43,656 bases of DNA, taken from NCBI GenBank assembly GCA_937951625.1, contig CALFBP010000032.1:1-43656 (forward strand), read 5' to 3'. Of the stretch, positions 1 through 43,656 are shown piece after piece; position 1 is the first letter of the stretch; each line of letters starts with the position of its first letter. The position numbers and the translations under genes are program-made. The DNA is from an uncultured Thermoguttaceae bacterium (GTDB taxonomy: Bacteria; Planctomycetota; Planctomycetia; Pirellulales; Thermoguttaceae). The notes beneath the pieces are model-generated. The model saw nothing but the letters and a program-made list of their open reading frames with translations, was not told the DNA's origin and did not search any database.

Positions 1-994
1 TTCTGATGGCTGAGTCGTCAGCGGGCTTTTCGGACCCCGCAGCGATTTCCTGAGCAGCTCCCTCAAGCGACATCGCATCTTTGTTTTTCTCTGGACTGAT
101 GCGGAAGATCACGCGTCCGTCATGAGCGAACACAGCATTCCGTCCGCCCTCTTTGGCGGCATACAGAGCTTGGTCCGCCCGGGCAATCAGGTCCGCGCTA
201 TCTTCGGGGATTTGCGCCGCGGCGATTCCAAAACTGGCCGTGAGGCAAATTTCTTTTCCCCCGTAGTGGAATCGCGTTTGTTCCAAGGCGATTTGAGCCC
301 GCAAGGCGGCCTCGCACGCCGCCTTCAGGTCCGTTCCGGGCAAGATCACCACAAACTCCTCGCCGCCGTACCGCGCCACGATGTCCATGTCGCGAAACCT
401 CCGGCGGAGCAATCGAGCGACGTCGCGGAGCACATTGTCGCCGACCTGATGGCCGTAAACGTCATTGATGCGTTTGAAATGATCCAAGTCGACTAAGACC
501 AGCGAAAACACTCGGCCCTGGCGGCGGAACTCCGAGAAACGCCGCGCCAACTCATCGTCCAAGGCACGGCGATTGGCCAACAACGTCAGGGAGTCGGTCC
601 GGGCCTCGGCCGCGTGGGCCTCGATTTCTTCGGCCTGTTCCCGGAGCTTCTCCTCCGTCGCGGCCAGCCTATCACACATGCGATGGTTGATTTCTACAAG
701 TCGGGCAACAAGGTCGACAACCCCGCCGGGATTACTCTCTTGAGAGGCAATCAGCTCCTCATTGACTTCGGCGATCTGGTTGTTGTGCTCGCCAACGTCC
801 TTCGCCAGCCGCGCGGCAAGCTCCTGCAAGCGAACCAGGACCTCCGCGGCTCGCTGCGCTTCCACGTGGTTTCTCACCACAGCGGCGCGCCCGAAAATAA
901 TCCAGCACAGGCAACAGGCCACGGCTGCCCCGAGGACCGCCGCAGTCAGACCGTACACCGCCGCGTTGACGATAGATTCCACGGGGCACTCCAT
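1..994 (-). CDS. Membrane-anchored GGDEF diguanylate cyclase (C-terminus beyond window)
   Basis: The frame is open from an ATG at 994 to the window edge, giving 331 codons without a stop. The N-terminus has one hydrophobic segment (about residues 8-35), then a charged helical, probably coiled-coil stretch. The GGDEF domain follows, with LVDLDHFKRINDVYGH, the active-site motif GGEEF, and LYAAKEGGRN near its end. An RxxD inhibitory site (RDMD) lies five residues before GGEEF, so c-di-GMP product inhibition is expected. The entry motif reads TDSLTLLANRR, where a glycine is more usual than the second leucine. The family condenses two GTP into cyclic di-GMP at the membrane. No sensory domain other than the linker is seen. 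About 40 residues are visible after the GGDEF core, so only a short tail is probably missing. Confidence 0.9.
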   Translation of the reverse strand, partial: MECPVESIVNAAVYGLTAAVLGAAVACCLCWIIFGRAAVVRNHVEAQRAAEVLVRLQELAARLAKDVGEHNNQIAEVNEELIASQESNPGGVVDLVARLVEINHRMCDRLAATEEKLREQAEEIEAHAAEARTDSLTLLANRRALDDELARRFSEFRRQGRVFSLVLVDLDHFKRINDVYGHQVGDNVLRDVARLLRRRFRDMDIVARYGGEEFVVILPGTDLKAACEAALRAQIALEQTRFHYGGKEICLTASFGIAAAQIPEDSADLIARADQALYAAKEGGRNAVFAHDGRVIFRISPEKNKDAMSLEGAAQEIAAGSEKPADDSAIR

Positions 995-1458
995 ACCACC
1001 CTAAATTCCCCCCAAGGGAGGCAGCCGGTTTACAGCCGATCCGCCCTTTGCCAACCTCTGGGTTCTACCAAACTTACCTCACAACCCGGGTCTGAGGCGC
1101 AGGGATATTTAATTGGAGAGGGAAATAATTACTGCGGAAGCAGCGTCCTTTGGCTTTCAAAAACAGTTTACGCTTCCCTACCTAGGTGGGGTATTGAGAG
1201 CTTATCCCGCAACCTCCCCTTTCCCTCTCGCGGGAGAGGGGTTGGGAGTGAGGGCAACTACGAGGCAGGCGTATTTTCCCGTCGTCTGCAAAGATCTTGG
1301 GCCTTCACCCAACCCTCTCCCACGGGGGGAGGGAACTTTTTGGGATAGGCTCTAAATCGGGGCCGAGGGAGTAGAAACGTTGGATCGGTACCGATTTCTT
1401 GGGACCCGTTCGAACTCGTTCCTTATAGCCAACACCATTTCTTTTTTGGTGTTCGTCA
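995..1458. other. Intergenic region, 464 bp, containing a dispersed repeat
   Basis: No gene is supported here. The frames that are open are low-complexity products of a hairpin-rich repeat (listed separately at 1201-1346). A small inverted repeat AACACCA/TGGTGTT lies around 1431-1453, near the 3' end of the sigma-54 activator gene. It lacks a T-run on the minus strand, so it is not a convincing terminator. Confidence 0.6.
1201..1346 (+). repeat. Dispersed hairpin-rich intergenic repeat, copy 1
   Basis: This block matches the reverse complement of 40032-40176 along its whole length, at roughly 80-85% identity by eye. A 25-base identical core lies at 1279-1303. It holds two palindromes, one around CTCTCGCGGGAGAG near the left end and one around CCCTCTCCCACGGGGGGAGG near the right end. 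Short frames through it give the PLPRGEG / PLAGEG strings often mis-annotated as small proteins. It lies downstream of the activator gene's stop codon. Confidence 0.85.
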
Positions 1459-3099
1459 TCACCGCTTTTCGTGACCACCTGGTTCGCGGAACCGTTTCCA
1501 GTCGATCCCCAGCTTCCGCATCCGCGCCCGAAGGGTATGCGGGTTGATGCGGAGCAGTTGCGCGGCCCCGAATGGTCCCTCAATACGGCCCCGGGTAGCG
1601 GCGAGCGCCGCCTCGATGTGTTGCTTCATGGCCTGGTCGAGGGGGAGAAAGCTCGAGTGAGACTTGGTTCCGCGAGACTCTGGGGGAGAATCATCGGTGC
1701 CGAGATGGGGACGGATTTTTCCCACCCCCAAGGCGGTTGCCACCTCCAGCCGAGTCCCGTTTCCCAGGATGGCAGCCCGGTCGATCACGGCCGCCAACTC
1801 GCGGATGTTGCCCGGCCAAGGATAGCTTTGGAGCAGCGCGATATCCTGGGCGGAGGGCATGGCCAGGGCCAAACCGAATCGGGTGGCGGCTTTTTCTGCG
1901 AAGTGGGCGGCCAGGGCGGGTATGTCTTGTCGGCGCTCGCGGAGCGGCGGCAAATGGATTGGAAACACGGCGACACGGTACCAGAGGTCCTCGCGGAACT
2001 TGCCTGTGGCCACCATCGCGGCCAGATCGCGGTGCGTGGCGGCCACGATCCGCACGTCGACGTGGATCGGGTGGTGTCCGCCAACCCGCTCCAACCAGCC
2101 GTCCTGAAGGATCCGCAGCAGCCTCACCTGAGCGGCCAACGGGAGTTCGCCCAATTCGTCCAACAGCAGCGTGCCGCCATCGGCCCGTTCAAACCACCCC
2201 TGCCGTCTCTCGACCGCCCCAGTAAACGCGCCCCGCTCGTGGCCGAATAATTGCGAGTCGATCAGCTCGGGCGGGATCGCCCCGCAGTTGACTCGAATGA
2301 ACGGTCCCGAGGCCCTCGACGAACGATTGTGGATCAATCGCGCCACCAGCTCCTTTCCGGTACCGGTCTCACCGACGATCAGCACGGGCACGTCGGATCG
2401 GGCCACCAGGTCCACGCGTTCCATGACCAGCCGCAGGCCCGAATCCGCACCCACGACCGTATCGGCCAAGGCCTTGCGGCCGAGCCGGTTCAGCAGCGAG
2501 CGTTTATCCGCCTCGGCCGCCTCACGCAACGCCGCCAATTCGCGGAGGCGCTGGTCGTTCTCCATAGCCGCCGAGAAAGGTTCCAGCAGCAGATTAACCA
2601 ACTCGAGTTGGGAGGATTCAAACCCAGCACCGTCGGCAGCCACCAACACCAAGGCCCCACAAGGATTTCCCGACTCTCCCAGCGGACCTGCAATTGCCTC
2701 GCCACTTATTCCCGGGGGGAAAACCACCTCAGCCGCGATGGATTCTGCCTGGGAGTCGGGCAAGGGGGAGAAGCGGCCGAATTGAAGCAAACGGCCTTGT
2801 TTCGACCAGGCCCGGATGGCTTGCTTATGAGTCATTGAGCACTTCGACTTGACCTCACCGCCCCACGACCCCGAATTCTTCATCCCGGCGGCCACCGTTT
2901 CTACGACTTCCCTTTCCCAGTCGAAACGCCGGACGAGAACTTGGCGGATCGGGAGCTGGGGCTCAAGCAAGGCGGCGATCGTCGCCGTCGATTCCGCGAT
3001 TTCTAGGTGCCTAGAAACCTCGCGCCAAACATGGAGAAGGAGAGTACGATGGGAACCCAAGAACCTATCTCCCAGCAAATTTGATGCTAATTCTATCAT
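1459..3099 (-). CDS. Sigma-54-dependent transcriptional activator, GAF-AAA+-Fis type
   Basis: This 546-residue activator has three parts. A GAF-like sensory region (about 20-180) comes first. The AAA+ domain has Walker A GETGTGKE (243-250), the sigma-54 contact loop GAFTGA (290-295), Walker B TLLLDE (311-316) and the LRERRQDIP arginine region. A Fis-type helix-turn-helix lies at about 500-532 (INPHTLRARMRKLGI). The family hydrolyses ATP to open promoters held by RNA polymerase with RpoN. The ATG at 3099 lacks a clear Shine-Dalgarno, and a palindrome sits 3-16 bases upstream of it, so autorepression is plausible. It is divergent from the sulfate transporter operon, whose upstream region carries a -24/-12 promoter. 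That operon is the likely target. The signal sensed by the GAF region is unknown. Confidence 0.93.
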   Translation of the reverse strand: MIELASNLLGDRFLGSHRTLLLHVWREVSRHLEIAESTATIAALLEPQLPIRQVLVRRFDWEREVVETVAAGMKNSGSWGGEVKSKCSMTHKQAIRAWSKQGRLLQFGRFSPLPDSQAESIAAEVVFPPGISGEAIAGPLGESGNPCGALVLVAADGAGFESSQLELVNLLLEPFSAAMENDQRLRELAALREAAEADKRSLLNRLGRKALADTVVGADSGLRLVMERVDLVARSDVPVLIVGETGTGKELVARLIHNRSSRASGPFIRVNCGAIPPELIDSQLFGHERGAFTGAVERRQGWFERADGGTLLLDELGELPLAAQVRLLRILQDGWLERVGGHHPIHVDVRIVAATHRDLAAMVATGKFREDLWYRVAVFPIHLPPLRERRQDIPALAAHFAEKAATRFGLALAMPSAQDIALLQSYPWPGNIRELAAVIDRAAILGNGTRLEVATALGVGKIRPHLGTDDSPPESRGTKSHSSFLPLDQAMKQHIEAALAATRGRIEGPFGAAQLLRINPHTLRARMRKLGIDWKRFREPGGHEKR

Positions 3100-3101
3100 A
3101 T

Positions 3102-3132
3102 TTCACGGCTGTGAACCAGGATATTTCACGGC
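3102..3132. promoter_or_regulatory. Putative activator-binding sites (palindrome plus repeated half-site)
   Basis: TTCACGGCTGTGAA (3102-3115) is a near-perfect 14-bp palindrome. The 11-mer TATTTCACGGC occurs twice, at 3099-3109 and 3122-3132, 23 bp apart (about two helical turns). The sites lie about 110-140 bp upstream of the start expected from the sigma-54 promoter at 3213-3229, the usual range for upstream activator sites. They also overlap the translation-initiation region of the activator gene. The assignment as its operator is inference. Confidence 0.5.
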
Positions 3133-3212
3133 ATGATCGTCGGTGTTTTTTTCGTCTTTCTAAACACTTTAATTTTCGATAGTTACGTCGATCGCAAGGG
3201 AAAACGCGGGAC

Positions 3213-3229
3213 AAGGCACGACGTTTGCT
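3213..3229 (+). promoter_or_regulatory. Sigma-54 (-24/-12) promoter of the sulfate transporter operon
   Basis: GGCACGACGTTTGC (3215-3228) matches the RpoN consensus TGGCACG-N4-TTGCW at every position except the leading T, which is A here. GG and GC are separated by exactly 10 bases. It points to sbp with an expected start near 3240, leaving a leader of about 120 nt. An AT-rich stretch (about 3140-3185) between this promoter and the putative activator sites would ease looping. Confidence 0.7.
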
Positions 3230-3358
3230 CGACTCGCCAGCAACGAACCCGAGCATACGGCAGCCCGCGCTGACAGTTCCAGAGAACGTCGGGCGGCGCT
3301 CCGCCTGATCCAACAGGGTTCCACCGCCCCCCGCGTCGAACACCTGAGAAAACGTTCC

Positions 3359-4495
3359 ATGAACTCCCCGTCGCCATCGTCGGTTGTCATTTTGCGTTTC
3401 TCTCTTGGCCTTGTGCTGGGTGTTCTGATTGTTTCGAGTGTCTTGACTGGGTGCGACCGTTCGAACAGTGTGGCGACGGACCCTCGTGGAACTAAAGCAC
3501 TCTCGTTACTGAATGTCTCCTACGATCCTACCCGAGAACTTTATGCAGAGGTCAACCGCCAATTCTCCGCCCACTGGCGGGCTACCACCGGACAAGAGGT
3601 GTCGATACGGATGTCGCACGGGGGGTCGGGCAAACAGGCCCGGGCGGTGATCGACGGGCTGGAGGCCGACGTGGTAACCTTGGCCTTGGCCTACGACATC
3701 GATTCCATTGCGCTCCATAGCGGTTTGATCGCCCCGGATTGGCAGCATCGCTTCCCTCACAACAGCGCTCCGTACACGTCGACCATCGTCTTTCTAGTTC
3801 GCAAGGGCAACCCGAAAGGGATCAAGGATTGGGGCGACCTGGTCAAACCGGATGTCGCGGTCATCACCCCCAATCCGAAAAGCTCGGGCGGAGCACGATG
3901 GAACTACCTGGCGGCCTGGGGATACGTATTGAAGCGGGAACTGGGCGATCTGAAAAAGCTGCGCGAGCCTAAGCCCGCCGAAGATGTGGCCAATGCCCAG
4001 CTCAAGGCCCGGCAGTTCCTTACCGAGTTGTTTCGCAGGGTTCCTGTACTGGATTCCGGCGCTCGGGGCGCCACCATGACATTTGTGCAGCGGGGGATTG
4101 GGGATGTTTTGTTGTCTTGGGAAAACGAGGCGTTTCTAGCCGTCCACGAATTGGGCAAGGATCAAATCGAGATCATTGTGCCCTCCATAAGTATCCTCGC
4201 AGAGCCTTCGGTGGCGGTGGTGGATACGGTGGTTGATAGGCGGGGAACCCGCCAGGTGGCGGAAGCCTACCTCCAGTATCTTTACTCCCCAGCCGGTCAG
4301 GCCGCGGCAGCCCAACACTTCTATCGTCCCCGCGATGCAAGCGCCGTGCCCGTAGAACTGCTTCGGCGATTCCCCAAATTGGAGCTATTCACGGTGGACG
4401 AAGCGTTCGGTGGCTGGCAGAAGGCCCAGCGCGAACATTTTGATGACGGCGGGGTGTTTGATGCGATTTCTAAGCCGCGTCTGTCAGAGCCTTAG
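3359..4495 (+). CDS. sbp: Sulfate-binding lipoprotein of ABC transporter
   Basis: This 378-residue extracytoplasmic solute-binding protein begins with a hydrophobic signal ending in a lipobox (VLTGC, Cys near residue 32), so it is probably lipid-anchored. Both hallmarks of the sulfate-binding family are present: [15 protein letters not shown] after the signal, and [19 protein letters not shown] in the middle. The family delivers sulfate (or thiosulfate) to the CysTWA permease. It is the first gene of a four-gene operon and starts 120 nt after the predicted sigma-54 start. The Shine-Dalgarno before ATG 3359 is weak. Specificity between sulfate and thiosulfate cannot be told from sequence. Confidence 0.94.
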
Positions 4496-4542
4496 GAGAG
4501 AGTTCGGTCCTGTTGAACCCCCTGGCGCGTCGCGGAGAGAAC

Positions 4543-5376
4543 ATGCGATTGGCTTTAAAACGACATGGGGTGCTGCCCGGCTTTGGTCTGACGCTGGGGT
4601 TGACGCTTTCGTATCTCAGTGTCGTGGTGCTGCTCCCCCTGACCGCGCTTTTGCTGAAGGCGGCGCGGGCCGACCTCGGGCAATTGTGGGGGGCAGTATC
4701 CGACCCGCGTGTCGTCGCTTCCTACCGGCTGAGTTTCGGGGCGTCGTTGGCGGGGGCTTTGGTCAACGCGGTGTTTGGGCTGGTCGTGGCCTGGGTCTTG
4801 GTCCGCTACACGTTCCCAGGAAAACGCTTGCTCGACGCCTTGGTCGATCTCCCCTTCGCCATGCCGACCGCAGTTTCCGGAATCACGCTCACAACCCTCT
4901 ACGCGCCGAACGGGTGGATCGGCAAATGGTTCGCAAACGCGGGAATTCCCGTCGCTTACACCCCCCTAGGCGTTACGGTGGCGTTGATCTTCACCGGCTT
5001 GCCCTTCGTGGTTCGCACCGTGCAGCCGGCAATCGCGGACCTGGAGGCGGAAGTCGAAGAAGCAGCCGCTAGCCTTGGGGCCAGTCGATGGCAGACGTTT
5101 TGGCGGGTAATCCTGCCATCGATCCTGCCGGCGCTTTTGACGGGGTTCGCCCTGGCCTTTGCCCGCGGCTTGGGCGAGTACGGTTCCGTAGTTTTCATCT
5201 CCGGAAACATGCCCATGAAGACCGAGATCGCTCCCTTGTTGATTGTGACGAAATTGGAGCAGTACGACATGGTCGGGGCCTGCGCGATCGCCCTGGTGAT
5301 GCTCGGAGTGTCGTTTTTGTTTTTGCTGGCGATCAACGGGTTGCAGTGGTGGAGCCGGCGGTACGCGATGTCGTGA
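4543..5376 (+). CDS. cysT: Sulfate ABC transporter permease CysT/CysU
   Basis: This 277-residue integral membrane protein has about six hydrophobic segments. It carries the permease EAA loop EEAAASLGASRWQTFWRVILP, which docks onto the CysA ATPase, followed by the GLGEYGSVVFISGN signature of sulfate permeases. I chose ATG 4543 because CGGAGAGA lies just upstream. An in-frame TTG at 4513 would add ten residues. It begins 47 bp after sbp and pairs with CysW to form the heterodimeric channel. Confidence 0.93.
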   Translation: MRLALKRHGVLPGFGLTLGLTLSYLSVVVLLPLTALLLKAARADLGQLWGAVSDPRVVASYRLSFGASLAGALVNAVFGLVVAWVLVRYTFPGKRLLDALVDLPFAMPTAVSGITLTTLYAPNGWIGKWFANAGIPVAYTPLGVTVALIFTGLPFVVRTVQPAIADLEAEVEEAAASLGASRWQTFWRVILPSILPALLTGFALAFARGLGEYGSVVFISGNMPMKTEIAPLLIVTKLEQYDMVGACAIALVMLGVSFLFLLAINGLQWWSRRYAMS

Positions 5377-5503
5377 AAGGGCGAGGGTTCACAAAACGGT
5401 TTCCGGCAGGCATCGCCAGGAGCCCAACGGGCGTTGGCGGACGTGTGTCGGCGACTTGCGTCCCTGTGCTGTGGAACAACAGAATTCGAGTCCGAGTGTA
5501 GGT

Positions 5504-6394
5504 ATGTTGATCGGCGGTGGCGTCCCCTCTGCGCTGACCGGTTTTTCGGCGTCGTCGGCGGTAACCGCCGAGCGACCGGTGGTCCGATGGGCGTTGATCG
5601 GGGTGGCAATCGTTTTTCTCGGGCTGTTCCTGGTCATTCCCCTGATCGCAGTCTTCCTCCAGGCCTTTGAGAAAGGGATCGCGGCCTACTTCCGCGCGCT
5701 ATTGGATCCCGACACCCAATCGGCCGTGCGTCTGACCTTGCTGGTGGCTGCCGTGGCCGTGCCGCTGAATACGGTGTTTGGGGTGGTCGCGGCCTGGGCC
5801 ATCACGAAGTTCGAGTTTGCGGGCAAGAACGCGCTGATCACCCTGATCGACCTGCCCTTCAGCATCTCGCCGGTGGTAGCCGGGCTGGTTTTCGTGTTTT
5901 TGTTCGGTCGTCAGGGTTGGTTGGGGCCGTGGTTGGAGGCCCACGGGGTGCGCGTGATTTTTGCCGTGCCGGGCATGGTCCTGGCGACCGTCTTCGTCAC
6001 ATTCCCCTTTGTGGCCCGCGAGCTGATCCCGCTCATGAAGGCCCAAGGAACCGAGGAAGAAGAAGCGGCCCGATTGCTCGGCGCCAGCGGCTGGCAGACG
6101 TTTTGGCGGGTCACGCTGCCGAACATCAAATGGGGGCTACTGTATGGGATCGTTTTATGCAACGGTCGGGCGATGGGCGAGTTCGGCGCGGTGTCCGTCG
6201 TTTCCGGGCACGTCCGCGGGCAAACCAACACCATCCCGCTGCACGTGGAGATTCTCTACAACGAGTACAACGTGGCGGCGGCCTTCGCCGTGGCCTCGCT
6301 GTTGGCGACCCTCGCGCTGGCGACGTTGGCCCTCAAGTCGCTTCTGGAGTGGAAAGTCGCTCGACAATTGGCGGAAACCGACGCAAAACCATGA
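5504..6394 (+). CDS. cysW: Sulfate ABC transporter permease CysW
   Basis: This 296-residue permease is homologous to the preceding gene. It has several transmembrane segments and the EAA loop [22 protein letters not shown], then [20 protein letters not shown], typical of CysW. ATG 5504 is preferred; an in-frame TTG at 5456 would add 16 residues that look unlike membrane-protein N-termini. The 127-bp gap after cysT is long for this operon and shows no terminator. The stop codon overlaps an ATG (ATGA at 6391) in frame with cysA. Confidence 0.93.
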
Positions 6395-6492
6395 CCAACG
6401 ACCCGGTAGAACCTGCCGCGCAAGCCGAGCGGGCAGCGGCTTGCTCGCGCCCGCGTCATGGCGACGCGAACCGGCAGTCAGGAGAATCCCCC

Positions 6493-7563
6493 ATGAGCAT
6501 CGTCGTAGAAAACATCAGCAAGACGTTTGGCCAGTTCGTGGCCTTGCGGAACGTCAGCCTGAGCGTGGCCAGGGGTGAACTGATTGCCTTGCTGGGGCCT
6601 TCGGGTTCGGGTAAAACCACCCTCTTGCGGATCATGGCCGGTTTGGAAAAGCCCGATCCTGGCAGCGGTCCCATTCGCTTCGAGGACGAGGACGTTGCTA
6701 GCCGAAACCCGCAGGTCCGTCACGTGGGCTTCGTCTTCCAACACTACGCTTTGTTCCGACACATGACCGTGGCGGAAAACGTGGCCTTCGGTCTCCGCGT
6801 GCGACCGCGACGCCTGCGGCCAAGCCGATCCGAGATTCGCCAGCGGGTGCAAAAGCTCTTGAAGCTTGTACAGCTCGATGCCTTCGCCAACCGCTATCCG
6901 AGCCAGCTTTCCGGCGGCCAGCGTCAGCGCGTGGCTTTGGCCCGAGCCTTGGCCATCGAACCTAAGGTACTTTTGCTGGACGAACCATTCGGGGCCCTGG
7001 ACGCCAAGGTCCGCATGGAGCTTCGCCAATGGCTCCGCCGTTTGCACGACGAGATCCACGTCACCAGCGTCTTCGTCACCCACGATCAGGACGAGGCCCT
7101 GGAATTGGCCGACCGCGTGGTGGTCATGAATCAGGGCCGCATCGAACAGATCGGAACACCGGACGAAGTGTTTCATTCCCCAGCGACGGAATTCGTGACG
7201 ACCTTCCTTGGACAGGTGAACCTGTTTCACGGTCGGGTGGAAAATGGCAAGGTGCATTTCGCCACGCTCGCCTGGGACTCGCCCGAACATGCGGCGATGC
7301 CCTCTCAACCGGTGCGGGTCTTTGTGCGGCCGCACGATTTCCATGTCGCGTCGCACCGCAACGGCGCGCCGGCCTTCCGCGCCACCGTGCGCCGCGTGCA
7401 TTCGGCTGGGCCGAATGCACGGCTGGAACTGGTGGCCGAGTCCGGCGAGTCGCTTTGGGTCGAAATGCCGCTGGACGTGTGCCGGGCCCGCAACATCGTC
7501 CAAGGAAGCCCTGTGTTCCTCACCCCGCGCGACGTCAAGGTCTTCGCCGAGAGTCCGCACTGA
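6493..7563 (+). CDS. cysA: Sulfate ABC transporter ATP-binding protein
   Basis: This 356-residue ATPase has Walker [10 protein letters not shown], the Q-loop VFQHYALF, signature LSGGQRQR, Walker [12 protein letters not shown], the switch histidine in [10 protein letters not shown], and a C-terminal TOBE-like regulatory region (FVRPHDFHV). It powers CysTW by ATP hydrolysis on the cytoplasmic side. ATG 6493 has a good Shine-Dalgarno (GGAGA) at the right spacing and begins as CysA proteins usually do ([13 protein letters not shown]). An earlier in-frame ATG at 6391 overlaps the cysW stop and would add 34 Ala/Arg-rich residues. I regard that as less likely, though it could serve translational coupling. 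Confidence 0.95.
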
Positions 7564-7875
7564 ACAACTCGTTGGCGACCACTTGCGCTGGCAACCTCCT
7601 CTCGCCCAACGCCAACCCCATCACTGCACGAAGACCGGCAATTCGCCCTTGAGGCGAACACTTTCAAATCGCCTTCTCGAAGTCAGCGACCCAAGGTAAC
7701 TACCTCAGGGAGCGTTTTTCAGGGGTCCCTCTGGGGGTGTTTTTCAGGGACGCAAGTTTGCACACCCCATCCCGCGAAAAATCTGGATGCCGACGCGCGG
7801 GTAGGCTATAACAAGAGCTGCCGCGAACTAACGTGACTTCGCTTTACGGTGGCATGAACCGAGGGGAGCAAGTGT
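7564..7875. other. Intergenic region, 312 bp
   Basis: No gene is seen between cysA and the next coding region. It holds an 11-bp direct repeat (7714-7749) and a possible -10 box TATAAC at 7807-7812 that could serve the downstream gene. No clear -35 box or intrinsic terminator of the cys operon was found. Confidence 0.6.
7714..7749 (+). repeat. Pair of 11-bp direct repeats upstream of the propeller/CxxCH gene
   Basis: GTTTTTCAGGG occurs at 7714-7724 and again at 7739-7749, 25 bp apart, with a related CTCAGGG just before the first copy. The spacing would put both on similar faces of DNA, as for a regulator-binding site. The function is unknown. Confidence 0.4.
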
Positions 7876-10800
7876 ATGCTATTTGGTGTTAGTGGAAATC
7901 GTCGCAACATCCATTTTGGTTTTTGTATCCTAGCGTTTGCAGGAATATGGTGGGCGGTGTCGGACGGGTCGGTCTTCCCCGCGGAAGCGGCAGGTGGCTC
8001 CGCGCCGTCCAGCACCAGCGGTTCCCCGACGCTTCCGTCGTTGGAGAAGGCCTCATGGATTTGGAGCGATCCGAAAGACGAGATCTGCCAGCTTCGCACG
8101 GTGGTGCAGCTCGACGAGGCCCCCAGCGCCGCCAGTATTCTGATCACCGCCGACAATGGCTATGAGCTTTACGTCAACGGGGCGGAAGTAGGCTTCGACA
8201 TTGGAGCGGAAGGCGAGGTCTGGAGTTCGGTGGAGCGTTTCGACCTCGCTTCGCGGTTGACGCGGGGCAAAAACGTAATCGGCATTCGGGGCACGGACCT
8301 CGGCGGGATTCGCGGCTTGGTGGCTGCGGTGCGGATCGAGTTCCCCAATCATCCTCCGCGGGAAATCGTCACCGACGCCTCATGGCGTGCGGCCGCCGAG
8401 GGCGATCCCGTGCAGTACTCGCATCCCGAATTCGTCGAAGGGCCTGAGTGGACCGCTGCCACGGTGGTCGGTCCGATGGGGATGGCGCCGTGGGGCAAGC
8501 TGTCCTATAGCGGATCGACGGGAGGACGCCGCCCCCGGTCTATGCACGCCTCGCTCGTCTTGACCCAACCGGATGAGAACTTCCGTTGGCCCGAGGAAGT
8601 GATTTTCCTCGGCGACGATTGCAGTGTCTATGTCCCGTTTCGGGCCGACGCCTGGGGCGTGTGCTTTCGCATCAACGATTGGTCCCGAGCCTATACCGAG
8701 TTCGATCTGCCTTGTCCCGTGAAGATCGGTCGCAAACTGTATGCCCTCAAACCAGGACCCGATGCCAAACCGCGTTTGCTCCTCGACGCTGGCAAGGGCG
8801 CGATCGGCTCGCCGAGCGTCAGCCATGACGGTCGATGGATCTATATCTCGATGGCTTGGAATGGAGATCCTTTCTACCACATCTATCGGCTTCCGGCCGA
8901 AGGCGGCTCGCCTGAACGACTTACCGACGGTCCCTTCCACGACATCGATCCCGCCGAATTGCCCGACGGCAGGATCGTGTTCGCCTCGACGCGAATCGGG
9001 TCGTTCGAGGAATACCACAATCCGCCTTCGCGGGCACTATACGTGATGAACCCGGATGGCAGCCAGATTCGGCCCATCACCTACACCTTGATCTTCGACA
9101 ATGAACCGAAGGTGATGGCGGACGGGCGCATCATATTTGTGCGGACCGACAACTTCTTCGACCGCGCCAAGGTGGAAACGCAACTCCACGTGATCCGGCC
9201 CGACGGCACCGGCGGGCATACCGAGTTTGGAGCCGACGTGGGAGCGGATTACGGTTGGCGTCTGCGTGCGTTGGGTTATGGCAGTCCGGCTCCTCTGCCC
9301 GACGGCAGGGTCGCCTTCATCTCCACGCGGGGCAATTTCATCGCTGCGCCAGGAAGCGCGGAGCACACCTACCAAGCTTTGCCTGGCGGCCTAGGTGATT
9401 TGTCGGCCATGCCCGACGGTCGCCTCTTGGCTACGGTGCTTCATCCTTCGGCGAGGCAACAACAGTCCACCGTTTTGACGGTCTTGGAACCGCACGACAA
9501 TCGGCTTGTAACCATCTATCGGTCGCCCGACGGCCCCATCCACTCGCCAGTATTCCTCGGTCCGCGACCGAGGCCCTCGGTCATTCCCGACCAAGTGGAC
9601 CCCAAGTTGGGCGGCGTACCCGAGGCCACGGGATTCCTTCATTGCCAAAACGTCCGCTTCACCACCAAGATAAAGGCCGACTGGCGGCAGGTTCGCGCAA
9701 TCCGTGTTTTAGGGGCCAAACCGCTGACCACGCGTTCCTCCCACTCGCACATCGTTCACGCCGGCCACGAGACGATGGAGCTGGGCACCGTGCCATTGGC
9801 GCCGGATGGTTCCTTTTCGGTCGAGGTGCCCGCCGACATTCCGCTCATGCTTCAGGCCGTGGACGCCGAGGGCCGATCGGAACTTAACGAAATGTCGTGG
9901 ATTTACGTGCGGCCGGGCGAACAGCGGACCTGCTTGGGATGTCATCATCCCCGCGGCGCGGCCCCATTTGCAGAGGGCCGGCAAGCACAATCGTCGAAAA
10001 TTCGCCCGCTCCGCCTGCTCGGAGAGGGACAGACGCATCGCTTCCGGGGCAACAACTCCGGTGTGTCCGGGATGATGGACCTTCAGTTCGAGCGATTCCG
10101 GGAAGTGGCCTCTTTGAACCGTTTCGCCGAGAATCCCGATCCCTTGGCGACGGGCAAACAGGAGGTGGCCCTGCAAATTGCGCATCTGAGCGGCAACGAC
10201 AAGAACTTGAAAATCTCGGCGGCGCAACGCCTGGCGATTTTTCGGGACCGAGCCGCGGCCCCGACTTTGGCGGAGCGGCTCAGCGATGGGAACCGCGAGG
10301 TTCGTGTGGCCGCTGCCCTGGCTTTAGCCACCTGCGGTACGCGCCAGAGCGTGCCCGCCCTGCTTGACGCCCTGGAGGACCGCGATCCGCTCGTGGCGCA
10401 AGCCGCCGCCGTGGCCCTAGAGAATCTCACCGCCCACGCCGAACCCTTCGATCCGTTCCTGCCATTGACACGCCGAAAAACACAGGCCGACGCATGGCGG
10501 GCATGGTTCCGAGCCAATTCGTGGGAGGACATCGAGCGGGAACTCATCCAGCGGATCGGGGCGGCCGATCGGGTGGATCAACGTCGGGCCCTCGTGGCCT
10601 TGGGGCACGTTGGCGGCGACTCGGCCCGTAACGCCCTCCGCCAATTCGTCGCCACCGAAAAGGATAAGAACCCTTATCCACCCTTCGAAAACGACAATCG
10701 CACCGACTCGTTCACGTACCCGGCCGATTCGCCCTTCAATCCTCGAACGCTTCAGGAGGCCGTGAGGGCCATCGGCTATTTGGGCGACTCCAACGCTGTA

Positions 10801-11904
10801 CCGCTACTGCAAGAGATTCTCAATCAAAACATCGAGCCGCGGACGGCCAATTTGTACCTTGCCGAGGCGGCCGTCGAAGCGTTGGGGTGGATCGGCACCC
10901 CCGAGGCCGAGACCGTCTTGATCGAAACCTTCGCCAAGTTGAAGAACTATTGGGAGTACGTGGGCTGGTACAGCGACCACCCAGCCTTGTACGCTTGCCA
11001 CAGCTCCCCCGTGCACGCACGGATCATCATGGCCTTGGATTGGATCGGATCGACGCGCGCCGGGCCGATCGCCCCGCATCTCATTCGATCCATCCCCACC
11101 GATCCCGACCGGGCCTTGTTCCCGCAAAACGACGACTACGAGACGTTGGTCGGCCGTGTCTTGCGGCGGAGTGGCCGGGCCGAGGCGATCATCGAGACTT
11201 GTTTCAGTCTGCTGGGCGATCCCCCGTCGGCTGATTCCCGGAGCGACAAGCCCGCTCCACCAGATGAGTTGCGCGAAGCCATCAGCACCACGTTCGCTGC
11301 GTGGGCGGGCAAACCAGCGCCGGACAATCGGGCAGCGCAAGTCCTCTCATTGATTTGCCGCGACCGGCGTTACGAGCCCCGCGTGCGCGCGGCTTACGAG
11401 CGTTATCGAGCCATGCCCGAGGACGCCATCCTCCGGCCCCTGGGCAACCCCGATTGGATTCCTCAACGCCATTGGGTCTTGTTCTACCTCGGCCGAGCAC
11501 TGGGCAATCTGGGCGCCGAGGACTCCGTGGATACGCTCCTGGCATCCCTGCGGCCGGAGCTGAACGAGGCACGACACGGGCGTCCCGATCCAGCAGAGCC
11601 GAATGTCCACTTCCTCCATCTGGAGTACACGCCATGTTGGCGGGTGACGGCGGCTTGGGCCTTGGGGCGCATCGGCCAACGCCGCGCGGGTGCTACGTTG
11701 CTCAACGTGATCGGTGATTTGAACAACGCGACCGACGTCCGCCACGCGGCTGCCGAGGCCCTCCCGTCGCTTCGCGATCCAACGCTCCTGGAATCGATGA
11801 AACGCTTAGCCAACGATTATCCGGAACACTCGGTCCGCAAGGCCCTGCTTCGCGGATGCGCCGCGTTGGCCGAGCCTTCGGCGGGCATGGTCACGGCACG
11901 TTGA
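7876..11904 (+). CDS. Exported beta-propeller/CxxCH/HEAT-repeat protein (hydrazine-synthase-alpha-like region)
   Basis: This 1342-residue protein starts with a signal peptide (about 1-39, ending AEAAGG), supported by GGGGAG before ATG 7876. Residues about 50-200 resemble a jelly-roll carbohydrate-binding fold (ASWIW, LYVNGAEVG). Residues about 250-600 are TolB/PD40-type propeller blades (LTDGPFHDIDPAELPDGRI, YVMNPDGSQIRPIT). Around 615-690 comes the region characteristic of hydrazine-synthase-alpha-like planctomycete proteins (FSVEVPADIPLMLQAVD), closing with a single c-type heme motif CLGCH (686-690). The rest, about 780-1340, consists of HEAT repeats. It is likely periplasmic. Similar proteins are widespread in planctomycetes that do not do anammox, so hydrazine synthesis should not be inferred. 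Substrate and partners are unknown. Confidence 0.85.
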   Translation: MLFGVSGNRRNIHFGFCILAFAGIWWAVSDGSVFPAEAAGGSAPSSTSGSPTLPSLEKASWIWSDPKDEICQLRTVVQLDEAPSAASILITADNGYELYVNGAEVGFDIGAEGEVWSSVERFDLASRLTRGKNVIGIRGTDLGGIRGLVAAVRIEFPNHPPREIVTDASWRAAAEGDPVQYSHPEFVEGPEWTAATVVGPMGMAPWGKLSYSGSTGGRRPRSMHASLVLTQPDENFRWPEEVIFLGDDCSVYVPFRADAWGVCFRINDWSRAYTEFDLPCPVKIGRKLYALKPGPDAKPRLLLDAGKGAIGSPSVSHDGRWIYISMAWNGDPFYHIYRLPAEGGSPERLTDGPFHDIDPAELPDGRIVFASTRIGSFEEYHNPPSRALYVMNPDGSQIRPITYTLIFDNEPKVMADGRIIFVRTDNFFDRAKVETQLHVIRPDGTGGHTEFGADVGADYGWRLRALGYGSPAPLPDGRVAFISTRGNFIAAPGSAEHTYQALPGGLGDLSAMPDGRLLATVLHPSARQQQSTVLTVLEPHDNRLVTIYRSPDGPIHSPVFLGPRPRPSVIPDQVDPKLGGVPEATGFLHCQNVRFTTKIKADWRQVRAIRVLGAKPLTTRSSHSHIVHAGHETMELGTVPLAPDGSFSVEVPADIPLMLQAVDAEGRSELNEMSWIYVRPGEQRTCLGCHHPRGAAPFAEGRQAQSSKIRPLRLLGEGQTHRFRGNNSGVSGMMDLQFERFREVASLNRFAENPDPLATGKQEVALQIAHLSGNDKNLKISAAQRLAIFRDRAAAPTLAERLSDGNREVRVAAALALATCGTRQSVPALLDALEDRDPLVAQAAAVALENLTAHAEPFDPFLPLTRRKTQADAWRAWFRANSWEDIERELIQRIGAADRVDQRRALVALGHVGGDSARNALRQFVATEKDKNPYPPFENDNRTDSFTYPADSPFNPRTLQEAVRAIGYLGDSNAVPLLQEILNQNIEPRTANLYLAEAAVEALGWIGTPEAETVLIETFAKLKNYWEYVGWYSDHPALYACHSSPVHARIIMALDWIGSTRAGPIAPHLIRSIPTDPDRALFPQNDDYETLVGRVLRRSGRAEAIIETCFSLLGDPPSADSRSDKPAPPDELREAISTTFAAWAGKPAPDNRAAQVLSLICRDRRYEPRVRAAYERYRAMPEDAILRPLGNPDWIPQRHWVLFYLGRALGNLGAEDSVDTLLASLRPELNEARHGRPDPAEPNVHFLHLEYTPCWRVTAAWALGRIGQRRAGATLLNVIGDLNNATDVRHAAAEALPSLRDPTLLESMKRLANDYPEHSVRKALLRGCAALAEPSAGMVTAR

Positions 11905-11977
11905 GGCAGACGCGATTCCCAGACGCAGTATGGGGACGCGACTTACCGCCTGTATGAGGGGGTGTGAGATCTCGCCC

Positions 11978-12007
11978 TTGTTGCCCATCCACCCCATCGG
12001 TTATAGT
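11978..12007 (+). promoter_or_regulatory. Possible promoter giving a leaderless scpB transcript
   Basis: TTGTTG (11978-11983), an 18-bp spacer and TATAGT (12002-12007) resemble -35/-10 boxes. The -10 box ends only seven bases before the ATG at 12015, and no Shine-Dalgarno precedes that ATG. Transcription would therefore start at or next to the start codon. Confidence 0.45.
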
Positions 12008-12014
12008 GCGCGAC

Positions 12015-12806
12015 ATGGCTAGCGAGCCAGAGGCTGAATTTGCCGCCGATCACGAGGAGGCCGTGTCGCTGCGTCAACTCAGCGACGCGTTTGCGAGGGT
12101 CCTTGGCGACCGTGTTGCGCAGGAGTCGGGCATCACCGCGCCCCCGTCCGCGTCCCAAGCGGCGGCGGACGATCCAGCGGGGGCCCCGCTCGCGGCGCCG
12201 GCGGAACTCTCACCGCAGACATTGTGCTCTGCCGATACCCTGCCGTCGCCAAGCGGCCTGGCCAGCGACAACGATCCCTGCGAGGTCAACCCCAGCAGCA
12301 TTTTGGAGGCGTTGCTTTTCGTAGGCCATCCCAACAATGAGCCGCTGACGGCCCAGCGGGCCGCGGAATTGATGCGGGGAGTGTCGCCAGAAGAGGTCTC
12401 CGAGCTGGTGGAGGGATTGAACCGGCGTTACCGCCAGCGCGGATGTCCTTACCATGTCGTCAACGAGGGCGCCGGCTATCGGATGACGCTTCGACCGGAA
12501 ATGGAAGTGATTCGCAATCGGTTTTACGGCCGGGTCCGCGAGGCACGGCTGTCCCAGGCAGCAATCGACGTGCTTGCCATCGTCGCCTATCGGCAACCGA
12601 TTACCGCGGAAGAGGTAAATCAGCTCCGGGGGAGGCAATGCAACCATCTACTCGCCCAGCTTGTGCATCGACGGTTGCTGTGCATCGAGCGGGACACGTC
12701 GTCCCAACGCTTGGCCCGGTATCGCACCACCGACCGCTTCTTGAACGTGTTTGGCCTGGAGAGTCTCAACGACCTGCCCCGTAGTGACGACGTGGACATT
12801 CAGTGA
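12015..12806 (+). CDS. scpB: Segregation and condensation protein B
   Basis: This 263-residue protein has an Ala/Pro-rich N-terminal extension of about 93 residues. The ScpB core of tandem winged helices follows (ILEALLFVGHPNNEPLTAQ, YRMTLRPEMEVIRN, LSQAAIDVLAIVAYRQPITAEEVNQLRG, RYRTTDRFLNVFGL). ScpB binds the kleisin ScpA and the SMC ATPase in the condensin complex that compacts and segregates chromosomes. ATG 12015 is chosen over a GTG at 11964 because the core lies well downstream either way and a -10-like box ends seven bases before this ATG. No scpA is in the window. The extension is longer than in typical ScpB and is predicted disordered. Confidence 0.9.
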   Translation: MASEPEAEFAADHEEAVSLRQLSDAFARVLGDRVAQESGITAPPSASQAAADDPAGAPLAAPAELSPQTLCSADTLPSPSGLASDNDPCEVNPSSILEALLFVGHPNNEPLTAQRAAELMRGVSPEEVSELVEGLNRRYRQRGCPYHVVNEGAGYRMTLRPEMEVIRNRFYGRVREARLSQAAIDVLAIVAYRQPITAEEVNQLRGRQCNHLLAQLVHRRLLCIERDTSSQRLARYRTTDRFLNVFGLESLNDLPRSDDVDIQ

Positions 12807-12980
12807 AACGACCAGGTGACTATCTAGCAGGCTGAGTTCTTTGGCGAGGCAGTCGCGGCAAATAAGGCAGGGCGGCTTTTCTGACGGCTTACCCAAACCT
12901 TTCATTTTGCTTTAAGTCATTCTGTTTCTGACACTTATGGTCTACCCCCCAAAACGAGAAGAGACGCTGAGTCGGCGGGA

Positions 12981-12989
12981 TGTTAGAAT
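12981..12989 (+). promoter_or_regulatory. Extended -10 box before rpe
   Basis: TGTTAGAAT is an extended -10 (TGn followed by TAGAAT at 12984-12989). It ends seven bases before ATG 12997, the same spacing as at scpB. No -35 box and no Shine-Dalgarno are evident, which would fit a leaderless message. Confidence 0.35.
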
Positions 12990-12996
12990 CGGGCGG

Positions 12997-13701
12997 ATGG
13001 ATGCAGCTACGCTACGGCACGAACTCTTCGCCCAGGCCCCGCTGATCGGCCCTTCCTTGCTGGCTTGCGATTTCGCCAACTTAGGGAGAGAGGTACAGGC
13101 CGTGGAGGAGGCCGGCGCCCGCATCTTGCACTTGGACATCATGGATGGGCACTTTGTGCCGAACTTGAGCTTCGGGTTGCCAGTGGTCGAGGCCGTCCGA
13201 AGGGTGACCGAGCTTCCCTTGGACGTACACCTCATGATTTCCAATCCTGCCCAATATGTCCGAGCGTTTCGCAAAGCGGGAGCGGATTGCATCACGTTCC
13301 ACGTCGAGGCCTGCGACAATCCCCTGGACATTCTAGGAGAGATACACAAAACGGGTGCTTTAGCTGGGGTTGCCATTAGCCCCCCGACACCGATTGATAG
13401 GATTTCACCACTTTTGGTGGATTGCGACTTGGTGTTGGTCATGACCGTCATGCCCGGGTTTGGTGGACAAGCGTTCCAACCCGAAACTATTGACAAAGTG
13501 CGTTGGGTCCGGGATCACCGGAAGGAGGGGACGCTGATCTCGGTTGACGGGGGAATCAATGGAGAAACGATCGGTCCCTGCGCCGCCGCTGGCGCGGATC
13601 TGTTTGTCGTAGGTACGGGGCTATTTGGGTATCCCGATTATCGGCAACGGTATGCCTACTTGCGAGGACTGGCCCAGTCGGCGGTCGCCGAAACAGTCTG
13701 A
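12997..13701 (+). CDS. rpe: Ribulose-phosphate 3-epimerase
   Basis: This 234-residue TIM-barrel enzyme interconverts ribulose 5-phosphate and xylulose 5-phosphate in the pentose phosphate pathway. Metal-binding and catalytic motifs are all present: PSLLACDFANL, HLDIMDGHFVPNLSFG, DVHLMI, the HVEA histidine, VMPGFGGQAF and the second catalytic aspartate in SVDGGIN. ATG 12997 gives the usual length. An upstream in-frame ATG at 12937 would add 20 charged residues. The downstream phosphatase-like gene starts only 6 bp after its stop, so the two are probably co-translated. Confidence 0.93.
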   Translation: MDAATLRHELFAQAPLIGPSLLACDFANLGREVQAVEEAGARILHLDIMDGHFVPNLSFGLPVVEAVRRVTELPLDVHLMISNPAQYVRAFRKAGADCITFHVEACDNPLDILGEIHKTGALAGVAISPPTPIDRISPLLVDCDLVLVMTVMPGFGGQAFQPETIDKVRWVRDHRKEGTLISVDGGINGETIGPCAAAGADLFVVGTGLFGYPDYRQRYAYLRGLAQSAVAETV

Positions 13702-13707
13702 ACGGCC

Positions 13708-14286
13708 ATGTTGCAAATCGTTTTAATCCGCCCAGGTTGCACGGACTACGACCTTCAGGGGCGTATCCAGGGCAACCTCGACGTGCCCCTCAATGAGCAG
13801 GGGAAAAGCCACGTGCTTCGCATCGCTGAGGAGATACGGGGCCTGAGGATTGAGGCCGTGTATTGTGCCTGTGGCGAGCCTGTGACACAGGCTGCGACGA
13901 TCCTCGCTGAGATTTTAGGAATCAAATTGCGCAAAATGGATCGAATGCAGAACCTGAATCACGGCCTTTGGCAGGGGATGCTGATTGAAGACGTTCGCGT
14001 GAAGCAACCAAAGGTCTATCGGCAGTGGCAAGAGCATCCGGAGAATGTCTGCCCCCCGGAGGGGGAGATGCTCGCCGACGCTATCCAAAGGGTGGAGGCA
14101 GCGATGGCGAAGTTGCTTAAGCGACACAAAGAGGGGGTGGTAGCCGTTGTTGCGTCGGAGCCCTTAGCTACACTCATCCGTCGCTATGTGACCCATGAGG
14201 AGATCGGCGATCTCTGGAAGGCCTTGGAGCGTCACAGTTGTTGGCAGGTTCTCACCGTCGATCCCGCCTTGGTCCACGCGGATTGA
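13708..14286 (+). CDS. Histidine-phosphatase-fold protein lacking catalytic residues (pseudoenzyme)
   Basis: This 192-residue protein keeps the layout of the phosphoglycerate mutase/histidine phosphatase superfamily: an N-terminal strand and phosphate loop, PLNEQGKSH, QAATILAEILG, NHGLWQGM and a C-terminal VAVVASEPLATLIRR. The key residues are replaced. The RHG triad reads RPG (residues 8-10), so the phospho-accepting histidine is proline. The SPLxRAxQTA segment reads CGEPVTQAAT, without the arginine. The second histidine (usually SHG) is absent in ASEPLA. Phosphatase or mutase activity by the family mechanism is therefore not expected. It is tightly linked to rpe (6 bp). It may be a binding or regulatory protein, which is inference. 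Confidence 0.8.
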   Translation: MLQIVLIRPGCTDYDLQGRIQGNLDVPLNEQGKSHVLRIAEEIRGLRIEAVYCACGEPVTQAATILAEILGIKLRKMDRMQNLNHGLWQGMLIEDVRVKQPKVYRQWQEHPENVCPPEGEMLADAIQRVEAAMAKLLKRHKEGVVAVVASEPLATLIRRYVTHEEIGDLWKALERHSCWQVLTVDPALVHAD

Positions 14287-14401
14287 CCCATTTTGGGGTT
14301 GCCAACCGACCATCCACCGTCTATCCTCCAGCGCGGAATAAGCTGTGGGTCTGGCTGAGGCGGCCTCGCTTGAGACCGGCGAGTCCCAAGACGCCTTCTG
14401 A

Positions 14402-15265
14402 ATGTACCGAGTTATGGCTTCTGATCGCACTGACATAGCCAGTTGGAAGAGCGTGAGCAAGCACCCCAAGCGGGCCGTTCCCGAGGGCCTTTGGGTTCGG
14501 TGTCCGGGATGTAATCAGACGATTTTCCGGAAGGAGGCGGAACGGCGGCTCGGCGTCTGCCCGGAATGCGACTACCACTGGCATGTCTCCGCCCAAGAGC
14601 GTATTCGTCAGGTCCTCGACGAAGGCACGTTTGAAGAGTGGGATGCGGAACTCCTGCCTGCCGACCCTCTGGAATTCGTCGACAAAAAGCCTTACAAGCA
14701 GCGGATTCTCGAGGAGCAAGAGCGCACGGGCCTGCGCGAGGCGGCGGTGGTGGGGGCAGGCATGATCCGGGGGCGTCGCGTGGCCTTTGGCGTCACCGAT
14801 TCCGCATTCATCATGGGAAGTATGGGCTCGGTGGTGGGAGAAAAGCTTACCCGCACGATAGAACGCGCCACGGAGCAGCAGTTGCCGCTGATCATCATCT
14901 CAGGCTCGGGCGGCGGCGCGCGGATGCACGAAGGCTTGTTCTCCCTGATGCAAATGGCCAAGGTCTCCGCCGCGTTGGCCCGCTTCGACCGCGCGGGCGG
15001 GCTGTTCATTTCGGTGTTGACCAATCCGACGATGGGCGGGGTTGCCGCCAGTTTCGCCGCCCTAGGCGACGTGGTCTTCGCCGAACCGAAGGCCCTCATC
15101 GGCTTCGCCGGCCCACGCACCATCCGCGAGACGATCCGCATCGAGCTGCCCAAGGGGTTCCAGACGAGCGAATTCCTTCTCGAGCACGGGTTCATCGACC
15201 GCATCGTCCGGCGGCAAGACCTCAAAAGCGAGATCGCCCGAACGATCGACTATTGCGGCAAGTGA
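14402..15265 (+). CDS. accD: Acetyl-CoA carboxylase carboxyltransferase subunit beta
   Basis: This 287-residue protein has the N-terminal four-cysteine zinc ribbon (CPGC and CPEC, about residues 34-60). The crotonase-like carboxyltransferase domain follows, with [39 protein letters not shown] and [10 protein letters not shown]. With AccA it transfers carboxyl from biotin to acetyl-CoA to make malonyl-CoA for fatty acid synthesis. accA is not in the window. ATG 14402 and ATG 14414 are both possible and neither has a clear Shine-Dalgarno. It is 115 bp downstream of the phosphatase-like gene and may be transcribed separately. Confidence 0.95.
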
Positions 15266-15297
15266 TTCTTCGCCCCACGGCGGATGGCGGTCGAGAC

Positions 15298-15324
15298 AAA
15301 AAAACCCCGGCGGGTTGGCCGGGG
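15298..15324 (-). terminator. Intrinsic terminator of the nifJ/DHOD-like operon
   Basis: A perfect 7-bp stem CCCCGGC/GCCGGGG (15305-15311 and 15318-15324) with a 6-nt loop is followed, on the minus strand, by seven Ts (A-run at 15298-15304). It sits 33 bp past the stop codon of the minus-strand gene ending at 15358. It also lies 3' of accD but lacks a T-run in that direction. Confidence 0.85.
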
Positions 15325-15357
15325 TGCTGCAAGTTGCCCGAGCACGCTTCGTCTGCA

Positions 15358-16365
15358 TCAAATGGGTTGGCCCGTGAAGCTGGTCAACGTCTTCATGTAG
15401 TTCCCGCGGGCGAAAGCGCTGGGATCAGGACAATTCTCCAGACTCATGCTTCCTTTGAGCTGGGCGACCGATTCGTATTCCTTTTCCTCCATCCATTGCT
15501 CCATGCCGCGGAGGATGTGGCCGATCTGAGCGAACCCCTTTTGGTAGAGGACCGAGGCGATCATCCCCACGTCGGCGCCGACCAGCAGCGCTTGGAGCAT
15601 TCCCTCAGCATCATGAATACCGCTGGTCAAGGCCAGCGAGGCGGGCACGCGACCATGGATTCCCGCGATCCAACGCAGCGGTAAAAGCAGCTCGGCCGGG
15701 GTGCTGAGGACCAGACGCGCCCGCACGCTGAGATCGTCCAGATTGATGCTCGGCTGAAGGAAGCGGTTGAAAAGCACCAGGCCGTCCGCTCCGGCCTCGA
15801 CCAGCCGCCTGGCCATGTTGGCGGGCGAGCTGAAGTAAGGGCCGACCTTGACCGCCAAGGGGATCGAAATCGACTTCTTCACCGCGGCCACCAGATCGAG
15901 GTATTGCTGCTCGACCGCCTCGCCTGACAAGTCCACGTCGATGGCGATCAAGTAGATGTTCAACTCCAGGGCGTCGGCCCCGGCCTCCTCGATCAACTTG
16001 GCGTAGCGAATCCACCCGCCTTCCGACACGCCATTCAAGCTGCCGATCACAGGAATCGAGACCGCTTTCTTGGCGGCGGCGATGTGGTCCAGGTAGTCGT
16101 CGAGCGGGAAGCGATACTCTTCTGGCTCCGGAAAGTAGGTCAACGCCTCGGCGTGCCGATCACTGGTGAACTGGTGGACCTTGGCGAGCTCCGATTCTTC
16201 GTGCTCAATTTGCTCCTCGAAAAGCGAGGGGAACACCGCGGCCGCCGCGCCCGCGTCCTCCAAACGTTTGAGATGATCCAGGGACTCGGTCAACGGGCAA
16301 GCCGCGACGACGACCGGGTTTTTCAGTTTCAAACCGAGGTATTCGGTGCTCAGATCCACGCTCAT
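15358..16365 (-). CDS. Dihydroorotate dehydrogenase-like FMN oxidoreductase
   Basis: This 335-residue TIM-barrel protein is of the DHOD/dihydropyrimidine dehydrogenase family (LSTEYLGLKLKNPVVVAACPLTES near the start, GADALELNIY, PLAVKVGP, ADGLVLFNRF, LTSGIHDAEGMLQALLVGADVGMI). It probably binds FMN in the cytoplasm. Its ATG at 16365 overlaps the stop of nifJ as ATGA, so translation is coupled to pyruvate:ferredoxin oxidoreductase. That linkage suggests a redox role with ferredoxin rather than pyrimidine synthesis, which is inference. A longer in-frame start at 16437 lies inside nifJ and is unlikely. An intrinsic terminator follows 33 bp downstream. Confidence 0.85.
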   Translation of the reverse strand: MSVDLSTEYLGLKLKNPVVVAACPLTESLDHLKRLEDAGAAAAVFPSLFEEQIEHEESELAKVHQFTSDRHAEALTYFPEPEEYRFPLDDYLDHIAAAKKAVSIPVIGSLNGVSEGGWIRYAKLIEEAGADALELNIYLIAIDVDLSGEAVEQQYLDLVAAVKKSISIPLAVKVGPYFSSPANMARRLVEAGADGLVLFNRFLQPSINLDDLSVRARLVLSTPAELLLPLRWIAGIHGRVPASLALTSGIHDAEGMLQALLVGADVGMIASVLYQKGFAQIGHILRGMEQWMEEKEYESVAQLKGSMSLENCPDPSAFARGNYMKTLTSFTGQPI

Positions 16366-19300
16366 GCCTCCACCTCCTTCTTGGTCTGCGGCTTGTCGGC
16401 GCCGTTGCCATCGCCCTGCGCGCCTGGCCCATGCCACATCGAAGCCAATTGCTCATAAAGTTGCCATCTCGAATCGATGTCTTGCTGGGCCAAGGCCAAC
16501 AGGCGTTCGGCCTCCTGCGGCTTGGAGCGGACCAGCATGTTGAACCGGGCTTCCTTGAGGGCGAACTCCCTGAAGGAACCGGTCGGTTTGCGGCTGGCCA
16601 GTTGGAACGGCTGTTCGGTGTTCCGCGGATCATAGGTGTACAGCGGCCAGTATCCGCAGGCCACGGCTTCCTTCTGGAGGCTCATGCCGGTCGACATGTC
16701 GATGCCCCAGCCGATGCAATGCGAGAAAGCGATGATCAAGGACGTGCCGCGATAGGACTCGGCCGCGCGGATCGTCTTGATCGCGTGGAGCGGGTTGGCG
16801 CCCATCGCGATCTGACCTACAAACACGTTCCCGTAGGACATGGCGATCATGCCCAAATCTTTCTTGCGGCCCGGCTTGCCGCCTGCGGCGAACTTGGCCA
16901 CGGCGCCCCGAGGCGTCGATTTCGAGGCCTGGCCGCCGGTGTTCGAGTACACCTCGGTGTCCAAGACAAGGATATTCACGTCCCGCCCCGAGGCGAACAC
17001 GTGATCCAAGCCGCCAAAACCGATGTCGTAGGCCCAACCGTCGCCACCAAAGCTCCAGACGCTCTTGCGGATCAGATAGTCGGCCGAAGCGAGCAGGGCC
17101 TTGGCATCTGGATCGTTCAAGGCTTGAAGCCGTTTGCAAAGCTCGGCCACCAAGGCCCGTTGCGTGGCGATTTCCTCATCGGATTCCTGCTTGTTGCTCA
17201 GCAGTTCCTGGACCAGCTCGTCGCCGACTTGGGAAGCCAGGCGGCGGAGCAGGGTGCTGGCGTTTTCAATCTGCTGGTCGATGGCCAGCCGCATTCCGAA
17301 GCCGAACTCCGCCGCGTCCTCAAACAACGAGTTGGACCAGGCGGGCCCCTTGCCTTCTCGGTTGACCGTGTACGGCGTGCAGGGCAGATTGCCGCCGTAG
17401 ATCGAGGAACACCCGGTCGCGTTGGCGATCATCATGCGGTCGCCGAAGAATTGGGTGATGAGCTTCACGTAGGGCGTCTCGCCGCAGCCCGCGCAGGCCC
17501 CAGAGAACTCGAACAACGGGAGCAAAAGCTGGGAGCCCTTGACCGTGTCGGCATTGACCCGCTTGCGGTCCAAATCGGGAATCCTCAGGAAGAAATCGAG
17601 ATTTTGCCGTTCCCGCTCCAGGTGTTTGAGCTTCGGCTCCATGTCGATCGCCTTGTGTTTGGCGACCGCCTTGTCGCGGGCCGGGCAGACATCGACGCAC
17701 AACCCGCAACCGGTGCAATCGTCGGGAAACACTTGGATGGTGCAGAGATAGCCGGGATATTCTTTGCCCTTCCATTCGGCCGAGGCGAAGCTTGACGGCG
17801 CCCCTGCTAAGGCGCTGGGATCGTAAGCCTTCATGCGGATCGCCGCGTGGGGGCACACCAACGAGCAAAGTCCGCACTGGATACAGATTTTCGGGTCCCA
17901 AATGGGGATGTCTTGGGCGATGCTCCGCTTCTCGTACTGCGTGGTGCCCGTGGGGAAAGTGCCGTCGGCCGGCATCACGCTAACCGGCAGGTAATCGCCC
18001 CGATTGGCGATCATCGTACCCAAGACGTTCTTGACGAACTCGGGGGCGGAGTCAGGGACCGGCGGCACCATGCGGAGCTTCGAGGTCACGCGATCCGGGA
18101 CCTTGACTTCGAACAGCCCGCTCAAGGCCGCGTCCACGGCCGCGAAGTTCTGCTCCACTACTTTGCCGCCGCCCTTCTTGCCGTAGGTCTGCTTGATCGA
18201 CTGCTTGATCTGGTCGATGGCCTCTTCGGGCGGGAGCATCTTGGCCAATTTGAAGAAGCACGTCTGCATGATCGTGTTGATCCGCACGCCCATGTTCGTT
18301 TCCCGGGCCACGCGGTAGGCATCCACCACCCAGAACTTCAGCTTCTTGGCGATGATCTGCTCTTGGACTTCCGCAGGCAGGTGGTCCCAGACCTCGTCGG
18401 GGCCGTAGGGGCTGTTCAAGAGGAACGTAGCCCCGGGTTCGGCCAGCGAGAGCATCTCGATCCGTTCCAGGAAATGGAATTGGTGACAGGCGATGAAATT
18501 CGCCTTGTGGACCAAGTACGAGCCCTTGATCGGCCGCGGGCTGACGCGAAGGTGCGACGTGGTGACCGAACCCGCCTTGCGCGAGTCATAGACGAAGTAC
18601 CCTTGCGCGTGCAACGGCGTGTTCTCGCCCACGATCTTCACCGTGCTCCGCACGGAACTCACCGTGCCGTCGCTTCCCAGGCCGAAAAACACGGCTCGGG
18701 TCACGTCGTCGCGCTCGGTCGAGAAATCGGGATCGTAATCCAGACTCAAGTTCGTCACGTCGTCGTGAATACCTACCGAGAAATGCCGCTTGGGCGAGGC
18801 TTTGGCCATCTCTTCAAAGATCGCCAGCGCCATAGCCGGGGTGAATTCCTTCGAGGACAGCCCATAGCGGCCGCCGATCACCTTGGGCATCGCGGTCGAC
18901 GCATGTTCCTGCCAGCCTTCGGCCAGGGCGGTGATCACGTCTTGATAGAGCGGCTCGCCTGCCGCGCCAGGTTCCTTGGTCCGGTCCATCACCGCGATCA
19001 CTTTCGTGGTTTTGGGCAAGGCCGAGATCAAGGCGCGATAATCGAAGGGCCGGAAGAGGCGGACCTTGACCAAGCCGACCTTCTCGCCAGCGGCCACCAG
19101 ATGGTCGACCGTTTCCTCGACCACGCCGATCCCCGACCCCATGATTACGATCACCCGCTCCGCATCCGGGACCCCGACGTAATCGAACAAGTGGTACTGC
19201 CGTCCAAAGAGGCTGGCGAATTTGTCCATCGTCTTCTGGACGATGCCTGCGCAAGCCTGGTAATAGGGATTGCAAGCCTCGCGGGCCTGGAAGAAGACGT

Positions 19301-19970
19301 CGGGATTTTGAGCGGTGCCGCGGAGCACGGGCCGTTCGGGCGTCATGGCACGGCGGCGATGCGCGGCGACCAGCTCCATGTCGATCATCGCCTTGACATC
19401 GTCTTCGGAGAGTTGCTCGATCTTGTTGACCTCGTGCGAAATGCGGAATCCGTCGTAGAAATGCAGGAAGGGAACCCGGGCCTCCAGCGTGGCGGCATGG
19501 GCAATCAGCGCCATGTCTTGGGCTTCCTGCACGGAGGCCGACGAGAGCATGGCCCAACCGGTGGAACGGCAGGCCATCACGTCGCTATGGTCGCCGAAGA
19601 TGGACAGGGCGTGCGTGGCGACAGTTCGGGCGGTGACGTGAAACACCGTCGAGGTCAACTCGCCGGCGATCTTGAACATGTTGGGGATCATCAACAACAG
19701 GCCTTGGGAAGCCGTGAAGGTGCTCGTCAAGGCCCCGGCTTGAAGCGATCCATGCACTGCCCCGGCGGCTCCCGCCTCGCTCTGCATTTCCACCACTTGC
19801 GGCACCGTTCCAAAAATGTTTTTCCGGCCCGCCGCTGCCCAGGCGTCCGGCATCTCCCCTAGCCCCGACGAGGGCGTGATGGGATAGATGGCCATCACTT
19901 CGTTGCAAAGATGGGCAATGTTGGCAGTCGCTTCATTGCCATCCAGCGTGACGAATTTTCTCGACCCCAC
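16362..19970 (-). CDS. nifJ: Pyruvate:ferredoxin (flavodoxin) oxidoreductase
   Basis: This 1202-residue single-chain enzyme oxidises pyruvate with CoA to acetyl-CoA and CO2, reducing ferredoxin or flavodoxin; the reaction is reversible. Domains in order are: the pyrimidine-binding region (YPITPSSGLGEMPDAW); the transketolase-C-like and gamma regions; a ferredoxin domain with two 4Fe-4S motifs, CIQCGLCSLVCP and CTGCGLCVDVCP; the proximal-cluster segment CAGCGE; and the thiamine-diphosphate region (GDGWAYDIGFGG, NTGGQASKSTPRGA). The start is GTG 19970 with AGGAGA upstream. Length matches the family. It is the first gene of a two-gene operon with a DHOD-like flavoprotein and points to anaerobic or microaerobic carbon metabolism. 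Confidence 0.97.
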   Translation of the reverse strand: MGSRKFVTLDGNEATANIAHLCNEVMAIYPITPSSGLGEMPDAWAAAGRKNIFGTVPQVVEMQSEAGAAGAVHGSLQAGALTSTFTASQGLLLMIPNMFKIAGELTSTVFHVTARTVATHALSIFGDHSDVMACRSTGWAMLSSASVQEAQDMALIAHAATLEARVPFLHFYDGFRISHEVNKIEQLSEDDVKAMIDMELVAAHRRRAMTPERPVLRGTAQNPDVFFQAREACNPYYQACAGIVQKTMDKFASLFGRQYHLFDYVGVPDAERVIVIMGSGIGVVEETVDHLVAAGEKVGLVKVRLFRPFDYRALISALPKTTKVIAVMDRTKEPGAAGEPLYQDVITALAEGWQEHASTAMPKVIGGRYGLSSKEFTPAMALAIFEEMAKASPKRHFSVGIHDDVTNLSLDYDPDFSTERDDVTRAVFFGLGSDGTVSSVRSTVKIVGENTPLHAQGYFVYDSRKAGSVTTSHLRVSPRPIKGSYLVHKANFIACHQFHFLERIEMLSLAEPGATFLLNSPYGPDEVWDHLPAEVQEQIIAKKLKFWVVDAYRVARETNMGVRINTIMQTCFFKLAKMLPPEEAIDQIKQSIKQTYGKKGGGKVVEQNFAAVDAALSGLFEVKVPDRVTSKLRMVPPVPDSAPEFVKNVLGTMIANRGDYLPVSVMPADGTFPTGTTQYEKRSIAQDIPIWDPKICIQCGLCSLVCPHAAIRMKAYDPSALAGAPSSFASAEWKGKEYPGYLCTIQVFPDDCTGCGLCVDVCPARDKAVAKHKAIDMEPKLKHLERERQNLDFFLRIPDLDRKRVNADTVKGSQLLLPLFEFSGACAGCGETPYVKLITQFFGDRMMIANATGCSSIYGGNLPCTPYTVNREGKGPAWSNSLFEDAAEFGFGMRLAIDQQIENASTLLRRLASQVGDELVQELLSNKQESDEEIATQRALVAELCKRLQALNDPDAKALLASADYLIRKSVWSFGGDGWAYDIGFGGLDHVFASGRDVNILVLDTEVYSNTGGQASKSTPRGAVAKFAAGGKPGRKKDLGMIAMSYGNVFVGQIAMGANPLHAIKTIRAAESYRGTSLIIAFSHCIGWGIDMSTGMSLQKEAVACGYWPLYTYDPRNTEQPFQLASRKPTGSFREFALKEARFNMLVRSKPQEAERLLALAQQDIDSRWQLYEQLASMWHGPGAQGDGNGADKPQTKKEVEA

Positions 19971-20015
19971 TGGTTAGTCTCCTGCAAAGACGAAAAGAGT
20001 CATGCGTAAACCGTT

Positions 20016-20044
20016 AAGTTAACCGCGACAAGAATCTATCACAA
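20016..20044 (-). promoter_or_regulatory. Candidate sigma-70 promoter of nifJ
   Basis: On the minus strand TTGTGA (20039-20044), a 17-bp spacer and TAACTT (20016-20021) give a plausible but imperfect promoter. The leader would be about 40 nt and contain the AGGAGA ribosome-binding site. Confidence 0.4.
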
Positions 20045-20224
20045 GGGCCCATTGCCGACGCGTCGTGCCCCAAAACGCCTCGACCAACGAATGCTTAGAC
20101 GGATTAACCCTCCGGCAGCAAATCACTTGCGACGCTCTTGCTGGCCCATATCGCGAACAAAGAATATAGTCTCTTAACGAAACCTGCGGCGACAAAAAGG
20201 AGTTGTCTCACCAAACTTGGGGGC

Positions 20225-20253
20225 TTGCTTTCCTACGCGAGAAGATATAAAAT
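20225..20253 (+). promoter_or_regulatory. Sigma-70-type promoter of the 20462/BON gene pair
   Basis: TTGCTT (20225-20230), a 17-bp spacer and TAAAAT (20248-20253) are good -35/-10 matches in an AT-rich stretch. The expected start is near 20260, leaving a leader of about 200 nt before ATG 20462. Confidence 0.6.
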
Positions 20254-20461
20254 TGCGAGTACTTGCCTACATTAAGCCTGCCTACAAAGTGTAGCCATGT
20301 TTCTTGCGAGTTCCGGAGGCAAACTGGCTTTCTTATTCACGTTATTGGGTTGTTTGGTTGCTCTGACTCGCCTTGCATTCCCGGACCAACTCGCCCTGGT
20401 TTCCTGCCTTGAGCGAGCGGGCCGATGTAGGGTTGGTCTCCTTTACAAAGGACACAATGCC

Positions 20462-20818
20462 ATGTCCCAGAACCAATGTTTCCTCGACGAAGCCACTCAG
20501 AACCAGATTCTGAGCGAGATGGGAGAGACTGCTTTCACCGACGTGTACGCGGCGGTCAAGCATTTCTCGTTTCTAGCCAAGAGCGGGAAACGGTTCTCCG
20601 TCAACGACGTGACCACGATTTTCGCCGCGTTGGGACTGGACACGGACCCGATTCCCTCGGCGTTGGCCGAGCTGGTCAATCAACGCGTTCTCGAGTCGTA
20701 CTCCAAGGACGGCACCACGGCCTATTACATGGAACGTGGGGCACGGATCGAGTATGGAGAATCGATCGGACGGCCCACACGTGCCTCGGGTTGGAAGTTT
20801 TTGGGAACGATGAGATGA
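20462..20818 (+). CDS. Small hypothetical protein (118 aa)
   Basis: I do not recognise this protein. It is soluble and mostly helical, with a segment (KHFSFLAKSGKRFSVNDVTTIFAALG) that could be a small winged-helix or death-like bundle, and a basic C-terminus. ATG 20462 is chosen because AAAGGA lies 11-12 bases upstream. A longer in-frame ATG at 20297 would add 55 residues with one hydrophobic stretch, without a ribosome-binding site. Its stop overlaps the start of the next gene (ATGA), so it is probably translated together with the BON-domain protein. Confidence 0.6.
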   Translation: MSQNQCFLDEATQNQILSEMGETAFTDVYAAVKHFSFLAKSGKRFSVNDVTTIFAALGLDTDPIPSALAELVNQRVLESYSKDGTTAYYMERGARIEYGESIGRPTRASGWKFLGTMR

Positions 20819-21435
20819 ACCGAGCGATGCGGCGGTGTTTGAGTTCCGTTGCCGTGGTTGTGCTGGCAGTAGGCTTCATCACGGCCGAGGCGAGGGGACA
20901 AATGTTTGGTTCGCGTTCGCTGGGCGGCGGCCTCGGCGGGTCGAGTCATGGGTCCGATGTCGGGGGCGTCGGCACGCTGAACTTCAACGAGCGGTTCATC
21001 CGCGGCAACCGTCGCCCGGGGGAATTCGTGGGAACGGATGCGCGAGACCGCCGCAATTTCGTAGGATCGCAGCAATTGCACACAGGGCGCGTTCGACCGA
21101 CTATCCCGCGGATGCGACCGTCGCCCACGACGGACGCCAATCGAACCCCCGCTCCGTCGAGTGTCACCCGATCCGGCGTGTACGAGCCACGTTTGTCCGT
21201 CGCTTTCGACGTCACCCCTCCGCCCGCCGAAGCGGTTGCGGAGGATCTAGCTCGTTTGCTTCGCGCCGCCCCGACACTTCAGGCATCGGACCAGATCGCG
21301 GTGTCGGTGGAAGGCCGCGTTGCCACGTTGCGGGGAGAGGTTGCCTCCGAACGTGATCGCCTCTTGGCGGAACGGCTGATCCTCTTCGAGCCGGGAATCG
21401 ACTCGGTGCGGAATGAGTTGAAGGTGAGGCCTTAG
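20815..21435 (+). CDS. Exported BON-domain protein
   Basis: This 206-residue protein has an N-terminal signal peptide (about 1-29, ending EARGQ), a glycine/serine-rich and Pro/Arg-rich linker, and a C-terminal BON domain of about 75 residues (AEDLARLLRAAPTLQASDQIAV ending in VRNELKV, with VEGRVATLRGEVAS in between). BON domains bind phospholipid or other envelope ligands; a periplasmic or outer-membrane role is likely. It starts at an ATGA overlap with the preceding small gene. Its last 224 bases lie antisense to the coding frame of the convergent gene at 21212-22309. Confidence 0.8.
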   Translation: MNRAMRRCLSSVAVVVLAVGFITAEARGQMFGSRSLGGGLGGSSHGSDVGGVGTLNFNERFIRGNRRPGEFVGTDARDRRNFVGSQQLHTGRVRPTIPRMRPSPTTDANRTPAPSSVTRSGVYEPRLSVAFDVTPPPAEAVAEDLARLLRAAPTLQASDQIAVSVEGRVATLRGEVASERDRLLAERLILFEPGIDSVRNELKVRP

Positions 21436-22309
21436 CCTCGCCTTGACTGCGCGGGGATAGGCTCTCGTCCTTGGCGGTTGGCTTTGGATCAGTTTCCGCA
21501 GCCTCGCTTTCGCGGGAAATTTTTCCCGCGTCTTTTCCTCGGCCCACAAAACTCGGGGGTAAATCGATCGTCAAGGTTGTCAACTCGTCACGCGGGTTGG
21601 GTTTCTGCGTGGGGGCCTCGTAGCTGACCGGTTGGACGCCGCGATTGGCGCCCTCATTCTGATCCTCGTCTGGGGCGTTCTTTGGGGACGAAGCGGAGGC
21701 CTTCGGCCCGGGCAAGACATGGTGGGAGGGATGGGAGACGATCGGCCGTCCTTTGCGAGGTTCAAAACGGGCCACTAGGCAGATGCGGCGTTCGGGCCCC
21801 CCCACTTCGTCCCATGGCAGCCAAAAACTGTAGGAATGGCCAAGCTCCGATTTGCTGTAATGGCTGGGCAACTGGTCAGGGAGGATGACGAATTTTTTCT
21901 CGGGAGGCTTCATTTCGGGGGGCACGGGTACGCCTTTGGTGTCGGTGTCGTCGAACGCCAACACCACGAAGGTCCCATCCACGACGATCGGCTTCGGCCC
22001 CTCTTCACCGTAAAACATCACCCGGCCGCCAAATCCCCGCACCCCGCGCTGGCCTGGTTGATGAAACACCGTATCCGTCCAGATGTCGGTCATGCGGACG
22101 GGCGTCTGTGGCTTGGGGTTCGAGTCGGACCAGCTCCAGGCGTTGGCAACGTCCCAGCTCGTGCAACCGCCGCAGCTTGCGCACAACCCGAAAAGAACCA
22201 AGCCTCGCAGGATTGGTCTTAGTCCCAAGATGGCAAAAAGGCGATGCGCGTCTAAGCCGTGCTGACTGCTCATCATCGGGGATTGGTAGCGTGGCATCGA
22301 TGAAACCAT
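21212..22309 (-). CDS. Putative envelope lipoprotein/exported hypothetical
   Basis: This protein of about 365 residues has an N-terminal hydrophobic segment ending in a cysteine-rich lipobox-like stretch (LFGLCASCGGC), so export is likely and lipidation possible. The middle (MTDIWTDTVFHQPGQRGVRG, FGGRVMFYGEEGPKPIVVDG, LGHSYSFWLPWDEVGG) looks like a conserved globular domain I cannot name. The last about 75 residues are low complexity and lie antisense to the BON gene, so the C-terminus may be an artefact of a lost stop. The start is uncertain: ATGs at 22309, 22297 and 22276 all lack a clear Shine-Dalgarno. It follows the secretin gene by 47 bp and may form an operon with it, perhaps as a secretin-associated lipoprotein. 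Confidence 0.6.
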   Translation of the reverse strand: MVSSMPRYQSPMMSSQHGLDAHRLFAILGLRPILRGLVLFGLCASCGGCTSWDVANAWSWSDSNPKPQTPVRMTDIWTDTVFHQPGQRGVRGFGGRVMFYGEEGPKPIVVDGTFVVLAFDDTDTKGVPVPPEMKPPEKKFVILPDQLPSHYSKSELGHSYSFWLPWDEVGGPERRICLVARFEPRKGRPIVSHPSHHVLPGPKASASSPKNAPDEDQNEGANRGVQPVSYEAPTQKPNPRDELTTLTIDLPPSFVGRGKDAGKISRESEAAETDPKPTAKDESLSPRSQGEAKASPSTHSAPSRFPARRGSAVPPRGDHVRRQPLPATWQRGLPPTPRSGPMPEVSGRREANELDPPQPLRRAEG

Positions 22310-22356
22310 GGCGTGGGGTGGCTCGTTTCCCAAGTCAGTCCCCAGGGCAACGCCGC

Positions 22357-25300
22357 CTAATTCGCACTTTCCAGACGGGCGGAACCTCGCCGTCGGTCCG
22401 TTTCGTAATCTGCCGGAACCCCAGGCGAGGTTTTGGCACGACTCTCCGTGGGCTTGGCCGATGAATCGGCGTCGGGCAACGGCAGCGAGGGCGGCACCGC
22501 TTCCAGCCCGGGCGCCTCCTCCGAACCAGGTTTCTTGTTCTTCAGCGGCTTGGGCGGCGGCGTTTCCCCGTTGGGCACCCCGCGGGGGTTGGTGTCCGGA
22601 TAGATCACTTGCCCGCCGTTTTTCGTCAACTGAAGGTCTCCGTGAATCTGGTACACATCCTCCAGGCACCAGTTCATGCGCGCCGATTCGATCCGTTTGA
22701 TCCGTTCGGCCTCCTCCGGCGAACGAACCACATGCGGCGTGAGGATGATCAGCAATTCGGTTCGCTTATTTTGGGTGAGGTGGTACTTGAACAAGTTGCC
22801 AAGCACCGGGACATCGGCCAGGTAGGGAACTTTGCGCTGGACTTTGCTCGAGGTCCGCGTGATCAGACCGCCCAGCACGATCGTCTCGCCGTCCCGGGCG
22901 CTGACCGTGGTCTGCGCCATGGTGGTGTTGAAACTGGGCGAGCGGATCACCGTAGAACCGGAGATCGAGACGGGGATGCCCTCGGCCTCTGGGCCGACGT
23001 CCGACTTCTCGGCGTCGATCTCCATGACGACCATGCCGTCCGGGCTGATCCGCGGGGTGACGCCGAGGATCAACCCCACATTCACCAGATCGATCGTGTT
23101 GGCCTGCCCAATCTGGTTCACTTGCGTGCCGGTGATCCGCGGCACGCGTTTGCCAATCTGGATGAAGGCCGGTTGGTTGTCGAGGGTCATGATCTGCGGC
23201 CGGCCCAGGACCTCTAAACGCTGCGATTCCTGAAGCGCCCGGATCAGCACGCTCACCGACTCGCTGGAGGCCGAGAGCACCAGCCCACCGAACCCCAGCT
23301 CGCTGTTGAACCGCCCCAGACTGAAACTCGATAGCCCTTGGCCGCCGACCAGATTCGATTGAGCCAGGGCTTTGTTGCTCCCGGAATTGCCCAATTCCTG
23401 ATTATTGAAGTTGTAACCCGGCGAGTTCGTGGCCGACACGATCTGCTGCTGCGTCTGCGTGATGATTCCCGAGGGGGTGCTTTGTTGCGTGGTGTTGGTG
23501 AGCGTGAAGATCTTGTCCAGCAAGCTGCGGTTGAAGAGCACCGAGTCTTGGAGGCCGAGTTCCGCGCCGAACTCGTCGGTGTCGCGCAAGGTCAGGTCCG
23601 CGATGAGCACCTGGATCATGACCTGCGGCGGTTGGGCGTCGAGCTTTTCCACCAACTCGCGGATTTCCTCGAAAAACCGGGGCGTGGCGCTGATAATCAG
23701 CGAATTGCTCACCGGCTCCGGAACTACCACGACCTCGCTTTCGAGCTGCTGGAAGGGATTCAGCGCGCCGGGCAACGCCGCCTGGACTTGCCGCTCGCTG
23801 CGGAGGAAATCGTTGACGGCCACGGCCACGTCGTTGGCGGGCGAGTTCTTCAGCCGGTAGACCTCGGTCTTGCGCTGCTGGACATCTTGCGTATCCAGGC
23901 GAAGCAGCAGGGCCTCGATGATTTTCAAGTCGCCGGGCGAGCCGACGGCGATGATGCTGTTGGTCCGCGCGTCGCTGGAGAAACGCATCGGCACGATCGA
24001 ACTTTCGCCCTCGGCGACCGACAACTGGGCCCCGCCCGCCTGCGACGGAAGCAAGGCCCGCAGCATCTGGATCATCGCGTTGGCGTCGCCGTTCTGGATA
24101 CGGAAGACCTTGATCTGGGCCACCGTGCCCGGCGAGTCGAGTTGCTGGATCAACGCGGCCAACAACTCCATGCTCTCGGCCGGAGCGGCCACGACCAGGG
24201 TATTGAGCCGGGTGTCGGGCGTGATCCGCACATCGTTGAGAATGCCCGACTTGAGGATCCGTTCTCCCTTCGGGTCGACGGTCAGGAGCTCCAACGCGGC
24301 GGATTTTTCGCCAGCTCGACCACCGCCCCGCGCCGCGTCGATCGCATTCTGCAAGGTGGAGTAAACATCGTTGGCCAAGGTGTTTTGGAGTTTGAACACG
24401 CGGGTCTGGAGGACCGCCTCGGCCGTGTCGGTGTCCAGCTTTTGCACGAGGAGTTCCACTTCCAGCAGGTCGCGTGGGGCGGCGTCGACGACCAGGGAGT
24501 TGGTTCGCGGGTCGGAGGCCACGCGGACTCTGGGCGCCAGTCCCCCGGTTCGCCCCTGGAAAAACTCCTGGATCGTGCTGGCCACTGAAGTCGCGGAAGC
24601 GTGCTTCAGCCGGAATACCCGCTGTTGCGTCTCGGCCGCCACCGGCTGATCCAATTTGGCGATCAGCTCCTTGGCCGCCTTGACCGCCTCGCCCCAACCG
24701 ATCAACAGCAGGGCGTTCGGCTTGACCAAGGGGGTAACGCTGACGCGGCCCTGCCGTCCGGCGATCAAGTCCCGCTCCACTTGCTGCACGATCGTGCTGA
24801 GCGCCTCCCCGCGGACATGCCGGAGGAGATAGACCTCGATCACCGGCTGGGTCTCGGCGCTGAGCCGTTCGATCTCTTCGATGATTCGCTTGAGTTCCTG
24901 TACATCCCGATCGCGCCCGCGAAGGATGATCACGTCCAGGTCGGGCAGGGTCTCGATTTCGACGTCGGGTCCGAATTCCCGCAAGCGCTCCCGCCGCATC
25001 TCCGCTTCGGTTGCTTCGTCGGCCGGAGGGCGGACTTTGGGTTTCGCGATCGGCATTTCCGGTTCGGCGGCCTCCGCCCCCCCCTCGCTGACCGCCGTGC
25101 CGGCGCTCCCTGCGGGCTGGAACAAATAGCTCACCAATTCGATGCCAGCGTGGGACCGCAGGCTGCCTTGATCGTCGCGGGCAGGCCGGGAACCGGTCGA
25201 GGGAAGCGGTCGCAAGCCCGCCCCCGACGCGCCAGCCCGATACGCTTCGACCGCCTCGCGGACTTGAGAAGGATCGGCATAGCGAAGCAGCAAGGCTTGC

Positions 25301-26223
25301 GAAGCTCGACCTTCGGCTTCCCGCCCTCCGTCGAGGTGCTCCACGAGCCGAGCGAATTGTCCGACCAAGCTTGGCGGGCCAGCAATCTGTACCGAGCGTC
25401 TGCCGCGATCGAAGGAGATTTCCGCCCTGCGGCCCAAGACGTCGGAAAAACGGTAGCCTTGGTCCTGGCCGATGGGAACCAGCCGAGGACCAAACAACTC
25501 CCGAAGCTTGGTCTCGATGCGATCCCCAGACAGTCGGCGGAGCGGGACCGACCGATGGGCCAACGCGCGGGCATCCGAGTCGGCGGAAGCATCTTTCCCC
25601 TGCCCTGGAAATCTGCCCCTCGTGTTTGTCGTCCTCGAACTCATCGCGCGCAGACGGCTGGCAATTTGTTCCTGAATGCGGGGCGGGGCGAGGACCAGGA
25701 TTTGACCAGATTGGGAATCGGCGGCGATGCGGACGTCTTCGCGTTCGCCGTACACGGCCCGAAGTTCTGCTACGATTGCGTCGCGACTCTCCTCATCGCA
25801 AGGATAGCCCCTGACCAGCGGTCTTTCTTCGTGGCCTGGCTTGGCCGATGCCATTGTGGCCGGCTGGTCGAGCGTGGTCAGCAGGTCGCGGACGATTTGC
25901 TGCACCCGTTCGTTTCCGCGGACCAAGACCTGATTGGCGCGAGGATCAGCCACCACATGGGTCTCGGCGCCGGAACGCGCGAGCATCTCGACCAACACCG
26001 CTTCCACGTCCGTGGCCGCTTTATGCTTCAACGCATAGGCATGGTACTGTGGGACGGAGGTCGCCTGACCGAACGCCTCACTCCCCCAAACTGCCAACGC
26101 CAACAGCGTCCCCCCCCAGGCAACCCAGAGAAACCGTTGAGCAGCTAGATACAAGGGACTTCTCACGCGCCTACACTCGGGTTTTGGGTATCGTGGCAAA
26201 CGGTCGTTGGGGCGGGAATCCAC
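22357..26223 (-). CDS. Very long type II/IV-type secretin with multiple N-domains
   Basis: This 1288-residue protein has a signal peptide (about 25-53, ending AFGQA). About nine repeated N-domain-like units follow, for example VYLLRHVRGEALSTIVQQ near 463, VFRLKHASATSVASTIQE near 541, VFKLQNTLANDVYSTLQN near 610, VFRIQNGDANAMIQMLRA near 704 and VYRLKNSPANDVAVAVND near 788. The secretin beta-barrel domain (about 890-1165) ends with GGLITRTSSKVQRKVPYLAD and VPVLGNLFKYH. Secretins form outer-membrane gates for type II secretion or type IV pili. This one is about twice the length of a typical GspD because of the extra N-units. GTG 26223 is supported by a promoter just upstream. No other secretion gene is nearby except the possible lipoprotein downstream. 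Confidence 0.92.
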   Translation of the reverse strand: MDSRPNDRLPRYPKPECRRVRSPLYLAAQRFLWVAWGGTLLALAVWGSEAFGQATSVPQYHAYALKHKAATDVEAVLVEMLARSGAETHVVADPRANQVLVRGNERVQQIVRDLLTTLDQPATMASAKPGHEERPLVRGYPCDEESRDAIVAELRAVYGEREDVRIAADSQSGQILVLAPPRIQEQIASRLRAMSSRTTNTRGRFPGQGKDASADSDARALAHRSVPLRRLSGDRIETKLRELFGPRLVPIGQDQGYRFSDVLGRRAEISFDRGRRSVQIAGPPSLVGQFARLVEHLDGGREAEGRASQALLLRYADPSQVREAVEAYRAGASGAGLRPLPSTGSRPARDDQGSLRSHAGIELVSYLFQPAGSAGTAVSEGGAEAAEPEMPIAKPKVRPPADEATEAEMRRERLREFGPDVEIETLPDLDVIILRGRDRDVQELKRIIEEIERLSAETQPVIEVYLLRHVRGEALSTIVQQVERDLIAGRQGRVSVTPLVKPNALLLIGWGEAVKAAKELIAKLDQPVAAETQQRVFRLKHASATSVASTIQEFFQGRTGGLAPRVRVASDPRTNSLVVDAAPRDLLEVELLVQKLDTDTAEAVLQTRVFKLQNTLANDVYSTLQNAIDAARGGGRAGEKSAALELLTVDPKGERILKSGILNDVRITPDTRLNTLVVAAPAESMELLAALIQQLDSPGTVAQIKVFRIQNGDANAMIQMLRALLPSQAGGAQLSVAEGESSIVPMRFSSDARTNSIIAVGSPGDLKIIEALLLRLDTQDVQQRKTEVYRLKNSPANDVAVAVNDFLRSERQVQAALPGALNPFQQLESEVVVVPEPVSNSLIISATPRFFEEIRELVEKLDAQPPQVMIQVLIADLTLRDTDEFGAELGLQDSVLFNRSLLDKIFTLTNTTQQSTPSGIITQTQQQIVSATNSPGYNFNNQELGNSGSNKALAQSNLVGGQGLSSFSLGRFNSELGFGGLVLSASSESVSVLIRALQESQRLEVLGRPQIMTLDNQPAFIQIGKRVPRITGTQVNQIGQANTIDLVNVGLILGVTPRISPDGMVVMEIDAEKSDVGPEAEGIPVSISGSTVIRSPSFNTTMAQTTVSARDGETIVLGGLITRTSSKVQRKVPYLADVPVLGNLFKYHLTQNKRTELLIILTPHVVRSPEEAERIKRIESARMNWCLEDVYQIHGDLQLTKNGGQVIYPDTNPRGVPNGETPPPKPLKNKKPGSEEAPGLEAVPPSLPLPDADSSAKPTESRAKTSPGVPADYETDRRRGSARLESAN

Positions 26224-26528
26224 CCTAGGAAAGGCAGGCGGATAGTAGACTCCCAGCCATGCTCGTTCAAGATCATTTACCGCAGCTTTTCGCCTTTTCC
26301 CGGCAAAATAGGAAAGCTGAGCAAATTCTGTTCAAGCAACACCCTTCTCCTGTATTGTTCCGGCAAGCATAATGGAGACTAGAAAAAAGGATTCACTCGA
26401 AACATGAGGACGCAGATTGGAGACGATCTTGACCGATTCTTCAAAGTTGTTGGCTCGTCTGGGTTTTCGAGGGTAGTAAACGGTCCGGGTTGCATTGGTC
26501 AACTAGCCTGAAGGCGGGGGCATCCACC
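26224..26528. other. Divergent intergenic region, 305 bp
   Basis: It holds the secretin promoter (26242-26270, minus strand). In the plus direction a -10-like CATAAT near 26367 has no good -35 partner. Nothing else was recognised. Confidence 0.55.
26242..26270 (-). promoter_or_regulatory. Sigma-70-type promoter of the secretin gene
   Basis: On the minus strand TTGAAC (26265-26270), a 17-bp spacer and TACTAT (26242-26247) closely match -35/-10 boxes. The start is expected near 26235, only about 12 nt before GTG 26223, and no Shine-Dalgarno is visible in that short leader. Confidence 0.6.
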
Positions 26529-26948
26529 ATGAAGGTCCGCGAACTGATTCAGTTATTGGAACGGTTCGATCCGAACGCTGAAGTCCGCCTTTCTGTTCAC
26601 ATGCCCGGCCGCGTGATCGAGACCCACGAGCAGCTATGGGTAGGCGACTATGGCGGCGGACCTCAAATCACCGCGACCCGCGACTTCCGGCAATTCTCCG
26701 TGTACGTAGGCTGCGGTCTGGAACAGATGGTCCGCGATGTGCCAGACCCTAAGACCTTTCTCGGCGAGTACGAGACGCCGGAAATCGCGGCGAAGGTGCA
26801 TGATTTCTTCGTGGTCCATCGCAGGCTGCACGAGCCGCTGGCGTATCCGGATTTCGATTACGAGCGATGGATCCCTCCGCGAACCGTCACCGGCGAGTAC
26901 AATCCGTTGATCGCCGAGATTCTCCGCGAGAAGCTGCTGAAGGAGTGA
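26529..26948 (+). CDS. Conserved hypothetical protein (139 aa)
   Basis: This soluble protein begins MKVRELIQLLERFDPNAEV, a pattern shared by small proteins of unknown function found in phages, cyanobacteria and other bacteria. The remainder has several aromatic and charged segments and no membrane segment. ATG 26529 is preferred because GGCGGGGG lies just upstream; an in-frame ATG at 26490 would add 13 residues. It stands alone between the secretin (-) and the glycine-rich protein gene (-). No function can be assigned. Confidence 0.7.
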   Translation: MKVRELIQLLERFDPNAEVRLSVHMPGRVIETHEQLWVGDYGGGPQITATRDFRQFSVYVGCGLEQMVRDVPDPKTFLGEYETPEIAAKVHDFFVVHRRLHEPLAYPDFDYERWIPPRTVTGEYNPLIAEILREKLLKE

Positions 26949-27143
26949 GCCGGTAAGCAGGGAGCGAGAATCGTTTGGCGAGGCGGACCGTCGCGAGCAC
27001 GCGATGGCTCACAAAGGGTTGCCGTTCCCCGGGCGCGGGCCACACATTCGCGCGACGTATTCTCAAGGGGCGATCCGAGCGAGCCGTAGCGGGCGGAAAG
27101 TCTCGGGGCCGCTGTGTTGCGTGGGCGGCACGCATCCGGAACT

Positions 27144-27995
27144 CTACTTCGGCGAGTTCTGGCTGACGGAAATCGTAGGCGAAGAGGGCTTGCTCTTCTC
27201 CACGGCGAGAGTAGCCACGGAGACGGCCCGCATGGCGGCTTGAATCTCTTCGCGGGTGAAATAAGGCCGGGTCATGCCGGTGGCGTATTTATACTGTTTT
27301 TTGGCCAGTTCTTCCCAGCTCATGCCGTTGTTGACGTGCCATGCGGCGATCTGCGCGACGCGCTGGTTCAATTCGCCACGCCCGAGGCTTGCGCAGATTT
27401 CATGAACGACCGGCTTGTCAGTGGCTTGGTCAATCGGCTTGATTTCGTATTTCATGCTGGGCCGGGGTTCGGGCTTGCCGTGTTCGAGGCAGACGGTGGT
27501 AACCTTGATTTGGCCGATTTTTTCTGGGGCGACGTTGAACATGCCTTGTCCGCCCATGCCACCCATACCCCCGAGGCCACCCATGCCCATACCGCCCATG
27601 CCACCAAAGCCGCCACCCATCATCTGGCCGCCGCCATAGCCGCCGCCATAGCCGCCTCGGCCACCCCGGCCGCCACGCCCCTCGCCTAACCCGCCCATGC
27701 CGCCAAACTGGGCAAGCACCGGAACCCCTGCGAAGGCCTCAGGCAGTTTAATGGAGAGGGGTTTCGTGGTCTTGTTCTTCACCAACACGGTGGCTTGCGA
27801 GGAGTCTTTGGGGATGAACTGGACCTCGATTTGACCTTGCTCGATGCCGGCGAACAACTCGATCACCTCAGCCGTGCCACCAGCGCCATGAGCAGCGGAG
27901 GCCCGATCTCCTGCCAAAGCAAAGCTGGCAACACTGCATACCGCGACCGATAGGCAAATCCTGCTCAACAAGCGCAACCATGGACGCCGGCTCAT
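27144..27995 (-). CDS. Exported Gly/Met-rich protein
   Basis: This 283-residue protein has a signal peptide (about 1-33, ALAGDRASA). A short beta-rich domain follows (IEVQFIPKDSSQATVLVKNK, TTKPLSIKLPEAF). Next is a glycine-rich low-complexity block (about 97-152) built of GG, GGY and repeated GGMGGMG units. The C-terminal domain (MKYEIKPIDQA, LNQRVAQIAAWHVNNGMSWEELAKKQ) is probably globular. GGAGGGATT precedes ATG 27995. Proteins with this layout occur in planctomycetes without known role; the C-terminal part reads like a protein-interaction domain. A promoter and a leader stem-loop lie upstream. Confidence 0.75.
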   Translation of the reverse strand: MSRRPWLRLLSRICLSVAVCSVASFALAGDRASAAHGAGGTAEVIELFAGIEQGQIEVQFIPKDSSQATVLVKNKTTKPLSIKLPEAFAGVPVLAQFGGMGGLGEGRGGRGGRGGYGGGYGGGQMMGGGFGGMGGMGMGGLGGMGGMGGQGMFNVAPEKIGQIKVTTVCLEHGKPEPRPSMKYEIKPIDQATDKPVVHEICASLGRGELNQRVAQIAAWHVNNGMSWEELAKKQYKYATGMTRPYFTREEIQAAMRAVSVATLAVEKSKPSSPTISVSQNSPK

Positions 27996-28021
27996 GGCCC
28001 AATCCCTCCAAAATCATTAAG

Positions 28022-28055
28022 CGGCCTGCAACCCAATCGCGCCTTACGCAGGCCG
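28022..28055 (-). repeat. 8-bp inverted repeat in the predicted leader of the Gly/Met-rich gene
   Basis: CGGCCTGC (28022-28029) and GCAGGCCG (28048-28055) pair perfectly around an 18-nt loop. If the promoter at 28066-28094 is right, this is a stem-loop at the very 5' end of the message, possibly stabilising it or acting as an operator. Confidence 0.4.
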
Positions 28056-28065
28056 TCCTTTCTTC

Positions 28066-28094
28066 ATGTTAATTGGCCGCTCTGGGAAAACCAA
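28066..28094 (-). promoter_or_regulatory. Candidate sigma-70 promoter of the Gly/Met-rich gene
   Basis: On the minus strand TTGGTT (28089-28094), a 17-bp spacer and TAACAT (28066-28071) resemble -35/-10 boxes. The expected start near 28059 leaves a leader of about 64 nt. Confidence 0.45.
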
Positions 28095-28338
28095 GCAGAA
28101 AATGCAGAATATCAGAGCAGTACCGCGAACCCCTTTTCACGGGGGTAATTCAATCGCTATTTTTGATGGATCGCCGAGTGATGGGCAGTAACGCGACCTT
28201 TTCGCCGTCCACCCTCCTGATTAGGGACATAAAATCCGCGCTGGTTGGTGACTTCGTTACATGCATCACGCCGTGGGCTGCGTTTCGTTACTTCTTGCCG
28301 CGTTCTTTTTCTTCTCCGCAATCGCGGAAGCGGTATAG

Positions 28339-28368
28339 TTGACAGGTTTGGAAAACGCTCTGTAAACT
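28339..28368 (+). promoter_or_regulatory. Sigma-70-type promoter of the pyrophosphatase gene
   Basis: A consensus -35 box TTGACA (28339-28344), an 18-bp spacer and TAAACT (28363-28368) precede hppA. The start is expected near 28375, with a leader of about 70 nt ending in GGGGAGAGTGGA before the ATG. Confidence 0.7.
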
Positions 28369-28448
28369 GCTTGGCTTAAGCTGTTGCAGCAGTGGCTGGT
28401 TTACCAAACGGTTCTTTAACAACTTTGTTTGAGAATGGGGAGAGTGGA

Positions 28449-31088
28449 ATGACTGGAAACGCGAGTTCGGGAGGCAGAAACGGGGCATGGAGGCCGCGGC
28501 GCCGGCGGGGATCGACCGCCTTGTTGACGGTAGCCGTGGTGGGAATGCTGGCAGTCCTGGGCTGGCTCCAGTTCCACCCCCCAGTGGCTGGCGTCGAGGC
28601 GGCGCCTTCGGCCTCCCATGCCGTCGGTGCGGAGTCCAGCGGCGTGAAGCTCTTCGAGCCGCTCGTGGACGCAAAATACAGCATTTGGGAAAGGATCGCC
28701 CTGATCACCAACGTGGTGATCGCGGTGGCAGGGCTGATCTACGCCGTGATGTTGGTCGGCGAAGTCAAAAACGCGGACCAGGGCACGCCGCGGATGCAGG
28801 AAATCGCCCAGGCGGTCCGCGAGGGCGCCAACGCCTACCTCTTCCGACAATTTCGCGTGGTCGGCGTGCTGATCGTGGTGATCACTGCCCTGTTGTACTT
28901 CGCGGCCAAAGCGGCGAACTCGGAAGAGGCGATTGCCTTGGGTCGGGCGATTGCCTTCTTCATCGGTTCGACGTTTTCGGCAACCGTCGGATTCGTGGGC
29001 ATGCGCATGGCCACAGTCGGCAATCTCCGCGTGGCTGCGGCTGCCCGGGAAAGTTTCGGCAAGGCGCTACAGCTTGGCTACCGCACGGGCACGATCACGG
29101 GAATGCTCACCGACGGCCTGGGACTGCTTGGCGGCTCGCTCATCTTCCTAGTCTATGGCGAACACGCTTACGAGGCCCTCTTGGGCTTCGGCTTTGGCGG
29201 CACGCTGTTGGCGTTGTTCATGCGCGTCGGCGGCGGCATTTACACCAAAGCGGCCGACGTGGGCGCCGACCTGGTGGGTAAGATCGAGGCCGGCATTCCA
29301 GAGGACGATCCCCGCAACGCCGCCACCATCGCTGATAACGTGGGCGACAACGTGGGCGACTGCGCGGGAATGGCTGCCGATATCTTCGAGAGCTACGAGG
29401 TGACCATCGTGGCCGCCATGATCCTCGGCATCGCCAGCTTCGGCCACAAGGGCGTGATTTTCCCCTTGCTCGTCCGCGCCATCGGCGTGGTGGCGAGCAT
29501 CATCAGCACTTACACGGTTCGGGCAGGCGACAAGGGCACCGCCGCCGAGGCCATGAAGGGCGTGAACCGCGGCTTCGTGATCGGCTCGATTTTGAGCATC
29601 GCCGGGTTCATCCTTTTAGGCCTCGTCTATCTGCACTTCGACGCCGCCTATTTGGCAGCCTATCCGCAGTCCGCGGCCGGGTTCCCCGGCGCCACGCCCG
29701 AGGCCGCCGCCGCTGGGCTGCCGTGGTGGGCCAATTTCGGTTTCGGCGGTCTCGACATGCGCCCGGCTTGGACTTGCTTGATCGGCATCATCCTTGCCGT
29801 GTGCCTCAACAAATGCACTGAATACTACACCGGAACCGAATTCGAACCGGTCAAGAGCCTGGCCAAGTCCTGCTCGACCGGCCATGCCACGAACATCATC
29901 CAGGGGTTCGCCGTGGGCTACGAAAGCACGGTGGCCGCCGTGTTGATCATTGCCGCGGCGATCATGTGTAGTGCCTTGATCTACGCGGGTACCAATCCCA
30001 CGTTCGTCGCCTTTGGTGTGGCCATGTGCGGCATCGGCATGCTGACGTTGACCGGCAACACGATCTCGATGGACGTGTTCGGGCCCGTGGCCGACAACGC
30101 CAACGGCATCGGCGAGATGGGCTACGATAAGGATCAGATGGGCGAGGAAACCTACAAGACCGCTCGCCAAACCCTGGCCGACCTGGACGCAGTGGGCAAC
30201 ACCACCAAGGCCATCACCAAGGGAATCGCCATCGGTTCCGCGGTGATCGCCGCCGTGTCGCTGTTCAACAGTTTCATCGTTTCGGTCGGCTCGGCGGGTG
30301 GGGGTGAGACGGCTCGGGTGGCCAAGGAAGTCTACGACGCCGTGGCCTCCATGCTCACCGTCTCCGATCCCACACTCTTCATCGGCATGTTGATCGGCGG
30401 CGCCGTGCCGTTCTTGTTCAGTTCGATGACGATCCGGGCAGTAGGCCGCGCGGCCTACCTGATCGTCAAGGAAGTCCGCGTTCAGTTCAAAGACAAGGCC
30501 ATTTGGGAAGGGACGAAAAAGCCCGACTATGGCCGCGTGGTCAGCATCTGCACCGCCGCCGCCCAGAAGGAACTCGTTGGGCCCGGCCTGCTGGCCTTGT
30601 TTGTCCCCATGCTGGTCGGGTTCATTTTGGGCGTCGTGGCCCTGGCCGGGTTCCTAGCCGGGATGATCGTGGTCGGCCAGCTCCTGGCCGTGTTCATGGC
30701 GAACGCGGGCGGGGCCTGGGACAACGCCAAGAAGACCATCGAGGACGAACCCCGACAGCCCGAGCAGAACCTCGGCAAGGGCAGCGAACGCCACAAGGCA
30801 AGCGTCACCGGCGATACGGTGGGCGACCCCTTGAAGGACACCGCCGGCCCGGCCATCAACCCCCTGATCAAGGTGATGAACATGGTCAGTTTGCTGATCA
30901 TCGGCCTGATCCTTCCCTACGACAGAGGCGTCGTGGAGAAGCTTCAGAATCTTGGGGTTCGGGAGGCCGCCCAGAAGCCTCTCGACATGTTGTTCTGGGG
31001 GGTGGTTATCGTTGCCATCCTGGGATTGGTTTGGTCTGTCTGGCAATCGAAACGCGAAACGCCCGAGATGCAAGAATCGCAGCAATAG
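28449..31088 (+). CDS. hppA: K+-independent proton-translocating pyrophosphatase
   Basis: This 879-residue membrane protein couples hydrolysis of pyrophosphate to proton pumping. Pyrophosphate- and Mg-binding motifs are intact: DNVGDNVGDCAGMAAD near 296, the FGPVADNANGI segment near 543, and the C-terminal TGDTVGDPLKDTAGPAIN. The determinant segment reads GNTTKAIT, with Lys and Thr at the two diagnostic positions, which marks the K+-independent, H+-pumping class. It has about 16 membrane segments plus an extra N-terminal one (residues about 23-40) and a linker, making it longer than usual. ATG 28449 has GGGGAGA upstream. It is monocistronic, with a strong promoter and a strong terminator. Confidence 0.95.
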   Translation: MTGNASSGGRNGAWRPRRRRGSTALLTVAVVGMLAVLGWLQFHPPVAGVEAAPSASHAVGAESSGVKLFEPLVDAKYSIWERIALITNVVIAVAGLIYAVMLVGEVKNADQGTPRMQEIAQAVREGANAYLFRQFRVVGVLIVVITALLYFAAKAANSEEAIALGRAIAFFIGSTFSATVGFVGMRMATVGNLRVAAAARESFGKALQLGYRTGTITGMLTDGLGLLGGSLIFLVYGEHAYEALLGFGFGGTLLALFMRVGGGIYTKAADVGADLVGKIEAGIPEDDPRNAATIADNVGDNVGDCAGMAADIFESYEVTIVAAMILGIASFGHKGVIFPLLVRAIGVVASIISTYTVRAGDKGTAAEAMKGVNRGFVIGSILSIAGFILLGLVYLHFDAAYLAAYPQSAAGFPGATPEAAAAGLPWWANFGFGGLDMRPAWTCLIGIILAVCLNKCTEYYTGTEFEPVKSLAKSCSTGHATNIIQGFAVGYESTVAAVLIIAAAIMCSALIYAGTNPTFVAFGVAMCGIGMLTLTGNTISMDVFGPVADNANGIGEMGYDKDQMGEETYKTARQTLADLDAVGNTTKAITKGIAIGSAVIAAVSLFNSFIVSVGSAGGGETARVAKEVYDAVASMLTVSDPTLFIGMLIGGAVPFLFSSMTIRAVGRAAYLIVKEVRVQFKDKAIWEGTKKPDYGRVVSICTAAAQKELVGPGLLALFVPMLVGFILGVVALAGFLAGMIVVGQLLAVFMANAGGAWDNAKKTIEDEPRQPEQNLGKGSERHKASVTGDTVGDPLKDTAGPAINPLIKVMNMVSLLIIGLILPYDRGVVEKLQNLGVREAAQKPLDMLFWGVVIVAILGLVWSVWQSKRETPEMQESQQ

Positions 31089-31138
31089 TTGCCTTGGCCA
31101 ACGGCTGAGGTTCGAACCATCGTTCGAAAGTCAACTAA

Positions 31139-31177
31139 ACGGGCCGGGAAGTTTCCTTTCCCGGCCCGTGCTTTTTT
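31139..31177 (+). terminator. Intrinsic terminator of hppA
   Basis: A perfect 12-bp stem ACGGGCCGGGAA/TTCCCGGCCCGT (31139-31150 and 31158-31169) with a 7-nt loop is followed by GC and six Ts (31172-31177), 51 bp after the hppA stop. Confidence 0.92.
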
Positions 31178-31316
31178 CAAGCTGCGGAACCAGCCGCTCG
31201 GGACAAAGGGGCCAACGACTTTTGCACGAAACATCCGAGGGACGTTTCGGCATACGGCGATGGTCCCTGTGTCCGCTTGCTCGATGGGCGACCCTGAGCA
31301 GGAGTTGCCGCCTGCG

Positions 31317-32096
31317 CTAAACACGGTCCGCCGGAAACTCGAACTGTTCCAGCGACTTTCCGCCGCCGCGCTCCGCATCTTGGCCCTGCCAAGCCACGGC
31401 GGCGGGAAAACCGGGCGCCGCGCGAAGGAGCTCCAGCCGCCACGCCGCGGGATCGTGGCCCTGCGCCATGGCGACGATTCTGGGAGGCGAGTCGCTAGGC
31501 GAAACCACGACCTGGTCCAGCCCCGCGGAAATCCCCATCCCCAAGGCCTTCAACACGGCCTCCTTGCAGACCCAGAGTCGGAAGAAGACTTCCAAGCGTT
31601 CGCGTGCAGGCAGGTTCGCCAGGGTCTCGTTTTCCGCCGGTGCGAAATACTGGCGCGCCAGCCCCAGCATGTCATCGATCGGCCGCACCTGTTCGATGTC
31701 CACGCCGACCGGACGGCCCGCCGCAATGGCCACGAGGGCCCAATCCACCGAATGGCTGGCGCTGAACTCGATGCGATCGTTGCCCTGCGACCCCGCTAGC
31801 CGGGGCTTACCGAGCGGACCGCGATCGAAGCGCAGCGCGTCGGGCGACTCTGCGGCGTAGAGGGCCAAAATCTGCCGCAGCCTCGCCCGGCGCACGATGA
31901 ATCGACGTCGAAGCTCCGCGGTGCGCAATCGTGCGGCATGGTCTTGCTCCTCAACATCCAAAAGGCAGGCAAGACGAGCGACCGTCTCGTTCTCGGCCAC
32001 TAGCGCGACGCGCCAGAGGTGGATGCCTTGTTGTGCCAAGACTGGTGGGGCGTTGGCCGCCCGCCAGCACGGGGCGATTTCCGACGACGATTGCAT
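31317..32096 (-). CDS. Sfp-type 4'-phosphopantetheinyl transferase
   Basis: This 259-residue enzyme transfers phosphopantetheine from CoA to a carrier-protein serine. Motifs are in order: GKPRL (96-100), SASHS (112-116, the usual FxxSHS), GVDIE (131-135, Mg-binding aspartate and glutamate) and WVCKEAVLKALG (175-186). Length fits the two-lobed Sfp/AcpT class rather than the short AcpS class. GAGGGGA lies before ATG 32096. It is the last gene of the dnaJ-grpE-fmdB-yacG run, with a 67-bp gap. No carrier protein or synthase is in the window, so its substrate is unknown. It may be the housekeeping enzyme for acyl carrier protein. Confidence 0.9.
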   Translation of the reverse strand: MQSSSEIAPCWRAANAPPVLAQQGIHLWRVALVAENETVARLACLLDVEEQDHAARLRTAELRRRFIVRRARLRQILALYAAESPDALRFDRGPLGKPRLAGSQGNDRIEFSASHSVDWALVAIAAGRPVGVDIEQVRPIDDMLGLARQYFAPAENETLANLPARERLEVFFRLWVCKEAVLKALGMGISAGLDQVVVSPSDSPPRIVAMAQGHDPAAWRLELLRAAPGFPAAVAWQGQDAERGGGKSLEQFEFPADRV

Positions 32097-32163
32097 GGTC
32101 CCCTCACCCGCCCTTGCCTCGCGTTATTGTCGCTTCACGCCGAGCGTCCACGCGACAGGGTCG

Positions 32164-32376
32164 CTAGGGAGATTCCGATTCGGCAGCCTTCGAAGGCGGG
32201 GGCGTCGGGCTCGTGTCCTCCTCGTCTAGCTCCTTGGACAAAGCGGGCACGGAGTACCTTTCATCCAGCCAGCGGCCCAAGTCGATGTCGCGGCACCGCC
32301 GACTGCAAAACGGCATCGCCGGCGTCTGCTCCGCCTCGAACCTCGCGCCGCAGATCGGACAAACCAGCGTGCCCAT
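32164..32376 (-). CDS. yacG: DNA gyrase inhibitor YacG family zinc protein
   Basis: This 70-residue protein carries the YacG zinc site: CPIC at residues 6-9, then FCSRRCRDIDLGRWL with the second cysteine pair. The C-terminal tail is acidic and Pro-rich. In E. coli YacG binds GyrB and blocks DNA binding. It lies 29 bp after fmdB and may be co-transcribed with it. Short zinc proteins are easy to misassign, but the CxxC...CxxxC-RDIDLGRW pattern is specific. Confidence 0.88.
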   Translation of the reverse strand: MGTLVCPICGARFEAEQTPAMPFCSRRCRDIDLGRWLDERYSVPALSKELDEEDTSPTPPPSKAAESESP

Positions 32377-32405
32377 GGTTTTAACCAGGCGGGAGGCGGT
32401 GCCAA

Positions 32406-32696
32406 CTAACAGGCCGCGGTGGGCTTGTCGCCGCTCGTTTTGCTCTCCTTGGTGGAGCTGGTGGCCGAGGCCGTACTCTTCTTTTCCGCTTCGGCTGCCT
32501 TCTTGTACGAGTCGGAGCGGTAGTCGGTTTTATAGAACCCCGACCCCTTGAAAACGATGGCGGCGCCGGCGCCGATCAAGCGGCGGACTTTCCGTTTGCC
32601 GCATTGCGGGCACTGCTTTATGGGGTCCGCGGTGATCGACTGGAACAGCTCGAAACGGTGGTCGCAAGCGTCGCAAGCATATTCATACGTCGGCAT
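32406..32696 (-). CDS. FmdB-family zinc ribbon protein
   Basis: This 96-residue protein starts MPTYEYACDACDHRFELFQS and has a second CxxC in CPQCGKRKVRRLIG, the standard FmdB/YhjB putative regulatory zinc ribbon, followed by the GSGFYKTDYRS segment and a Ser/Lys-rich tail. FmdB was named from a formamide-amidase regulator, but the function of most members is unproven. GGGAG precedes the ATG. It sits 73 bp downstream of grpE and 29 bp upstream of yacG. Confidence 0.9.
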   Translation of the reverse strand: MPTYEYACDACDHRFELFQSITADPIKQCPQCGKRKVRRLIGAGAAIVFKGSGFYKTDYRSDSYKKAAEAEKKSTASATSSTKESKTSGDKPTAAC

Positions 32697-32769
32697 GGGC
32701 GAGTCTCCCTGATGGATAGAAGAAGGCAGTTGAAAAACCTCTTTAATCGCAGACGCCAGAAATCTCCGG

Positions 32770-33378
32770 CTACGAGGGTTTATTTTCGCTGGGCGCGGCG
32801 GCAGGATTCTCTGCCGGGGCCGAGACGATCACACGACTCGGCCGCACGACCCGGTCGTGCAGGCGGAACCCTTGCTCCACCTCCTGGATCACGGTGTTGG
32901 GAGGGAAGTCGGGCGACGGCTGGCGGAGGATCGCATCGTGGACGTTCGGGTCGAACGGCTGGTGCAGCGCGGGAATCGGCGTGCAGTGGTGCCGGGCCAA
33001 GACTGTCTCGAACTGTTGAACGACCATCTTGACCCCTTCCAGCAGTCCAGCGAGATCGTGATTCTCCGCGCTGGCGTCGACCGCCCGCTTCATGTTGTCC
33101 AAGACGGGCAGCAGGTCGCGGAACAGCGGCAATGCGGCGTAGCGGCGTTCCTCTTCCATCTGCCGCGCAGTCCGCTTCCGAAAGTTCTCCAGCTCGGCCC
33201 AGCCCCGCAGCGCCCGGTCCTTCACATCTTCCAGTTCGGCCTTGAGCCGGGCGACTTCATCGGCGGGAGCCGCCTCGGCCGATGCAGGTTCCGTCGCTGG
33301 TTGAGACTCCGCCGTCGGCTGGATCTCGACCGCAGGCTGAGATTCACTTTCGGGAATTTGCTTTTCGTTATCCGCCAT
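32770..33378 (-). CDS. grpE: Nucleotide exchange factor GrpE
   Basis: This 202-residue co-chaperone releases ADP from DnaK. It has a Pro/Glu/Ala-rich repetitive N-terminus ([19 protein letters not shown]), the long coiled-coil helix ([22 protein letters not shown]) and the C-terminal beta-wing with [24 protein letters not shown]. Its ATG overlaps the 3' end of dnaJ by 11 bp, so it is coupled to dnaJ. The dnaK gene itself is not in the window. Confidence 0.95.
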
Positions 33379-34498
33379 GGCCCTGGAAATACTCCTTCAC
33401 TTTGCTGAAGAAACTCTTTCGCTGGGGACTGACGTGGACGTTTTCGATCTCGGCCAACTCCCGCAGCACGCGCTCGTGCTCCGGAGCGAGCCGCTTGGGG
33501 ACCTCGACATACACCTGCACGATCAGGTCGCCGCGGCCCCGCGATTGCAAGTCCGGCATTCCTTTGCCACGAATGCGAAACACATCGCCGCTCTGGGTCC
33601 CGGGCGGGATTTCCAACTCCTCCTGGCCGTTGAGCGTGGGGAACGCCACCTTCGCGCCCAAGGCTGCCTGAGGATAGGTAATCGGCACCTGACAGATCAG
33701 GTCGCGGCCGTTGCGTTGGAAGAGCGGGTGCTCGCGCACCGTGATGTAACAGAAGCAATCGCCGCGGGGGCCGCCTTGCGGGCTGGGCTCGCCTTCGCCC
33801 TGGAGGCGCAACCGGGTGCCGGTGTCCACGCCGGGGGGAATCTTCACTTCGCGGACCACGCGACGCAACACATAACCCCCGCCCCGGCACTTGGGACAAG
33901 GGTCCCGAATTACCACCCCCTCGCCATGACACGAAGGGCACGTGGTTTGGATGGAAAAGACGCCGGCCGACTGGACCACCCTCCCGCGTCCACCGCAGTA
34001 TCGGCATTTTTCGGGCTGCGTGCCGCGCCGGGCGCCTGTGCCGCGACACTCTTCGCAAACTTCATGTCGCTCGAACTCGACGTTTTTGGTGGCGCCACGG
34101 GCCGCTTCGACCAGATCGATGGTCAGCTCGCAGCGGATGTTGGCGCCGCGACGCTCTCCGCCGCGCCCTCCCCCGCCGAAGATGCCGCCGAAGAGGCTAT
34201 CGCCGAAGATGTCGCTGAAGGCGGCGAAGATGTCGTTGACGTCGCGGAACTCGGGCATTCCGCCCGACTGCTCCAGCCCGGCGTGCCCATACCGGTCGTA
34301 ACGGGCCCGTTTTTCGGGATTGTTCAGGACCTCGAAGGCCTCGGCCGCTTCCTTGAAGCGTTTCACCGCCTCCTCGTCGCCGGGGTTGCGGTCAGGATGA
34401 TACTTCAGGGCCAGCTTGCGGTACGCCTCGGATATCTCCTTTTCCGTGGCCGACCGATCGACCCCGAGCACCTCGTAGTAGTCGCGTTTGGCTGCCAT
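33368..34498 (-). CDS. dnaJ: Chaperone DnaJ (Hsp40)
   Basis: This 376-residue co-chaperone stimulates DnaK ATPase and delivers clients. It has the J-domain with HPD (34-36), a Gly/Phe-rich linker ([11 protein letters not shown]), four zinc motifs ([32 protein letters not shown]) and the C-terminal substrate-binding domain. I chose the ATG at 34498, giving [12 protein letters not shown]. The frame stays open 38 codons upstream and encodes a hydrophobic stretch that mimics a signal peptide. The predicted promoter lies within that extension, so it is unlikely to be translated. It is followed by grpE with an 11-bp overlap. Confidence 0.95.
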
Positions 34499-34585
34499 TA
34501 CGGGCATGGCCGAAAGAAAAACCGTTGTTGCAAACACCGACCAAGCCCAGAAGCCTCGGCCCCTGGGCTTGGTGCGGAATTCCTT

Positions 34586-34614
34586 ATTGTACCAAAGGAA
34601 GCGACGGCGCAACC
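34586..34614 (-). promoter_or_regulatory. Candidate sigma-70 promoter of the dnaJ-grpE operon
   Basis: On the minus strand TGGTACAAT is an extended -10 (TACAAT at 34586-34591) with a weak -35 (GGTTGC, 34609-34614) at 17 bp. The start would be near 34579, about 80 nt before ATG 34498. No CIRCE element was seen. Confidence 0.5.
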
Positions 34615-34657
34615 AGGCCGTCTTGCGGGGCGTTGGGAGCGGCCTCCTGAGCCACTC

Positions 34658-36280
34658 TTACCGCACCGCCCCCTCCACGCGAGCTGCCTTGTCCTTCTTG
34701 TCCTTCGGCAGGTCCGTGACCAAAGTCTCCGTCGTCAACATCAACCCGGCGATGCTGGCCGCGTTTTCCAAGGCGGTGCGGACGACCTTCAAGGGGTCGA
34801 TGATCCCCGCCTTGAACATATCCACATACTTGCCGGCGTTGGCATCGTAGCCGGTCGTGGTGGGCTTCTGGCGAACCTCGTCGGCCACCACGGCCCCGTC
34901 CACACCACAGTTCTCGGCGATTTGCCGCAACGGAGCGCTGACGGCGCGCAGCACGATGTCCACGCCGATCTTTTCATCGCCTCGGGCGGAGGCGCGGGCC
35001 TTCTCGATGGCCTCCTCGCAACGGAGCAAAGCGACGCCACCGCCAGGCAGGACGCCCTCTTCGGCCGCGGCCCGGGTCGCGTGCAAGGCATCCTCGACTC
35101 GCGCCTTCGTCTGCTTCATCTCCGCCTCGGTGCTTGCGCCCACCGAAACCACGGCCACGCCGCCAGAGAGCTTGGCCAGGCGTTCCTGGTATTTCTCGCG
35201 GTCGTAGTCGCTCTCGGTAGTTTCGATCAGGTGGCGCAACTGGTCGATGCGGTTCTTGATGTCGGCGGGCTTGCCCGCCCCCTCGACGATCGTCGTCTTG
35301 TCCTTATCCACCGTGATCTTCTTGGCCCGGCCCAAATGCTGGAGCGTGAGGTTCTCCAATTTCAGGCCGAGGTCCTCGCTGATCATGGTGCCGCCGGTCA
35401 AGATGGCGATGTCGGCGAGCATGGCCTTGCGGCGGTCGCCGAAGCCCGGGGCCTTGACCGCGCAAACGTTCAAGATGCCGCGGAGCTTATTGACCACCAG
35501 CATGGCCAGGGCCTCGCCCTCGACGTCCTCGGCGATAATCAACAGCGGCTTGCCGCTCTGGGCCACTTTCTCCAACAGCGGGATCAGGTCGCGGACATTG
35601 GTGATCTTCTTCTCGTGGATGAGGATGTAGGCGTCCTCCAAGAGGCAATCCATCTCCGTCGCCCGATTGATGAAGTAGGGCGACAGATACCCCTTGTCGA
35701 ACTGCATTCCTTCGACGACCTTGTACGTCGTCTCAGCGGTCTTGCCTTCCTCAACGGTGATCACGCCGTCCTTGCCGACCTTCTGCATCGCCTCGGCCAG
35801 CAATTCGCCGATCTTGCGATCGTTGTTGGCGCTGATGGCGCCGACGTTGGCGATGTCCTGCTGATCGGTCACGGGCTTGGCCATCGACTGGAGGTGGGCC
35901 ACGGCCGCCTCGACGGCCTTTTCGATCCCCCGGCGAATGGCCGTGGGATTGCTGCCCGCGGTCACGTTGCGAAGCCCCTCACGGAAGATTTCGCGGGCGA
36001 GGACGATGGCGGTGGTGGTGCCGTCGCCGGCGACATCGGAAGTCTTGGAGGCGACCTCGTTGAAGAGCTTCGCCCCCATGTTCTCGAACTTGTCTTCCAG
36101 TTCGATTTCCTTGCTGACCGTGACGCCGTCCTTGGTGACCGTCGGGCCGCCGAACGACTTACCCAAAATGACGTTGCGTCCGGTGGGCCCCATCGTCACG
36201 GCGACGGCATCGGCCAGTTTGTTGACGCCGCGGAAGATACGATTCCGGGCGAGATCGTTGAACAGTAATTGTTTAGCCAC
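34658..36280 (-). CDS. groEL: Chaperonin GroEL, second copy (no GGM tail)
   Basis: This 540-residue Hsp60 subunit shows the ATP-site motifs ([23 protein letters not shown] in overlapping segments, [19 protein letters not shown]). Residues throughout differ from the first copy at 36688-38334 ([19 protein letters not shown] versus [18 protein letters not shown]). The C-terminus is charged ([15 protein letters not shown]) and lacks the usual Gly-Gly-Met tail, so folding-chamber properties may differ. The start is GTG 36280, with AAGAAGGATC upstream. It is the third gene of groEL-groES-groEL, 25 bp after groES. Confidence 0.95.
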
Positions 36281-36305
36281 GGTGGCAGATCCTTCTTGCT
36301 GAACC

Positions 36306-36605
36306 TTACTTGACGACCTTGGCCAGGATGTCGCTTTCGCGGAGGATCTTGACCTCGCGACCGTCGATCTCGATGTCGCTTCCCGAGTACTTGCCGTAAA
36401 TCACCTCGTCGCCCACGGCGACCGAGAGCGGGCAACGCTCGCCGTTATCGAGGAGCTTTCCAGGCCCCACGGCAAGCACCGTGCCACGTTGGGGCTTTTC
36501 CTTGGCGGTGTCGGGCAACACGATCCCGCCCGCCGTCTTCTCTTCCGCCTCCACAGGTTCCACGACCACGCGTTCATCCAACGGTTTCAGTTTGATATCC
36601 TTCAT
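36306..36605 (-). CDS. groES: Co-chaperonin GroES
   Basis: This 99-residue Hsp10 caps GroEL rings. It has [22 protein letters not shown] at the start, the mobile loop ([19 protein letters not shown]) and [30 protein letters not shown] precedes ATG 36605. It lies between two groEL genes: 82 bp after the first and 25 bp before the second. A single GroES therefore probably serves both. Confidence 0.97.
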
Positions 36606-36687
36606 AATTCGTTTCCTCGCAATCGGTCAGGAGTTGGTGGTTGGAATGCCAAAAGGGCCAAACAGGTCTAGGTGGCGAGGGCGGGCG

Positions 36688-38334
36688 TTAGAAGTCGCCC
36701 ATGCCGCCCATCTCGCCATGGTGACCGCCCGGCCCGGGTTTGCTGTCTTCTTCCTTCGGGATTTCCGTCACCAGGCACGAGGTGGTCAGCAGTAGGCTGG
36801 CGACGCTGGCGGCATTTTGCAGGGCGACGCGGACCACCTTGGCCGGATCGATGACGCCCGCCTCGATCAGGTCGCAGTACTCATCCCGCTCCGCGTCGTA
36901 GCCGTCGCCTTTGCCTTTCATCTGCCGGACTCGGCTGACGACCACCGCCCCATCACGGCCCGCGTTCTCCGCAATGTGGTACAACGGCGACTCCAGGGCC
37001 TGAAGCACGATCTTGGCGCCCAAGGCCTCGTCGCCGTTGAGTTCGAGCTTCTCAATCGCCTTGGCGCTGCGGAGCAGGGCGACGCCGCCACCGGGAACGA
37101 TGCCCTCTTCCAGAGCAGCCTTGGTGGCGGCGCGGGCGTCCTCGAGCAGGAACTTGCGCTCCTTCATTTCGGTCTCCGTCGCCGCGCCCACGTTGATTTG
37201 GGCCACGCCGCCGGCGAGCTTGGCCAGCCGCTCTTCCAGTTTTTCGCGGTCGTAATCGCTGGTGGTGGTTTTGATTTCAGCGCGAATCTGCTCGGCACGG
37301 CCCTCGATCGCCTTCTTATCGCCCGCCCCGCCGATGATCGTGGTATTGTCGGCGTCGACGACAACCTTCTTGGCGCTGCCTAAGTCGCTGAGCTTGACCG
37401 ATTCAAGCTGCACGCCCAGGTCTTTGAAGATCGGCTGTCCGCCGGTGAGGATGGCGATGTCACCGAGCATGGCCTTGCGGCGGTCCCCATAGCCCGGCGC
37501 TTTCACGGCGCACACGTTGAGGATGCCGCGGAGCTTGTTGACCACCAGGGTTGCCAGGGCTTCGCCCTCGACATCTTCGGCGATGATCAACAGCGGCTTG
37601 CCGGCCTTGCTGACCGCCTCCAAAAGCGGGATCAGGGCCTTGGCGCTGGAGATTTTTTCCTCATGCACCAGCACGAGGCACTTCTCCAACTCGCAAACCT
37701 GGGTTTCAGGATTCGTGACGAAGTGGGGCGAGAGGAACCCTCGGTCGAATTGCATGCCCTCGACCACTTCCACCGTGGTCTCGGCTTGCTTTCCTTCCTC
37801 GACGGTGATCACCCCATTCTTGCCCACCTTCATGAAGGCCTCGGCCAGCGTGGCCCCGATCTGCGGATCGCCATTGCCGGCGATGGTGGCGATTTGGGTG
37901 ATTTCCTTCTTATTCTTGTCGTCGATGGGCATGGCCATCTTCTTGATCGCGGCGACCACGGCCTCGGTCGCCTTATGGATGCCGCGAGATAAGGCCATGG
38001 GGTCGGCCCCGGCCGCGATCATTTTCATCCCTTGTTTGAAGATCGCCTCGGCAAGCACGGTGGCCGTGGTCGTGCCGTCGCCGGCAACCTCATTGGTCTT
38101 GCTGGCGGCTTCCTTGACCAATTTGGCGCCCAGATTCTCGTTGGGGTCCTCCAAGTCGATGTCTTCGGCGACCGTCACCCCGTCTTTAGTAATCTTGGGC
38201 GAACCCCAGCCTTTATCCAGCACCGCATTGCGGCCGCGCGGACCCAGCGTACTGCACACGGCCCGGGCCAGCTTGCCGACGCCCGCGGCCAGCGCCTGCC
38301 GGGCATCGTCTTCATAAATCATCTTTTTTGCCAC
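36688..38334 (-). CDS. groEL: Chaperonin GroEL, first copy (GGM tail)
   Basis: This 548-residue Hsp60 has the ATP-binding and hydrolysis motifs ([39 protein letters not shown]) and a C-terminal [13 protein letters not shown] tail typical of housekeeping GroEL. The start is GTG 38334, with a near-perfect AGGAGGAATT upstream. It is the first gene of groEL-groES-groEL. A consensus sigma-54 promoter and a leader hairpin lie upstream, instead of a CIRCE element or a clear heat-shock promoter. Confidence 0.96.
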
Positions 38335-38437
38335 TGCGAATTCCTCCTCTTGACGGCGAAACTACGCTTAAGCCCCAGGCGGCACTATCTAAGCCCCCTC
38401 CCCTGGTGTGGAGATGCTCAGACCATCGCTCACGGCG

Positions 38438-38462
38438 CACGACTCCACGCTTGGCAGTCGTG
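38438..38462 (-). other. Hairpin in the groE mRNA leader
   Basis: CACGACT and AGTCGTG form a 7-bp stem extended by CCA/TGG past a single bulge, with a 4-nt loop. If transcription starts near 38472 the hairpin covers about +10 to +34. It could stabilise the mRNA or be an operator. It does not match the CIRCE sequence. Confidence 0.5.
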
Positions 38463-38483
38463 GCCTAGTTTTACGCAAAGGCA

Positions 38484-38498
38484 GCAAGCTGCGTGCCA
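38484..38498 (-). promoter_or_regulatory. Consensus sigma-54 (-24/-12) promoter of groEL-groES-groEL
   Basis: On the minus strand TGGCACGCAGCTTGC, followed by T, matches the RpoN consensus TGGCACG-N4-TTGCW at every specified base, with exactly 10 bases between GG and GC. It points at groEL with a start near 38472 and a 138-nt leader. Chance occurrence of so exact a match in a window of this size is well below one. Confidence 0.75.
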
Positions 38499-38732
38499 GA
38501 TTTAGATTTACCATCGTAAGATATTGCGAGTGATCGACTTACATCCCCAATTCAACGTCTGTTGCGTGATTGCTTCGGGAAAGCGGACCGCCGGCTGTGC
38601 CAAATTGGCAGAAAACGCTCGCCGTGTTCTTTGGTCCGCACGCATTTCGGCCCCCAGTTGTTGACCAGCGGGGAGGCAGCTAGGATAAGCCTTTCGGGGG
38701 TTATTGCTTCTAATCGCTTGGTATCTCTTCCC

Positions 38733-40013
38733 ATGCCTCGTCGCAATTTCTGGCTTCTGACGGCTCTCTTGGTGGTATGCCTGGCGTGCCACGTTCGGGC
38801 GAACCGGCATGGCCAGGTTTTTAGTTACGCCTTGGAACAGGTCTTCCATCGCTCGTTGGAACCGATCAGCCGTCGTGCCTTACTGGAAGGCGCCCTCGAC
38901 GGCATGATGGCAGAGCTGGATGACCAGCACTCGCTTTACATCCGGCCTCAGGTCGTGGAGAAGCTCCGTCAGACGCTGGACGCGAAATTCGCCGGAGTGG
39001 GCTTGGAGATTGTGCTCGATCCGGTGACCAAGCAGATCACCGTGGCTTCCCCGCTGTTTGGCGCCCCGGCCTACGAGGCGGGCGTGCGGTCGCGCGACAA
39101 AATCCTCCGCATCGATGGCCAAAGCACCCAGGGCCTCTCCCTGGAGGATGCCTCGAACTTGATGCGGGGCAAGCCCGGCACCGCCGTCGTGCTGACCGTG
39201 CTCCACGAAGGCGAAACCGAGCCGGTCGACATCCGCATCGTCCGCGCCGACATCCGCGTCGCCACCGTGCTTGGCGACACGCGGAACGCCGACGGCTCGT
39301 GGAACTATTTCCTCGAAGGGCAGGACCGCATCGGCTACGTGCGGATCCACAGTTTCGCCGAACAGACCGCCGAGGAGCTCGAACGCGTGGTCCGCAAGCT
39401 GTTGGCTGAAAACATGCGCGGATTGGTCCTCGACCTCCGCGACGATCCCGGCGGCGTGCTCCAAGTGGCGGTCAGCGTTTGCGACCTGTTCATCCCGTCC
39501 GGCGTGATCGTGACGACCCGCTCCCGCGACGGCGCCGTGCGGCAGAGCTTCGAGTCCACCGCGGAGGGCACGCTTCCGGATTTCCCTCTGGCCGTGATCG
39601 TGAACAATTTTAGCGCCAGCGCCAGCGAGATCGTGGCGGCCTGCCTCCAGGACCACGGCCGGGCAGTGATTGTCGGCGAGCGGACGTTCGGCAAAGGCAC
39701 CGTACAAGAAATCGTGGATCTGCCCGGCAATGAAGGGGCACTCAAGGTGACCACGGCCAGCTACTGGCGCCCCAGCGGCCGGAACATCAATCGCGCCAAG
39801 AACGCCACCGATCAGGACGAATGGGGGGTGACGCCCGACCCCGGCTACGAAGTCAAGCTCGAAGCCGAGGCCTTGGCGCGGCTGGTGCGGTGGCGTCACG
39901 AACGGGGAATGTCGCGTCGCTCCAGTGCGACCGAACCGCTTGCCTCCGCGCTGCCCACCCAAGTCGATCCGCAATTGGCCAAGGCCGTCGAGTATCTGAA
40001 TGCTCCACGGTGA
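38733..40013 (+). CDS. C-terminal processing protease, S41 family with PDZ domain
   Basis: This 426-residue protease has a signal peptide (about 1-22, LLVVCLACHVRA). An N-terminal helical segment with LDDQHSLYIRP follows, then a PDZ domain (about 75-155, SPLFGAPAYEAGVRSRDKIL). The S41 catalytic domain has LVLDLRDDPGG, the serine motif NNFSASASE and the lysine motif GERTFGKGTVQ, so the Ser-Lys dyad is intact. It is likely periplasmic and trims the C-termini of exported proteins. ATG 38733 is chosen because the signal peptide begins there. The frame is open upstream to 38562 without support. It is divergent from groE, which may link envelope proteolysis to folding. Confidence 0.92.
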   Translation: MPRRNFWLLTALLVVCLACHVRANRHGQVFSYALEQVFHRSLEPISRRALLEGALDGMMAELDDQHSLYIRPQVVEKLRQTLDAKFAGVGLEIVLDPVTKQITVASPLFGAPAYEAGVRSRDKILRIDGQSTQGLSLEDASNLMRGKPGTAVVLTVLHEGETEPVDIRIVRADIRVATVLGDTRNADGSWNYFLEGQDRIGYVRIHSFAEQTAEELERVVRKLLAENMRGLVLDLRDDPGGVLQVAVSVCDLFIPSGVIVTTRSRDGAVRQSFESTAEGTLPDFPLAVIVNNFSASASEIVAACLQDHGRAVIVGERTFGKGTVQEIVDLPGNEGALKVTTASYWRPSGRNINRAKNATDQDEWGVTPDPGYEVKLEAEALARLVRWRHERGMSRRSSATEPLASALPTQVDPQLAKAVEYLNAPR

Positions 40014-40031
40014 GCCGAACGACTAAGTGTC

Positions 40032-40176
40032 GATCCCAAAAGTTCCCTCTCCCCATGGGAGAGGGTCGGGGTGAGGGCCCAAGATCTTTGCAGACGACGG
40101 AAAAAACGCCTGCCTTGCAGTTATCCTCTCCCCCAACCCCTCTCCCGCGAGCGGAAGAGGAAAGGTTGTGGGATAA
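40032..40176 (-). repeat. Dispersed hairpin-rich intergenic repeat, copy 2
   Basis: This copy is inverted relative to 1201-1346, with the same two palindromes and the 25-base identical core at 40076-40100. It fills the gap between the convergent protease and mannosidase-like genes, ending four bases before the latter's stop codon. Its hairpins could terminate transcription in both directions, although neither has a T-run. Confidence 0.85.
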
Positions 40177-40179
40177 GTT

Positions 40180-43100
40180 CTAACTACCCGACGGCTCGGC
40201 GCGAACGATGACCAGCCCGTTTGCGGGAACAGGAATGCTGCCAACAATCGGCTGGCCGCGTTGTTCGGAGAGATCACTCCGCCATTGTTGCATCGGTTGG
40301 GCCCAGCGCAACGTCACCTGCTGGTCACGGCCCGAGACCCCGAATAGCCGCACCACGAACCCACGCCCGTCGTCGCTTGCCTTGAGGGTTTCGATCAACA
40401 CCTCGGGCGAATCGAGGGTGAGCAGGGAGGCTGGCACGGCCTGATCGGGATTGGCAGGGACGGCGACCAAAGGCCGGGTAGTTTCCAAACCGAACCGAGC
40501 CGCCTCCGCTCCCGAGTAGCCTCCCCCATGCGGCCGCACTACGTACCGGAACGTGGTCACGCCCGGCTGATCGGCCTTGTAGTTCGTGTGCCAGTGGTTG
40601 TTCTGGGCCCACGAGTAGATCGTTTGAGAATCGGGGGCCTTGGTCAGCCACTCCCGCAACTCGACAGGCCCCAACAGATTGGCCGTGATCGCACCGATTT
40701 CCATCAACGGGGCATCGACCGGGGCCCAGGTCACCCCGCGATCGGCGTTGGAAATATCCACCCAACGTTGGACCGAATACCAGTTGAAGCACGCACCCGG
40801 AAGCTGGTCGAGATTCGGTCGCACGACGGCCCAAGGCGTTTCGATGCGGATTTGCCCGCCCGGCACATCGAATCCAAAGCCAAAATGCACGGCGTCCTTT
40901 TCCCGCACGGCCAGCCGGTCGACGTGGTTGATCAATTCCACGCGGTCGAGGCCGTCGACCACGCGGACCTCGCGGACCAGGTTGCGGCAACCCGGCGCAT
41001 CGGAAGTCACACGGAGCGTGGCTACCAGCGGCCCGGCGTCCACCACGGTGATAGTCGCCGGGCCGTTGACTTGGGCCTGCGCCGGGTCCACGCCCAGCAG
41101 ATAGCGGAAATCGTTGACCGCTACCGGGGCCTTCTGGTCTACGAACTCGGCTTCGATGCTTGCCCGGCGCAAACTCTTGACGGCCCCCGTCGTCTCGTCC
41201 AACTCGACGGAAAGCAACGCCGTGCGGAGTTGCCGCCCGGTCGCTTGAGCCGTCCCTTGCGGCTTGGCCGGACCGGGCAAGAGGCGGAAACGCTTCGCGC
41301 CGAAGGGGGGCACGTCGTTGGCCCAAAGCGCCAACTCGCCCGAGCTCAAACGTTGCGTAGCCGCGGGCTTGCCCTCGGCGTCCTCCGCCTGTTCGCCAAC
41401 CAAGTCCCACCCGCTAGGCAACACCACCAGGTCCGACCGCGTCCACTGGGTCGTATTGAACACGTCGATGACCGCGATGCGTCCCGACGCCGCGCCCCGC
41501 ACGGACAACGCGCCAGAGAGAATGGCCCGGCTCCGTCGGTCGGCTTCATCCGCAAAGGCCTTCTTGGTGGCCCACTGGGAGGTGGTGAAGGGATCGTCGG
41601 GCTTGGAGATACTGCAATGGGCGCCCCAGGTGTGCTCGCTGTACAGCAGCACCTGACGCCATGCTTCGGTGAACTCGGCGGCCGGACGGCGGCCGGGCGC
41701 GAGCATGGCCCAAAGGACCTCGGCCTGGACCAGCCGATCGGCCGAGGCGCGGTTCATGGCCGTCTCGTGCGAAGTCGAGCCGGCGCCGTCCTCCCAATAA
41801 GGCGTCCAATCGCCCGCGGCCTGGGGCAGCCGGCTTCCCCAACGCTCCTCAAACGCCCGAAAGGCCTCGGCGCAGGTCGCCAGCACCAAACGCGGCGTCA
41901 CGTGCTGCTCGTTCCAGGCCTTCACCCAATCAGGCAATGTCTCGTCGGGCACCGCGTTGTCGCCGTAGCCCGCCCAACGCCAGTGGACGATGTCGTAAGG
42001 GTACTTGATCTCGTCCAAATAGTCCAAAAACTCCTGCACCCGCGCCGATTTCCGATCCGGCGGCGTGAGATGCGACAAGGCGTAGCCGTAGTAGGGCAGC
42101 GCGCAGAGCACCTTGTCCTTGCCGGAGGGACCGATCCAATAAAACGGTTTGTCTTCCCAGGCAACGCGGGTGTGGCCGATGCGGTCGCGGAAGTTGGGGC
42201 CGATCGACCAATAGCTCACGCCGGCCTGGGCCATGGCCGAAATCACTCCCCACGTATAGCCCGGCACGTCGCTGATCATCGCGTTGTCCACCGGCACCCC
42301 GCACTCGCGTCCCAACCGCACGGCATAAGCGAACAACTGGAGAAGCTCCTCCGGTCGGCACAAACCGGTCAACACGTTGCCATACAGGGCTTGTAGGCCC
42401 AAGTGTCCGTCGCGCACCGCCGCGAAAAATTCTTGCCGCTGCTCCGGCGTCGCCTGGCGAAGAAAACTCTCCACCGGCCAAAGCACCTCGACATTCCAGC
42501 GGTAACGAGCGCCCTCGGGATAGTTGGCCGTGGCGCGAATCAACTCCAACGCTCGCTTCAGGTTGCCGATCTGCTTCTTTTCGACCTCGCTTTGGTGCTC
42601 GGTATAGCCAATATCCACGTGGGAGTGGGGCAAGATATACAGCGTCAGCGGCCGCACCGGTTCCAAGGAACATTGCCCTGAAAGTACCGTCTGGTCGCCA
42701 ACGCGAAGCGTGTGCCGGGCCGTCGCGGCCTGTTTCACCTCGGGGATCAAGACACGAACCTCGTGCAGCCCCCACGATAACCGCAATTTTTGCGGCCCGG
42801 TTCCCTCGATCTCCAACACCGCATCGCACGGTTCCGCGTAGGGGTAGTCCACCACCAACCGCAACGGCTGCACCACGCGACCGTCGCTCCGTTCGAGGAC
42901 CCTGCTCGGCACGAACCGCAGCGTCAGGCTGCGCGGCAAGGGCTCCGCCGCCTCGGCCGTGAAAAAGGCCAATTCCGCCCCGCCCAAACAGCTATGCTGC
43001 GAACCCGGCTCGACGGTCTGCCAGCGGACCCGCTGGGCGGTCACCGGCTTGGCAAGCGTCCACGCCGTGACGCCGCTCCTCTGATTCACGTGAACGACGC

Positions 43101-43458
43101 GCTGCTTCCCGAGCACGCCGCCATTCGTATCCAAAAAGGTCAGCTCCGAGGCCCGGATGGTCGCCACATCGTTGCGGTCCTGATGCCAAAAGCCAGCGAT
43201 CAACACGGGCCGACCGAAATCGAACTCGACAAACGTCTCCGCACCTTTGCCGTGGGAGGCGAATTCGGTGTGGCCTTGGCCGTCGAGGAGAAACGCAGCC
43301 CGATACGAGCCGCCGGGAAATTCCTCCGCAGAAGCGACAATTTGCGGCGCCGGCAGACGCTTCAATGGCCGGAACCCGCTGGCCTGAATCGCCGCGTCGC
43401 CATTCCTCCCGAGTGGTACGATCATCGCAATGAGAATGATGGCTACTTTGCGAGTCAT
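40180..43458 (-). CDS. Exported GH38 alpha-mannosidase-like glycoside hydrolase
   Basis: This 1092-residue enzyme has an N-terminal signal peptide (MTRKVAIILIAMIVPLG). A galactose-binding/F5-8C-like beta-sandwich follows (about 45-170, FVEFDFGRPVLIAGFW). The GH38 catalytic domain has the zinc-binding motif HSHVDIGYTEHQ (near 277), the segment ISDVPGYTWG near 396 that carries the probable catalytic aspartate, and EHTWGAH near 605. The C-terminal half is the beta-rich GH38 domain. GH38 enzymes are retaining alpha-mannosidases. The active-site aspartate context differs from the usual DPFGHS, so substrate may differ. ATG 43458 has AAAGGAG at good spacing; an upstream ATG at 43506 lacks a signal-peptide start. 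It is likely periplasmic or surface-located. Confidence 0.88.
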   Translation of the reverse strand: MTRKVAIILIAMIVPLGRNGDAAIQASGFRPLKRLPAPQIVASAEEFPGGSYRAAFLLDGQGHTEFASHGKGAETFVEFDFGRPVLIAGFWHQDRNDVATIRASELTFLDTNGGVLGKQRVVHVNQRSGVTAWTLAKPVTAQRVRWQTVEPGSQHSCLGGAELAFFTAEAAEPLPRSLTLRFVPSRVLERSDGRVVQPLRLVVDYPYAEPCDAVLEIEGTGPQKLRLSWGLHEVRVLIPEVKQAATARHTLRVGDQTVLSGQCSLEPVRPLTLYILPHSHVDIGYTEHQSEVEKKQIGNLKRALELIRATANYPEGARYRWNVEVLWPVESFLRQATPEQRQEFFAAVRDGHLGLQALYGNVLTGLCRPEELLQLFAYAVRLGRECGVPVDNAMISDVPGYTWGVISAMAQAGVSYWSIGPNFRDRIGHTRVAWEDKPFYWIGPSGKDKVLCALPYYGYALSHLTPPDRKSARVQEFLDYLDEIKYPYDIVHWRWAGYGDNAVPDETLPDWVKAWNEQHVTPRLVLATCAEAFRAFEERWGSRLPQAAGDWTPYWEDGAGSTSHETAMNRASADRLVQAEVLWAMLAPGRRPAAEFTEAWRQVLLYSEHTWGAHCSISKPDDPFTTSQWATKKAFADEADRRSRAILSGALSVRGAASGRIAVIDVFNTTQWTRSDLVVLPSGWDLVGEQAEDAEGKPAATQRLSSGELALWANDVPPFGAKRFRLLPGPAKPQGTAQATGRQLRTALLSVELDETTGAVKSLRRASIEAEFVDQKAPVAVNDFRYLLGVDPAQAQVNGPATITVVDAGPLVATLRVTSDAPGCRNLVREVRVVDGLDRVELINHVDRLAVREKDAVHFGFGFDVPGGQIRIETPWAVVRPNLDQLPGACFNWYSVQRWVDISNADRGVTWAPVDAPLMEIGAITANLLGPVELREWLTKAPDSQTIYSWAQNNHWHTNYKADQPGVTTFRYVVRPHGGGYSGAEAARFGLETTRPLVAVPANPDQAVPASLLTLDSPEVLIETLKASDDGRGFVVRLFGVSGRDQQVTLRWAQPMQQWRSDLSEQRGQPIVGSIPVPANGLVIVRAEPSGS

Positions 43459-43656
43459 TTCAGGCTCCTTTTCGATGCTGACAGACGACGGAAAGATGCG
43501 CCGCAACTGGCGTCCAAAACCCGCCCAGTTCGGCGACCGATTCTGCCATCCAAAAAAACCGGCTGCTCAGCGTGACCGGCCAGCCACGCCAATCCAAGAG
43601 ACAGCCTCGTTCCTTCCCCGGGGCAATATACCGGTCCTTCATGCCCTTTCACAAGC
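43459..43656. other. Upstream region of the GH38 gene to the window edge
   Basis: No gene is supported in these 198 bases. The frames that are open on the minus strand continue past the edge and have no ribosome-binding site or recognisable domain. No convincing promoter was seen. Confidence 0.5.

Follow-up and report, generated by a model that had tools for sequence, protein, structure and literature searches.

Hydrazine synthase (HZS) alpha homologues have already been described outside anammox. The available text of Hagglund et al. 2025 (PMC12758564) arranges them in clades I-IV, places some of them together with beta-gamma homologues in certain genomes and records that alpha-Cys303 is missing in Scalinduaceae too. 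According to the same text, no protein of another proven function is found among the top structural matches to HZS alpha. A second group of described proteins, the PSCyt proteins, carry Bac_rhamnosid_N, NPCBM or F5/8C domains and have sulfatase genes near them, according to the part of PMC5615132 that is available. Here we describe an exported HZS-alpha-like protein, referred to as HEAT-alpha, in which a single heme motif is joined to HEAT repeats. Whereas HZS-alpha homologues as such are published, a HEAT-fused single-heme form is a variant that we did not find in the open-licence literature, and the available text of Hagglund et al. mentions no HEAT repeats in its account of HZS-alpha homologues.

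HEAT-alpha is encoded at positions 7876-11904 on the forward strand (as are all features of the protein given below) of the window, by which we mean the whole stretch of 43,656 nucleotides that was analysed. An earlier note on this DNA had proposed a single exported protein of 1342 residues, and indeed the ORF is intact, with an ATG start, a purine-rich stretch 5' of it and an apparent Sec signal peptide that was read by eye as a hydrophobic stretch followed by FPAEAA (residues 1 to about 39; 7876-7992). The domain order proposed in that note (a binding domain, a PD40 propeller, an HZS_alpha domain ending in CLGCH and a HEAT array) agrees with the Pfam results and with matches to lectin chains in the PDB. 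Residues 55-210 (8038-8505) form a putative galactose-binding-like beta-sandwich domain, mostly beta in the predicted model, that matches the lectin chains 6t0q, 6t1d and 6kbj at about 4e-20 to 7e-20 in the PDB search; the Pfam family Bac_rhamnosid_N stays below cut-off throughout (0.0025 for the window protein, 4.3e-5 for L013 and 1.2e-4 for L051). It is followed by a beta-propeller whose ends are approximate (residues ~232-564; 8569-9567; PD40, 1.8e-10) and which in the model matches the propellers of HZS alpha and TolB. The HZS_alpha middle domain (PF18582; residues 632-690; 9769-9945) was identified by Pfam (1.1e-15; 58.4 bits versus a curated cut-off of 26.6, covering only profile positions 39-97 of 98) and by alignment with 5c2v_A. 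Its last residues, CLGCH (686-690; 9931-9945), are aligned with CSGCH of 5c2v_A, and on this alignment CLGCH corresponds to the heme alpha-I attachment site of HZS alpha. Next comes a linker, RGNNSGVSGMMDLQFERFREVA (residues 724-745; 10045-10110), which is near-invariant in close orthologues and sits near the position of the second heme motif of the paralogues; its GMMD was not found in the more distant loci L051-L055. The remainder of the protein is a HEAT-repeat array of about 580 residues (~760-1342; 10153-11901) that is matched by HEAT_2 (2.7e-32 in four stretches), HEAT_PBS and HEAT in Pfam and modelled as a run of paired helices.

Comparison of the predicted structure with HZS alpha, which the earlier note had put forward as a check, gave 5c2v_A as the best PDB match of the model of residues 215-1328 (Foldseek 1.7e-14; VIA Z 27.2, 449 residues aligned, rmsd 4.2). 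The next VIA row is a TolB propeller (Z 25.8, 254 residues), so that 5c2v_A is only 1.4 higher in Z and the propeller supplies most of its fold score. With a second, weak model of residues 38-760 (pLDDT 65.7, pTM 0.53) 5c2v_A again came first (Z 26.5, 425 residues); the matches listed for this model are propellers, with no lectin chain among them. A profile search with three HEAT-alpha and nine paralogue rows matched 5c2v_A in three stretches (E 1.7e-59) spanning the propeller, the middle domain and the heme alpha-II region, the alpha-II part of this match coming from the paralogues. The HZS-alpha likeness noticed earlier was therefore real but not limited to a segment, since the profile and the 449-residue fold match extend beyond it. 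In all, the alignments and predicted models show residues ~232-690 as the HZS-alpha propeller and middle domain with an alpha-I type CxxCH, and they show a HEAT array in the place of the lost heme alpha-II cytochrome domain and a galactose-binding-like domain in front.

The residues specific to HZS are another matter. We numbered 5c2v as chain position + 27, which places the motif His at 587 and Cys303 at the Cys of GNC in 5c2v_A. At the place of the heme ligand alpha-Tyr591 (His+4) none of the 24 orthologues has a Tyr, and the window protein has a Gly; at the place of the Zn-binding alpha-Cys303 (~residues 452-454) there is no conserved Cys. As the heme alpha-II domain is missing as well, we do not class HEAT-alpha as a hydrazine synthase. 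Residues 379-383 of the window protein, EYHNP, are aligned with EFHNP of HZS alpha; in the orthologues YH alone is invariant (21 of the 24, those covering it) and NP is kept in six. A Cys replaces the Tyr of EYHNP (Y380) in 17/18 other family members, and the idea that it is the equivalent of alpha-Cys303 was dropped because the 5c2v_A alignment puts Cys303 elsewhere.

CLGCH is the only CxxCH of HEAT-alpha; when the protein was shuffled 5000 times, 0.4% of the copies had such a motif by chance. The single motif singled out by the earlier note proved conserved in 33/33 homologous loci covering the site: 24/24 close orthologues (L009-L032; 59-70% identity, one motif each), 5/5 of L051-L055 and 4/4 of L120-L123, that is down to ~38-41% identity. 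This count leaves out L033, which matched residues 55-209 only, L117, where the site is not covered, and L048-L050, whose lengths and identities equal those of L010, L011 and L016. Neither a second CxxCH nor a heme alpha-II domain is present in the window protein or in the 24 orthologues, and the region where they would lie is covered in every one of these loci. Model confidence falls below 50 (pLDDT) just after CLGCH, and M733, M734, H623, H628 and H381 are conserved distal-ligand candidates in close orthologues. System II heme-attachment genes of CcsA and ResB type, the maturation genes that the earlier note had wanted looked for, were found in this genome. The motif, the apparent export signal and these attachment genes together make HEAT-alpha a candidate carrier of one c-type heme.

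We searched the window for genes encoding a partner cytochrome or beta and gamma subunits (20 ORFs by Pfam; CxxCH scan) and found none. Of its other ORFs of at least 100 residues, just two contain CxxCH: one encodes an S41 peptidase (CLACH; 38538-40010) and the other runs antisense to a longer ORF, so the earlier statement that no partner cytochrome lies nearby holds for the window. It does not hold for the family, in which the gene directly downstream of HEAT-alpha in four orthologous loci (L013, L015, L023 and L030) encodes a single family of HZS beta-gamma-like di-heme proteins. All four downstream proteins have two CxxCH, and the third heme cysteine is absent from this beta-gamma-like partner. 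The L013 protein has CCP_MauG and Cytochrom_C matches and is similar to 5c2v_B (1.7e-31) and 5c2v_C (2.2e-25); the NCBIfam beta-gamma fusion model gives ~171 bits in L013 and L030, both far below the cut-off of 1250. Adjacency was observed in a single subclade, and no member of this family follows HEAT-alpha in nine further loci whose downstream flank is 4 kb or longer (L009, L010, L012, L016, L019, L021, L025, L029 and L032). This genome has four beta-gamma-like genes elsewhere, none of them on the window contig. Across genomes, beta-gamma proteins occur in 6/7 with HEAT-alpha versus 18/53 without (Fisher p 0.013, kinship and genome size being ignored); G035, a HEAT-alpha genome that is 84% complete, has none at 1e-120. 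Genomes without HEAT-alpha have equally close beta-gamma proteins (51-54% identity), and we rejected co-occurrence as proof of partnership because it is not specific. A MauG-type Trp at the gamma-His144 place (counted along the 5c2v chain and transferred to other sequences by alignment) was also considered as partner evidence and was indecisive, being present in L013, L015, L030 and the C23 gene and replaced by Ala in L023 and C72.

From these observations, HEAT-alpha probably belongs to a redox complex of the cell envelope. With about even confidence, we read it as the exported, heme-carrying alpha-type subunit of a periplasmic, HZS-like redox complex that does not make hydrazine, has a MauG-like partner and is aimed at carbohydrate, a role suggested by domain likeness and by two sulfatase-linked loci. 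System II would attach one c-type heme at C686/C689, with H690 as an ordinary proximal ligand because neither the Tyr ligand nor the Zn-binding Cys specific to HZS is present, and this heme would work at or near its own site, like heme alpha-I in HZS. Electrons or oxidising equivalents would come from a separately encoded protein combining a beta-gamma-like propeller and a MauG/CCP-type di-heme unit. The front domain would anchor the complex to carbohydrate (a sulfated glycan is a guess based on sulfatase neighbours at two loci). The HEAT array may dock the partner or the polymer. A bolder version, which we hold to be quite improbable, is that the two proteins form an undescribed two-subunit enzyme on the HZS plan, whose MauG-type unit passes a reactive intermediate to an alpha-I heme acting on a sugar polymer that the galactose-binding and HEAT domains keep in place. 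If true, it would reveal a role of the HZS architecture before anammox. A rare, highly conserved single-heme form with an adjacent di-heme gene in some genomes offers a compact pair for purification, and the pair would reveal what chemistry the HZS plan supports besides hydrazine making.

Neighbouring genes are of several kinds. L029 has a sulfatase and an FAD oxidoreductase, with relatives of both in L010, L019 has a GH2 gene, and L013 and L014 have PQQ_2 propeller proteins. The ten window genes around HEAT-alpha, which include a sulfate-type ABC transporter upstream and ScpB and rpe downstream, gave no match when compared by tblastn (1e-5) with the 24 orthologous loci, several of which extend little beyond the gene, and the local context is therefore uninformative. 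A sulfate theme linking the sulfatases of L010 and L029 with the transporter in the window was rejected as too thin.

This genome encodes 13 further HZS_alpha proteins that, like HEAT-alpha, combine a PD40-type propeller, HZS_alpha and CxGCH. Unlike it, each has at least two CxxCH, the second 50-65 residues after the first, none has a HEAT match (one being truncated where its contig ends) and in the tree all of them branch outside the HEAT-alpha clade; with a second motif in 13/13, a single one is unusual for the family. Many paralogues carry sugar-binding-type accessory domains (F5/8C, Laminin_G_3 or NPCBM). Together with the sulfatase, FAD oxidoreductase, GH2 and PQQ_2 neighbours and the sulfatase-linked PSCyt proteins with sugar-binding domains in the available part of PMC5615132, this would also suit a HEAT-alpha that functions by itself outside the cell as a PSCyt-like mono-heme oxidoreductase or electron relay able to bind glycan, the beta-gamma genes being unrelated. 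We consider this unlikely, given the four directly downstream beta-gamma-like neighbours and the fact that Pfam found no glycan-active catalytic domain in HEAT-alpha.

That HEAT-alpha serves the cell envelope in redox chemistry or as a scaffold, as suggested earlier, is reasonable. For a scaffold whose heme is vestigial or merely structural, with the HEAT array as the working part, one can cite the length of the array, the lack of a second heme motif and a conserved patch, YVGWYSDHPALYACHSSPVHAR (residues 1028-1049; 10957-11022), in which W1031, D1034, H1035, Y1039, H1042 and H1047 are invariant in the 21 sequences covering it, the window protein included. Moreover, the HEAT part (residues 861-1342) was matched at 1e-6 only in the seven HEAT-alpha genomes of 60, apart from one weak match. 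This explanation is nevertheless improbable, as CxxCH is kept in L051-L055, where the HEAT patch (YxGWYSDH) was not found, and the propeller residues are highly conserved. That HEAT-alpha is a true HZS alpha subunit, or that it forms N-N bonds as some other enzyme, as the fold, the alpha-I motif and EYHNP might suggest, is already contradicted by the missing Tyr, Cys and alpha-II heme, by 32.6 bits versus 800 for the NCBIfam equivalog NF052339 and by the absence of the third heme cysteine from the beta-gamma partner, and can be practically discounted.

Our preferred reading of HEAT-alpha as part of an HZS-like redox complex has three points of comparison among published systems. With HZS alpha of Kuenenia stuttgartiensis (PDB 5C2V; PF18582, NF052339) it shares a TolB/PD40-type propeller, a middle domain and an alpha-I CxxCH in the same order, but it lacks alpha-Tyr591, alpha-Cys303 and heme alpha-II and has in addition a HEAT array and a galactose-binding-like domain. 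Planctomycete-specific cytochromes PSCyt1-3, with their CBM domains, are likewise PVC CxxCH proteins fused to sugar-binding domains, frequently with sulfatases nearby in the available part of PMC5615132, but their heme and accessory (PSD) domains are different, and no PSCyt domain was among the nine Pfam families at E up to 1 in HEAT-alpha. The third point is the set of clades in the available text of PMC12758564, which have the HZS_alpha domain, keep the alpha-I site, lack Tyr591 and Cys303 (clades I-III) and are co-located with beta-gamma-like genes in some genomes, all as in HEAT-alpha; clades II and III also lack alpha-II and are shorter, whereas HEAT-alpha, without alpha-II, is longer.

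The gene on the forward strand of the window at 7876-11904 is a single open reading frame of 1342 codons plus a stop. Its product, HEAT-alpha, has Pfam matches to PD40, to HZS_alpha (PF18582) and to more than one HEAT family. The domain in front of these is similar to PDB lectin chains (about 4e-20), with a weak Pfam match to Bac_rhamnosid_N, and could anchor the protein to carbohydrate; judged by eye, the protein begins with what looks like a Sec signal peptide. The sole CxxCH, CLGCH at residues 686-690, closes the HZS_alpha domain. The earlier note had described the protein correctly. A sulfate-type ABC transporter is encoded upstream (3359-7563), and the window also encodes a proton-pumping pyrophosphatase (28392-31088), GroEL (36688-38334) and an S41 C-terminal processing peptidase (38538-40010, forward strand) with a putative CLACH motif, read at the ORF level.

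In a sequence search, HEAT-alpha residues 636-692 matched 5c2v_A, the alpha chain of hydrazine synthase (HZS) from Kuenenia stuttgartiensis, and CLGCH aligned with its CSGCH. When 3 HEAT-alpha sequences and 9 paralogues were combined into a 12-sequence profile, three stretches matched 5c2v_A (1.7e-59); the last of them is the heme alpha-II region, present in the paralogue rows only. Residues 215-1328 were modelled with AlphaFold from 25 sequences (pLDDT 77, pTM 0.81). Both Foldseek and VIA ranked 5c2v_A as the top match of this model, and 449 residues were aligned with it versus 240-267 in the other 49 listed matches, although the Z values were close (27.2 versus 25.8). The EYHNP motif (residues 379-383, window 9010-9024) aligns with EFHNP of HZS alpha. 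Among orthologues covering this site YH is invariant and NP variable. In 17 of the 18 other members of the family, the Tyr position is occupied by Cys.

According to PMC12607021 and PMC12758564, the alpha-I motif His of HZS binds Zn together with Cys303, and the heme is bound by Tyr591. The Tyr591 equivalent (His+4) is Gly in HEAT-alpha and R, E, Q, T, H, D or S in its 24 orthologues, and no conserved Cys was found at the Cys303 place by orthologue comparison and alignment to 5c2v_A. A canonical His-ligated heme is therefore expected from the sequence, and His690 would be the ligand. Hagglund et al. (PMC12758564) argue likewise for the Syntrophobacter homologue. CcsA- and ResB-type genes are present in the source genome and suggest that system II would attach the heme.

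Scanning a GTDB-based genome collection gave 25 loci, of which L033, matching the front domain only, was left out. The remaining 24 encode HEAT-alpha with 59-70% identity over whole or partial length. The alpha-I site is conserved: each of the 24 has a single CxxCH, located at the CLGCH site, and the motif is kept in 9/9 more distant loci of related genomes spanning it (L051-L055 and L120-L123; 38-54% identity, whole or partial protein). HZS_alpha and HEAT are both kept in L051, L052 and L054, the three distant loci scanned with Pfam. Record titles assign the 24 loci to Planctomycetota, Verrucomicrobia, Hydrogenedentota and a few others; they are metagenome bins, many sharing one sample prefix (CSSed), and binning errors may account for some of the labels. 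Few genomes have the gene: at E 1e-150, and counting the source genome, it was found in 7 of 60 relatives and in 5 of 392 genomes sampled from the phylum (completeness of 80% or more; for each genome, two candidates were scored among the matches listed). Being rare yet highly identical, it may have spread horizontally. Residues 861-1342, in the HEAT array, gave matches at 1e-6 in 8/60 relatives, namely the seven with HEAT-alpha and a weak one (3e-8). Within this array, residues 1028-1049 form a mostly invariant block in close orthologues (21 sequences, including that of the window) which was not found in L051-L055; a putative binding surface adapting by clade would fit this pattern.

The 4.6 Mb source genome has an expansion of HZS_alpha genes (14 PF18582 loci), and several paralogues carry F5/8C, LamG or NPCBM domains. 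All 13 other genes encode at least two CxxCH. The second follows the first by 50 to 65 residues, within a region that aligns with the alpha-II domain, which HEAT-alpha lacks. No HEAT family was detected in these 13 paralogues (Pfam at 0.001), the C-terminus of the second one on contig C90 falling beyond the contig end and outside the scan. A tree of the cores was built from 34 sequences, comprising HEAT-alpha of the window, 15 of its 24 orthologues, the 13 paralogues and 5 neighbours; in it, the 16 HEAT-alpha sequences split from the other 18 on a long branch with support 1.00. HZS_alpha heme proteins with a C-terminal FGE-sulfatase (formylglycine-generating enzyme-like) domain are encoded in the source genome (L098, 830-4846, forward) and upstream of one HEAT-alpha orthologue (L027, 1-3990, forward).

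The earlier note saw no partner cytochrome genes nearby. This holds for the window contig, which has no beta-gamma-like gene, but not for one subclade, in which flank ORF clustering placed a single protein family directly downstream of HEAT-alpha (L013, L015, L023 and L030). The ORF starts 13 (L013) and 6 (L023) bases past the last alpha sense codon; in L015 and L030 its longest open frame overlaps the alpha end and the start site is uncertain. All four proteins have two CxxCH. The L013 member matches CCP_MauG, Cytochrom_C and the HZS beta and gamma chains (5c2v_B and 5c2v_C), and those of L013 and L030 score about 171 bits against the HZS beta-gamma fusion model, far under its 1250 cut-off. 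The cysteine forming the third heme bond in HZS gamma is missing in L013 and was not seen at the aligned place in the other three. With Trp replacing gamma-His144 in L013, L015 and L030 (Ala in L023), the beta-gamma side looks more MauG/CCP-like than HZS-like in three of the four members. HEAT-alpha would pair with such a beta-gamma-like di-heme protein. Nine other HEAT-alpha loci, each with 4 kb or more of downstream sequence, lack the neighbour; additional HZS_alpha-type genes lie near HEAT-alpha in L013, L027, L030 and L032. Of the 60 relatives, 24 have beta-gamma proteins at E 1e-120. These are 6 of the 7 genomes with HEAT-alpha and 18 of the 53 lacking it (Fisher, 0.013), a weak link confounded by kinship.

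The source genome has four beta-gamma-like genes, on contigs C23, C72, C88 and C68; the first three (L092-L094) are di-heme genes with no PF18582 match on the same contig. Searches of open-licence papers did not turn up the HEAT-fused single-heme form. Non-anammox HZS-alpha homologues and their co-location with beta-gamma genes are already described in PMC12758564. On C68 (L095), a two-heme HZS-alpha homologue (4288-7446, reverse strand; 175 bits to NF052339) lies near a ten-CxxCH beta-gamma homologue (9019-11082, reverse strand), and this pair resembles the clade I layout of Hagglund et al.
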